49,212 bases of DNA from Bacteroidota bacterium. Its GTDB lineage: Bacteria; Bacteroidota; Bacteroidia; Chitinophagales; Chitinophagaceae. The DNA lies in contig JABDAN010000013.1 of NCBI GenBank assembly GCA_013289175.1, forward strand, positions 8,998-58,209. The letters are read 5' to 3'. Made by a program: the position numbers and the translations under genes. Below, in pieces: positions 1-49,212 of this stretch. The notes beneath the pieces were generated by a model. It saw only the letters and a list, made by a program, of their open reading frames with translations, ran no database searches and was not told the DNA's origin. How positions within the stretch are numbered: the first letter of the stretch is position 1; each line of letters starts with the position of its first letter.

Positions 1-431
1 GAATAGGGTTCATGCAAGGGATCTTTGTCACCATCGATGATTTTTATCGAGAACATATTGATCGCCTCGGCACCTATAAAATGCCCGTATTTGCTTATTT
101 TTTTGTCGCCATAAATCAATGAGTGCGTCTGTCCCCAATCACACATCGCTACTCCTTTGAAATCTGGGAATTTATTTTTTAATTCCTCTCCCAAGGGATA
201 GGGCATAGATTGTTGTGAGTAACGCACGCCATCAAAAGTCTGGTGCATCATCACTTGATAAATGGTTTCGTAATTTTTAAAGTGTTTGTTGGCAGATACC
301 TCGTCGTTTATCCACAGGCCGATGATCATGGCAACAGCCATTCCTGTAGCCAGGCCCGCGATATTGATGACGGAGTAGATTTTGTTCTTTACTAAATTTC
401 GCCAGGCAATTTTTGAATAATATTTCATCAT
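1..431 (-). CDS. FtsX/MacB-type ABC transporter permease, N-terminal part (cut by window edge)
   Basis: The reading frame is open from the ATG at 431 to the window edge, giving about 143 residues without a stop. It begins MMKYYSKIAWRNLVKNK, the amphipathic start shared by the large MacB/FtsX-like permeases of Bacteroidota, followed by one hydrophobic segment at about residues 20-42 and then a soluble periplasmic MacB_PCD-like region. A second ATG lies one codon downstream at 428. Such permeases act in the inner membrane with an ATPase partner, usually in export or envelope-stress roles. No ATPase gene is visible here, and the C-terminal membrane segments lie outside the window. It resembles the complete permease at 7619-10000 in its opening residues. 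The family call is firm; substrate is unknown. Confidence 0.85.
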   Translation of the reverse strand, partial: MMKYYSKIAWRNLVKNKIYSVINIAGLATGMAVAMIIGLWINDEVSANKHFKNYETIYQVMMHQTFDGVRYSQQSMPYPLGEELKNKFPDFKGVAMCDWGQTHSLIYGDKKISKYGHFIGAEAINMFSIKIIDGDKDPLHEPY

Positions 432-746
432 AAAAAATGCACGTTGATTTTGTGGTGGATATTCATCCAGGATTTATTATCGAAGATCGTTAGCTCTCTT
501 TTCCAGACCTTGGTCCACTATGGGATCATAAGGACGGCCTTTCCCTTTGCGGCTAAGAAGATGCCAGACCTTTATCTTATTGCTTTTCAGTTATTTATCT
601 GATCTTATTTCCCGGAGATTGTGCGGTCTTGATACAATGGGTGTCCTGTTTTCCAAACACGTATGTCGTCCTAAAAAACGATGGTTTTCTAGGGGTACTT
701 GGGGCAGGTGCAAATGGAAGGAAGTTGAGTGGAGCCGCGTTAAGTC
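432..746. other. Intergenic region without a supported gene
   Basis: About 315 bases between two minus-strand genes. A short plus-strand open frame (547-756) has a basic, low-complexity translation without recognisable features and is not called. I see no convincing hairpin terminator and no clear TAnnTTTG promoter on the minus strand for the permease. Confidence 0.5.
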
Positions 747-1952
747 CTACTTATAAATAAAGGCACCGCGATAAACTTGCTGAGATTTGGTGACCACACA
801 GGGTTCTATAAAATTAATGTCGCCGTTTTCAATGGAGGTTTGCCAAAGCAATTTCTGGGCCCTGACATCATAGGCATACACATCGGTATAAAGGTGTCCA
901 CCAGCGTATGGATCGTATTGATCGCGTTGGGAGGTGGTATAATAAAAAATGTGATTAACATAGGTTCCCCCCGATTGATAGGCTCCAGAAATAGCTCGAC
1001 TCGTTTGCGGGACACCGTTCAATTGACCCGTAAATGCATTGGCAAATCCCTCTGGCGTTATAGCCAGCGAATCGGCCAGAATCGGATAAATGGAGCCAGC
1101 TGGTACAGAGGCGGTCGAATGCACCTGCATGGATGGATATGAAATTTTTCCGGTAGCCGAATCGGTGACCGCTCCGGATATATCGTAAATGCGGCCGTAA
1201 TTCATGTTGATGACGGTTCCGAGAAATTGAGAGAACGTCCATTCCAACAGTCCCGTGTGTGCATCTTTGACGAGCACGCCGGAGCCACCTTGTTGGTATA
1301 TCAGGTTGTCATATACGATCGGCGTACTGCCAACCGGATCCCAACTATCCCATTGCAATTGGCCGTTTGCCGCGTCCAACGCATAAAAATGACTGACGCC
1401 GGTATTGAAATAAACCATATCCCGATTGGTGACCACCATGCCCGTTCCCTCGTTGGGGGGTTTGGTGAATGTCCATTTTATTGACCCATCCATCACATTG
1501 ATCGCATAAAGATCTTCGTTGTCCTGCGCATAGAGAATGCCACCCCGGCCTGCAACGGGGAGGTAGAATGGCCATTGCGGAGTTCCGGGAAGTTGATGGG
1601 TCCATTGCACTTTGCCAGCAGAATCGAAAGCAGTCAGGTTGTTATCAAATCCCTCTACCACAATTAGTCCGCTGTTATAAAAGGCCGAAGTGGTATAGGT
1701 ACCACTTACCTTCTTGTTCCATACGAGTTTTCCGGTTTTTGCATCAAGGGCATATACATCATTGGTATTTCCACCTGCGATATATATCATGGCTGCGGAA
1801 TCCCCTGGATCTTCAGCATGAGGTGGAAGCGGATTGACGGTAGGTGGATTGGTTGGAGGCGGATTGGTGATGTGCGGAGTTTGTTTAACGCAACTGACTA
1901 CAAGCAATATAGCGATTAAGCAAGTGACAATACGGTAGTTAAGGATTTTCAT
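747..1952 (-). CDS. PQQ-binding-like beta-propeller repeat lipoprotein
   Basis: A predicted lipoprotein of 401 residues. The ATG at 1952 is chosen over an upstream start at 2006 because it directly precedes a lipoprotein signal peptide, with hydrophobic core and lipobox LVVSC (Cys at residue 21). A Pro/Asn/Thr-rich linker follows. The rest contains several PQQ/BamB-type blades, seen as repeated motifs such as VYALDAKTGKLVWN, FYALDAANGQLQWD and VYAYDVRAQKLLWQ. Such proteins form eight-bladed propellers and act either as PQQ enzymes or as scaffolds like BamB. No dehydrogenase motifs were seen, so a scaffold or sensor role is more likely, but the function is unknown. It lies upstream of the permease at 431 on the same strand with a 315-base gap, so co-transcription is uncertain. 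Confidence 0.85.
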   Translation of the reverse strand: MKILNYRIVTCLIAILLVVSCVKQTPHITNPPPTNPPTVNPLPPHAEDPGDSAAMIYIAGGNTNDVYALDAKTGKLVWNKKVSGTYTTSAFYNSGLIVVEGFDNNLTAFDSAGKVQWTHQLPGTPQWPFYLPVAGRGGILYAQDNEDLYAINVMDGSIKWTFTKPPNEGTGMVVTNRDMVYFNTGVSHFYALDAANGQLQWDSWDPVGSTPIVYDNLIYQQGGSGVLVKDAHTGLLEWTFSQFLGTVINMNYGRIYDISGAVTDSATGKISYPSMQVHSTASVPAGSIYPILADSLAITPEGFANAFTGQLNGVPQTSRAISGAYQSGGTYVNHIFYYTTSQRDQYDPYAGGHLYTDVYAYDVRAQKLLWQTSIENGDINFIEPCVVTKSQQVYRGAFIYK

Positions 1953-2198
1953 CTTGACAGGGTTCGATACCAGTGTTTTTACCCACTGGCTAGCTGAAAA
2001 AGGCATGCATCAGGATTTAGGATTTTCGGTTATGAAAATATCGTTTTAAAGCCATATTTGCAAGGGGGGTACAGGGCTCGAGACCAATGCTGAGTGCATC
2101 TATAAAATGACTGGTTTTTGCAAAAGGCGGAGAAAAAATGCATGGAATCGCTGCATCATGGTAGCATCCTAGACACCCCAAATTTGCTAACTTTCAAG

Positions 2199-3017
2199 AT
2201 GCAACATCAAGAATTTGAACCTCCTGAAGAGCTGCGGGATGTTATAAAGTGTTTTTGGTACACCCGCATGGAATTCGGAGAATCAGAATCGAGCTTCAAA
2301 GTATTACCGGATGGCTACGCAGAAATTATTTTTCATTTCGGAAACACCTGTAATATTTTATACAATGGAACTTTGCAACCATTGCCATCTCCTTTTATCA
2401 TGGGACTGCTCAATCAGCCGGTTCTTTTGTACACTAAAAACCGTTTTGAAGTTATTGGAATCCGGTGCTTTCCTTGGACCGTATTCGATTTGCTCGGTTT
2501 GCCGTCGGGTCAAGAAGGAGTTCACAAATTTGAGCATCCCATCGCCCGACTTCAATCCCCCTTGAATAAGTGGATTCAAACCGGCAGAATAGATGAAGCA
2601 CTGGCAGAGGTAAAACAGTATTTCTTGAGTGCTAAATCGCAGATCGCCAAAGACAGTTTGCTGTTCAAAGCGGGCGTCGCAATGCGGGAAGCAAACGGCA
2701 CCATGCCGGTAAGCCAGGTTGCAGCGGCGGCCCATGCAACGGTACGCACCCTGGAAAGGAAATTCAAGCAGTCTTCCGGCTATACGGTTAAAGATGTTTC
2801 CGGTCTGATGCGTTTTGAGCAGGTACGAAATCAACTATGGCAGTGTCCGGACTCCAACCTGGCCGGCTTGGCCCATGAGCTAGGTTATACGGATCAGTCC
2901 CACTTAAGCCGGGAATTCAAGCGCTACAGCGGTACTACACCAGCGGCCTTCGCGCGAAAAGCAAGGAATGGGAAACAAGCGGTAGGCAACGATTTTGTCG
3001 CGTTTGTACAAGCTTAA
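2199..3017 (+). CDS. AraC-family transcriptional regulator (DUF6597 N-terminal domain)
   Basis: A 272-residue regulator. The frame is open from a TTG at 2118, but the ATG at 2199 gives the usual family beginning (MQHQEFEPPEELRDVIKCFW) and is preferred. The N-terminal half matches the DUF6597 sensor type, with the conserved VLPDGYAEIIFHFG block. The C-terminal third is an AraC double helix-turn-helix: the first helix pair around ATVRTLERKFKQSSGY and the second around LAHELGYTDQSHLSREFKRY followed by G-T-T-P. It is cytoplasmic and DNA binding. The FAD monooxygenase begins about 20 bases after its stop, so the two are likely co-transcribed and the monooxygenase may be its target. The inducer cannot be deduced. 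Confidence 0.9.
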   Translation: MQHQEFEPPEELRDVIKCFWYTRMEFGESESSFKVLPDGYAEIIFHFGNTCNILYNGTLQPLPSPFIMGLLNQPVLLYTKNRFEVIGIRCFPWTVFDLLGLPSGQEGVHKFEHPIARLQSPLNKWIQTGRIDEALAEVKQYFLSAKSQIAKDSLLFKAGVAMREANGTMPVSQVAAAAHATVRTLERKFKQSSGYTVKDVSGLMRFEQVRNQLWQCPDSNLAGLAHELGYTDQSHLSREFKRYSGTTPAAFARKARNGKQAVGNDFVAFVQA

Positions 3018-3037
3018 GGCAAGCGCATCCCGGAATT

Positions 3038-4621
3038 TTGTGTCTCAATCATTCCAATGTGAAAGCGACAAACGAAAGCAGGAAATCCGCACAGAATCAT
3101 TTTGTTCACGATGTAATCATTTCAGGGGCCGGACCGGTTGGACTACTCCTCGCTTGTGAACTGGCCTTGGCCAAATGTACCGTCCTGATACTGGAGAAGG
3201 CAGCGGATCCTCGCTCGCCATTGAAGCAACTTCCTTTCGGGATACGGGGACTTTCGGCGCCTACCATCGAAACATTGTATCGTCGTGGGTTGCTAAACCA
3301 ACTCGAAATACACAAGCGTCTAAAGAATCCCCACCAAAATTCCAATCCAAACGCCCCACGTCAGGCAGGGCATTTTGCCGGCATTCCTTTTTACTACAAC
3401 CATATTGACACTGCTCAGTGGAAGGATCGCCTGCCCAGCTCAACCGAACCGAGTTTAATTTCTGAAATGGAGGAGCTTGAAACGGTATTGACCCGCCGTG
3501 CAACCACACTGGGTGTAGAAATCAGGCGTGGACATGCCCTGACAGACTTTCATCAAACCGGCGACGGAGTAAGCGTTCAGTCCGGTGACCAAACTTTTAA
3601 AGGCAAATGGCTCGTGGGTTGCGACGGAAGCCGCAGTATTGTCCGCAAAGCCGGGGGGTTTGACTTCGCCGGGACGGAACCCGAATTTACCGGCTACTCT
3701 ACGCTAATTGACATGCTCGATCCGGAAAAGCTCAGTCCCGGACGAAATGTGACCGAAAGAGGTATGTACCTGCAATCCCAGCCAGGTTATGTGATGATTC
3801 AGGATTTTGACGGCGGTGCATTCCATCATTCAGAAAAACCCATTACACTTGATCACGTACAGGAGGTGCTTCGCCGGGTCTCGAACACCAGCGTGACGAT
3901 CCGTACGCTGCATATCGCTACCACCTGGACCGACCGGGCACGGCAGGCTACCACCTACCGCAAAGGACGGGTACTTCTAGCCGGTGATTCCGCGCACATT
4001 CACGCGCCCTTGGGAGGCCAGGGGCTTAACCTTGGACTCGGAGATGCCATGAACCTGGGCTGGAAGCTAGCCCGAACCATCCAGGAAAAAGCGCCGGAAA
4101 GTTTGTTGGATACTTATTACACCGAACGTCATCCGGTGGGTGCACAGGTGCTGGACTGGTCACGCGCCCAGGCAGCCATCATGGGACCAGAACCCCATGC
4201 CCGCGCGCTGTACGCCATTATCCGCGACCTGATGAATACACGCGATGGTGCCACTTTTTTTGCAGGAAGGGTTTGGGGTATTTACACCCAATACCATCTC
4301 GGGGGTGAACATCCGCTGGTAGGTCACAGCGTACCCAATTTTGAATTCCAAGACGGGGGAAGAATAGGCGAGTTGATGCACGATGGTCTAGGAATCATGC
4401 TTGATTTCGACATGAATGCTTCTATAAAAACTTTGGTCAGTGAATACGACAACCAGATCAAATATATTTCAGGAAGCGTAAAAGACAGGCTGGGTGTAAG
4501 TGCCCTTTTGATACGCCCGGATGGGATCATCGCCTGGGCTACCGACCTCAACCCGGACTGCAGCGAACTCCAAAAAGCGGTCGATCACTGGTTTATTTCT
4601 AATCTGGAGATCAAGCATTAG
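3038..4621 (+). CDS. FAD-dependent monooxygenase of the aromatic hydroxylase (PHBH) type
   Basis: A group A flavoprotein monooxygenase of about 527 residues. It shows all three signatures: the Rossmann GAGPVG (residues 30-35) with an acidic strand end LILEKA, the DG motif VGCDGSRS near residue 193, and the GD motif LLAGDSAHIHAPLGGQGLNLG near residue 315. A thioredoxin-like C-terminal tail (ALLIRPDGIIAWAT) is as in rifampicin-, tetracycline- and pentachlorophenol-type hydroxylases. It would use NAD(P)H and oxygen to hydroxylate an aromatic or polyketide substrate in the cytoplasm. No ATG precedes the conserved core; the candidate starts are TTG at 3038 or GTG at 3059, so the N-terminus is uncertain. 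It follows the AraC gene by 20 bases. Substrate is unknown; detoxification of an aromatic antibiotic is one possibility. Confidence 0.9.
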   Translation: MCLNHSNVKATNESRKSAQNHFVHDVIISGAGPVGLLLACELALAKCTVLILEKAADPRSPLKQLPFGIRGLSAPTIETLYRRGLLNQLEIHKRLKNPHQNSNPNAPRQAGHFAGIPFYYNHIDTAQWKDRLPSSTEPSLISEMEELETVLTRRATTLGVEIRRGHALTDFHQTGDGVSVQSGDQTFKGKWLVGCDGSRSIVRKAGGFDFAGTEPEFTGYSTLIDMLDPEKLSPGRNVTERGMYLQSQPGYVMIQDFDGGAFHHSEKPITLDHVQEVLRRVSNTSVTIRTLHIATTWTDRARQATTYRKGRVLLAGDSAHIHAPLGGQGLNLGLGDAMNLGWKLARTIQEKAPESLLDTYYTERHPVGAQVLDWSRAQAAIMGPEPHARALYAIIRDLMNTRDGATFFAGRVWGIYTQYHLGGEHPLVGHSVPNFEFQDGGRIGELMHDGLGIMLDFDMNASIKTLVSEYDNQIKYISGSVKDRLGVSALLIRPDGIIAWATDLNPDCSELQKAVDHWFISNLEIKH

Positions 4622-4828
4622 AACTCGAAGAAAAAATAATCCAGCATTATTTTTATACCGCCTCTCTAAGCATAATTTTATAGAATCATTTAATCGAAGG
4701 CTTGAAAAATCCTTCAACTGTTTATTTGAAGTTTACCAAATAGCTTAAAGTCGTCGGCTACATTGAATACAAACGCTAGACCACTTCGAAGCGAACAAAA
4801 CATTATTTGCAGTTAAAAAACCATTTGT

Positions 4829-5383
4829 ATGAGACCACTCATCGCAGCAATCAATATGACACTTGACGGATTTTGCGATCATACGGCAATGATTGCAGAT
4901 AATGAAATACATCAACATTATGATGACCTATTGAGTAGTGCAGATACCCTTTTATACGGAAGAATAACTTATCAACTTATGGAAAGCTATTGGCCATCCG
5001 TCGTAAAAAATCCTACTGGCAACAAGCCCACAGATGAATTTGCTGTATTAATAGATAATATTTCAAAGATTGTTTTTTCCAGAACGCTCAAAAATGTTGA
5101 ATGGAAAAATACAAAATTGAAAAAGGAAGTTATGAAAGAAGAAGTTTTAGCACTCAAGAAACAAGCGGGCAGCAACATTTTGGCAGGCAGTCCAAGTTTG
5201 ATAGTAGCTTTAACACAACTTGACCTAATTGATGAATACCAAATTAACATTCAGCCAACTGTTGTAGGGAAGGGCTTACCATTATTTATAAACATCAAGG
5301 ATAGAATAAATCTTAGACTGCTTAAAACAAAAACATTTAAATGTGGTGCCGTAACGCATTACTATGAGCCGAGAAAAAAATGA
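4829..5383 (+). CDS. RibD C-terminal/dihydrofolate reductase-like protein
   Basis: A 184-residue single-domain protein of the YyaP/RibD-C reductase family. Seen in the sequence: the N-terminal strand and loop MTLDGFCD, the LLYGRITYQLMESYWP block typical of the family, the central FSRTL motif, the nucleotide-loop region NILAGSPSLIVALTQLDLIDEY, and the PTVVGKGLPLF strand near the C-terminus. Family members bind NADPH and reduce pterin- or pyrimidine-like substrates, but most remain uncharacterised. It is about the usual length. The gene is noticeably more A+T-rich than the monooxygenase before it, and sits alone with 207 bases upstream, suggesting an accessory gene. Confidence 0.9.
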   Translation: MRPLIAAINMTLDGFCDHTAMIADNEIHQHYDDLLSSADTLLYGRITYQLMESYWPSVVKNPTGNKPTDEFAVLIDNISKIVFSRTLKNVEWKNTKLKKEVMKEEVLALKKQAGSNILAGSPSLIVALTQLDLIDEYQINIQPTVVGKGLPLFINIKDRINLRLLKTKTFKCGAVTHYYEPRKK

Positions 5384-5523
5384 GTATATATTTCATCTAG
5401 AAGCAATCAATTGTAGAGACCATAATGCGAGAGCCTGTTAAGGGAACTTTCGTAACGGCATTAAAAGGCTTTCTCCTATAAGAAATACTTTATTAAATTA
5501 CTATTCACATTTAAGACGTAACA

Positions 5524-6036
5524 ATGATGAAATCAAAATTGTATCTGACTGCCTTACTCGTCATGGGAATCACTACATGTGTTGCTCAGCAAACCGCAAC
5601 ATGGGAAAAGTGGTCCTGGTTAATGGGACAATGGAAAGGTGAAGGCAATGGCCAGCCCGGGCAAGGTGGCGGAATTTTTACATTTAGCCCGGACCTCAAC
5701 GACAAAATACTCGTGCGAAAATCCCATTCAGAATATCCGGCCACATCTAGTAAGCCCTCCATTGTACACGACGATCTGATGGTCGTGTATTTGGATTTAT
5801 CAGGTGCCCCGTCAAAAGCTATCTATTTTGATAACGAGGGACATACGATAAACTATTCTATATCTTATGCAGACAAGACTATCATTCTGACAAGCGACAA
5901 AATTCCAAACGCCCCGATCTTCAAATTGACCTATACTTCACTTGACAACGATACCATCGATACAAAATTCGAAATATCCAGGGATGGCGAAAAATTTATG
6001 ACTTATATCGAAGGCAAAAGCAAGAAAATAAAGTAG
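5524..6036 (+). CDS. Secreted lipocalin/nitrobindin-like beta-barrel protein of unknown function
   Basis: A 170-residue protein with an N-terminal signal peptide (basic start, hydrophobic core, likely cleavage after CVAQ at about residue 22). The mature part begins with WSWLMGQWKGEGNG, which resembles the first strand of nitrobindin/THAP4 and DUF1579 barrels (consensus L-x-G-x-W-x-G-x-G). Strand-like alternation continues to the end (IYFDNEGHTINYSISY, FKLTYTSLDNDTIDTKFEIS). I do not see a proximal histidine that I can assign to haem, so a ligand is not proposed. It is probably periplasmic or extracellular. ATG codons at 5524 and 5527 are adjacent and the first is used. Confidence 0.75.
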   Translation: MMKSKLYLTALLVMGITTCVAQQTATWEKWSWLMGQWKGEGNGQPGQGGGIFTFSPDLNDKILVRKSHSEYPATSSKPSIVHDDLMVVYLDLSGAPSKAIYFDNEGHTINYSISYADKTIILTSDKIPNAPIFKLTYTSLDNDTIDTKFEISRDGEKFMTYIEGKSKKIK

Positions 6037-6159
6037 ACAGTCAACAGCATATTTTAATGTATGAAATGTCACAAAATCATAAATAATATGAATTTGAGAT
6101 TTGAGCATTGCCGGGATTTAACTACCACAGCAATATTAAATTTCATCGAATAGCGGGAT

Positions 6160-7359
6160 ATGTTTAGAAATTTCATTGAGAATAAAAAGCTCGCCGGAGT
6201 TAACTGCATATTGTGGCAAAACGGAAAAATTTTATATCAGGAAACTGACGGGTTTAAGAATTTGGAGACAAAGGAATTATTGACCATTGATACGATTTAT
6301 AGAATCGCCTCAATGACAAAACCAATTACTTCAGTACTTGCCATGATATTGTATGAGGAAAAGAAATTGGATCTCACTGATCCGATATCAAAATGGTTTC
6401 CACAATTTGGGAAAATGAAAGTCCTGATAAATCAACAGGATGAATACGAAAATGCTAACAAAAACATTACCGTACTCGATTTACTGACCCACAGGGCAGG
6501 TTTTACATATAGCGGATTTCAGAAAGGAAAACTGAAAGAAGATTACCTAGAGAAACTAGGGGGCGACATTGATACAGAAATTACACTTGAAGAATGGGTG
6601 AATGGACTAGCAAGTCTTCCTTTAATAAGTCAGCCCGGAGAAACATTCAATTATGGAAAGTCTACTGACTTATTGGGTATTCTTATTTCGACTATCGAGG
6701 GAAAATCATTGGGCAGGGTGATGGAAGAAAAAATATTCAACCCATTGGCCATGACTGATACTTTTTTTGACGTCCCCAAAGACAAAAAAAACAGATGTGC
6801 GTCTAATATTGGTTTCGATGAATTCGGAAAACTAATCAATCTTGAAACAGTTCCATTAAAAATGGCTTTCAAAGAACGGCCTCCTGGTTTGGAATTTGAA
6901 GCTGGAAGTGGGGGCCTTTGGTCAACGATGAAAGATTATTTAAAATTTGCCAGAATTTTTGTGGAGAATGGGAGTTCAAATGGTGTACAAATCTTAAAAA
7001 AGGAAACAAAGGATTTGATGTGCTCCAATCATTTGACGCCAGATCAAAGACAACACTCAAAATTGTTTGGCATGCCGTTGTTTAAGGATAATGTTGGTTT
7101 TGGATTGGGTGTGGCTGTCGTTACTACTGAAAGCCCATATTTATCTATTCCTTGCGCCGGCTCAATAGGCTCCGTTGGCTGGCCAGGTGCTTATGGAGGT
7201 TGGTGGTCTGCAGATCCGGTAAAAAAATCCATTGCCATTTTTTTGACACATTGTATGACCGAACCAAAACAACTTACTCAAGGTATTGGACTAGAATTAT
7301 ATGAAGCGATTGACATTTTCTCAAATTACACTAGAGAACGTTTATCGGTTGTGGATTGA
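6160..7359 (+). CDS. Serine hydrolase of the class C beta-lactamase/esterase EstB family
   Basis: A 399-residue protein of the beta-lactamase superfamily (Pfam Beta-lactamase). The nucleophile motif S-x-x-K is SMTK at residues 51-54, the second motif tyrosine is Y165 in NYGKSTDLLG, and the third motif region is GSVGWPGAYGGWW, a W-x-G-type variant as in carboxylesterases such as EstB rather than K-T-G. This suggests an esterase or amidase rather than a true beta-lactamase. The frame has a TAG just before the ATG at 6160, so the start is fixed; the protein lacks a signal peptide and roughly 20 residues present at the N-terminus of many relatives. It is probably cytoplasmic. Base composition is A+T-rich like the neighbouring 4829-6036 genes. 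Confidence 0.9.
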   Translation: MFRNFIENKKLAGVNCILWQNGKILYQETDGFKNLETKELLTIDTIYRIASMTKPITSVLAMILYEEKKLDLTDPISKWFPQFGKMKVLINQQDEYENANKNITVLDLLTHRAGFTYSGFQKGKLKEDYLEKLGGDIDTEITLEEWVNGLASLPLISQPGETFNYGKSTDLLGILISTIEGKSLGRVMEEKIFNPLAMTDTFFDVPKDKKNRCASNIGFDEFGKLINLETVPLKMAFKERPPGLEFEAGSGGLWSTMKDYLKFARIFVENGSSNGVQILKKETKDLMCSNHLTPDQRQHSKLFGMPLFKDNVGFGLGVAVVTTESPYLSIPCAGSIGSVGWPGAYGGWWSADPVKKSIAIFLTHCMTEPKQLTQGIGLELYEAIDIFSNYTRERLSVVD

Positions 7360-7618
7360 ATTCAGCCACTCCTGCTTCTGCGGTGAATTTATTGTCGATT
7401 TCAATATTTTATGGAGTTTTTGCCATGCCATTTGATACTACCCAATGGCGGGGTTATATAGATTTGCGGACATCTCCTGTACTAAAACCGAACAGTTTTC
7501 GCGGTTTTGTGATTCAATATTCCAGTGAATATCAAATATTTGGAATATTGGAGCTTTAATTGAAACAAATTGGTCGAATTGAGCGTCCAAGTATAGTTTC
7601 CACATCAAACAATCCCGT

Positions 7619-10000
7619 ATGATCAAAAATGTATTGCGAATTGCCCTCCGCAATTTTAGAAAAGACAAATGGTTCAGTCTGATAAATATTATGGGTCTTA
7701 CCATTGGAATCACGTTCAGCCTGTTTTTAGTCTTTTATGTAAGAGACGAGCTCAGCTACGACCGGTTTAACCAATATGCGGATCGCATATACCGTATCGT
7801 CACCTACGTTACAGAAAAAGACAAGAATACAAATTTCACTTATACGGAAGCACCGCTGGCTTTTCAGATGAAAAAAGATTATCCAGAAGTGCAAGAAGCC
7901 GCCCGTATGTTGAGCAGAGAAAGGACGCTCTTTAAAATAGGTGATAAAAGTTTCTTTGAAACAAAAGCATACTACGCCGACAGCAATATTTTTAAAATAT
8001 TTACTGCAAAGTTTCTGGAGGGTAATCCTAATACAGCACTCGTTGAACCGCGTAGCGTTGTCATAAACAGAACGACAGCTGAAAAATATTTTGGTAAAAA
8101 TGTGTCGGCTGTTGGCAAAACGCTACACACGGTGTATGACCTTTATAAGGTCACCGGTGTTTTTGAAGATATCCCTGAAAATACCCATATCCGCTACAAT
8201 ATGCTCATCTCCATGTCCTCAGATTCAAACAACTATAATCAGAACTGGGGTAGTTTTAATTATTTCACTTACGCTTTGTTGAAGCCCGGAGCAAGCCAGC
8301 AGGCATTTCAGAAAAAAGTGGATCAGACGGTTGCTAAATATGTGAAGCCCGTATTTGATCCATTTGGGGTGAAGATGCGTTTTTATGCACAACCTATTGT
8401 TGATATTCACCTTCATTCAGATCTGGAAAGAGAACCGGAAGAATTGGGAAGTATGTCATATATATGGACTTTTTCCGCAGTGGCGTTTTTTATGTTGCTC
8501 ATCGCCTGCATCAACTATATGAATCTTACTACGGCAAGATCTGCGCGAAGAGCAAAAGAAATAGGCATCAGAAAAGTTACGGGCTCAAAACGCGGACAGC
8601 TGATCGCACAGTTTTTAGGAGAATCCGTACTTACTGCGATGGCCGCTTTGATACTCAGCTTCTTACTGATCGTATTGTTGTTTCCTCTCTTCAATTCGAT
8701 ATCCGGAAAATCGTTTTCGATTACGACCCTTTTACAGCCTTTCAATATATTGTTAATGCTTAGCATTGGTTTATTTACCGGCCTAATCGGTGGAAGCTAT
8801 CCTGCTTTTTATTTGTCGTCATTTCAGCCCGTGAGTATTTTAAAAGGCGCGCTATCAAAAGCATCTGGTAATATCAATCTTCGTAGGACGCTGGTTGTAT
8901 TACAATTCTCCATTTCCATGGTCATGCTGATTTCTACCTGGATCGTTTACTCGCAGCTAGAATATATGAGAAATAAAGACCTGGGATTTGACAAAAATCA
9001 GGTTATGACGGTGGTGGTAAATACAGGTAAATACGAGCCGGAAAAGATAGTTGCAATGGGTAATGATTTTCGCGGATTGTCGTCAGTGGCTGATGTTGGC
9101 ATTGGAGGTTCCTATCCCGGATCAGGAAATACAAGTTTGAATCTTTTCAGGGTGCAAACCAAAACGGGGCATTTAGATAAGGGGGTTGAATGTTATGGCG
9201 TAGATGCCCATTATTTTACAGCACTCGGAATCAAGGTTGTTGCAGGACGGAATTTTGAGCCAGCAGACACTTCACACGGTACCATGGTCAACGAAAGTTT
9301 TGCCAGACATTTTGGATGGGACCAGCCTATTGGTCAGCGTATTACTTTCCCCGGTGATACGTCTGCCAAAGATTATCTCGAAGTAGTCGGTGTCGTAAAG
9401 GATTTTAATCAAAATTCTCTTTATAACCCAATTCAACCGCTTTTGTTTTTTTATGGCCCGTTGAACAACACATATATAATGAAGCTGAAGCCGGGAAATT
9501 CAAGCAATACGCTGTCTCAAGTGGAAGGCGTCTGGAAAAAATATTTCCCCGCTTTACCCTTTGAATTTAAATTTTTGGATGAAGGATTGAATTCGCAGTA
9601 CGTAGCTGACCAGAAACGAGGAAAAATTTTCGCTTCGCTGGCCATCCTAACAATCATTATTACTTGTCTGGGCTTGCTGGGTTTAACGGCTTATACCACG
9701 CAACAAAAACAAAAAGAAATCAGTGTGCGCAGGGTGCTTGGTGCCAGTGTCGGACAAATCATTGTGTTAATTACCAGGAATTATTTCTGGCTTTCATTGA
9801 TTGCCGCATCCATCGCTTTCCCTGTCGCCTATTATTTCATGAGAAACTGGATGAAACTATTTTCATATAGTCCGGGCATATCCGCCGTTCCATTTATTTT
9901 TTCAGCCCTAGTTATCATAATAACGGCCCTGCTTACTGCAACCTTTCATTCAACAAAAGCGGCACTTTCAAAGCCGTCTAATAATTTGAGATCGGAATAA
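7619..10000 (+). CDS. MacB/FtsX-type ABC transporter permease
   Basis: A full-length 793-residue permease with the architecture usual in Bacteroidota. It starts with the amphipathic IRIALRNFRKDKWFSLINIMG block and TM1 (about residues 21-41), then a periplasmic MacB_PCD domain, a first FtsX core with three TM helices (about 280-430, containing the conserved coupling region RARRAKEIGIRKVTGSKRGQL), a TM helix near 425-445, a second periplasmic domain and a second FtsX core (about 670-785, with the matching KQKEISVRRVLGAS block). It would work in the inner membrane with a separate LolD/MacB-like ATPase, which is not nearby. The gene is followed convergently by the acylation operon. Substrate is unknown. 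Confidence 0.92.
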   Translation: MIKNVLRIALRNFRKDKWFSLINIMGLTIGITFSLFLVFYVRDELSYDRFNQYADRIYRIVTYVTEKDKNTNFTYTEAPLAFQMKKDYPEVQEAARMLSRERTLFKIGDKSFFETKAYYADSNIFKIFTAKFLEGNPNTALVEPRSVVINRTTAEKYFGKNVSAVGKTLHTVYDLYKVTGVFEDIPENTHIRYNMLISMSSDSNNYNQNWGSFNYFTYALLKPGASQQAFQKKVDQTVAKYVKPVFDPFGVKMRFYAQPIVDIHLHSDLEREPEELGSMSYIWTFSAVAFFMLLIACINYMNLTTARSARRAKEIGIRKVTGSKRGQLIAQFLGESVLTAMAALILSFLLIVLLFPLFNSISGKSFSITTLLQPFNILLMLSIGLFTGLIGGSYPAFYLSSFQPVSILKGALSKASGNINLRRTLVVLQFSISMVMLISTWIVYSQLEYMRNKDLGFDKNQVMTVVVNTGKYEPEKIVAMGNDFRGLSSVADVGIGGSYPGSGNTSLNLFRVQTKTGHLDKGVECYGVDAHYFTALGIKVVAGRNFEPADTSHGTMVNESFARHFGWDQPIGQRITFPGDTSAKDYLEVVGVVKDFNQNSLYNPIQPLLFFYGPLNNTYIMKLKPGNSSNTLSQVEGVWKKYFPALPFEFKFLDEGLNSQYVADQKRGKIFASLAILTIIITCLGLLGLTAYTTQQKQKEISVRRVLGASVGQIIVLITRNYFWLSLIAASIAFPVAYYFMRNWMKLFSYSPGISAVPFIFSALVIIITALLTATFHSTKAALSKPSNNLRSE

Positions 10001-10159
10001 AAACTAGTATCTGCAATTGTGTTCAGTCGGTCTTTTACTCGGAACTTTTGTATAGCCTAAATAATACAGGGCATTATATTCAGTATAAAGAACATAAAGA
10101 AAGGCATGTAAAAAGTAGTGCGTCTGGCTTTATTCGATTCAGTCAGTTCGACCAGCAAG

Positions 10160-10297
10160 TTACCATTGCAAATAATGGAACCGGCCTGCCTGAAAATCTG
10201 AGGCAAAAAGAACAAGTATGATAAGAAGCAGGTACCAGATGAAGATCAGCAGGTTTGCAACAGGTTTCCGGAAATATTTCAGTAACCAGGAATACAT
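10160..10297 (-). CDS. DltX-like acyl-shuttle microprotein
   Basis: A 45-residue protein, too short for normal ORF cut-offs. Its ATG overlaps the TGA of the MBOAT gene by one base (TGATG), implying translational coupling. It has a basic N-terminus (K7, R10, K11), one transmembrane segment at about residues 14-32, and a short exposed tail ending in FHYLQW, with Tyr42 at the third position of the last six residues. In the D-alanylation pathway, DltX is a single-pass microprotein of similar size ending in a hexapeptide of the form F-x-Y-x-x-F, whose Tyr carries the acyl group between the MBOAT DltB and DltD (established knowledge). Size, topology, exact C-terminal placement of the motif and operon position all agree. 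Assignment by homology is inference; sequence identity is too low to be certain by eye. Confidence 0.75.
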   Translation of the reverse strand: MYSWLLKYFRKPVANLLIFIWYLLLIILVLFASDFQAGRFHYLQW

Positions 10298-11409
10298 CAG
10301 AAAAATAAATTTTTAAAGTTCTCACTCAAAGAAGAAATGCCTTCTGAACCGATTATAATACAGCTGAAAGAAAATAAATGAAACACCCAGAGCCTTCCAA
10401 TCCAGCGCCCTGCCGGATGCTGATTAATAAAGACAGATAGCGCAGGTAATTTTTTTCTCGAGGTCACGGTTAACAAAATAAGCAGGCCCTGAATGATGCC
10501 CCAGACAATATATCGAAAAGAAATTTCATGCCATAACGCAAGCACAAGCATTGCACATATTAGTGCAAACCAGCGGTTTCTACCCAGCGCAAGCAAGGGA
10601 TAGAATACATAATCGCGACACCAGCTTGAAAGGGAAATATGCCAGCGTTGCCAGAACTCCTGCATATTCGTGGCCATAAAAGGGGCATTAAAATTTTCCA
10701 TCACCTTGATACCCCACAGAAGGCCCGATCCGATGGCCAGGTCAGAAAATCCCGCAAATTGAAAATACGCGTTCCCTGTAAAGGCAACCACTTCCAGATA
10801 CAAACGAAGCCAAAAATGATTGGTCTGATGGGCAATCTGTGGAATTTCCAAGCTGCATAAAAAATTACCCAAAAACTTAATTTTCACAAATCCGTAGAGT
10901 ATTCGCTCCAGTCCTTCGGAAAAATAGTTTGCATTCCATTTCATTCTACGCAAACTCCTTTTAAATTCCGGCATCCGGTGAATCGGTCCGATAAGCATCA
11001 CCGGTAAAAAAAGTAAATACTGGAAATAGGAAGCCAAAGAAGGTTTTTGTATCTGTCCCTTATAAACCTCAAAAGCCACATGCACCTGGCGGAAAGAATA
11101 AAAGGACAATCCCAGTGGAATCAACCAATGCTGTACACCGGCTTCAGTTTTATAAAAAACCAGGGGCAGTAAAGGAAGAATGCAAGTGATTTTGTAACCG
11201 ATTCTCCCGGACTGAAAAAAATCAAATTGCCAGATCAACCATTGACTGATTGCAACCAACAACATTAGGAGAAGAGACAAGGGAGCAATAAAGGACAAAA
11301 CCAGGAAGGTAATGCCCGCCATACAATTTGCCTTCCAAAACACCGGAACCCGCCAGATCAGCGGCGTTGTAAGGAATACGATAAGCACAAACAGCGCCTG
11401 CAATTTCAT
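10297..11409 (-). CDS. MBOAT-family O-acyltransferase (DltB-like)
   Basis: A 370-residue multi-pass membrane protein. The ATG at 11409 overlaps the stop of the upstream SGNH gene as ATGA, which decides the start over a longer frame from 11442. Family signs are the RQVHVAFEVYKG region, the LPVMLIGPIHRMPEF block, the NFNAPFMATNMQEFWQRWHISLSSW segment (His257), and the catalytic histidine in ALWHEISF (His294). About ten hydrophobic helices are visible. In Dlt and alginate systems this enzyme takes an acyl group from a cytoplasmic thioester and passes it across the membrane. The protein is somewhat shorter than DltB and ends FKNLFF without a Tyr-containing shuttle motif of its own, fitting the presence of the separate 45-residue shuttle directly downstream. 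Confidence 0.92.
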   Translation of the reverse strand: MKLQALFVLIVFLTTPLIWRVPVFWKANCMAGITFLVLSFIAPLSLLLMLLVAISQWLIWQFDFFQSGRIGYKITCILPLLPLVFYKTEAGVQHWLIPLGLSFYSFRQVHVAFEVYKGQIQKPSLASYFQYLLFLPVMLIGPIHRMPEFKRSLRRMKWNANYFSEGLERILYGFVKIKFLGNFLCSLEIPQIAHQTNHFWLRLYLEVVAFTGNAYFQFAGFSDLAIGSGLLWGIKVMENFNAPFMATNMQEFWQRWHISLSSWCRDYVFYPLLALGRNRWFALICAMLVLALWHEISFRYIVWGIIQGLLILLTVTSRKKLPALSVFINQHPAGRWIGRLWVFHLFSFSCIIIGSEGISSLSENFKNLFF

Positions 11410-12260
11410 GATTTTCCCAATTGTATGCAGAGAGCTCTGCAAAAAAATGAGGAAAATATGCTGTTTCCTTTTTTGTTCATATGGAGAAAATCATAAAAAT
11501 CAGATTTCATCAATAATAAATGTCCGTCCTCATAAGTGAATGAAATCTTTTTCTTTAAAAATTGAAGATTGTTCCTGAAGTTTAGTGTATCTGGACTATT
11601 CCATTTTTTGATTTCCTCCAGTTCTTCGATCGGAAAATTGATAAATAAAAATTGTGTCCCTTTTGACTGCCAGATACCGGCCAGCTCCCGGAATGACCTG
11701 ATTTCATTGGTATCAACCAGCCCATTTCTGAATCTTCCAACTTCAGGTCTCGTTATCGCGTCAAACACAGGCATCGAGTCAGGTGCATAATAAATTGCCC
11801 TGTGTCTCCATAAAATCATGTCGTTGTAACTCTGCATATAAAGCGTCCGTTGGTCGAAACTAAATGGCTTGTAAAAAAATAAATTCGCTTCCAAAACTAC
11901 CAGATCGGGATGCACATTGCGTAGTATGGGTAACTCGTTAATGATTTCGGATATCGTGGCGCTGCGCTTCCAGAGCTTTAGAACTTTTACATCCCGGTTG
12001 CAAAATTGATGAATATCTTTTTCGATGCTATCTGAGGCAAAAATGTCGCTTTCAACCAATGAACTGCCGATAATGAGTACCACAGGTTTTCCATAGGTCT
12101 GCCGAAAGCCTTTGTCCAAATACACAATGCGGCTGGTGAGCATGGATAACCGCCTAGACTGTTCGCGGAAATACACAACGGTTCCGATAGCGATGATGGC
12201 AATCAACAGGAAAATCCATATCCGCAAGGGCGCCATGATTTTTACCGATGACTTATCCAT
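11406..12260 (-). CDS. Membrane-anchored SGNH-type acyltransferase/esterase (DltD-like role)
   Basis: A 284-residue protein with one N-terminal transmembrane helix (about residues 11-30) preceded by basic residues, placing the catalytic domain outside the cytoplasm. The nucleophile block is LIIGSSLVES (Ser66/Ser67), close to the GSSE-type block of DltD, and the C-terminal D-x-x-H is DFLHMNKKG (Asp257, His260). The domain between is alpha/beta. DltD accepts the acyl group from DltX and gives it to the polymer; the same role is inferred here. It overlaps the preceding gene by 8 bases and the following MBOAT gene by 4. It could alternatively resemble AlgJ/AlgX-type O-acetyltransferases, but the carrier-protein fusion upstream favours Dlt-like logic. 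Confidence 0.82.
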   Translation of the reverse strand: MDKSSVKIMAPLRIWIFLLIAIIAIGTVVYFREQSRRLSMLTSRIVYLDKGFRQTYGKPVVLIIGSSLVESDIFASDSIEKDIHQFCNRDVKVLKLWKRSATISEIINELPILRNVHPDLVVLEANLFFYKPFSFDQRTLYMQSYNDMILWRHRAIYYAPDSMPVFDAITRPEVGRFRNGLVDTNEIRSFRELAGIWQSKGTQFLFINFPIEELEEIKKWNSPDTLNFRNNLQFLKKKISFTYEDGHLLLMKSDFYDFLHMNKKGNSIFSSFFCRALCIQLGKS

Positions 12261-14070
12261 TTTTTTCTTTAATGAGCTCCGTTGCTCTCCGGATACTGTT
12301 CATGGTAATAATTTCCGCCGTATTAAAGCGGACCTTAAAATGTTCTTCAAGTGAAGTGATGAAACCAAGGTGAGCCAGAGAATCCCAGCCTGCAATGGTC
12401 TGCGAGGTATCCCGAATGGAGAGTGCTGAAACCGGCACCTGAAAAGAATCTGCGGCAATGGTCAACACGTCGTTTTCAAATAGATTACCCTGAATTAACA
12501 TTTGGGCGGTCTGCTGTTTCGCTAATAATTCTCTTAGCTGGTTGAGTTGTACTTTACCTGAAACTCCTTTCGGAAGCTCCTGGAGAATGATAATTCGATG
12601 AGGAACTTTCTTTTCTTCCAGTGAAATACGGCATTTTTCTACGAGGTCAGTTCCTGTCGTATTAAATCCTGGTTTTAAAACAACGACAGCAAACAGCTTC
12701 TCACCAAATACTTCATCCGGCATGCCGACAGCACAGGCTTCTTGAACCGGTTCCAGTTTCAACAGACATTCGGTTATTTCTTCCGGCTGGATATTTATAC
12801 CGCCAGAAATGATGAGATTCTTTTTTCTACCGCGTATCGTTACAAAACCGCCTTCATCCATCGAAGCCAGATCACCCGTTAGAAACCAGCCGTTGCGGAA
12901 CACTTCATCAGTCATTGCAGGAGAGCCCCAATATTGTTTCATAATGTGATCGCCCATTAAACATAACTCGCCTGTTTCCCCCAATGGAACTGAATCAAAA
13001 GAATCGTTTACAATACAGATTTTGCAGTCAACCGGTTTTCCAATTGAATGTTTCTTATAAGTTTCACTCAATGGACCACTAAACAGACTGCCCGCAACGG
13101 TTTCGGTGAGCCCGTAAATATTTGACAAACGAATTTTAAATGTAGATTCGAAAGCATCCCATAATCCCGCGTCTAAATGTGCGGACACGGAAAGCATGGC
13201 CCTGAATTCCGGATACAGGAAACTGTCCTCATAGTTTTCAGCAAAGGAAAGTATCATATGCAGCATGGCTGGAACCACGAAGATGTGAGAGATACTGTTG
13301 GCGTAACCATAGTCCAGGAATTCTGGTATTTTTTTTAGGCTGAATCGGAATGGTTTGTGCCAACTGCATCCGGTTTGGGCTGCCAAAATAGGACCTTGTA
13401 TGCAGCCATCGGCATGACAAAGAAATAAAAGATTCAACAAACTGCTTTCTTCATTCAGGGAATAAACCTTCTCCAGGGTAAGAAGATGCGCCTCCAGATT
13501 TAACCGGGTGATGGCAACCCCTTTGGAATCGGAAGTAGTGCCCGAAGTGAAAATAATATAAGCGATATGATCCTCCGTTAGTGGATCTTGGCTAATGTCT
13601 CGTGGTATTGCATTTTCCAGCAGCCGGACATAATCATTGGCGGGAGTTTCCGACCTGGTTTTTTGCAAGAATTTTCCGAGGATACCCGCGCTTGTCCCTT
13701 TTTCTTTCAGGTAAGAAATAACCTGGACGTCTGAATCTGTGCCAAGCTTCCAGCTCTCTAAGGTTTCCTTATCGGCAATAATTACAGCCGGACTGGTTTT
13801 GCTGATTATACTGTTGGCCCTGGGAGACTTAGACTCCGGGTCTGTAATGACAACCGTGATACCATTCAGAAGGGCTGATATAAAGAGCGCGCTCATTTCC
13901 GCTTCATCGGAAATAGCAAGCAGAAGTCTGTCTTGGTGCTGCAATTTCAGTTGCTTAAATAAACCGGAGACCTGACTGATCTTTTTTTTAAGCCAGTCAT
14001 AGGTATAACTTTTATGGCCGTCCTGTAAAAATATTTTGGTCGGGGGTTGTTTAAATAGTTTTTCTAACAT
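12253..14070 (-). CDS. ANL adenylation enzyme fused to an acyl/peptidyl carrier domain (DltA-DltC-like fusion)
   Basis: A 605-residue two-domain protein. Residues 1 to about 515 are an acyl-/aminoacyl-AMP ligase: P-loop AYIIFTSGTTSDSKGVAIT (about 168-186), NIYGLTETVAG (about 316-326), FLTGDLASMDEGG (about 390), hinge GRKKNLIISGGINIQPEE (about 411) and the catalytic lysine in LPKGVSGKVQL (near 503). Residues about 530-605 are a carrier domain with GWDSLAHLG; Ser564 is the expected phosphopantetheine site. It would activate a carboxylate with ATP and load it on its own carrier arm. In Dlt operons these are separate DltA and DltC. It overlaps its neighbours by 20 and 8 bases. The P-loop is slightly divergent (TTSDSKG). 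Substrate cannot be read from the sequence. Confidence 0.9.
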   Translation of the reverse strand: MLEKLFKQPPTKIFLQDGHKSYTYDWLKKKISQVSGLFKQLKLQHQDRLLLAISDEAEMSALFISALLNGITVVITDPESKSPRANSIISKTSPAVIIADKETLESWKLGTDSDVQVISYLKEKGTSAGILGKFLQKTRSETPANDYVRLLENAIPRDISQDPLTEDHIAYIIFTSGTTSDSKGVAITRLNLEAHLLTLEKVYSLNEESSLLNLLFLCHADGCIQGPILAAQTGCSWHKPFRFSLKKIPEFLDYGYANSISHIFVVPAMLHMILSFAENYEDSFLYPEFRAMLSVSAHLDAGLWDAFESTFKIRLSNIYGLTETVAGSLFSGPLSETYKKHSIGKPVDCKICIVNDSFDSVPLGETGELCLMGDHIMKQYWGSPAMTDEVFRNGWFLTGDLASMDEGGFVTIRGRKKNLIISGGINIQPEEITECLLKLEPVQEACAVGMPDEVFGEKLFAVVVLKPGFNTTGTDLVEKCRISLEEKKVPHRIIILQELPKGVSGKVQLNQLRELLAKQQTAQMLIQGNLFENDVLTIAADSFQVPVSALSIRDTSQTIAGWDSLAHLGFITSLEEHFKVRFNTAEIITMNSIRRATELIKEKNG

Positions 14071-16888
14071 CAGGCAGTTTGTGATTTGGTGCTTTCAGGT
14101 AATTATCTAGTAATTTTTTCTTAAGTATTTTATTGTGATTTCCACGTGGTATTGTTTTTACTATCTCAATTACATTGGGAACGGCATAATTTCCAATCTG
14201 TTTTCGAAGGGCTGATTTTATCAACACAATCAGTTCTATTTCTTTTTCAGTGTACCGGGGGACCACAAAAAGCACAACGGATTCTTTTTCTTTTTCCAGG
14301 AGGGGACAAACTGCCCAGTCTGTCAGTTGGCTTATTTCCCCCAATACTTCATCCAACGCATTTATTTCGATACGCTCACCGGTTGGCAGTTTAACGAAGT
14401 CGGAGAGCCGACCATAGAGACTAATACTTCCATCCTCATTTTGAATAGCGAGATCGCCCGTATGAAACCAGCCATGATGAAGGCAAGCTGCTGTCGCTTC
14501 TTCATTTCTAAAATACCCAGAAAAAATACCTGCGCCATATATACAGAGTTCTCCTTTCACCCCCGTCTTTAGGGGGTTGCCAGATTTGTCGATGATTTTA
14601 ATTAAACAGTCTATCGGGATACCAATGCTGTGATCAGCTGACGGTGAAAATCCTTTCGGCTCAGCTATACAGAGGCCAGATGTTTCCGTAAGCCCATAAT
14701 AATTCATCAGCTGTATACCCGATTGCTCCTGCCATTTGTTTCTCAATTCCTCGGGAAGTGTATTGCCTGTGCAAAGCGCCAGGCGGATCGGGTGGTTTTG
14801 AGCGAATAGTTTTTCATCCGTCCGTGCCGTAGCCAGCAATTGTCTGTAAAAGATGGGGTTGGCCGACAGAATCGTAATTTTTTCTTCCAATATTGTTTTG
14901 GCGTATTGGTATATACTTCGGTTTTTGTCCGGTATTATACAACAAGCGCCGATTTCCGCCGAAGCAACCGTAGCATGGCGAAGACCACTCATGGTTTCCA
15001 ATCCGCCAACAGCCAGGTAACGGTCTGATTTTTTCCAGTGATACGTCTCCGTCATACAGCGACCAGACCTAATCAATTGCCCGTGCGTGAGTGGAATCCC
15101 CTTAGGATTTCCGGTAGAACCGGTGGTCCATAAAATGACCGCAATATCGTCTCCTGTTATATTTGAATTTTCTGATAAATCAGTACCGGGACAATTGCTT
15201 AGCCAATTTTCAAATGAACTGGCGGGGCTATAGGCGGGTTCATCGGTGAGATCCAACATGATGGAATCGCATCCTGCTGATTGAATGGATTCGTGAAGAG
15301 CGGGCTCTGCAAAGGCAAGACGGGGTTTCAGGAGGCGAATATATTCCTCGATGCGTGGTTGGGCTTCCCGGGGGGAAACGGGCACCACTACGATGCCCAG
15401 GATAGTCGCGGCCCAGAAAACCAGGAGGATTTCTGGATGCAGGTCCGCGCAAAGCAGTACCCTATCTCCTTTTTTTAATCCCTGGTGCACGAGCGCTTTC
15501 TGTATTAGGGCAACTAGTTCATCTGCCTGGCTATAGTTTAGAAATTCATTTCCCATTTTTATATAGGTCTCCTCGGAATAAGATTCGACGGCCTGTTTCC
15601 AGAAAAAGCCAAGTTGTTGTTCTTTTCTTTCGAGAATATATTTTTGGTGACCCAGTAATGACTGCAAACGAAATCCCGCTTCATCTACGGGTACAGTTTG
15701 GGCGAGTTCCAAATCCCAGAGTGTTCGGAGGATCTGTTGCATATCCGGTTTTGGGATACCGGTTATTTTTAAAATCTCATGAAGGGTCTTCCCCTGTCCC
15801 GCCCAATAAAGGATTTCCACCACCGTTTGGCTTATCGGTTTACCGGTGCTTTGCCGTATTCGGTGGGCATATACCGCGTGATGTTCGAGCAATTCTTCAA
15901 TGAGCGGACCATATTCCTTTATATTGAATTCAATTTGGTGGTTGATGGGATGAATACTGAGCAGCGGATTTTGTAAAAGGTAACTTGCTTCCCATTCGGC
16001 TTGTTCATGACCACGCCAGGGCCTGAGAACAGGCTGATCTTTGTCCGGAATCCAGGCAATACACGCATTGTAGTTGGGATGGTTTGGTTCTGATATCAAT
16101 AATTTTTCTTTATCAGTACTATCCTGGTTCCAGTTAAAAGTAGCCGGTTCGGATAAAACATACCCTTTTCGGTAGGTTGTTTCTGCCATCTGCTCAAAAA
16201 GAAAATCATATTCCATTCCGTGAAGCTGACGACAGCCGCGATCAAAATAAGGTTCCGGCTCACTATTGGTCAGATGAACATGTGGAAAGAGAATGGGAGC
16301 CTGAGGGCCGGCGATTCGGTTCAATTCGGAAATGAGTTCTGGTTGATTGAATCTATGAAGCAGGTCCATTCCGATGATGGCCGAAATGCTGTTTGATTCA
16401 AATGGCATGGGTCTCAGAAAATCTGTGAATACGACGGTATGGTTTAGCCGCCTTTCAGATGACATCCAGTAGTCAAACCCCTTATACCCAAGAATATCTT
16501 TATCTCCCTCCCAAACCGTAATGATCTGTTGGTCGGGGAACCATCCGGAGAGCATGCTGGCTGTCCAGCCACTACGATCCCAGAGATTGAGGATGATATC
16601 TCCGGGTTTGACCTTTTCTTTCACATAAGATATGAACGGAAAAAGAGCCTTGAAAGCTTCGTTAAAAGGCTGAAAGACAGCGTATAAGTCGATGGATGGG
16701 TTCCGGCTTTTCTGGCGGAGAAACCGTTGGTATTTGTATTTATTACGTGAAAGATAGTCAGTAAGTGATTCCAACTCCCGCTTTTGCCGGGGTAGGATCA
16801 GGTCTTTTTTATCACAAAAATGCAAATGACCGATATAGGGATGGGCACTGGCCTGTTTAGGGTATATTTTCCAACCGGAATATGCCAT
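14051..16888 (-). CDS. Methyltransferase-like / winged-helix-like / ANL adenylation fusion protein
   Basis: A 945-residue, apparently cytoplasmic protein that opens the operon. Residues about 75-235 look like a class I SAM-methyltransferase fold: strand IILNLWDRSG (about 94), a second acidic strand, and the late motif AIIGMDLLHRFNQPELISELNRI. The usual glycine-rich motif I is degenerate (WDRSG), so activity is doubtful. Residues about 340-410 resemble a winged helix (VVEILYWAGQGKTLHEILKITGIP). Residues about 430-935 are an ANL ligase: LWTTGSTGNPKGIPLTHG (about 581), NYYGLTETSGLC, FHTGDLAIQNEDG (about 804), GRLSDFVKLPTGERIE and a C-terminal lysine region IPRGNHNKILKKK (about 911). It lacks a carrier domain. 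It may activate the acyl precursor or load the carrier of the next protein, which it overlaps by 20 bases. I do not recognise this architecture. Confidence 0.82.
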   Translation of the reverse strand: MAYSGWKIYPKQASAHPYIGHLHFCDKKDLILPRQKRELESLTDYLSRNKYKYQRFLRQKSRNPSIDLYAVFQPFNEAFKALFPFISYVKEKVKPGDIILNLWDRSGWTASMLSGWFPDQQIITVWEGDKDILGYKGFDYWMSSERRLNHTVVFTDFLRPMPFESNSISAIIGMDLLHRFNQPELISELNRIAGPQAPILFPHVHLTNSEPEPYFDRGCRQLHGMEYDFLFEQMAETTYRKGYVLSEPATFNWNQDSTDKEKLLISEPNHPNYNACIAWIPDKDQPVLRPWRGHEQAEWEASYLLQNPLLSIHPINHQIEFNIKEYGPLIEELLEHHAVYAHRIRQSTGKPISQTVVEILYWAGQGKTLHEILKITGIPKPDMQQILRTLWDLELAQTVPVDEAGFRLQSLLGHQKYILERKEQQLGFFWKQAVESYSEETYIKMGNEFLNYSQADELVALIQKALVHQGLKKGDRVLLCADLHPEILLVFWAATILGIVVVPVSPREAQPRIEEYIRLLKPRLAFAEPALHESIQSAGCDSIMLDLTDEPAYSPASSFENWLSNCPGTDLSENSNITGDDIAVILWTTGSTGNPKGIPLTHGQLIRSGRCMTETYHWKKSDRYLAVGGLETMSGLRHATVASAEIGACCIIPDKNRSIYQYAKTILEEKITILSANPIFYRQLLATARTDEKLFAQNHPIRLALCTGNTLPEELRNKWQEQSGIQLMNYYGLTETSGLCIAEPKGFSPSADHSIGIPIDCLIKIIDKSGNPLKTGVKGELCIYGAGIFSGYFRNEEATAACLHHGWFHTGDLAIQNEDGSISLYGRLSDFVKLPTGERIEINALDEVLGEISQLTDWAVCPLLEKEKESVVLFVVPRYTEKEIELIVLIKSALRKQIGNYAVPNVIEIVKTIPRGNHNKILKKKLLDNYLKAPNHKLPDVRKTI

Positions 16889-17619
16889 ATAATTCTATTA
16901 TGGAACCTGACCGCTGGTTTCTTTTGCATTTGACTTGGATGACGGAATCTGGATCTTCTATGGGAGTATTGGAAGGCAGAATTGGGGGGAGAGAATATAA
17001 ATCTATAAAAAATATGTGGTAATTGCAAGCCTGCTTCCAGTTAATCCATTTAAGATTAATAGATTATCAACGACTCTTTAAAGAGTTTAGGCAAGCACAG
17101 AAACGATTGGTCTAAAAAACGAGTAAAGCTCCCAATTTAAAATCCTCTTCGGCTTAAGTTAAGATTTATGAAATCATAAATAATTTAATTTAAAAATCCA
17201 CCGTGAATATTAAAATAAAGAAAAGATGAGGAGCAACAAAACAGTTTAACACGATTTGTATTGATAAATCAGAGGAATTATTCAATTCAAAAGATCCTGG
17301 CCCAAGCAAAGCCATATTAAATCAAAAAACACAAATTATTTTTCAAAGGCGTACCATATTTTATTATTCAACCAAGATTCTGCGAGTATTCGACCTCCCA
17401 ATAAAATTAGAACAGTTTGGGGTAAAGAAAGTCTTCAATTAAATTCTGATGGCAAGTCGAAACTATAATCTCAGACAAGAAGTGGCAAATTCCCTAATTT
17501 AATATTTAACTTTTCTAATGTAAAAATCATTTATAAGTTTAAGATTGATTCGAATCCTTAAGTCTAAGGCTTAATTATCCAATTTCTTTTTTTTCATTAC
17601 TTCTAACTGACATTACCTT
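16889..17619. other. A+T-rich divergent intergenic region
   Basis: About 730 bases between the acylation operon (minus) and the 17620 gene (plus), so it should hold both promoters. I found no good TAnnTTTG match for either. A perfect 14-base palindrome ACTCTTTAAAGAGT lies at 17073-17086 and could be an operator. No open frame with a convincing protein is present; the minus-strand frame reaching 17028 is only an overlap of the operon's first gene. Confidence 0.5.
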
Positions 17620-19944
17620 TTGACCCGAATTAGTACGCACTTTCTATTTTTATTGTATTTCATCTGTTCTAACGCCCAGGCACAGCCGGATACTTCCATC
17701 CTAATTTTAAAGGGCAGGATAACAAATCAGGTCACCTCCGAACCTGTGACTTATGCAACCATCAGTCTTGTAAACAGCAGCTATAACACACTCACGAATG
17801 AAAATGGTCAATTTATCTTCAAAATACCAGCCACCATCAACAAACGCCAACTGCAGATTACGCATGTAGGATACCGGTCTGTTACCTTACTAGCTTCTGA
17901 AGATAGTTTATATTCGATCCAACTGGAGGAACAGCCATCGCTACTTAAAGAAGTAGTGGTTAAAAAAATAAACCCTCTTGAACTCCTTAAAAATGCCATT
18001 GCGAAAATTCCTGATAACTACTCCACTCAGCCGTACCGTATAGGCGGTTTTTACCGAATGACCGGTCGCAAAGAAAAAAGGATCATCGACCTCTCGGAAG
18101 CCGTATTTAATATCTACTACGAATCTTATCAAAGAAAAAACAGTCAATTCAACTTGGTGAAGTCGCGCGTGGATAAAGACCTGACTGCTTTTAACGGCGC
18201 CGATAATGTGAGTATGGGCCTGGATCCTTCCGCAGTAACAAGCATAGACATACTAAGTGACGTGAAGGAATCAGAACTTCTGAGTGATAAAGGATTGGCA
18301 GCCCATGACTTCGTTTTCAAAGGAGTGGTGAATTATAATGCGCGACCAGCTTATGAAATCGACTTTGATCAGAAAGACGGTATAAAAAAATCGTTATTTA
18401 AAGGGAAGATCCTATTGGATGTAGACGATCTGGCATTTTTGGAATTTGACATCCACTTGAGTCCGAAAGGCATTGCCTATTACGACTGGGGATTTTTTAT
18501 GAAAATGATGTTGAGCATGGCACACGTGAAGGCCAATATTTTGGCAGACAATAAAACCATTACCTACCGAAAATACGGGGGAAAATATTATTTACACCGG
18601 GCTAACAATGAAGGGTTGATTTATCTGGCAGGTGGAAACAAACATTTTGTACTGGACCCACTGGCAACCAAAATAAACTTTCTCGTGACGAGCATTGATA
18701 CCCTGAATGCAACACCTTTTCAAAAAGATGAAATACTACGAAACAAATCCAGTATTGAATCCAGAAGTACGGTGATTCGAGATTCCCGTGACGGTCCGGA
18801 TCGCTCCGATACTACTGATCTTTTCTGGGGAAGCTACAATCTAATATTACCGGAATACAATGTAGACTCTGCCGTTCGGCAAATTGAGGTAAACAATACT
18901 ACGCTGAATTATAAGAACCAGCTTGCGAAATATCTAAGAAAGAATAGTAGTGATAAAATAAAAGGCATTGACTCCGTACTCAGTTTTTACCATGGGAAAA
19001 ATCAGTTCAATGGTACAGTCCTGGTTCAAGACAACGGTAAACTGATTTACGAAAAGGGTTTTGGAATGGCAGACAAAGAAAAGTCTATACCCAATAATGG
19101 AAACACAAAATTTAAGATCGGATCTACTTCCAAATCCTTTACGGCCATGATGATTATGCTGTTAGAGCAAGCCAACAAAATCAGTGTCAATGATACTATT
19201 GGTAAATTCCTGCCCGGCTATATTCACGGAAATATTACGATTCAGCAATTGCTCACGCATCAGTCCGGTATTCCCAATTACACAGACAATCCGGAATATC
19301 TGGTAAAAATCCTGAGCAAAAGATATACCCCTGACGAACTGGTATTTAAATTTTGCAGCGACTCACTTGAATTCCTACCCGGCACCCAGTTTAGTTATAG
19401 CAATTCCGGTTATGTAATTCTGGCAGATATTATTGAAAAGATAACCGGAGAAAAATACGCTGATTTTTTGCAGGAACAAATTTTTCTTCCCCTCGGCATG
19501 AAGAACTCTTATTTTGTCTCTGCCACAGGAATGGATAGCCTGGCAAAGGGATATATTAATGGTGAACCTGAAAATTCCTATCCCGTGGAAAATGTAATTG
19601 GTGCGGGAGGCATCACTTCAACAGCTGTAGACCTGCAGATATGGGCGAATGCTATGATGAATGGGAAATTATTACCCCCTGAAAAAATGCAGGAACTTTT
19701 TATACCCCGGGTTGAATGGAAAGAGTGGAATGCTTCCTATGGATACGGATGGATGATCGACCGAAATATATTTCAGGTATCCTCTAAGCACTCGGAAATT
19801 TATCATCCCGGAACAGAATTTGGTTTTTTTGATATGCTGATTTTTCAGCCTGATAAAGAAATTGTGCTTGTTCTGTTGAATAACACCGGTGATTTTCCAA
19901 GATTTGATATCACCGATTTAATTCTAACCGAATTGAACCGATAA
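17620..19944 (+). CDS. Secreted CarboxypepD_reg-like domain / serine beta-lactamase-family hydrolase fusion
   Basis: A 774-residue secreted protein. It starts with TTG at 17620: an in-frame TGA lies four codons upstream and the TTG gives a complete signal peptide ending NAQAQ near residue 22. Residues about 28-115 are a CarboxypepD_reg-like beta-sandwich (LILKGRITNQVTSEPVTYAT, ending VVVKK), as found at the N-terminus of TonB-dependent receptors. Residues about 115-430 form an uncharacterised region rich in beta-strands. Residues about 445-770 are a class C beta-lactamase-type hydrolase with S-T-S-K at 502-505, YSN at 593-595 and HPG at 729-731, the H-x-G form typical of D-aminopeptidase/esterase members. 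Cellular site is probably periplasm or outer-membrane surface. Substrate is unknown; a peptidase or esterase is likely. Confidence 0.88.
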   Translation: MTRISTHFLFLLYFICSNAQAQPDTSILILKGRITNQVTSEPVTYATISLVNSSYNTLTNENGQFIFKIPATINKRQLQITHVGYRSVTLLASEDSLYSIQLEEQPSLLKEVVVKKINPLELLKNAIAKIPDNYSTQPYRIGGFYRMTGRKEKRIIDLSEAVFNIYYESYQRKNSQFNLVKSRVDKDLTAFNGADNVSMGLDPSAVTSIDILSDVKESELLSDKGLAAHDFVFKGVVNYNARPAYEIDFDQKDGIKKSLFKGKILLDVDDLAFLEFDIHLSPKGIAYYDWGFFMKMMLSMAHVKANILADNKTITYRKYGGKYYLHRANNEGLIYLAGGNKHFVLDPLATKINFLVTSIDTLNATPFQKDEILRNKSSIESRSTVIRDSRDGPDRSDTTDLFWGSYNLILPEYNVDSAVRQIEVNNTTLNYKNQLAKYLRKNSSDKIKGIDSVLSFYHGKNQFNGTVLVQDNGKLIYEKGFGMADKEKSIPNNGNTKFKIGSTSKSFTAMMIMLLEQANKISVNDTIGKFLPGYIHGNITIQQLLTHQSGIPNYTDNPEYLVKILSKRYTPDELVFKFCSDSLEFLPGTQFSYSNSGYVILADIIEKITGEKYADFLQEQIFLPLGMKNSYFVSATGMDSLAKGYINGEPENSYPVENVIGAGGITSTAVDLQIWANAMMNGKLLPPEKMQELFIPRVEWKEWNASYGYGWMIDRNIFQVSSKHSEIYHPGTEFGFFDMLIFQPDKEIVLVLLNNTGDFPRFDITDLILTELNR

Positions 19945-20063
19945 AAATGATTTCGCAAAGTCTTTATTGTGAATTAGGCTCATTTTTTCGGAAATGCTTA
20001 TACTGATTAGATAATTCGGTCACCTTTAATTACTAAGGAATAACAACAGATCTACGTATTTGC

Positions 20064-20432
20064 TCATTGTGTTAGAGAAAGCACATTACCATCAGGGTCT
20101 TTAAACCAGGCAACTTTTGAGCCGCCTGGCGATTTCCATATACCAGAGTTGTCCTGTTCAAGAAAGTCATATTTGTTACACTGGATTCCCTTTTGATTTA
20201 AAAATTTAATTACCGCAGTTATATCCGGAACATTCCAGCCCAGTACGGTAAAGCTTTGAGGCGTCAGTTCCCGAACAATTGTTACTCTTAAAATTGTTCC
20301 ATTTGCATCATACTCCAATGCATAGTCATCCTCAGACACTAATGTCAATTCAAGCAAATCGTTATAAAACTTTTTGGCTCGTTGCGGATTTGTTGTTGGA
20401 ACAAAAGCCTTTAACTTCTTGTCTGAAAACAT
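20064..20432 (-). CDS. VOC-superfamily (glyoxalase/bleomycin-resistance-like) protein
   Basis: A 122-residue protein made of two babbab-like halves. It opens with LKAFVPTTNPQRAKKFYNDLLELTLVSED, the usual VOC beginning, and ends with the conserved VAWFKDPDGNVLSLTQ, in which the final acidic/polar position is typical of the metal-binding or pseudo-metal site. Family members include glyoxalases, dioxygenases and antibiotic-binding proteins; the activity here is not assignable. It is transcribed divergently from the maleylpyruvate-isomerase-like gene with 74 bases between the starts, so the two may share control. Confidence 0.9.
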   Translation of the reverse strand: MFSDKKLKAFVPTTNPQRAKKFYNDLLELTLVSEDDYALEYDANGTILRVTIVRELTPQSFTVLGWNVPDITAVIKFLNQKGIQCNKYDFLEQDNSGIWKSPGGSKVAWFKDPDGNVLSLTQ

Positions 20433-20506
20433 AAATAAAGGTTTTATGTAGATTCGTGTGGAAACAAATGCAAGGGGACGGAATTTGCAAATTTTATATA
20501 ATAAAA

Positions 20507-21325
20507 ATGATTTTAACCCAACACCTTTTTAAACCACTGGATATTAAACTCATTGAACTTTTACAATCATTGAGTTATGAAGATTGGAACAAACCCACAA
20601 TTGCACCGTTGTGGACAGTGAAAGATATTGCGGCGCACTTATTAGATACTAATTTGAGAGCATTGTCTTCTAGCAACAATTATAGGCTAAAGCCAAATGT
20701 AGAAATCAATTCGTACCTGGATTTAGTTGACTATTTAAACAAACTGAATGCGGACTGGGTAATGGCTTTTAAAAGAGTAAGTCCCCAGGTTTTGACTGAA
20801 TTATTAGAAATAACTGGCAAAAAATACAGCGACCATATGATGAACGCTGATATGACCGTCCAGGCGCCCGTGTCGGTTGCATGGGCTGGCGAAGACCAAT
20901 CTGTGAACTGGTTTCACATTGCCAGGGAATTTACCGAAAAATGGCATCATCAGCAACAAATCAGGGATGCGGTAGGCATACCCGGCATCATGACCAAAGA
21001 ATTCTTTTACCCCGTAATGAGTACTTTCATGCGTGGCTTGCCATTCAGATATAAAGATGTCCGGGCCGCAGAAGACACGGTTGTGAAAATTACTATTAAC
21101 TCAGAAATTGGTGGTCAGTGGTTTCTGATTCGAAAAAATAGCTCGTGGCAGTTAACAACCGCTGTAGTTGAACATCCCGATGCAAGCATCCTATTGGAAC
21201 CCGATACGGCCTGGAAACTATTTACCAAAGGAATTAAACCGGAAGCGGGAAAGGCTACGTCCACAATATCCGGCAACGAACAATTAGTCGAACCGGTATT
21301 GATGCTAGTTGCCGTAATGGCTTAG
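20507..21325 (+). CDS. Maleylpyruvate isomerase N-terminal/DinB-like domain protein
   Basis: A 272-residue protein. The ATG at 20507 is preferred to a GTG at 20456 because it starts the conserved amphipathic helix (LTQHLFKPLDIKLIELLQSLSYEDWNKPT). The N-terminal half has the mycothiol-dependent maleylpyruvate isomerase/DinB four-helix layout with WTVKDIAAHLLDT and a later histidine in TEKWHHQQQIRDA, which together with the first His could form the metal triad. The C-terminal half (about residues 190-272) resembles the small SCP2-like/MDMPI C-terminal domain, ending in WKLFTKGI and a repeat of hydrophobic strands. Bacteroidota do not make mycothiol, so another thiol or no thiol would be used. 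It is divergent from the VOC gene. Confidence 0.82.
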   Translation: MILTQHLFKPLDIKLIELLQSLSYEDWNKPTIAPLWTVKDIAAHLLDTNLRALSSSNNYRLKPNVEINSYLDLVDYLNKLNADWVMAFKRVSPQVLTELLEITGKKYSDHMMNADMTVQAPVSVAWAGEDQSVNWFHIAREFTEKWHHQQQIRDAVGIPGIMTKEFFYPVMSTFMRGLPFRYKDVRAAEDTVVKITINSEIGGQWFLIRKNSSWQLTTAVVEHPDASILLEPDTAWKLFTKGIKPEAGKATSTISGNEQLVEPVLMLVAVMA

Positions 21326-21495
21326 ATGAAAAATCTTGTCAAAAAGATCCAATCTGACTAAAAATGACCATCGCTATCAATACTTTATTTTAAAAGTCGG
21401 AATCTAATTCTTACGTTTTTAAATATCAAAATATCGTTATAGAGATTTTCAATGTTTGATAGGCTTATTTTGTATTGCAGCAAAACTTCATAAAC

Positions 21496-24400
21496 CTATC
21501 TGATCAGTATCACACATCCAGACAGGCTTTTTGTCTCCCCAAGCAAATTGGTATAGCGGATTAAATACACATAATTACCCACTGGTTGATCCATGCCATT
21601 CATGGTACCATCCCATCCTTTGGCGGCGTCTTTAGCTTCAAATACTTTTTGTCCCCAACGATTAAAAATCGTGATCTGAAAGGATTGCACTAGTGAGGGA
21701 TATTTGAGCCGGAACAAATCATTGTGACCATCTCCGTTTGGCGAAAAAGCATTCGGCATCGTAATGGTAAGTGCTGCTATTACTGTGATATGAACCGGCG
21801 AAAATGGGCTTGAACAGGTTCCCTTCTTATATATTACATATACGGTAGTGTCTTCGAAAAGCTGGGAAGTGGTAAAGCTACCGGATGTGTTTTCCTGATC
21901 CGGCGATGGAAAATCGATGGTCGCAAACAGCTGATATGTCCCATCAGGCGGATCACTGATTTCCAATTTAGCCGAAGTTCCCTTCGCAACGACCTGATCC
22001 TGATAAGCCGGTGGGGCTGGTGTAAGGATAGTATCATTGATTTGAAATAGGCCGCTGGTATCGGAACATCCATTTTTATCTGTAACTTCCAAATAGTAAG
22101 ATCCCTCCGGCATATTGGTAAGATCATTTGATTTCCCAACCAATAGACCCGAGGCATTTAGCCATTCGTAGTCAAATGGAGAACTACCTTGTACGGCGAC
22201 TCCGGTTATCGATCCATTTGTAAGCATACAGGCATTAGGTGAAATGATTGCAGATCCAATATTGATTAGCGGCGGCGCAACACCTTGCGGAACCAAAAAG
22301 GATGCTGTAGAGTCGGAACACCCAAAAGAATTATTCACGATCAGTTTATAGTATCCTGACTGAGCATCAGTGAGATTTTGATTCTGCGAAACAATATTCC
22401 TGGTAACCGTATCTATCCAAATGTAGGTATCCGCATTCGATATTGTAATATTTGTGATCCCACCATTAGGTACCAAACATTTAGTGCCCGTAACAATTTT
22501 TAATGAGGTATTTATTTGGATAAGACCAATGCTTCCAACAGTAAACACAGGTGTAGCGATGGTATCGCATGCGCCCTGATCCTTAAATTTCATATAGTAA
22601 ATACCACCTGTAACATTGGTAAGATCGGCACTGTTACCAACTATCCGGTTCTGTGAATCGTACCATAGATAAACAGGCGTTCCCGTGATATTGCTAAATT
22701 GTATTCCAGTAATACTTCCAGTGGCCGATCGACAAGTCGCATTCGTTATCTGAACATTATTGATATCCAGTGAAGGACCGCTCTGATTAACCAGGTTATA
22801 AAAAAATGAGGAATCCGCGCAATTTGAAATGGTATCCGTCATGATCAATTTATATTTGCCCGGTCCCACATTGATGAGATCTGCCTGATTACCCACCACC
22901 ACACGATTTGAATTTATCCAACTGATCTTAATATCCTGGGTAGTCGACGGAGAAATATTAGTAATGGAACCATTGAATTTACCGCACCCGGGATTATTGA
23001 TCGTAATTGCGGAAGTATCCAGTTTCGGAGTCTGATCAGTCAGCTGATATTGTAAATAATAACTTCGGCAGGTTTGTCCAAGCCATGCATCGAAAAAATA
23101 CAAACCCGGACCAGCATTCACCAAATCAATTGTCGTAGCCACTATGGAGTCGCGCCAGTTGCCATTTACCTGAGACATATAGTGCCATTTGTAATGGTCT
23201 CCACCGGCAACAAGTAATCCTTTGATAAAACCATTGTGCATTCCGCAGCCGGGTTGTTTGATTTTAACATAGTAATCCGTAATCGTCGGCATTGAGAACA
23301 TGGAGGTCTGACCGTTGCCTGCCGTGGATGTTGCTACAACAGTAGAGTTGAATACTCCGGTGTACAACCAGCTACTGTCGGCATTCGACATGGTGAATCC
23401 AAGATAACTTTTGCCTTCACAAGCCGGGCAGTCGTCATCCAGATAAATATCAATTCGGGTATTGGGCGTTGCTTTGCCTTTTACGTAATTAACGCCTGTT
23501 GAATCTACTCTCACAAAAGCATTACCTAATAAATTGCCGTTATTTTCATCGTCCAAATATGAGGAGTTATAATACTTATTGCAGGTAGTAATATTATTTA
23601 GCAATGTGGCATGAGACTGAAGGTCGAAACGGATCGAAGCTACCCAGGGAGCAATAGTATTGAAATAATAAAGCGTATCAGTATAGTTATTATAAATCGT
23701 ATTCGATTGCCCGGGCAGCAGCCCTCCTATCAACCCTCCTCCGTTATTTCCTACCAAAGTAATTCCACAGTCGTAAACAGTATTGATGCGGGGATTATAG
23801 ATTGTGTTTCCCTGAACGAAAAAATATTTACCGATATAAGTAATATCCAGCTCACCCTGCAGAATATTATCTGTAAAGTGTAAGTCATAATCCGATTGGG
23901 CGCCCAATATATAGATGGATACCGGAACAGATGTAAAATTTGGATCCAGCGTACCATCTGCCCGCGTGCCGAATTTATTATTCTTAATCGTCATGATACC
24001 GTTATTCAGATTCATATCTGTTTCGATATCTATGTTATAACCGGTGAAGGAATAGCCTGGATAGTTCAAACCAAAAACTATCGTATTGCCTTCAGCAGGA
24101 TCGTCACCACCTAGAAAGATGTCGGCTGTATTAAGAATTACGAGTGACTCCCACATCACAGGAACCTGCTGACCCTGGTAGGTATTGCTGAACCCACCAT
24201 TCATATCCAGGCCGACAATATTGCTTTGAATGGTCAAGGCACGACTGGTGTCTGCAAGTACATTCGCACCATACCTGCCAGTATTCGAGAAAATACTATA
24301 AGAACATCCCAGAAGATAATTGCCGGCACCGGGCCTTCCGATTTGCAGATTGTGGCACCTTAAATAGGAAATTCCATAAACATAATAATTTTGCCAGCCG

Positions 24401-24816
24401 GTATAAACATAGTTGCAGACAAATGCAATACCATACACGCCCACATTGCTACAATCATTTATCTGAAGAAAAGTGAAATTGCTGTTATATACCGGAAGAA
24501 AGAGCATGATCTCGGCATTGCTAACTCCGATCGGCGCTCCGTTTTGTGAAATCCCATTGATCACCATATTGGAGGTCAATGCCGGCAGCGGTGACAGCAA
24601 GGTAATAGTTCTTCCTGCCTGTGAATTGTCGGCAATCGCGAAAATTATGGAGTCCTGTGTAGCAGTTCCATTGGCAGCGCATTGAGTAATCGCATCCCGC
24701 AGGCTTCCCGGTCCGCTGTCGCTATTCGTTGTTACGATGATTGTATTCCCGAAAACAGTGGTTTTCAAAAATACCAAAACGCATAGCAAACAAAGGGTCT
24801 TCAGGACAGGACTCAT
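21496..24816 (-). CDS. Large secreted protein with type IX secretion type B sorting domain
   Basis: An 1106-residue secreted protein. A signal peptide ends near residue 23 (VFG). The next region carries NSDSGPGSLRDAITQ, typical of the start of right-handed parallel beta-helix adhesin/lyase-like repeats, and continues as a helix-like repeat zone to about residue 450. Five tandem Ig/SprB-like modules of about 84 residues follow (starts near 516, 605, 689, 774 and 857), each with a C-x(3-5)-G-x-I-T motif, a central W or Y, and a GxYxxxxTD-like end. The last ~90 residues are the CHU_C/gliding-motility-associated domain (PNAFSPNGDGHNDLFRL, FNRWGQKVFE, GWDGTMNG, GNYVYLIRY), the type B signal for type IX secretion and surface attachment. 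Likely a surface adhesin or structural protein; the ligand is unknown. Confidence 0.92.
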   Translation of the reverse strand: MSPVLKTLCLLCVLVFLKTTVFGNTIIVTTNSDSGPGSLRDAITQCAANGTATQDSIIFAIADNSQAGRTITLLSPLPALTSNMVINGISQNGAPIGVSNAEIMLFLPVYNSNFTFLQINDCSNVGVYGIAFVCNYVYTGWQNYYVYGISYLRCHNLQIGRPGAGNYLLGCSYSIFSNTGRYGANVLADTSRALTIQSNIVGLDMNGGFSNTYQGQQVPVMWESLVILNTADIFLGGDDPAEGNTIVFGLNYPGYSFTGYNIDIETDMNLNNGIMTIKNNKFGTRADGTLDPNFTSVPVSIYILGAQSDYDLHFTDNILQGELDITYIGKYFFVQGNTIYNPRINTVYDCGITLVGNNGGGLIGGLLPGQSNTIYNNYTDTLYYFNTIAPWVASIRFDLQSHATLLNNITTCNKYYNSSYLDDENNGNLLGNAFVRVDSTGVNYVKGKATPNTRIDIYLDDDCPACEGKSYLGFTMSNADSSWLYTGVFNSTVVATSTAGNGQTSMFSMPTITDYYVKIKQPGCGMHNGFIKGLLVAGGDHYKWHYMSQVNGNWRDSIVATTIDLVNAGPGLYFFDAWLGQTCRSYYLQYQLTDQTPKLDTSAITINNPGCGKFNGSITNISPSTTQDIKISWINSNRVVVGNQADLINVGPGKYKLIMTDTISNCADSSFFYNLVNQSGPSLDINNVQITNATCRSATGSITGIQFSNITGTPVYLWYDSQNRIVGNSADLTNVTGGIYYMKFKDQGACDTIATPVFTVGSIGLIQINTSLKIVTGTKCLVPNGGITNITISNADTYIWIDTVTRNIVSQNQNLTDAQSGYYKLIVNNSFGCSDSTASFLVPQGVAPPLINIGSAIISPNACMLTNGSITGVAVQGSSPFDYEWLNASGLLVGKSNDLTNMPEGSYYLEVTDKNGCSDTSGLFQINDTILTPAPPAYQDQVVAKGTSAKLEISDPPDGTYQLFATIDFPSPDQENTSGSFTTSQLFEDTTVYVIYKKGTCSSPFSPVHITVIAALTITMPNAFSPNGDGHNDLFRLKYPSLVQSFQITIFNRWGQKVFEAKDAAKGWDGTMNGMDQPVGNYVYLIRYTNLLGETKSLSGCVILIR

Positions 24817-25317
24817 AGCAGTACGTTAAAAATAACGACCTGCCGCGGCTTTTGCAATTTGTCAGCAACATATTTTGCAAGATTCAACAGACATTTTTAT
24901 AAATCCTACATTGTACAACAAAAACCGGTAGTTTTCCTTAGTATCCCTGAGTTTTTGAGTTTTCATAATATCGGAAAGTATCGTCGTGTATCAATAGGTA
25001 TTAAGCCATATCATTGCTCCCCATAATCTCACCACTACATATAAACCCTTAGTTGAAATAGAAATTCGAACTAGATCAATCCAACCATTAAATATTTGAA
25101 TGCTTAGGCAAAACTTATAATAATTGTTGAATTATACCAGAGATCAAAAATTACTATGGGAAACGCAATCCATAGGAAATTTTAGTTCAAATTTTTTATT
25201 ATCTAACCAACAACTTTAAAAAATTATTTCTTGAAAGAACTTTTGAAAAGAAATAACATTGAATGGTAAAAAGCTCTTTGCTTTACTGCTAAAAATCTGC
25301 TGGTAAATTATAGGCAA
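24817..25317. other. Intergenic region upstream of the T9SS cargo gene
   Basis: About 500 A+T-rich bases holding the promoter region of the minus-strand cargo gene and the downstream side of tRNA-Asn. I see no open frame, repeat or clear promoter that I can support. Confidence 0.5.
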
Positions 25318-25345
25318 ATAAAAAAGGTCACCATTGGCGACCCTT
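25318..25345 (-). terminator. Rho-independent terminator after tRNA-Asn
   Basis: Inverted repeat with arms 25326-25332 and 25336-25342 (7 bp including one G-T pair, 3-base loop), followed on the minus strand by a run of six T. It lies about 20 bases downstream of the tRNA 3' end. Confidence 0.75.
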
Positions 25346-25363
25346 TTATGTTTGAATCCTAAG

Positions 25364-25437
25364 CTCCCCCTGCTGGACTTGAACCAGCGACCCTCTGATT
25401 AACAGTCAGATGCTCTAACCAGCTGAGCTAAAGGGGA
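25364..25437 (-). tRNA. tRNA-Asn (anticodon GTT)
   Basis: A 74-base cloverleaf can be folded by eye: acceptor TCCCCTT pairing with AGGGGGA, D-arm TAGCTCAGCTGGTTAGAGC, anticodon stem TCTGA/TCAGA with loop CTGTTAA giving GTT, and T-arm CTGG-TTCAAGT-CCAG. The discriminator base is G, as expected for Asn. CCA is not encoded. The body is almost identical to the tRNA-Met at 28105-28178. Confidence 0.95.
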
Positions 25438-25607
25438 ATCTCCCTATCCGTTTTACGGAAAGGGCTGCAAAAATACGCTTTTTTGGGGTCTGGCAAAATC
25501 AGAATGGAACTAATTTATGCATTTCAGAAGCTTTGGGATCAGTCCCGGCAAACGCCTTGCATCAACTATTGTCACCAGGCAGTATTTACCAAAAGATCCG
25601 TCCTAGT

Positions 25608-26798
25608 TTAGAAATTAAATTCCGTTCGGTAAGGAAAACGCTCCTTATATAATTCCTTTACTTTGGATATTAGTGCTTCCCTAAGGCCGTCGACATTGGA
25701 CCGCTCCGTAGCTGACATAAATACGCAGGTAGACTGCGTTTCTGTCTCCCATCTTTCCTTCAATTCCTTCAACAATTCTTCTTTTGTACTGTGTTCCAGC
25801 CAATCATCGAAATTTAATTCCTCATACCGGTCCATTTTGTTGAATACATAAATGATCGGTTTATCAAAAGCGTTTATTTCCTGAAGGGTTCTGTTCACCA
25901 CGCCCAATTGCTCTTCATACCGGGGATGAGAAATATCCACGATATGCAACAAAAGATCCGATTCACGCACTTCGTCCAGGGTACTTTTAAAGCTTTCAAC
26001 CAGGTGATGCGGTAGTTTTCGGATAAAACCAACGGTATCACTCATTAAGAAAGGAATATTCTCATAAACCAGCTTCCGGGTAGTGGTGTCTAGCGTAGCA
26101 AACAACTTGTTTTCTGCAAACACCTCACTTTTGCTCAAGAGATTCATCAGGGTCGATTTGCCTACATTGGTATATCCCACCAGGGCTACCCGGACCAGTT
26201 CACCCCTTTCCTTGCGTTGTGTGGCCGCCTGTTTATCAATTTCCTTGAGTTTTTTTCGCAACAGGGTGATCTTATCCCGTACAATTCTTCGGTCTGTTTC
26301 AATTTCTGTTTCCCCAGGACCCCGGGTTCCAATGCCCCCTCCCAGTCTTTCCAGATGTTTCCACATTCCTCGCAGGCGGGGAAGCAGGTACTGGTATTGA
26401 GCCAGTTCCACCTGCAAACGTGCCTGGGCAGTTTTGGCTCGTCGGGCAAAAATGTCCAAGATGAGGTCAGAACGGTCGATGGTTTTACAGTCCAGCACTT
26501 TTTCGATGTTGGTAATCTGGGATCCCGACAACTCATCGTCAAAAATCACCACGCGGATGTCTTTCCCCTGTATATAGGTTTTTATTTCCTCCAATTTACC
26601 CTTGCCAATAAAGGTTTTGGGATCGGGATGAGCCAGTTTCTGCACGAATTTCTTCTGTGTCTTTGCCCCGGCGGTTTCGGCCAGAAAAGCCAGTTCTTCG
26701 AGGTATTCCGTTACCTGTTGTTCAGTTTGGTCCTGTTGCATAACTGCAACTAAAACAGCCTTTTCCTCCGGCTGCATGATGTGTCGCTCTACTGCCAA
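25608..26798 (-). CDS. hflX: GTPase HflX
   Basis: A ribosome-associated GTPase of 396 residues. The N-terminal HflX domain is followed by a coiled coil and the signature GGGIGTRGPGETEIETDRR, then a TRAFAC GTPase domain with G1 GYTNVGKST (about residue 208), the threonine-rich switch I TLDTTTR, G3 DTVGF and G4 NKMD. HflX splits stalled ribosomes and responds to stress. The start used is a TTG at 26798, giving VERHIMQPEEKAVLVAV, which agrees with the N-terminal pattern of relatives; an ATG at 26777 is the alternative and would shorten the protein by seven residues. A possible promoter lies 15-50 bases upstream. It is followed by the tRNA-Asn gene on the same strand. Confidence 0.96.
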   Translation of the reverse strand: MAVERHIMQPEEKAVLVAVMQQDQTEQQVTEYLEELAFLAETAGAKTQKKFVQKLAHPDPKTFIGKGKLEEIKTYIQGKDIRVVIFDDELSGSQITNIEKVLDCKTIDRSDLILDIFARRAKTAQARLQVELAQYQYLLPRLRGMWKHLERLGGGIGTRGPGETEIETDRRIVRDKITLLRKKLKEIDKQAATQRKERGELVRVALVGYTNVGKSTLMNLLSKSEVFAENKLFATLDTTTRKLVYENIPFLMSDTVGFIRKLPHHLVESFKSTLDEVRESDLLLHIVDISHPRYEEQLGVVNRTLQEINAFDKPIIYVFNKMDRYEELNFDDWLEHSTKEELLKELKERWETETQSTCVFMSATERSNVDGLREALISKVKELYKERFPYRTEFNF

Positions 26799-26814
26799 AT
26801 CCTTGTAATTTGTC

Positions 26815-26848
26815 TAAAGATAAGATGGATCTGTTTGGCGTTCGCCAA
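26815..26848 (-). promoter_or_regulatory. Possible hflX promoter overlapping an inverted repeat
   Basis: On the minus strand TATCTTTA (26822-26815) differs by one base from the TAnnTTTG -7 element of Bacteroidota, with TTG at 26848-26846, 23 bases further up. The inverted repeat TTGGCGTTCGCCAA (26835-26848) overlaps the upstream element and could be an operator. Weak evidence. Confidence 0.3.
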
Positions 26849-26868
26849 TTGAATTAAGTCGGGAAAAC

Positions 26869-27657
26869 CTATAGTCCGCTCAGTACAATACCGATGGAAT
26901 AAGGATTAACCGTCGGTCCGGCTCCGCTACGGATCAAAGGAGTCAACTGATAGGTTCCGAAAACTCCGATAAAACCCCAGCTGACCCGGGCGGTTGAAAC
27001 CAAACGGGGACCGTTGAAATAGTTGGTGGAGCTTTGTTTTTCGATGTAAGGATTGATGATCACGTTGGCCTGGTTCTCCAGATCCTTTCCTTTGGTATAA
27101 GCACTGAGCAATATACCGGCCTTGATTCCCAGGGCAATTTTCCAGCTTTTGTTGGTATTCTCCGGGTGGAAGGCGTATCTCAATTCGATGGGTACATCCA
27201 GGTTGGTTAAAACGAGTTTGTATTTTTTAAAATGATCTGAATTGGCGGTACTGGTGAAAGCCAGCGTTTGGTTTCCAGCAATGGCCACTCCCACATTGGT
27301 ATCGTGAAAGAAGATATTGCTCGCATCAATACCGATCCCCGCGCCCACACTGAAATGAGGGTCACTTTTGAATGGAAAATCATACATGAAATACATGGCA
27401 AATCCCCTGGAAAAACCCGACGTATTCATAGAATCCGTTTTCCCAACCCAGTTGTCGTAACTGAATTCGATCATAAAATGGTCATTGGGACGGTTGGCCA
27501 AATTCAGAGAAGAATATGTGACTTTCTCAACCTTTATTGTAGTAGTGGTATCATTTCCGGAAATAACCTTCTTGATTTTCAACTTGGTGCTATCGACCTG
27601 GGCTAAAACAGCATGACCCATAAAAACCAGCAATGCCATGCTAAGGAGCTTCTTCAT
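26869..27657 (-). CDS. Outer-membrane beta-barrel protein of unknown function
   Basis: A 262-residue protein with a clear signal peptide (MKKLLSMALLVFMGHAVLAQ). After a short polar region, alternating hydrophobic strands appear throughout: FMIEFSYDNWVG, GFAMYFMYDFPF, FSVGAGIGIDASNIFF, LDVPIELRYAF, WKIALGIKAGILLSAYTKG, ARVSWGFIGVFGTYQLTPLI, ending SIGIVLSGL. This is the porin-family/OMP_b-brl-like pattern common in Bacteroidota, with VPIELRY a typical inner strand. It would sit in the outer membrane. It lies 70 bases upstream of hflX on the same strand. No specific function can be assigned. Confidence 0.8.
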   Translation of the reverse strand: MKKLLSMALLVFMGHAVLAQVDSTKLKIKKVISGNDTTTTIKVEKVTYSSLNLANRPNDHFMIEFSYDNWVGKTDSMNTSGFSRGFAMYFMYDFPFKSDPHFSVGAGIGIDASNIFFHDTNVGVAIAGNQTLAFTSTANSDHFKKYKLVLTNLDVPIELRYAFHPENTNKSWKIALGIKAGILLSAYTKGKDLENQANVIINPYIEKQSSTNYFNGPRLVSTARVSWGFIGVFGTYQLTPLIRSGAGPTVNPYSIGIVLSGL

Positions 27658-27720
27658 ATTTTCAATTGAGTGACAAATGTATTTGCCTTGAGGTTAATAA
27701 AAGGTTAAAGCAATCATCAA

Positions 27721-27752
27721 AAAAGGCTCATAGCCTTGGCTGTGAGCCTTTT
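27721..27752 (-). terminator. Strong hairpin terminator
   Basis: A perfect 10-base inverted repeat AAAAGGCTCA/TGAGCCTTTT (27721-27730 and 27743-27752) whose loop contains a further AGCC/GGCT pairing. On the minus strand it is followed by seven T in a row, so it should stop minus-strand transcription before the barrel-protein gene. The plus direction has only four T. It implies a minus-strand transcript arriving from 27753-28063. Confidence 0.75.
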
Positions 27753-28042
27753 CCTGAAATATAATCGTGCGCAAAAGTATGGAAATTGTCGACCATTAAG
27801 AACCCCTTTTTGATTACTAGAAAAACCCGTGGAATAACTCCTTTGACTTTTAATTTTCTACTTAAAAAAAATAAAAGCGTATATGCCATACCGGCAAATT
27901 CTAAAAACGGTTGATCTGATCTTACCGGATGAAGTCGCAGTTCTTCGCGGAAAAATTGTTCCCCTGATTTTAAAACCCGGTGCCGTTTCAAAAACTCGCT
28001 ATCCGGCTTACTCAAACGGGTTCGATTGGGTAATTCAGCCAT
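27728..28042 (-). CDS. Doubtful small ORF between two terminators
   Basis: A possible 104-residue protein, ATG at 28042. The first half is charged and protein-like (RLSKPDSEFLKRHRVLKSGE), but the second half reads into the hairpin of the terminator at 27721-27752, where its stop codon lies, which is unusual for a real gene. I do not recognise a family. On the opposite strand a 59-codon frame (27883-28062, starting MPYRQILKTVDLILPDEVA) also has reasonable codon use, so the coding strand is not certain. The terminator direction favours a minus-strand transcript. If real, the gene sits between tRNA-Met and the barrel-protein gene. Confidence 0.3.
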   Translation of the reverse strand: MAELPNRTRLSKPDSEFLKRHRVLKSGEQFFREELRLHPVRSDQPFLEFAGMAYTLLFFLSRKLKVKGVIPRVFLVIKKGFLMVDNFHTFAHDYISGKGSQPRL

Positions 28043-28063
28043 GTCTACTTAGGGAAAAATAAA

Positions 28064-28095
28064 AAGCACTTATAGAAATTGCTTCTTAAGTGCTT
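28064..28095 (-). terminator. Rho-independent terminator after tRNA-Met
   Basis: Nine-base inverted repeat AAGCACTTA/TAAGTGCTT (28064-28072 and 28087-28095) with a 14-base loop, followed on the minus strand by TTTATTTTT. It starts 10 bases downstream of the tRNA 3' end. Confidence 0.8.
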
Positions 28096-28104
28096 GATTT
28101 TCAG

Positions 28105-28178
28105 TGGACCCTGCTGGGCTTGAACCAGCGACCCTCTGATTATGAGTCAGATGCTCTAACCAGCTGAGCTAAGGGTCC
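28105..28178 (-). tRNA. tRNA-Met (anticodon CAT, elongator type)
   Basis: A 74-base cloverleaf: acceptor GGACCCT pairing with AGGGTCC, D-arm TAGCTCAGCTGGTTAGAGC, anticodon stem TCTGA/TCAGA with loop CTCATAA giving CAT, T-arm CTGG-TTCAAGC-CCAG, discriminator A. The paired first acceptor base argues against an initiator tRNA. A CAT anticodon can also belong to lysidine-modified tRNA-Ile2; the shared body with tRNA-Asn does not settle this. Confidence 0.9.
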
Positions 28179-28335
28179 CGCCTTTTCAGGCAGTTGCAAA
28201 AATATAGATTTCAGCGCCAGAAACTAAAATATAATCGTTCTATTCCCTGAGCATGCAGCAAACAATTGCTAAAAATGATCTAATGATATATCGGTATATT
28301 CGGTAACTTGTCTGACGCTTGCTTAATTCGACCTA

Positions 28336-28932
28336 ATGCCTACGATTGCTTCTCAGAGACTTCTTTACCTTCAAAAAAGGATAAGCCGGAACGACGACCA
28401 ACTGGCATACAAGGAATTGTTCACCACCCTATATCCCTCCTTGTTTCATTTCGTTAGTGGTATCCTCAAATTTCGCCAGCCGGCTGAAGAAATAGTGTCA
28501 GATCTTTTTATTAAAATTTGGGAAAAAAGAAAAACCCTGGAAGAAATCCGCAATATCCGGGTATACTGTTTTGTCGCAGCCCGTCACCTGTGTATCAATC
28601 AGCTGGAAAAGCAAAAAAGACAACAGATCCTCAATATCGAAGACTATAAAAGCCAGCTTCTGCATTCCGCTCCGGATCCGGAAGAACGAATGATCAGTGT
28701 CGAAATGATCCGTCGCATCCAGAGTGTGGTCGAATCCCTGCCTCCCCGTTGCAAAATGTGTTTCAAACTGGTAAAGGAACACGGTTTCACCTACAAGGAA
28801 GCTGCAGAAATTTTAATGGTTTCTGAAAAAACGATCGAAAATCAACTGGCCATTGCACTGAAGAAAATCTCTGCATCCATCCAGTTTGATATATCCCGCA
28901 GCATCCCCGTTATTGTGGGCTATTCGGCTTAG
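28336..28932 (+). CDS. ECF-type RNA polymerase sigma factor (Bacteroidota sigma-70 family)
   Basis: A 198-residue sigma factor. Region 2 is seen as AYKELFTTLYPSLFHFVSGIL followed by AEEIVSDLFIKIWEKRKTLEEIRNIRVYCFVAARHLCINQL, and region 4 as ESLPPRCKMCFKLVKEHGFTYKEAAEILMVSEKTIENQLAIALKKI, which is the standard ECF -35 recognition helix-turn-helix. In Bacteroidota such factors usually pair with a FecR-like anti-sigma factor and a SusC/SusD pair. Neither is present here; instead a run of glycan-acting genes starts 63 bases downstream, so control of that locus is plausible but unproven. The ATG at 28336 gives a full-length protein. Confidence 0.93.
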   Translation: MPTIASQRLLYLQKRISRNDDQLAYKELFTTLYPSLFHFVSGILKFRQPAEEIVSDLFIKIWEKRKTLEEIRNIRVYCFVAARHLCINQLEKQKRQQILNIEDYKSQLLHSAPDPEERMISVEMIRRIQSVVESLPPRCKMCFKLVKEHGFTYKEAAEILMVSEKTIENQLAIALKKISASIQFDISRSIPVIVGYSA

Positions 28933-28995
28933 ATTTTATTTATCATGTATTTGGGGGTAAGCTTCAAAAATACTGTCCTCCGTCTGATTCTCATT

Positions 28996-30354
28996 ATGAA
29001 GTATCTGTCGTCCAGCAAAAGATTTCTCTTTGGTATTATCCTTTTATTCTCCCTTTCCTTGTCGGCTCAGCCAACCGGGACGGCTGAGGCAAAAAAAACC
29101 AGGGAACAGAAGGAAAACCTGGTCTCCGATAGCTCGCTGCTGGACCTGGTACAGAAACAAACCTTTCGTTATTTCTGGGATTTTGCCCATCCGGTCAGCG
29201 GGCTGGCCCGCGAACGCAGCGAAGGAAACGTTGGGGATGGCGATGAAGTGGTGACTACCGGAGGCAGCGGATTCGGAGTGATGGCCATCATCGTCGCCAC
29301 AGAGCGCCATTGGATTACCCGGGATTCTGCCGTAAAACATTTATTAAAATCCGTAAACTTTTTGTTGAAAGCCGACAGCTATCACGGCATATTCCCGCAC
29401 TGGCTCAATGGAGCCACCGGCAAAACGATTCCTTTTTCGCGCAAAGACGATGGAGGCGATGTGGTCGAAACAGCCTACCTATTTGAGGGCTTGTTCTGTG
29501 TGCGTCAATATTTCAACCAGCAAACGCCACTGGAAATCCAACTCAGAAAAAAAATCAACTGGCTTTGGACCCAAGCCGAGTGGAGCTGGCACCAGCGCGA
29601 CATGGGCAATGCTTATTTCTGGCATTGGAGCCCCAACAACGGATGGAGTATGAACAATGAACTGCGCGGATGGAACGAATGTCTGATTGCTTATGTGCTG
29701 GGCGCATCTTCGCCTACTTATCCCATTTCGGAAAATGTGTATCGGAAGTGCTGGGCGGAAAGCAATCATTTTTTGAATGGACGGGAATATTACGGTATCA
29801 AACTACCGCTCGGATACCCTTTTGGAGGACCCCTTTTCTTTACCCACTACAGTTTCATGGGACTCAATCCGCACGGCCTAAAAGATGTATATGCTGACTA
29901 CTGGGAACAGAATCAAAATCATACCCTGATCAATTATAAACATTGTGTACTCAATCCAAACCATTTCAAAGGGTATGGAGAAAACTGTTGGGGACTCTCA
30001 GCCAGTGATAATTTTGAAGGATATGGTGCCCAGTCTCCCGACAACGACAATGGCACCATCAGTCCTACGGCAGCACTTTCCTCTTTTCCTTATACGCCCG
30101 AAGAATCCATGAAAGCGCTAAAACATTTCTACTACGACCTGGGAGAAAGGATCTGGGGAGCTTATGGATTTTTAGATGCCTTCAACGAGACTAAAAACTG
30201 GTATGCCAAAAGTTATCTGGCTATAGACGAAGGTCCCATCGTTGTCATGATTGAAAACTACAGGAGCGGCCTGCTATGGAATCTTTTTATGAGTTCTCCG
30301 GAAATAAAAACCGGATTAAATAAATTGAGGTTTGAAAGTTCGGTTAAAAATTAA
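28996..30354 (+). CDS. Secreted COG5368/PF10091 glucoamylase-family protein, GH144-like
   Basis: A 452-residue secreted glycoside hydrolase. The ATG at 28996 is chosen over one at 28945 since it precedes a standard signal peptide ending LSAQ. The mature protein begins with LLDLVQKQTFRYFWDFAHPVSGLARERS, then GGSGFGVMAIIVATERHWI, LPLGYPFGGPLFFTHYSFMG, YGENCWGLSASD and WGAYGFLDAFN, all features of the (alpha/alpha)6 glycoamylase-type family, which includes GH144 endo-beta-1,2-glucanases first described from Chitinophaga. Acidic residues in FRYFWDF and in the late DEGP region could be catalytic. It heads a four-gene cluster with GH43-like, SGNH and GH3 genes. Beta-1,2-glucan as substrate is an inference from this pairing with GH3. 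Confidence 0.88.
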   Translation: MKYLSSSKRFLFGIILLFSLSLSAQPTGTAEAKKTREQKENLVSDSSLLDLVQKQTFRYFWDFAHPVSGLARERSEGNVGDGDEVVTTGGSGFGVMAIIVATERHWITRDSAVKHLLKSVNFLLKADSYHGIFPHWLNGATGKTIPFSRKDDGGDVVETAYLFEGLFCVRQYFNQQTPLEIQLRKKINWLWTQAEWSWHQRDMGNAYFWHWSPNNGWSMNNELRGWNECLIAYVLGASSPTYPISENVYRKCWAESNHFLNGREYYGIKLPLGYPFGGPLFFTHYSFMGLNPHGLKDVYADYWEQNQNHTLINYKHCVLNPNHFKGYGENCWGLSASDNFEGYGAQSPDNDNGTISPTAALSSFPYTPEESMKALKHFYYDLGERIWGAYGFLDAFNETKNWYAKSYLAIDEGPIVVMIENYRSGLLWNLFMSSPEIKTGLNKLRFESSVKN

Positions 30355-30402
30355 TCCCATTTCGGTAATAGTCAAGTTGCATGCAACGATAATACGATCT
30401 AC

Positions 30403-32169
30403 ATGAAGAAGCGTGCGGTGCTTACGTTTTGCTTGATTCATTTCTTATGCTGGACAAATGCACAGCAGAAAACCTATTGCAATCCGCTCAACCTGGACTA
30501 CGGTTATACCCCCATTCCAAACTTTTCTGAATCCGGCCGTCACCGGGCAACTGCTGATCCGGTCATCACGATGTATAAGGGTGACTACTATCTTTTTTCC
30601 ACCAACCAATGGGGGTATTGGTGGAGCCATGACATGCTGAACTGGCATTTTATCAAACGCTCTTTTTTGAAACCCTGGCACCATGTCTACGATGATCTCT
30701 GCGCACCGGCGACCCTGGTACTGGGAGACAGCTTGCTGGTTATCGGATCTACCTATACCAAGAATTTTCCGCTGTGGGTGAGCACCCATCCCAAGGAAGG
30801 CCAGTGGAAAGAGGCCGTGGATTCCTTTCAGGCAGGGGCCTGGGATCCGGCCCTTTTTCTCGACGACGACGGAAGGATATTTCTTTATCACGGTTCCAGC
30901 AATTCGTTCCCTTTGTATGGATGGGAAATTGACCGCAAGACCCTGCAACCCATCGGTGAACACAAAGAGCTGATCAAATTGCACGATGATATTCACGGAT
31001 GGGAGCGTTTTGGAGAATACAACGACAATAACTTTCTCAATCCATTTATCGAAGGTGCCTGGATGAACAAATACCACGGAAAATATTACCTGCAATACGG
31101 CGGGCCGGGCACAGAGATGAGTGGTTACGGCGATGGAGTGTATGTGGGGGATCATCCCATGGGGCCGTTCACTTATCAGGCGAGCAATCCTTTTTCCTAC
31201 AAACCCGGTGGTTTTGCCCGCGGTGCAGGTCACGGCTCCACCTATCAGGACCCTTACGGAAAATGGTGGCATATTTCCACGATGGTCGTCAATATGAAAA
31301 ATAATTTTGAAAGGAGAATCGGTATCTGGCCGGCGGGTTTTGATTCCGACGACATATTGTTTTCCAATACATCATTTGGAGATTATCCGCACTATCTACC
31401 TTCGGAAAAAAAAGATCATCTCACCGGAAATTTCACTGGTTGGATGTTGTTGAACTATAATAAACCTGTATTGGTTTCTTCCACGCTTGGTGCATTTTCG
31501 GCCAACAACGCCGTGGATGAAAATATCCGGACCTACTGGAGCGCCGCAACTGCCCATGCGCACGAATGGATTCAGTCGGATCTGGGAAATATCAGTACGG
31601 TTTATGCCGTTCAAATTAATTATGCCGACCAGGATGTGGATTCCAGTTTTCTGGGTAAGATCAGCGGCATTTATACCCAGTATATCCTTTGGGAATCTTC
31701 CGATGGCAAAACTTGGAAAATCCTGGTGGACAAAAGTCACAATCAAACCGACGTTCCCCACGACTATATCGAATTAAGCCAATCCGTGCGAACCCGTTAC
31801 CTGAAACTGGAAAATATTCATATGCCAACCGGAAAATTTGCGGTAAGCGGATTCAGGGTTTTTGGAAAAGGCTCGGGCCCCCGTCCCGACAGCGTTCAAC
31901 ATTTTATCATTTTGCGCAGTGAAAACGATCCCCGCAATGCCTTGATCAAGTGGTTTACGGTGAATACAGCTACCGGATATAATATTTATTGGGGCACCCA
32001 GCCTGAAAAGCTGTACAACAACGTGATGATCTACGACGACAATCAATACTATTTTAAACCCATGGATAAGAACAGAACCTATTATTTCTCCATTGAAGCC
32101 TTTAACGAAAATGGCATTTCTGAAAGAACGCAGCCCCTGGAAGTAAAAGCATTGGAACAACCCCGTTGA
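30403..32169 (+). CDS. Secreted GH43-like glycoside hydrolase with F5/8 C (CBM32-like) and fibronectin III domains
   Basis: A 588-residue secreted enzyme with signal peptide ending TNAQ. Residues about 25-330 form a five-bladed propeller with the GH43-type acidic triad visible: Asp52 in ATADPVI (general base), Asp148 in AWDPALF (pKa modulator) and Glu217 in FIEGAW (general acid). Residues about 350-480 are a discoidin/F5-8C domain (ANNAVDENIRTYWSA, EWIQSDLGNISTVYAVQINY, RTRYLKLENI). Residues about 490-580 are a fibronectin III-like module (ALIKWFTVNTATGYNIYWG, RTYYFSIEAFNENGIS). It would act outside the cytoplasm on a plant- or fungus-type glycan. A 12-base palindrome GTTGCATGCAAC lies at 30376-30387 just before the gene. 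Exact GH43 subfamily and linkage are not determined. Confidence 0.88.
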   Translation: MKKRAVLTFCLIHFLCWTNAQQKTYCNPLNLDYGYTPIPNFSESGRHRATADPVITMYKGDYYLFSTNQWGYWWSHDMLNWHFIKRSFLKPWHHVYDDLCAPATLVLGDSLLVIGSTYTKNFPLWVSTHPKEGQWKEAVDSFQAGAWDPALFLDDDGRIFLYHGSSNSFPLYGWEIDRKTLQPIGEHKELIKLHDDIHGWERFGEYNDNNFLNPFIEGAWMNKYHGKYYLQYGGPGTEMSGYGDGVYVGDHPMGPFTYQASNPFSYKPGGFARGAGHGSTYQDPYGKWWHISTMVVNMKNNFERRIGIWPAGFDSDDILFSNTSFGDYPHYLPSEKKDHLTGNFTGWMLLNYNKPVLVSSTLGAFSANNAVDENIRTYWSAATAHAHEWIQSDLGNISTVYAVQINYADQDVDSSFLGKISGIYTQYILWESSDGKTWKILVDKSHNQTDVPHDYIELSQSVRTRYLKLENIHMPTGKFAVSGFRVFGKGSGPRPDSVQHFIILRSENDPRNALIKWFTVNTATGYNIYWGTQPEKLYNNVMIYDDNQYYFKPMDKNRTYYFSIEAFNENGISERTQPLEVKALEQPR

Positions 32170-32232
32170 TTCGTCGTATTTTCATATTGAGCCAATACCC
32201 GTGCTTGGAGTAATCTATTTAAAAAATAAACG

Positions 32233-32889
32233 ATGAAAATATTCAGGTCCTTTCTTGCTGCCCTGTTCATCCTGATTTCCGCTCAGGGTTTTGCACAACC
32301 ATTTGCCGACGAAATCCAGGCTTTTAAAACGCAGGATGCCGCAAAGCCACCACCCGAACATGCCATTCTTTTCATTGGAAGTTCCTCGTTTAGAAAATGG
32401 ACCGATGTCGCCAGTTATTTCCCGGGATATACCATCATCAACCGGGGATTTGGCGGATCGACCCTTCCGGACCTTGTCCGCTATGCCCCGGACATTATTT
32501 TCCCTTATCAACCCAAACAGGTCGTGATTTATTGCGGAGACAATGACCTGGCTTCTTCCGACAACATCAGTTCCGACTCCGTCTTTGAGCGCTTTAAAGT
32601 TTTATTTGAACTGATCCGAAAAAATATGCCTGGGGAAAACATCGTTTATGTTTCCATCAAACCCAGTCCGAGCCGGGCCAAGCTTTTCAAAAAGATGCAG
32701 AAAGCCAATCTGCTCATCCAGACCTTTCTTTCCATAAACAATCAGGCTTCTTTTGTCAATGTCTTTGATAAAATGCTCAATCCCGATGGATTGATCATGA
32801 CCGATATTTTTTTAGAAGACAATCTGCATATGAATGCCAAAGGATACGCCATCTGGCAAAAAGCCATGACTCCTTACTTATCTAAATAA
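32233..32889 (+). CDS. Secreted SGNH/GDSL-family esterase
   Basis: A 218-residue secreted protein with signal peptide ending GFAQ. All four SGNH blocks are visible: block I ILFIGSSSFRKW (nucleophile Ser51 in GSS), block II Gly in NRGFGGSTLPD, block III Asn in VIYCGDNDLASS, and block V D-N-L-H (Asp196, His199) in DNLHMNAKGYAIW. Such enzymes remove acetyl or other acyl groups from polysaccharides. It lies 63 bases after the GH43-like gene and 6 bases before the GH3 gene, so it is part of the same transcription unit and may deacylate the same glycan. Confidence 0.92.
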   Translation: MKIFRSFLAALFILISAQGFAQPFADEIQAFKTQDAAKPPPEHAILFIGSSSFRKWTDVASYFPGYTIINRGFGGSTLPDLVRYAPDIIFPYQPKQVVIYCGDNDLASSDNISSDSVFERFKVLFELIRKNMPGENIVYVSIKPSPSRAKLFKKMQKANLLIQTFLSINNQASFVNVFDKMLNPDGLIMTDIFLEDNLHMNAKGYAIWQKAMTPYLSK

Positions 32890-32895
32890 ACAAAC

Positions 32896-35205
32896 ATGAA
32901 AAGCGTATTAACGATTTTGCCCATGCTCTTTCTGGCTCTGACGATCCAGGCGCAGGATCCCAAAATGAATACTTATGTCAGCAACCTGATGAGTAAGATG
33001 ACGCTCGATGAAGAGATCGGTCAGCTGAACCTGGTAATCCCAGGCGGAGCGGTGACGGGCTCTGTGGTCAGCAAAGACGTCGACAATAAAATCCGCCAGG
33101 GAATGGTAGGCGGTTTGTTTGGCATTACCGGACCTGATAAGGTAAGACAGGCACAAGACATCGCGGTGAAAGAAACCCGGTTGCACATTCCGCTGATCTT
33201 TGGTCTGGATGTTATCCATGGACACCGAACTATTTTTCCTATTCCCTTGGGACTCTCCTGTTCCTGGGATACGATCCTGATTGAAAAAAGTGCCCGCATC
33301 GCTGCCCGCGAAGCGAGTGCCGATGGCCTGGCGTGGGCATTCTCCCCCATGGTGGACATCGCCCGTGACCCTCGCTGGGGAAGGGTTTCAGAAGGTTCCG
33401 GCGAGGATCCTACCCTGGGGTCAGCGATCGCGGCAGCCATGGTGAAGGGCTATCAGGGAAAAGACCTGCGCAATTCGGAAACGGTTATGGCTTGTGTAAA
33501 ACATTTCGCATTGTATGGCGGTGCCGAAGCCGGACGCGAATACAATACGGTTGATATGAGCCGGATTAAAATGTACCAGTATTATCTGCCCCCTTATAAA
33601 GCGGCCATTGATGCCGGAGCCGGATCCATTATGAGTTCCTTCAATGAGATCGATGGTATACCGGCCACGGGTAACCGCTGGCTGCTGACAGACCTATTGC
33701 GCAAGCAGTGGAAATTCAACGGCATGGTCGTATCGGACTATACGTCACTCAGTGAAATGTCTGCACACGGGATGGGTGACCTGGCTATGGTATCAGCGCT
33801 GGCCCTGCATGCAGGCCTGGATATGGACATGGTAGCCGAAGGATTTCTGGCAAAACTGAAACAAGATCTAAACAACGGGTTCGTGACCCGGCAGGAAATC
33901 GACCAGGCCTGCCGACGGGTTCTGGAAGCCAAATATAAACTCGGGCTCTTTTCAGATCCTTATTCAAGAATGAATACAGAAAGAGCGGTCAAAGAATTGC
34001 TTTCCAGTGATAACCGCCGGTTTGCCCGGGAACTGGCTGCTCATTCCTTTGTACTGCTCAAGAACAGCAATCAGCTGCTTCCCTTGAAGAAATCCGGAAC
34101 CATCGCCCTGGTAGGACCCCTGGCCGATAACCATCGCAATATGTTGGGTACCTGGAGCGTGTCGGGAGATCCGTCCAAGTCGGTAACGGTTATGGAAGGA
34201 ATAAAAAATGTCGCCGGTTCCTCGGTAAATATCATTTATGCCAAGGGTGCCAATATTTCGGATGATTCCATGTTGGTAAAACGCACCAATACCCTCGGCA
34301 TCGAGATAGAACCGGAGACCAGAACCCCGGAAGCCTTGCTGGAAGAAGCGGTAGCAGCCGCTACCAAATCCGATGTAGTGGTGGCAGTACTGGGCGAAGC
34401 AGCCGACATGAGCGGGGAGTCATCCAGCCGGGCGGATATAACCATTCCGGAAAGCCAGGAAAACTTGTTGAAAGCCCTGGTGAAAACCGGCAAACCGGTT
34501 GTACTGGTTCTTTTCAACGGACGACCTCTGATTCTAAATTGGGAAAATAAAAATGCGGGAGCCATCCTGGACGCCTGGTTTGGAGGCACCGAAGCAGGCA
34601 ATGCCATTGCTGATGTGTTATTTGGTGAGTACAATCCTTCCGGCAAGCTAACGATGACCTTTCCTGCCCATGCCGGTCAGATTCCCATTTATTATAATCA
34701 TAAAAATACAGGTCGGCCTTATATGGATGATGGCAATTCCAAATTCAGATCTGATTACCTGGATATTTCCAATGACCCGCTTTATCCTTTTGGCTTCGGG
34801 CTGAGTTATACCAACTTCTCTTACAGTCCGATTTCGCTCAGCGCATCGACCATTGCCGTTTCACAACCAGTAACCATCAAAGTAACGATCACCAATACCG
34901 GAAATTATGATGGAGAAGAAACCGCGCAGCTCTATGTCCGGGATCTGGTAGCCACCGTCACCCAACCGGTAAAGTCATTGAAAAAATTTCAGAAAGTCTA
35001 TTTGAAGAAAGGAGAGAGTAAGGAAATCAGCTTTACCCTTCAAACCGATGATCTCAAATATGTCAACAGCGATTTACGGTGGGTATATGAACCGGGTGCT
35101 TTCAAAGTAATGGTGGGTGGCAATTCCCGGGACCTGGTACAGGCCGATCTGATGGGAATCCAGTCCTTGCCCAAAAGCTCCATGACGAAGACTCCCAAAA
35201 ACTAG
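32896..35205 (+). CDS. bglX: Periplasmic glycoside hydrolase family 3 beta-glucosidase (BglX-like)
   Basis: A 769-residue GH3 enzyme with signal peptide ending IQAQ. The N-terminal TIM-barrel domain contains the substrate-binding KHFALYGGAEAGREYNTVDMS block and the nucleophile Asp281 in VVSDYTSLSEM. The C-terminal alpha/beta domain starts near residue 380 (HSFVLLKNSNQLLPLKKSGTIALVGPLAD) and a fibronectin III-like domain closes the protein (about 660-755, ETAQLYVRDLVATVTQPVKSLKKF). Length and layout match BglX. It would cleave terminal glucose from oligosaccharides made by the upstream enzymes, in the periplasm. In other Bacteroidota a GH3 next to a GH144 acts on sophoro-oligosaccharides, which is a testable possibility here. 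Confidence 0.95.
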   Translation: MKSVLTILPMLFLALTIQAQDPKMNTYVSNLMSKMTLDEEIGQLNLVIPGGAVTGSVVSKDVDNKIRQGMVGGLFGITGPDKVRQAQDIAVKETRLHIPLIFGLDVIHGHRTIFPIPLGLSCSWDTILIEKSARIAAREASADGLAWAFSPMVDIARDPRWGRVSEGSGEDPTLGSAIAAAMVKGYQGKDLRNSETVMACVKHFALYGGAEAGREYNTVDMSRIKMYQYYLPPYKAAIDAGAGSIMSSFNEIDGIPATGNRWLLTDLLRKQWKFNGMVVSDYTSLSEMSAHGMGDLAMVSALALHAGLDMDMVAEGFLAKLKQDLNNGFVTRQEIDQACRRVLEAKYKLGLFSDPYSRMNTERAVKELLSSDNRRFARELAAHSFVLLKNSNQLLPLKKSGTIALVGPLADNHRNMLGTWSVSGDPSKSVTVMEGIKNVAGSSVNIIYAKGANISDDSMLVKRTNTLGIEIEPETRTPEALLEEAVAAATKSDVVVAVLGEAADMSGESSSRADITIPESQENLLKALVKTGKPVVLVLFNGRPLILNWENKNAGAILDAWFGGTEAGNAIADVLFGEYNPSGKLTMTFPAHAGQIPIYYNHKNTGRPYMDDGNSKFRSDYLDISNDPLYPFGFGLSYTNFSYSPISLSASTIAVSQPVTIKVTITNTGNYDGEETAQLYVRDLVATVTQPVKSLKKFQKVYLKKGESKEISFTLQTDDLKYVNSDLRWVYEPGAFKVMVGGNSRDLVQADLMGIQSLPKSSMTKTPKN

Positions 35206-35308
35206 GGGAATGACCAAAAGATTTACCGGCGGCCAACATCGGCCGTCGGATCCTGAAAGGTCTCTGGATTCATCGACCCCGATTCAAATCATGCTTTAAT
35301 TTTTAAGG

Positions 35309-35920
35309 ATGCAACAAGTCAGTAATATTATTTTCGATCTAGGGGGTGTCATCATGGAAATTGATGTCAAACAGACCCTACGGGCCTTTACCCAACTGGG
35401 CATCGACAATATCCAGGAATACTTTGGACATGGCTTTGCCGCTTCCTTTTTCAGCGACCACGAAGCCGGCAGGCTTTCGGATGCCGATTTCCTGAAAGAA
35501 ATTAAAAACCTCCTGCCCGAGGAGGTGACCGATGAAGCGGTTGTCCAAGCCTGGAATGCCCTGCTTTTGTATTTCCCCACCGAAAGGATTGATTTACTCC
35601 GGTCCCTGAAGGGCCGGTACCGCCTTTTTTTGTACAGCAACACCAACGCCATCCACTACCGAAAATTCAGCGAAATCTACCAGCATTCCTTTGGAAGCCG
35701 GCTGGAAGACCTTTTTGAAAAAGCCTATTTTTCCCATTCTTTGGGCCATAGAAAGCCGGATTTGGGCGGATTTCAGCAAATTATCGCCGAAAATGGCCTG
35801 GATTTGCAAAAAACCCTTTTTGTCGATGACGCCCTGATCAATGTCGAAGGAGCTATCCGGGCAGGCATGAAAGGACTCTACCTTCCCCCAGGATTTTTCA
35901 TCACAGATATACGGTGGTAG
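35309..35920 (+). CDS. HAD-superfamily (subfamily IA) phosphatase, YihX-like
   Basis: A 203-residue HAD phosphatase. Motif I is IIFDLGGVIME with nucleophile Asp10; the usual second Asp is Gly, as in YihX and related enzymes that use DLGxV. Motif II is FLYSNTNAIHY, motif III the lysine in LGHRKPD, and motif IV TLFVDDALINVEGA. The cap is the small helical type (residues about 15-85). YihX acts on alpha-glucose-1-phosphate; this activity is possible here, given the preceding glucan genes, but not shown by the sequence. It starts 103 bases after the GH3 gene, with TTTTAAGG before the ATG. Confidence 0.9.
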   Translation: MQQVSNIIFDLGGVIMEIDVKQTLRAFTQLGIDNIQEYFGHGFAASFFSDHEAGRLSDADFLKEIKNLLPEEVTDEAVVQAWNALLLYFPTERIDLLRSLKGRYRLFLYSNTNAIHYRKFSEIYQHSFGSRLEDLFEKAYFSHSLGHRKPDLGGFQQIIAENGLDLQKTLFVDDALINVEGAIRAGMKGLYLPPGFFITDIRW

Positions 35921-35983
35921 GGGAATGGTCTGAAACCACGTCAAGGCAGCCTAAAGACATAAGGTGTTTGAATTCGGGGTGAA

Positions 35984-36223
35984 TTACTTGATTTCCTCAA
36001 AATCAATGTATTCCCCTACTTTGGAAGGCTGGGAACCAGCCTGGCTTTTTTGGTTTGCATGGGGACTTTCGGGCTCTGTATTTACGGAGGACCTGCGCCT
36101 TTGCCCGTTTAAGTCCGAAAACTGCTGGCGCATATGACGGGTGGTCCTGAACACGGGGATCAGGAACCCCGCGATAAAGCGGTAAAGCAGGTAGCCTACC
36201 AGGGCCAGGACAAAAATATTCAT
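35984..36223 (-). CDS. DUF4834-family small membrane protein
   Basis: A 79-residue protein with one N-terminal membrane helix (MNIFVLALVGYLLYRFIAGFLIP), a short basic stretch, a polar low-complexity middle and the conserved acidic ending GEYIDFEEIK. This is the pattern of DUF4834 proteins, which are widespread in Bacteroidota and uncharacterised. The ATG at 36223 is used; the frame continues to a TTG at 36232. It is transcribed away from rimP, with the rimP promoter about 70 bases from its start. Confidence 0.75.
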   Translation of the reverse strand: MNIFVLALVGYLLYRFIAGFLIPVFRTTRHMRQQFSDLNGQRRRSSVNTEPESPHANQKSQAGSQPSKVGEYIDFEEIK

Positions 36224-36291
36224 GGGATACAAATTTAATATAGGAAGGCCAAAAACCCCTGTTAAAACATTACCGAATTTTAAATAGCATT

Positions 36292-36324
36292 TTTGGGGGA
36301 AATAGAATAAATCCGTTAAATTTG
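36292..36324 (+). promoter_or_regulatory. Bacteroidota-type promoter for rimP-nusA-infB
   Basis: TAAATTTG at 36317-36324 matches the -7 consensus TAnnTTTG exactly, and TTTG at 36292-36295 is the -33 element, with a 21-base spacer inside the usual range. Transcription would start near 36331, giving a leader of about 50 bases. Confidence 0.75.
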
Positions 36325-36345
36325 CAGCCGGTATAGTGAAACAAC

Positions 36346-36373
36346 AGGAAGGGAACGCAATCGTTCCCTTCTT
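36346..36373 (+). promoter_or_regulatory. Leader hairpin before rimP
   Basis: The arms AGGAAGGGAACG (36346-36357) and CGTTCCCTTCTT (36362-36373) pair over 12 positions with one G-T pair and a 4-base loop. A T-rich tail and the rimP ATG (36382) follow within 8 bases. It fills most of the predicted leader and could act as an attenuator or as a site for translational or NusA-dependent control. Confidence 0.6.
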
Positions 36374-36381
36374 CTTTTCAT

Positions 36382-36873
36382 ATGGATAAGGAAACGCAAT
36401 TGGAAAGGATCCGTGAAATGGTCGAGGAGATCCTCCGGGATGAGCCGGTTTATTTTCTGGTGGATCTTAGGATCAAACCGACCCACAACATCAAGGTTTT
36501 TCTGGATGGCGACGACGGCATCACGATTGAAAAATGTGTGCGGGTGAACCGGATGCTGTATAAGAAGCTGGAAGAAGTGGCGCTCTACCCTGAAGGCGAT
36601 TTTTCGCTTGAAGTGTCTTCGGCCGGACTGGATGAACCATTAAAATCTCTGCGCCAGTATAAAAAAAATATTGGCCGCCCGGTAGAAATATCACTGTTGG
36701 ACGGTGAGCGCAAAGAAGGGATTTTGAAGGAAGTGACCGGTGAAGGTCTGGTGCTGGAAGAAGCGATTTTGAAACCGGCGATGGGAAAACTTCCCCCTAA
36801 GAAAAAAGAAGTCAGTGATCATGTGTATTTATTCAACAATATAAAATCAACCAAAATCCAGGTAGTTTTTTAA
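36382..36873 (+). CDS. rimP: Ribosome maturation factor RimP
   Basis: A 163-residue protein needed for 30S subunit assembly. Seen are the N-terminal alpha/beta domain with VYFLVDLRIKPTHNIKVFLDGDDGITIEKCVRVNRML, the family signature DFSLEVSSAGLDEPLKSLRQYKKNIGRPVEI, and the C-terminal SH3-like part ending in IKSTKIQVVF. The KKKEVSDHVYLFNNIKSTKI ending is typical of Bacteroidota RimP. It is the first gene of rimP-nusA-infB; nusA starts 21 bases after its stop. Expression is probably influenced by the leader hairpin just before the ATG. Confidence 0.96.
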   Translation: MDKETQLERIREMVEEILRDEPVYFLVDLRIKPTHNIKVFLDGDDGITIEKCVRVNRMLYKKLEEVALYPEGDFSLEVSSAGLDEPLKSLRQYKKNIGRPVEISLLDGERKEGILKEVTGEGLVLEEAILKPAMGKLPPKKKEVSDHVYLFNNIKSTKIQVVF

Positions 36874-36894
36874 CTGGATTTAAAAAGATCGGTT

Positions 36895-38142
36895 ATGGCA
36901 AGTATCAATTTAATCGAAGCTTTCCAGGATTTCAAGGAAGCTGAAAATATTGACCGTCCCACAATGATGAAAGTGGTGGAAGACGTATTCAAAACCCTGT
37001 TGCGCAAAAAATATGGCAGCGATGAAAATTTTGATGTTATCGTCAATGCGGAGAAGGGTGACCTTGAAATCATGCGCAGGCGTACGATAGTAGAAAACGG
37101 TGCAGTAGAGGATCCACTGGCACAAATCGCATACAGCGATGCAGTGAAACTGGAACCGGATTACGAAGTGGGTGAAGACCTCTACGAAGAAATCGAGATC
37201 CTCGATTTTGGACGCCGGGCCATCCTGGCTGCCAAACAAACGCTGGCCAGCCGGATCGGCGACCTGAAAAAAAATGTCCTGGTAAAAAAATACAGTGAGC
37301 GCATCGGTGAAATCATCAATGCCGAAGTTTATCAGGTCTGGAAAAAGGAAATTCTGCTGCTCGACGAAGAAGGCAATGAACTGATCCTGCCCAAATCCGA
37401 ACAGATCCCTCAGGACTATTTTAAAAAAGGAGAAAGTATCCGTTCGGTCGTAAAGAAAGTGGATATGAAGAACAATTCTCCGGTCATCATCCTTTCAAGA
37501 ACCAGTCCGCTGTTTCTGGCCAAGCTGCTGGAAATCGAAGTGCCTGAAATATTTGACGGGCTGATTGTCATTAAAAAAATCGTTCGCGAACCCGGCGAAA
37601 GAGCCAAGGTAGCGGTAGAGTCTTATGACGACCGCATCGATCCGGTCGGAGCCTGCGTGGGAATGAAGGGAAGCCGGATCCATGGCATTGTGCGGGAACT
37701 GAAAAATGAAAACATCGATGTTATCAACTATACCAACAACATCCAGTTGCTCCTTCAGCGTTCTTTGACGCCTTCCAAAATTACGAGCATGGACATAGAC
37801 AGCGAAAAGCTGCATGTAAATGTCTACTTAAAACCAGACCAGGTTTCCCTGGCGATCGGAAGGAAAGGGGTCAATATTAAATTGGCCCAGGAGTTGACAG
37901 GATATTCCATTGATGTTTTCCGGGACAATGAGGGAGAGACAACAGAGTTCGACATCGACCTGGATGAATTCAGCGACGAAATTGAGACCTGGATCATTGA
38001 CGAACTCAAAAGGATCGGATGTGATACAGCCCACAGCGTGCTGGATTTGTCGGTAGAAGAACTGGAACGCCGAACAGACCTTGAAAAAGAGACGATTGAA
38101 GAAGTTCGCCGTGTACTCAAAGAAGAATTCGAAAAAGAATAA
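36895..38142 (+). CDS. nusA: Transcription termination/antitermination protein NusA
   Basis: A 415-residue NusA. The N-terminal RNA-polymerase-binding domain (about 1-125, INLIEAFQDFKEAENIDRPTMMKVVEDVFKTLL) is followed by the S1 domain (about 135-200), KH1 (VESYDDRIDPVGACVGMKGSRI, about 240-305) and KH2 (DQVSLAIGRKGVNIKLAQELTGYSIDVF, about 315-350). The end (about 360-415) is acidic with one helix-hairpin-helix-like segment (IGCDTAHSVLDLSVEELERRTDL) instead of the two acidic repeats of E. coli, giving the shorter length usual in Bacteroidota. It binds RNA polymerase and controls pausing and termination. Confidence 0.97.
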   Translation: MASINLIEAFQDFKEAENIDRPTMMKVVEDVFKTLLRKKYGSDENFDVIVNAEKGDLEIMRRRTIVENGAVEDPLAQIAYSDAVKLEPDYEVGEDLYEEIEILDFGRRAILAAKQTLASRIGDLKKNVLVKKYSERIGEIINAEVYQVWKKEILLLDEEGNELILPKSEQIPQDYFKKGESIRSVVKKVDMKNNSPVIILSRTSPLFLAKLLEIEVPEIFDGLIVIKKIVREPGERAKVAVESYDDRIDPVGACVGMKGSRIHGIVRELKNENIDVINYTNNIQLLLQRSLTPSKITSMDIDSEKLHVNVYLKPDQVSLAIGRKGVNIKLAQELTGYSIDVFRDNEGETTEFDIDLDEFSDEIETWIIDELKRIGCDTAHSVLDLSVEELERRTDLEKETIEEVRRVLKEEFEKE

Positions 38143-38207
38143 TCCTGCATCATGATTTTATGATTACGGGTATTGTTCATTATAAATCATTTATAACTAC
38201 ATGACAG

Positions 38208-38225
38208 CGGTCCATGGACGGACCG
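38208..38225 (+). promoter_or_regulatory. Small hairpin in the nusA-infB spacer
   Basis: CGGTCC (38208-38213) and GGACCG (38220-38225) form a 6-bp G+C-rich stem with a 6-base loop, about 22 bases before the infB start. No T run follows, so it is not a terminator; it may be a processing or translation-control site. Confidence 0.35.
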
Positions 38226-38247
38226 TCAGTTCATGGACCCAATTCAT

Positions 38248-41043
38248 ATGGCAGAAACGACAACACCACGTTTAATGGCAGCAGCCAAGGAATTCAACAT
38301 CGGCAAAGAAACGCTGGTGGATTTTCTGGTTGGAAAAGGATTTAGTAAAGAGGACCTGAAGCCCACGGCAAAACTGACCGATGACATGTACCGGTCCCTT
38401 CAGCACGAATTTCAAGGGGACAAAACGGCCAAGCTGAAGAGCAATCAGATCGATCTTCCCAAAGGCAGTGTAGAAGCCAAACGAAAGAAAGAGGATGAAA
38501 CGGTTCTTTTCAGAAAAGAACCCAAGAAAGTAGTAAAGGAAGAACCGGTAGTGGAAGAAGTGAAACCGGTCAAAATCGAAGAGCCCAAGAAAGAACCAGA
38601 AATTATAAAGATCGAGGTACCCGATATTGAAGGACCGAAAATCATTGATAAAATCGATCTCTCCACAATCGATTCCTCTACCCGGCCAAAGAAAACGGCC
38701 AAGAAAAAGGAGCCGGAAGAAAAGCCCGTTGTCGCAGAAGAAATCAAGCCGCCCGTCACAGAGGAAAAAACAGAGTTGGTCACGGAAGAATCCGAGCCCG
38801 ACCTGGAAAAAGCGGAAGAAGCTACCATAGAAAATATTCAGGTTGACAAAATTGAAGGGCCCCGCATCCTGGGTAAAATTGATCTACCCCTGGAAACAGA
38901 GAAGCCCAAACAGGTCGACGAAAAAAGAAAAAGAAAACGCATTCCCATCGAAAAAAGAGAGGGAGGCGGCAACAACAACGGAAAACCTTCTGGCACGGGC
39001 ACGCCCGTTCAGCGGGACCCCACCCGTCCCAGCAGCGGAGCCAAACCCATCCTGCGCAGAGACCTGCGTTCTCCAGCCAGCAATACCAACCGGAGCACCG
39101 CCAATCCGCGGGATCAGAAAGAAATCGATAAAAAAGAAATTCAGGAAAAGATCCGCGAAACCCAGGCCAAACTGGCCGGAACAGGAGGACGCGGAAGAGG
39201 TAGCAAGGCCAAATACCGTCGGGCACGCCGGGAAGAAAATGCAGAACAGACCGGCAGCGAGCAACAGGAAAGCAATAAGCTCCAGGTAACAGAATTTATC
39301 AGCGTCAGCGAATTGTCCAACCTGATTGACGTGAGTTATGCCGATATCATCAGCAAATGTATGAGCCTAGGTATGATGGTTTCCATCAACCAGCGGCTCG
39401 AAGCCGATGTCATCGAACTGGTGGCCGGCGAATTCGGCTATACCGTGGAATTCATCGGAATAGACGATGCCCTGGAATTGGAAGAAGAGGAAATTGTAGA
39501 CACCCCCGAAGACCTGATTCCCCGCTCCCCGGTGGTAACCATCATGGGGCATGTGGATCATGGTAAAACCTCTTTATTGGACTTTATCCGGGAAGCCAAT
39601 GTGGTGGCCGGTGAAGCAGGCGGTATCACCCAGCATATCGGTGCCTACCAGGTGACCACGGCCAATGGAAAGAAAATAACCTTTCTGGATACACCAGGCC
39701 ATGAAGCCTTTACGGCCATGAGAGCCCGCGGTGCCAAGGCCGCCGATATAGCCATCATCGTTATCGCAGCCGATGACGCCATCATGCCGCAGACCAAGGA
39801 GGCGATTTCACATGCTCAGGCGGCAAATCTCCCGATGGTTTTTGCCATCAATAAAATTGATAAAGAAGGGGCCAACCCCGAAAAGATAAAAGAACAGCTG
39901 GCCGGAATGAATATCCTGGTGGAAGACTGGGGCGGAAAGTTCCAGAGTCAGGAGATCTCTGCCAAGAAAGGTCAGAACGTGGACCTGCTGCTGGAAAAAA
40001 TCCTGCTCGAAGCTGAAATCCTGGATCTAAAATCCAATCCCAACCGGGAAGCCTCGGGAACCGTCATAGAAGCTTCGCTGGACAAAGGCCGTGGTTATGT
40101 CGCCACCGTCCTGGTACAGGGCGGAACGCTGAAAAGCGGTGACCTGGTGGTGTCCGGGCAGTATTTTGGCCGCATCAAAGCCATGTTCAATGAAAGAAAT
40201 AAAAAAATTGAAGACGCACCCCCTTCTTCCCCGGTTTTACTGCTGGGATTAAACGGGGCGCCGCAGGCGGGTGAAAAATTCAAGGTTTTTGCCGATGAAG
40301 CAGAAGCCAAAGAAACTGCCAACCGGCGCGGACAGCTGGCTCGCGAACAGGGTATCCGGACCAAGAAACATATTACGCTCGACGAAATCGGTCGCCGTCT
40401 GGCCCTGGGCAACTTTAAAGAACTCAACCTGATCCTCAAAGGAGACGTGGACGGTTCGGTGGAAGCCTTGAGTGATTCCTTGCAGAAACTTTCCACCGAG
40501 GAAATCGCCGTCAAAGTAGTTCACAAGGCCGTGGGTGCGATTACCGAAAGTGATGTATTGCTCGCCACCGCTTCGGACGCCGTCGTGGTAGGATTTAATG
40601 TAAGGCCTTCGGTGCAGGCAGCAAGGCTGGCAGAAAATGAAGGGGTGCAGATCAAAACCTATTCGATCATCTATAACGCGATCGAAGAAGTGAAAAGCGC
40701 CATGGAAGGGATGCTTGAACCAAAAATTCAGGAAAAGGTGGTGGCCAATGTGGAGATACGCAATGTCTTCAAATTCGATAAGGCGACTGTTGCAGGATGT
40801 TATGTGCTGGACGGGAAGATCTATCGCAATTCCAAGATCCGCCTGGTTCGCGACGGCATTGTCGTCTATCCGGTGGGAGAAGGGGCTACGGCAGAACTGG
40901 CCTCCCTGAAACGTTTTAAAGACGATGCCAAAGAAGTGCCTTCCAGCATGGAATGCGGACTGACCATTAAAAATTTCAGTGATTACCACGTCGGAGATAT
41001 TGTAGAAGCCTACGAAGAAGAGGAAGTCAAAAGAACTTTGTAG
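38248..41043 (+). CDS. infB: Translation initiation factor IF-2
   Basis: A 931-residue IF-2. The ATG at 38248 ([19 protein letters not shown]) is preferred to one at 38233. An IF2_N domain (about 1-60) is followed by a long charged Lys/Glu/Pro-rich linker (about 70-335) containing two copies of an I-E-G-P-[KR]-I-[IL]-[GD]-K-I-D motif, a second IF2_N-like domain (about 345-410), then the GTPase: [12 protein letters not shown] (G1, about 433), [10 protein letters not shown] (G2), [12 protein letters not shown] (G3), NKIDKEG (G4) and SAKKGQN (G5). Two beta-barrel domains and the C-terminal fMet-tRNA-binding domain complete it. It guides initiator tRNA to the ribosome. It ends the rimP operon, with a terminator downstream. 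Confidence 0.97.
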
Positions 41044-41080
41044 ACCTCCTGAACTGCCAGCAATATTTTGTTAAAACACT

Positions 41081-41118
41081 CATCCTGATCCCTGAAGGCA
41101 GGGAATGGATGTATTTTT
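41081..41118 (+). terminator. Terminator of the rimP-nusA-infB operon
   Basis: CATCC and TCCCTG (41081-41094) pair with CAGGGA and GGATG (41099-41111) around an AAGG loop, with a small internal mismatch, followed by TATTTTT. It lies 38 bases after the infB stop. Confidence 0.65.
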
Positions 41119-41141
41119 GAAATGTTCTCAGATTTTCATTT

Positions 41142-42503
41142 ATGAAATATATTCTTTCTGTCGCTTTTTTGGGGATACTCACGACCTCGGTCCTGGCTCA
41201 GCAAAAAGTAGTGGCTGATAAAATTGTGGGTATCGTAGGCGATAAGATCATCCTGAAATCAGAGATTGCCATTGCCAACGAAGACATCAAAAGAAACGGC
41301 GGCCAGGAGCAGGACGGTTGTACCATTCTGGACGGGATGCTGGTCCAAAAAGCGCTAGTCTTGCAAGCAGAGAAAGATTCCATTCCGGTGACCGAAGAAG
41401 AGATCGAAGCGGAAATCGATCAGAAAATCCGGTATTTTATTCAGCAATATGGTAGCAAGGAAGCCCTGGAGCAGATTGCCCAACGTTCGGTCTACCAGAT
41501 GAAGGAAGAATTTCACCAACCCATCAAAGAACAACGCCTGGCCCAAGGTATGCGCAACAAAATTGTGGAGGGCATCCGCATTACCCCAACCGAAGTCCAG
41601 GAATATTACGATAAGATCCCCAAAGACAGTCTCTTTTTTTACGAATCCGAGATTCAGATCGGTGAGATTGTCGTCTATCCAAAACCCAGTCGCGATATCG
41701 AACTGCTGGCCATTGATGAACTCAATGAATACAAGCAACAGGTGGAAAGTGGCGCCAAGCAATTTAAAACATTGGCTTCTTTATATTCAGACGATCCGGG
41801 AAGCAAGGACAAAGGCGGAGAATACCAGATCAACCGCCTCGAAAAACAGTGGGATCCCATTTTTCTGGCAGCCGCCTTCCGTTTAAAGGACGGCCAGATT
41901 TCTCCGGTCATCAAAACAAAATTCGGATACCATATCATTCAGATGGTAAGCCGCAATGGAGACGACGCCGTCATCCGCCATATTCTGCGCATTCCACAGA
42001 TTACAGAGCCCGAGTCGGCCGCAGCGATCGCCATGCTGGATTCTGTGCGAAAAGCACTGATCGCCAAACAAATTGGATTTGGTGAAGCAGTATTAAAATA
42101 CAGCGAAGACGAAAACGCCAAATTCACGGCCGGTATCCGTATGGCCAGGGACGGTTCCAACTACCTCAAATTCGACGAACTGGATAAAGAAACGACGATC
42201 CTGTTGAAAAATACCAACCTGCAGGCCGGTCAGTATTCCCAGCCCACTCTTTTTACCGATGAACGGGGCAAAAAAGGAGTCCGCCTCGTATACATGATTT
42301 CCAGATCCGAACCTCACCGCGAGAACCTAAAGGACGACTACAACCGCGTCGCACAACGGGCATTGGAACAGAAAAAAAACAAAGCCCTTCAAACTTGGTT
42401 TCAAGCCAGAATTGCCACCTACTATATCATGATTGACGGAGACTTCCGGGACTGCAGCAATCTTTCCAAATGGCAGACCCGACAGTTTATGACGGGCAAT
42501 TAG
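41142..42503 (+). CDS. SurA-like periplasmic peptidyl-prolyl isomerase/chaperone
   Basis: A 453-residue secreted protein with signal peptide ending SVLAQ. It has the SurA N-terminal chaperone domain (VVADKIVGIVGDKIILKSEI, then ILDGMLVQKALVLQAEKDSI, about 22-165), a first parvulin-type PPIC domain (about 170-275, LYSDDPGSKDKGGEYQINR and FGYHIIQMVSRNGD), and a second, more divergent PPIC-like region (about 278-395, IRHILRIPQ at its start). It helps fold and deliver outer-membrane proteins through the periplasm. It follows infB with a terminator in between, so it probably has its own promoter. A closely similar paralogue often sits next to it in Bacteroidota, but only one is present here. Confidence 0.9.
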   Translation: MKYILSVAFLGILTTSVLAQQKVVADKIVGIVGDKIILKSEIAIANEDIKRNGGQEQDGCTILDGMLVQKALVLQAEKDSIPVTEEEIEAEIDQKIRYFIQQYGSKEALEQIAQRSVYQMKEEFHQPIKEQRLAQGMRNKIVEGIRITPTEVQEYYDKIPKDSLFFYESEIQIGEIVVYPKPSRDIELLAIDELNEYKQQVESGAKQFKTLASLYSDDPGSKDKGGEYQINRLEKQWDPIFLAAAFRLKDGQISPVIKTKFGYHIIQMVSRNGDDAVIRHILRIPQITEPESAAAIAMLDSVRKALIAKQIGFGEAVLKYSEDENAKFTAGIRMARDGSNYLKFDELDKETTILLKNTNLQAGQYSQPTLFTDERGKKGVRLVYMISRSEPHRENLKDDYNRVAQRALEQKKNKALQTWFQARIATYYIMIDGDFRDCSNLSKWQTRQFMTGN

Positions 42504-42632
42504 TTGATGCAGATCATGGATTGTGCTAAAATCCGAGCGTCCCGTAAAAAATTCATGTACATATAGTAAATTACAGGTGGACGCCCTAGCATTATTGTCC
42601 GATTAACCAGCTGGTAACAGAAAATTCCGGAA

Positions 42633-43265
42633 ATGATCAGTATTCTAATTGCAGATGACCACAAGTTGATAAGAGAGACCTGGACGTTGATCTTAAATCG
42701 CGACTCCCGCTTTGAAGTCATCGGATCCTGTTCAAATTCAGAAGATGTGGTTAAGATGAGTGAGGCCATGAAACCCGATATCGTCCTGATGGACATCAAC
42801 ATGCAGCCCTTTTCGGGTATTGAAGCCACCCGCCAGATCCGAGACCGTTCTCCCGAAACCCGAATCATCGGTGTGACCATGCATTCCCAGCCAGCCTATG
42901 CAAAAAAAATGCTGCAGCTCGGAGCATCCGGGTATGTTACCAAGAATTCTTCCAAAGAGGAAATGGTCACGGCCATTTTGGAGGTATCGGCTGGTAAGCG
43001 TTTTCTCTGTGAAGAAATAAAAGGACTGCTCGAAGAAAACCAAGAGGAACCGGAAATGGCCACTGCCATCAACCTTTTGACCGAAAGGGAAATGGACGTG
43101 ATCAACCTGATTAAAAATGGCAGCTCTTCCAAAGATATTTCTTCCAAACTCAATATCTCCATAAAAACGGTAGAAGTACACCGCCACAATATTCTAAAAA
43201 AGTTAAAACTCAAAAACGCTGCTGCGCTGATACACTATATGTATTCGAGTACCCTTCCGATCTAG
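42633..43265 (+). CDS. NarL/FixJ-type response regulator (orphan)
   Basis: A 210-residue two-domain regulator. The receiver (about 1-120) has the acidic pair in ILIADDHKLIRE, the phospho-acceptor Asp54 in DIVLMDINM, the switch Thr in VTMHS and the Lys in GYVTKNSS. The LuxR-type helix-turn-helix (about 145-205) shows LTEREMDVINLIKNGSSSKDISSKLNISIKTVEVHRHNILKKL. It should bind DNA as a dimer after phosphorylation by a histidine kinase. No kinase gene lies nearby. It stands alone with 129 bases upstream. Regulon unknown. Confidence 0.93.
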   Translation: MISILIADDHKLIRETWTLILNRDSRFEVIGSCSNSEDVVKMSEAMKPDIVLMDINMQPFSGIEATRQIRDRSPETRIIGVTMHSQPAYAKKMLQLGASGYVTKNSSKEEMVTAILEVSAGKRFLCEEIKGLLEENQEEPEMATAINLLTEREMDVINLIKNGSSSKDISSKLNISIKTVEVHRHNILKKLKLKNAAALIHYMYSSTLPI

Positions 43266-43427
43266 TGCCTAGAAAGGATCTTCTTCCATTACAGCAGCCT
43301 CAATCTCAACCCCTAGCAGAGAAAGTCCGTTCAGCACCAAACCGCAACCAGAAATTACGCTACCTCTTTTTAAACGTCCGTAAAGCCTTTCCGGGTCCCT
43401 TGCTTTTCTTCTTTCATAAAATTCGAT

Positions 43428-43435
43428 TAACTTTG
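43428..43435 (+). promoter_or_regulatory. Candidate -7 promoter element for the PurF-like gene
   Basis: TAACTTTG at 43428-43435 matches TAnnTTTG exactly, about 100 bases before the coding start. A TTG at 43400-43402 could be the -33 element, though the 25-base spacer is slightly long. Confidence 0.4.
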
Positions 43436-43538
43436 CGCTTCCCTTTATCCAGGTGCTGCGACTTTTGTGGGTAGCTGACGCTGGATCTGGGAAATAGAGT
43501 GGGTTAACCCGGAACCGGGTGCCTTTAAAAAGAAAAAA

Positions 43539-45386
43539 TTGAGCGACGAAATTAAACATGAATGCGGTTTGGCATTCATCAGACTTCGTAAACCTTTCTC
43601 CTTTTATCTCCAGAAATATGGTACGGCATTGTATGGCTTAAATAAGCTCTACCTGCTCATGGAAAAACAGCACAACCGAGGCCAGGATGGGGCCGGTGTT
43701 GCCTCCGTGAAGCTGAACATTGAACTAGGACATCCCTTTTTGCACCGGATCCGCAGCAACAACAATCAGCCCATCGCGGATATCTTCTCCAAAATCAACG
43801 AGGAGATAAAGGATCTTGAAAAATATCAGCCGGATATCATCAAACATCCGGGTCTTTTAAAGGGTCATATCTCGGTTCTGGGTGAACTGCTTTTGGGACA
43901 CCTTCGATACGGTACCCAGGGCAAGAACAACGTTGAATTTTGTCATCCTTTTATCAAACGAGATACCATCCCTGCCCGAAACCTGGCACTGGCAGGCAAT
44001 TTTAATCTGGTGAACACCGATGAGCTTTTTGCCCTGATCAATATCGAGCCCGGAGAATTTCAAAAGCAGAGTGATTTGGCGGCCATGATGGAAGTGATTC
44101 ATCATTTTATCGTACAGGCTGATACAGAAATGCCCGGGGATCTGAATCTAAAACAGGTTTTACAAAAAGCCCTTCCGCTTTTTGATGGCGGTTTCACCGT
44201 CGGTGGTTTGGTTGGAAATGGAGACGGATTTGTTTTCAGGGATGCACATGGCATCCGGCCGGCCTATTATTTTGCCAATGATGAAATCATCATCGCAGCA
44301 TCGGAACGCTCGGCCATCCGTACCGTTTTTAATGTCGGAGAAAATGAGGTGCTCGAACTGATGCCAGGCAGTGCCCTGATCGCAAAATCTGATGGTCATT
44401 TCTCGGTTGAACAAATCATTCCCGCTAAAGAAAGGAGAGCCTGCAGTTTTGAACGCATTTATTTTTCCAGGGGCAGCGATGAAAAAATTTACCGCGAAAG
44501 AATTGCCCTCGGTTATAACCTCAGTGAACAGATACTCAATGCGGTAAACCACGACCTGAAAAACAGTATATTTTCCTTTATTCCCAATACGGCTGAAGTT
44601 GCCTTTTACGGCATGTGGAAAGGACTGGATGACTATTTGAAAAAAGTCATGATTGAAAGGATTCTTTCCTGGGGAAATGATCTGACGGAAGAAAGACTTT
44701 CTCAGATGATCAACCGCAAAATCCGGATTGAAAAAATTGCCACCAAAGATGTAAAAATGCGCACCTTCATTACGGCCGATGCAAGCCGAAACGAAATGGT
44801 GCAGCATGTCTATGATATCACTTATGGTACTGTGCAAAAAGACCAGGATACGTTGGTTGTCATCGATGATTCCATTGTAAGGGGTACAACTTTGCGGGAA
44901 AGCATTGTTCGCATGTTGGCGCGACTCGAACCAAAAAAAATCATCATTGTTTCCTCCGCCCCGCAGATCCGGTATCCGGATTGTTATGGGATTGACATGA
45001 GTAAACTCGGTGATTTTATAGCTTTTAAAGCCGCCATTGCGCTCATGCACGAACGGGGAAAAGAGCGGTGCCTGACCGACATGTATGAACATTGTAAAGA
45101 ACTCGAACGTACCGGACAGCTGCAGACGGAAAATATCGTCCGTCAGGTATACAAACCTTTTACCACCCAGGAAATCTCCGACAAGATAGCCCAGCTGATT
45201 ACCCCACCGGACATCAAAACACCGGTTGAAGTAATTTATCAGACCATTGAATCCCTTCACCAGGCCTGTCCGACCAATACCGGCGACTGGTATTTCACGG
45301 GCAACTACCCCACACCCGGAGGCAACAAAGTTGTCAACCGCGCCTTTATCAACTATATGGAGGGCAAAAACGTCCGCGGCTACTAA
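43539..45386 (+). CDS. Amidophosphoribosyltransferase-like protein (extended Bacteroidota form)
   Basis: A 615-residue protein combining an Ntn-type glutaminase and a phosphoribosyltransferase domain, as PurF. The start is TTG at 43539, placing the expected nucleophile Cys at residue 9 (MSDEIKHECGLAF), after a short propeptide. The glutaminase part includes LMEKQHNRGQDGAGV, LLGHLRYGTQGKNN, ALAGNFNLVN and VFRDAHGIRPAYYF. The PRPP loop TLVVIDDSIVRGTTLRESI lies near residues 437-455. PurF makes phosphoribosylamine, the first step of purine synthesis. At 615 residues it is about 100 longer than classical PurF, with an insertion between about 345 and 430 in the second domain. It could be the only PurF or a paralogue with a changed role. 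Confidence 0.85.
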   Translation: MSDEIKHECGLAFIRLRKPFSFYLQKYGTALYGLNKLYLLMEKQHNRGQDGAGVASVKLNIELGHPFLHRIRSNNNQPIADIFSKINEEIKDLEKYQPDIIKHPGLLKGHISVLGELLLGHLRYGTQGKNNVEFCHPFIKRDTIPARNLALAGNFNLVNTDELFALINIEPGEFQKQSDLAAMMEVIHHFIVQADTEMPGDLNLKQVLQKALPLFDGGFTVGGLVGNGDGFVFRDAHGIRPAYYFANDEIIIAASERSAIRTVFNVGENEVLELMPGSALIAKSDGHFSVEQIIPAKERRACSFERIYFSRGSDEKIYRERIALGYNLSEQILNAVNHDLKNSIFSFIPNTAEVAFYGMWKGLDDYLKKVMIERILSWGNDLTEERLSQMINRKIRIEKIATKDVKMRTFITADASRNEMVQHVYDITYGTVQKDQDTLVVIDDSIVRGTTLRESIVRMLARLEPKKIIIVSSAPQIRYPDCYGIDMSKLGDFIAFKAAIALMHERGKERCLTDMYEHCKELERTGQLQTENIVRQVYKPFTTQEISDKIAQLITPPDIKTPVEVIYQTIESLHQACPTNTGDWYFTGNYPTPGGNKVVNRAFINYMEGKNVRGY

Positions 45387-45446
45387 GAAAAGCAACCCGC
45401 TGTTTTCCCACTATATTTTCCAGGCTTTGACCCCTTTGGCTATACA

Positions 45447-45477
45447 ATAAAAAAAAGGTCCTCCAAAAGGAGGACCT
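45447..45477 (-). terminator. Terminator of the OmpA-family gene
   Basis: A perfect 9-base inverted repeat AGGTCCTCC/GGAGGACCT (45456-45464 and 45469-45477) with an AAAA loop, followed on the minus strand by a run of eight or more T. In the plus direction the T run is missing, so it mainly serves the minus-strand gene ending at 45505. Confidence 0.88.
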
Positions 45478-45504
45478 CTAAAATGATTTCGTATGAATTA
45501 AAGA

Positions 45505-46380
45505 CTAGTGCTTGGTTTCAAGCAGGTTGAAGAACTGATCAAGCTGTGGCAGGATCACGATTCTTGTGCGACGGTTGGCAGCACGACCTTCTTTGGAGTC
45601 GTTGGTCATGACGGGAAGAAATTCTCCACGACCGGCAGCAGTCATTTTCGCTGGCGGGATACCGTAGGTCTTGGCCAGAATACGAACCACCGAGGTAGCA
45701 CGTTTGCAGCTCAGATCCCAGTTGTCCAGCAATGGACCACTTCTGTAGGCTTTGTCGTCGGTGTTGCCTTCTACCATGAATTCCACGTCCGGTTGGTTCT
45801 TCAGCACGGCGGCCACTTTGGATAACACATCCTTGGCTCCTTTGGACACGATATAACTTCCGCTCTGGAAGAGCATCTTATCAGAAATGTCGATAAATAC
45901 GACACCCTTTTCAATTTTGATATTGATGTCTGAATCATTGCCGGCCGTAGCGCCTTTTAGATTCATCACCAGGGCCATGTTCATAGAATCCTTGTGAGCC
46001 ATTGCTTGCTGCAGATCGCGGATATATGCGTCTTTGGCACCAATGTTTTCCAGGGATTTCTTGATGCTCTCAGCCTGAGCGCCGGAGATCACAGACATGT
46101 CTTCCAGTTGCTTGAGGGCCTGGGTGTTGTTTTCTCTGAGGAAGGCAATTTGTTTGTTTAATTCGTCTACCTGTGACTGTAAGCCAGCCTTTTGTGAAGT
46201 AAGGGCGGCAGTCTGGTCGTTACAATTCTTCAGTTGACCCTGAAGTTTTGCATATTCAGCGCTGAGTGAATCAAAGCGGCCTTGCATCATGGCCTGCATT
46301 TCTTTAAATTTTTTGTTGCTCACACAGGAGAAAAGTAACAAGGACGAAACGGAGAAAAGTAGAATGTACCTAAGCTTCAT
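45505..46380 (-). CDS. OmpA-family lipoprotein with coiled coil
   Basis: A 291-residue lipoprotein. The ATG at 46380 is preferred to one three codons upstream because MKLRYILLFSVSSLLLFSC gives a standard lipobox with Cys19. A coiled-coil region follows (about 25-120, LSAEYAKLQGQLKNCNDQ and QSQVDELNKQIAFLREN). The C-terminal OmpA/Pal peptidoglycan-binding domain (about 150-285) shows MLFQSGSYIVSKGAKDVLSK, VEGNTDDKAY, NWDLSCKRATSVVRIL and NRRTRIVI. It would link the outer membrane to peptidoglycan. It stands alone, with a strong terminator downstream and a 290-base divergent region upstream shared with the DUF885 gene. Confidence 0.93.
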   Translation of the reverse strand: MKLRYILLFSVSSLLLFSCVSNKKFKEMQAMMQGRFDSLSAEYAKLQGQLKNCNDQTAALTSQKAGLQSQVDELNKQIAFLRENNTQALKQLEDMSVISGAQAESIKKSLENIGAKDAYIRDLQQAMAHKDSMNMALVMNLKGATAGNDSDINIKIEKGVVFIDISDKMLFQSGSYIVSKGAKDVLSKVAAVLKNQPDVEFMVEGNTDDKAYRSGPLLDNWDLSCKRATSVVRILAKTYGIPPAKMTAAGRGEFLPVMTNDSKEGRAANRRTRIVILPQLDQFFNLLETKH

Positions 46381-46672
46381 AAGAATCATTTTAAGAAAGT
46401 TAATGAATAATCGATATGCTGATAAAAATATATAAGGCTGACAGCAATTGTTGTACCAATCCGCTACCGGAGCTTATTTTATTTGATTAAAGGTGGTTTT
46501 GCTGAATACGATATCGGGATGCATAAGGTCAGGCGGATAGCCGGATAAGCAGCTTTAGTCCGGCGAAGATATGTGAAAAAATAAATCACAAAGCATTTCT
46601 CGGCCGAAAATTATTTAGATCTTCTTTTCGGGTTTCATGAAATGCTTAGCTTTAGTTCCCAAATTCACCCGC

Positions 46673-48481
46673 ATGAAAATTTCTTCATACGTATTGGTAC
46701 TGTTTTGCTTCTTTTTTGGTTCCTGCAAACTCATGCATACAGACCGGTCTGTGCCGGACAATAAGGAGCTCGGCCGACTCTTGGACAGCTACTACAACGA
46801 CCGCATGAAATACCTGCCTTTGGAAGCCACCCAGAACGGCGATCCCCGTTATAATGATCTACTTCCGGCTGATTTTACCGACAGTTATATGGACAGTTTG
46901 CGCGGTTTTTTCGGCGGTTATCTGCGCCAGATTCTTCTCTTTGATCGCGACCGGCTCAACGCAAACGACCAGATCAGCTACGATATATTTTTAAGGGAGA
47001 TGAAAATTTACCTGGAGGGACTGGATTTACATGTGACGATCAACGTGGTGACCATGCCCAATGTCCAGTATATGCCTTTTAACCAGTTTGAGGGCACGCC
47101 CTTGTTTTTGGGTCAGATGGGCAGTGGAAGCGGAATCCAGCCCTTTAAAACGGTCCAGGACTATAGAAACTGGATCCTGCGGGCGGGGAAATTTCAGGCC
47201 TGGGCCGATAGTGCAATTGTTTACTTCCGAAAGGGCCTGGCCAACGGGTATATCCTTCCCCGTTGTCTCGTAGAAAAAATGATTCCACAAATGCAGAACA
47301 TGGCTCAACCCGACCTGATGAAAAGCCTGTTCTACACGCCGATCAACAATATGCCGGACAGTTTCCCTGCGGCTGATAAGGCCCAGATCACCTTTGATTT
47401 GTCCAAAGTGATCGCCGTTTCTTTGATCCCCTCCTATAAAAAACTGGCAGATTTTCTCCAAAACGAGTACCTGCCCAAAAGCCGCAGCAGTATTGGATTT
47501 GATGCTTTACCACAAGGTAAAAAACTCTATAACTTCCTCATCCGTTACTGGACAACGACCGATAAGTCGGGCGAAGAAATTTATCAAACCGGACTGTCTG
47601 AAGTAAAAAGAATTCGCGATGAAATGGAAGAGACCAAGGCCAAAACGGGTTTTACCGGCAGCCTCCCGGCTTTTTTTGAATTCATGAAAACCGATGCCCG
47701 CTTTATGCCCTACCGGACACCGTCGGATGTGATCCATGCCTTTCAGGAGATTCAAAAGACCATCGATCCCAATTTGAAAAACCTCTTTGGGCATGTGCCA
47801 AAAATGAAATTTGAAATCCGTCAGACGGAAGCCTTCCGGGCTGCCAGCGCCAGCGCCGAATACAATCAGGGCGATCCCTCGGGGTCCAGACCCGGAATTT
47901 TTTATGTGCCGATCCTGGATGCGACCAAATTCAACACCACTTCAGGCATGGAATCCCTCTTCCTTCATGAAGCCATTCCAGGACATCATTACCAGATGTC
48001 GATACAACTAGAGGATACCTTGCTTCCCAAATTCCGGCGATTCGGATGGTATGGAGCCTACGGGGAAGGCTGGGCTCTGTATTCAGAATCCCTGGGCAAA
48101 GAGTTGGGCTTGTATACAGATCCCTATCAATATTCAGGTGCCCTCGGTGATGAGATCCACCGGGCCATCCGGCTGGTGGTGGATGTAGCCATGCATGAGA
48201 AAAATATGACGCGCGAGCAGGCCATTCACTATATGATGGAAAACGAAGCCATCTCTGAACAGGGGGCCACGGCTGAAATCGAACGCTATATCGGCAATCC
48301 TGCGCAGGCCCTGAGTTATAAGACGGGTGCCATGGTGATCCGGGAACTCAGAACCCGTTTTACCCAGGAGCTGGGAGACAGATTTAATATTGCCTCCTAC
48401 CACGATGAAGTGCTGAAGGATGGTTGTATGCCCTTGGATGTTTTTGAAAGTAAAATGGAAACCTGGGAAATGACTCAGTAG
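46673..48481 (+). CDS. DUF885-family lipoprotein, probable metallopeptidase
   Basis: A 602-residue protein. The ATG at 46673 is chosen over one at 46637 because it starts a lipoprotein signal peptide (YVLVLFCFFFGSC, Cys18). The family's conserved block LFLHEAIPGHHYQMS (HEAIPGHH at residues 432-439) is followed by the GEGWALYSESLGKELG block and EKNMTREQAIHYMMENEAI, giving the expected gluzincin-like zinc site. DUF885 proteins are helical and related to the M32/M3-type fold; several are thought to be carboxypeptidases or dipeptidases, but most are untested. Probable site is periplasm or outer membrane. Its end overlaps the convergent ComB-like gene by 7 bases. Confidence 0.9.
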   Translation: MKISSYVLVLFCFFFGSCKLMHTDRSVPDNKELGRLLDSYYNDRMKYLPLEATQNGDPRYNDLLPADFTDSYMDSLRGFFGGYLRQILLFDRDRLNANDQISYDIFLREMKIYLEGLDLHVTINVVTMPNVQYMPFNQFEGTPLFLGQMGSGSGIQPFKTVQDYRNWILRAGKFQAWADSAIVYFRKGLANGYILPRCLVEKMIPQMQNMAQPDLMKSLFYTPINNMPDSFPAADKAQITFDLSKVIAVSLIPSYKKLADFLQNEYLPKSRSSIGFDALPQGKKLYNFLIRYWTTTDKSGEEIYQTGLSEVKRIRDEMEETKAKTGFTGSLPAFFEFMKTDARFMPYRTPSDVIHAFQEIQKTIDPNLKNLFGHVPKMKFEIRQTEAFRAASASAEYNQGDPSGSRPGIFYVPILDATKFNTTSGMESLFLHEAIPGHHYQMSIQLEDTLLPKFRRFGWYGAYGEGWALYSESLGKELGLYTDPYQYSGALGDEIHRAIRLVVDVAMHEKNMTREQAIHYMMENEAISEQGATAEIERYIGNPAQALSYKTGAMVIRELRTRFTQELGDRFNIASYHDEVLKDGCMPLDVFESKMETWEMTQ

Positions 48482-49206
48482 ATCTTTAGTTTCCCATCTT
48501 CATAAATGGGCAGGACATTGGCCCGGTTGGGATCCAAACAATAGCGGATATCTTCTTCCAGACCATAGGACATGAGGCGACGATAATGAGAAGCGTTGTG
48601 CTGCTGCATGAATCCGAACAGATCCCCAGCCGCTTTGTTGTAAAGGGTGGCGGCAATATGGGACGCGTCACATTGGATGTCGTAGTGATGGCGGACTCTT
48701 TCTATCACGGCTCCGGCAAAAAGCGTATCCTCGATATTGATTTTATCTTTCCAGGCCGCACAGGCCAGGATGACATTATTTTTTTGCTGCAGGAGGTATT
48801 CAGTAACCGCGTCCAGGTTGGCAAAAGAACCGGTTACAATTTCGCGGGCGCCTTTTTCTAAGGCCATGTGAAGCAAACGCGTTCCATTGGTCGTGGTAAG
48901 CACCAGGATTTTTCCTTCTATAAATTCTCGGTGATATTCAAAGGGTGAATTGCCATAGCTGAGGCCTTCAGCAATTTGTCCATCCCGCTCCCCGGCTGTT
49001 ATGCAATTGATCTGGCGACCCAACTCAATACATTTGGCTACACTGTCCACCGGTACAATATAACGGGCACCGTTAAACAGGGCTGTGGCAATGGTAGAAG
49101 TAGCGCGCAGTACATCAATGATCACGACCGTTGCCTGCGATGCATTGTACAAATGCAGCAGGGCGGGAGACATGGATGTATACAAAAGCGGTTTGGTGTT
49201 CGGCAT
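48475..49206 (-). CDS. comB: 2-phosphosulfolactate phosphatase-like protein (ComB)
   Basis: A 243-residue protein of the ComB family. Family features are TSMSPALLHLY near the start, VVIIDVLRATSTIATALFNGA, TAGERDGQIAEGLSYGNSPFEY, ILVLTTTNGTRLLHMA and the late CAAWKDKINIEDTLFAGAVIERV. ComB removes phosphate from 2-phosphosulfolactate in coenzyme M synthesis in methanogens; in bacteria that make no coenzyme M its role is in sulfolactate metabolism or is unknown. The ATG at 49206 gives a full family-length protein, but the frame stays open for the few bases up to the window edge. Its 3' end overlaps that of the DUF885 gene tail to tail. Confidence 0.93.
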   Translation of the reverse strand: MPNTKPLLYTSMSPALLHLYNASQATVVIIDVLRATSTIATALFNGARYIVPVDSVAKCIELGRQINCITAGERDGQIAEGLSYGNSPFEYHREFIEGKILVLTTTNGTRLLHMALEKGAREIVTGSFANLDAVTEYLLQQKNNVILACAAWKDKINIEDTLFAGAVIERVRHHYDIQCDASHIAATLYNKAAGDLFGFMQQHNASHYRRLMSYGLEEDIRYCLDPNRANVLPIYEDGKLKIY

Positions 49207-49212
49207 GCCTAC

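What the first reader, a model, noticed from the sequence alone, without database searches (positions are those of the whole stretch)
10160..10297. Unlisted 45-residue microprotein ending in a DltX-type acyl-shuttle hexapeptide
Seen: a 46-codon frame whose ATG shares one base with the MBOAT stop (TGATG), a basic N-terminus, one membrane helix, and FHYLQW as the exact last six residues with Tyr42 in third position. Known: DltX microproteins end in F-x-Y-x-x-F and their Tyr carries the acyl group from the MBOAT to the SGNH transferase; in many other systems the motif is fused to the MBOAT instead. Inference: this is the separate shuttle of a Bacteroidota acylation system, and the neighbouring MBOAT indeed lacks a motif of its own. 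Gene callers with usual length limits would miss it.
Basis: partly seen in the sequence, partly recalled or inferred. Interest (0 to 1): 0.9.

Follow-up and report, generated by a model that had tools for sequence, protein, structure and literature searches.

The report
Separate acyl-shuttle microprotein in Bacteroidota
A 45-residue protein encoded next to a membrane acyltransferase in several Bacteroidota keeps the same phenylalanine and tyrosine near its very end and likely carries an acyl group on that tyrosine to a partner enzyme that would attach it to the cell envelope, a task that related bacterial systems are thought to give to the tail of the acyltransferase itself.

Summary
The frame is real, on the minus strand (10297 down to 10160), 45 residues, overlapping the MBOAT stop by one base. 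It is the fifth gene of an overlapping operon: MT-like-ANL, ANL-carrier, SGNH, MBOAT, microprotein. Nine further loci carry it with a short MBOAT that has no motif of its own; seven of these show all five genes. Of 65 distinct family sequences, 63 end exactly in F-x-Y-x-x-[W/L/M]; two look frameshifted. Selection is purifying (omega about 0.07-0.1; omega 1 is 27-48 log units worse). Of 27 ordinary MBOATs fetched from related genomes, 25 end in F-[IF]-Y-F-Q-F and two are cut by contig ends. In 395 genomes of the class, split-type MBOAT and microprotein were found in the same four. The reading as a separate acyl shuttle is well supported; acyl-Tyr transfer is untested. By sequence it is not Pfam DltX, its last residue is Trp rather than Phe, and the ligase resembles acyl-CoA ligases more than DltA, so the cargo is probably not D-alanine. 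New variant of a known kind.

The parts
10160..10297 (-). microprotein (proposed acyl shuttle, 'X'), 45 residues; basic N-terminus, one hydrophobic helix-length stretch, C-terminal FHYLQW
10163..10180 (-). codons of the terminal hexapeptide F40-H-Y42-L-Q-W45; F and Y present in 63 of 65 distinct family sequences
10297..11409 (-). DltB-like MBOAT, 370 residues from its ATG, without C-terminal FxYxxF; His257 and His294 counted from the ATG (256 and 293 in the alignment) invariant in 10 of 10 split MBOATs aligned
   Evidence: Pfam PF03062 87.3 bits; DltB 6bug E 7.6e-34
11406..12260 (-). SGNH-type transferase (DltD/PatB-like role), N-terminal helix, G-[ST]-S and D-x-x-H conserved
   Evidence: no Pfam family over cut-off; AlphaFold model pLDDT 82 with SGNH-hydrolase fold matches incl. 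PatB 8tlb; motifs kept in 10 of 10 aligned
12253..14070 (-). ANL adenylating enzyme fused to a phosphopantetheine carrier domain (G-W-D-S-[LM] serine kept in 10 of 10 aligned)
   Evidence: Pfam AMP-binding 179.8 bits, AMP-binding_C 52.5, PP-binding 16.5 (below its 20.8 cut-off)
14051..16888 (-). second ANL enzyme with an N-terminal methyltransferase-like region (that label is a reading of the sequence)
   Evidence: Pfam AMP-binding 206.4 bits; alignment of 9 loci; N-terminal model of low confidence, pLDDT 49; no PDB relative by sequence at E up to 1

Best explanation
This is a conserved 45-residue microprotein that likely carries an acyl group on Tyr42 from the neighbouring MBOAT acyltransferase to the neighbouring SGNH transferase, doing as a separate protein what ordinary Bacteroidota MBOATs are thought to do with their own C-terminal tail. 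Proposed path: the ANL-carrier protein would activate a carboxylic acid and hold it as a thioester on its own carrier domain (inferred from domains and kept catalytic residues). The MBOAT would move the acyl group through the inner membrane to the periplasmic Tyr42 of the microprotein, whose basic N-terminus would stay in the cytoplasm (inferred from DltB/DltX and PatA). The acyl-Tyr would then swing to the SGNH serine, which would pass the group to an unknown envelope polymer (inferred). The second, methyltransferase-like ANL protein probably prepares or selects the acyl precursor (weakest step). Shown by sequence here: the operon, the conserved microprotein with F-x-Y at its exact end, the missing tail motif of its MBOAT, purifying selection, and co-occurrence.
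For: Five overlapping genes in the window; all five seen in 8 loci counting the window: G005 (second ANL cut at the contig start), G022, Flavisolibacter ginsengisoli, G636, G529, G806, G148. Microprotein present in 10 of 11 loci with a split-type MBOAT, the eleventh (G019) being cut by its contig end inside the MBOAT gene. 63 of 65 distinct sequences end F-x-Y-x-x-[WLM]. Omega optimum 0.07 (4 sequences) and 0.1 (10), omega 1 worse by 27 and 48 log units, kappa fixed at 2. 25 of 27 ordinary MBOATs end F[IF]YFQF, the other 2 are cut by contig ends. Split and fused MBOATs fall on two sides of one branch, support 100/100. The same four of 395 class genomes carry split MBOAT and microprotein. In G529 the order is MBOAT-SGNH-microprotein and the microprotein start overlaps the SGNH stop, so it travels with the system and not merely with the MBOAT 3' end. 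Its profile aligns in register with fused MBOAT tails: score 22.5, 0 of 150 block shuffles as high. MBOAT best solved relative is DltB; the partner has an SGNH-like fold. PatA auto-acetylates the Tyr of its tail motif and PatB accepts it (PMC12148441, abstract and passages).
Against: No expression, acylation or interaction data. Not matched by Pfam DltX, nor similar to B. thuringiensis DltX beyond shuffles (61 of 200 shuffles as high). The tail alignment owes part of its score to the membrane helix: with only the last nine columns shuffled 2 of 100 reach the observed score. The last residue is Phe in 0 of 63. Two database members (P0055, P0056) lack the motif, probably through frameshifts, and were left out of the profile used. 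The operon is not whole everywhere: G157 shows only MBOAT and microprotein, with an opposite-strand frame that reads like a transposase overlapping the MBOAT frame's start and no close SGNH partner in its genome (best profile match E 6e-7 to an unlinked 198-residue frame; G148 partner 7e-85); Chryseolinea has no second ANL gene in the 1.2 kb that its record holds upstream. Two ordinary MBOATs have the variant tail PIYLQF. A free carrier gene lies near 2 of 20 fused-tail MBOATs, so carrier and separate shuttle are not strictly linked. Five loci (G148, G157, G636, G529, G806) were first found with the microprotein profile, which biases the count; three of them were recovered independently by the MBOAT profile. 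Genome context of the 58 database proteins was not seen.
Confidence: 0.86

Rival explanations
1. The microprotein is a structural or stabilising subunit of the MBOAT-SGNH complex, and its tyrosine is needed for packing rather than for carrying the acyl group.
For: Tyr22 in the membrane stretch is invariant in the 31-row alignment too and the hydrophobic stretch is conserved, as in a bound subunit.
Against: The near-invariant F-x-Y lies at the very C-terminus in the same spacing as the shuttle motif of fused MBOAT tails, and the MBOAT of these operons lacks that motif.
Confidence: 0.09
2. The system is a true Dlt pathway: the microprotein is a diverged DltX and the cargo is D-alanine. (This shares the shuttle mechanism with the best explanation; the odds overlap.)
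For: Same parts list as dlt (ligase, carrier, MBOAT, SGNH, microprotein); MBOAT closest in the PDB to DltB.
Against: The ligase is nearest to oxalyl-, malonyl- and fatty-acyl-CoA ligases and gramicidin synthase, DltA not among the best 60 of 65 PDB sequences at E up to 1e-20 nor the best 25 of 110 NCBIfam models; TIGR04091 (DltB) scores 150-181 bits for five split MBOATs against a cut-off of 375, much as for five fused ones (154-169 bits); no PF12459 match.
Confidence: 0.12
3. A short hydrophobic peptide unrelated to acylation (toxin-like or leader peptide) that happens to sit at the operon end.
For: Small, basic, hydrophobic.
Against: In all ten loci seen it lies with the split-type MBOAT, in two gene orders, with a fixed C-terminus and omega about 0.1.
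Confidence: 0.02
4. Chance open frame or sequencing break of a fused MBOAT tail.
For: The microprotein has the architecture of a fused tail and follows the MBOAT directly in 9 of 10 loci.
Against: The same separate frame with its own ATG recurs in nine further loci and 55 further distinct database sequences, and after the SGNH gene in G529.
Confidence: 0.01

Closest known systems
DltX of the Gram-positive dlt operon (Pfam PF12459, earlier DUF3687)
   Same: About 45-50 residues, basic N-terminus, one membrane stretch, C-terminus ending in F-x-Y-x-x and a large hydrophobic residue, encoded with ligase, carrier, DltB-like MBOAT and SGNH (DltX facts: PMC5541007 passages; PMC12148441 passages).
   Different: No profile or sequence similarity; last residue W/L/M, not F; gene at the 3' end of the operon, not 5' of dltA; carrier fused to the ligase; ligase not DltA-like; a second ANL gene in 8 of the loci.
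PatA/PatB and other MBOAT-SGNH pairs with the hexapeptide fused to the MBOAT
   Same: MBOAT plus SGNH; acyl-Tyr shuttle motif of the same spacing; the microprotein profile aligns with fused tails.
   Different: Here the motif is on its own protein and a carrier-loading ligase belongs to the operon; the 25 fused frames are 468-554 residues long against 372-404 for the split ones and lie on the other side of the tree.
dlt genes of Gram-negative bacteria (Dickeya, Pectobacterium)
   Same: Gram-negative dlt-type genes, and a DltX with the same topology but no sequence similarity is mentioned (PMC5541007 passages; the Dickeya paper PMC3544676, passages, names dltBAC and dltD).
   Different: Those are described as D-alanine systems with separate dltA and dltC; no Bacteroidota system of this make-up was seen in the papers found. 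Sequences of the Gram-negative DltX were not available for comparison.

Membership tests
DltX (PF12459) | Match to the curated profile | tested here: not met
   Window protein: no Pfam or NCBIfam family; 0 of 31 family members match DltX at E up to 10, HMMER's filters on; 0 of 148 phylum genomes over cut-off, own genome without a match, 3 weak matches below cut-off not examined, while B. subtilis and L. lactis controls ring.
DltX (PF12459) | F-x-Y at positions -6 to -4 from the C-terminus | tested here: met
   63 of 65 distinct sequences.
DltX (PF12459) | Terminal Phe of F-x-Y-x-x-F | tested here: not met
   W in 58, L in 3, M in 2, F in 0 of 63.
DltX (PF12459) | Encoded with ligase, carrier, MBOAT and SGNH | tested here: met
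   9 of 10 loci; G157 shows only the MBOAT.
DltX (PF12459) | Tyr carries the acyl group from MBOAT to SGNH | not testable with these tools
   Needs biochemistry.
D-alanine Dlt pathway | Ligase of the DltA kind | tested here: inconclusive
   Best solved relatives are oxalyl-CoA ligases and others, DltA not among the best 60 shown; substrate pocket not resolved.
MBOAT | PF03062 profile and the conserved His | tested here: met
   87.3 bits against cut-off 27; both His columns invariant in 10 of 10.
SGNH hydrolase-like transferase | SGNH fold with block I Ser and block V Asp/His | tested here: met
   Most of the 23 Foldseek matches at E up to 0.001 are SGNH/GDSL hydrolases, with PatB at rank 21 (E 6.6e-4); TM-scores only 0.35-0.62. 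G-x-S and D-x-x-H kept in 10 of 10.
MBOAT with fused C-terminal shuttle motif (PatA kind) | FxYxxF at the end of the MBOAT | tested here: not met
   The window MBOAT and its nine relatives have none.

The most novel reading that the evidence does not exclude
A Bacteroidota envelope-acylation pathway, neither Dlt nor PatAB, loads a non-alanine acyl group made by a self-loading ligase-carrier fusion and passes it through a stand-alone tyrosine shuttle that arose by detachment of an MBOAT tail independently of DltX: a second origin of the separate acyl-shuttle microprotein.
Probability: 0.45. Interest if true: 0.75.

Novelty: new variant of a known kind. Interest (0 to 1): 0.62.

Why it matters
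A 2025 paper states that MBOAT/SGNH pathways other than Dlt lack both a carrier protein and a DltX-like microprotein (PMC12148441, passages). This operon family has both, in a Gram-negative phylum, with a ligase unlike DltA and a microprotein without sequence similarity to DltX. It would show that a stand-alone acyl-Tyr shuttle is not confined to teichoic acid D-alanylation, gives a compact system for reconstitution (five genes, carrier fused to ligase), and points to an unknown acyl decoration of the Bacteroidota envelope. It also adds a recognisable small-protein family that the databases searched list, where named, as hypothetical.

Tried and rejected
Tried: Pfam and NCBIfam on the microprotein, no family; of 31 members scanned at E up to 10, a few weak matches to unrelated families, best DUF2705 at 0.0069 in 2 members, none to DltX. 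PDB sequence search with the microprotein, no hit at E up to 10. Direct comparison with B. thuringiensis DltX, not above shuffles. TIGR04091 scores as a discriminator between split and fused MBOATs: useless, ranges overlap. Structure model of the first 415 residues of the second ANL protein: pLDDT 49, too poor to search, so the methyltransferase-like label rests on reading the sequence. Rfam on 9500-17700: nothing. Promoter and terminator scan: not above shuffles. Microprotein against plasmids: no match. Weak microprotein hits of the phylum search (13 of 16 genomes, E 8.7e-5 to 0.01): the frames around six (L044-L049) were read and none looks like an MBOAT locus, without a family search; seven (L050-L056) were not looked at. 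The three weak PF12459 hits were not looked at. Short MBOAT frames in the capped list were checked as possible split MBOATs without microprotein: of six, three are cut by contig ends, two end PIYLQF, one breaks at ambiguous bases while another frame there ends FIYFQF; none scores like a split MBOAT (159-202 bits against 458 for G157) and none has a microprotein. Papers: PMC5066359 and the 2023 Nature Microbiology Dlt paper are not held; nothing from them is used.

Rejected: chance frame (recurrence, omega); sequencing break of a fused tail (recurrence, second gene order); toxin-like peptide (with the MBOAT in all ten loci seen); plain D-Ala Dlt (ligase unlike DltA, though not excluded).

Full report
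What is there. The finding gives no strand; the frame is on the minus strand, 10297 to 10160, 45 residues, and shares one base with the stop of the MBOAT gene (TGATG). The bases read on the plus strand are broken by stops. Going upstream on the minus strand the genes overlap one another: microprotein 10160-10297; MBOAT 10297-11409; SGNH-type protein 11406-12260; ANL-carrier fusion 12253-14070; second ANL protein with a methyltransferase-like N-terminus 14051-16888.

The parts. MBOAT: Pfam PF03062, 87.3 bits; nearest solved structure DltB, E 7.6e-34; two His columns of the active-site region are invariant in 10 of 10 split MBOATs. SGNH: no Pfam family, but the AlphaFold model (6-row alignment, pLDDT 82) matches mostly SGNH/GDSL hydrolases and, at rank 21, PatB of Campylobacter jejuni, with E-values 4e-5 to 7e-4 for these ranks and modest TM-scores; G-[ST]-S and D-x-x-H are kept in 10 of 10 aligned proteins. 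ANL-carrier: AMP-binding and AMP-binding_C over cut-off, carrier domain 16.5 bits against a cut-off of 20.8, but the phosphopantetheine serine (GWDS) is kept in 10 of 10. Its nearest solved relatives are oxalyl-CoA ligases, then gramicidin synthase, fatty-acyl and malonyl-CoA ligases; DltA is not among the best 60 shown of 65.

Conservation. Relatives of the MBOAT were sought in 148 related genomes and in genome contigs (six loci, the sixth a fused Omnitrophota MBOAT). Three same-genus genomes and Flavisolibacter ginsengisoli have close orthologues (59-72% identity) and a Chryseolinea genome a more distant one (45%). Four of these five carry the microprotein behind the MBOAT; in the fifth (G019) the contig ends inside the MBOAT gene. 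A profile of three microproteins found two more genomes among 395 of the phylum, G148 and G157, in another family; in that family 2 of 4 genomes held have it. A profile of 31 found G636, G529 and G806 among 395 of the class. All ten split MBOATs that reach their end lack the tail motif, and all ten loci have the microprotein. In G529 the order is MBOAT, SGNH, microprotein, and the microprotein start overlaps the SGNH stop. Eight loci counting the window show all five genes. Chryseolinea has no second ANL gene in the 1.2 kb upstream that its record holds. G157 has only MBOAT and microprotein: an opposite-strand 431-residue frame that reads like a transposase overlaps the start of its MBOAT frame, and the best SGNH match elsewhere in that genome is weak (E 6e-7), so this operon may be broken.

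Family. Two protein-database rounds gave 24 and 57 hits, 58 proteins in all. Together with the ten loci this makes 65 distinct sequences; 63 end exactly in F-x-Y-x-x-hydrophobic: last residue W 58, L 3, M 2. The two others, P0055 and P0056, depart just before the motif and look frameshifted. Three entries (P0023, P0057, P0058) are N-terminally shortened gene calls. In the six pairs of the four closest genes the differences by codon position are 13-20, 7-8 and 21-27; synonymous sites are saturated. A codon model with kappa fixed at 2 has its optimum near omega 0.07 for four and 0.1 for ten sequences, and omega 1 is worse by 27 and 48 log units.

The contrast with fused MBOATs. Of 27 ordinary MBOATs fetched as best matches from related genomes, 25 end in F[IF]YFQF on frames of 468-554 residues; the other two are cut by contig ends. 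The window's own genome has such a fused MBOAT too (L002). Six further MBOAT frames of under 450 residues in the (capped) list were checked: three are cut by contig ends, two end PIYLQF, one breaks at ambiguous bases with FIYFQF in another frame; none is of the split type. In a tree of 10 split and 26 fused MBOATs (25 plus the Omnitrophota one) the two kinds lie on either side of one branch (100/100); the program warns of long branches, among them G148 and G157. In the class sample the split profile gives four genomes at E 1e-155 or better, then a gap to 1e-64; the same four genome handles carry the microprotein. The two calls report the same sample size and appear to be the same draw, but I could not compare the full lists, and their first looks scored at most 18 and 4 candidates per genome. 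A profile comparison (P0055 and P0056 left out) aligns the microprotein's helix and hexapeptide in register with the fused tails: score 22.5, probability 58-60, 0 of 150 block shuffles as high, mean 10; with only the last nine columns shuffled the mean is 16 and 2 of 100 are as high. So the resemblance is real but partly due to the helix. Around 20 of the 25 fused MBOATs (8.9-14.5 kb each, some cut by contig ends) the operon's profiles find an SGNH-like protein in 6, a free carrier in 2 and the ANL enzyme in none.

How it would work. In the Dlt pathway a carrier-bound D-Ala goes by DltB to the Tyr of DltX and then to the Ser of DltD; in PatA the Tyr of the fused tail motif is auto-acetylated and the acetyl-Tyr peptide serves PatB (PMC12148441, abstract and passages). 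By analogy the ANL-carrier protein loads an acyl group, the MBOAT passes it to Tyr42 on the periplasmic side, and the SGNH protein takes it from there to an envelope polymer. The analogy for the microprotein rests on the sequence evidence above; loading, transfer, cargo and acceptor are inferred. Cargo other than D-alanine is favoured by the ligase relatives; in G148 a class-III-aminotransferase-like frame (my reading of the sequence, no family search run) overlaps the start of the second ANL frame (L067), a hint at an amino-acid cargo that I did not follow.

Known or new. By sequence the microprotein is not a DltX: no profile match in any of 31 members, none over cut-off in 148 genomes with positive controls ringing, no excess over shuffles against B. 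thuringiensis DltX. 'Works like' is therefore kept apart from 'belongs to'. PMC5541007 (passages) says that dltX was found in 809 species, 805 of them Firmicutes, and that a DltX in Gram-negative species has the same topology without sequence similarity; so a separate shuttle in a Gram-negative is not unheard of. PMC12148441 (passages) says MBOAT/SGNH pathways other than Dlt lack carrier and microprotein. Seven paper searches (listings) showed no paper on a Bacteroidota system of this kind; most subscription papers are not held, including the 2023 paper that, as I recall, introduced the mechanism. I rate it a new variant of a known kind.

Noticed in passing
L065:8156-8542 (G529): A 129-residue frame between ANL-carrier and MBOAT matches the C-terminal quarter of the SGNH profile (56.5 bits), although a full SGNH gene follows the MBOAT: looks like a remnant of an SGNH gene in the usual position, or a second truncated one.
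   Followed up: partly
L108:137-1429 (G157): An opposite-strand 431-residue frame that reads like a transposase overlaps the start of the MBOAT frame; no ANL, carrier or SGNH gene is seen beside this MBOAT and microprotein, so the operon may be broken there.
   Followed up: partly
L067:8324-9700 (G148): A frame that reads like a class III aminotransferase overlaps the start of the second ANL frame, perhaps a hint to an amino-acid cargo.
   Followed up: no
L092:4885-5130 and L107:5006-5248: Free carrier-protein genes lie close to fused-tail MBOATs (2 of 20 loci): carrier-dependent acylation with a fused shuttle may also exist in Bacteroidota.
   Followed up: no
L111 and L112 (G088, G075): Two ordinary MBOATs end in PIYLQF: the tail Tyr is kept but Pro stands in place of the first Phe of the motif.
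   Followed up: no
L075, L076, L077, L082: Very long MBOAT frames (936-974 residues) in one family (f86) of the class, about twice the usual length.
   Followed up: no
window 14051-16888: The N-terminal 415 residues of the second ANL protein are strongly conserved among near relatives (LNLWDRSGW, LLH) but match no Pfam family and no PDB chain.
   Followed up: partly
P0055, P0056: Two database members depart from the family just before the hexapeptide, as after a frameshift; no DNA was available to tell sequencing error from decay.
   Followed up: no
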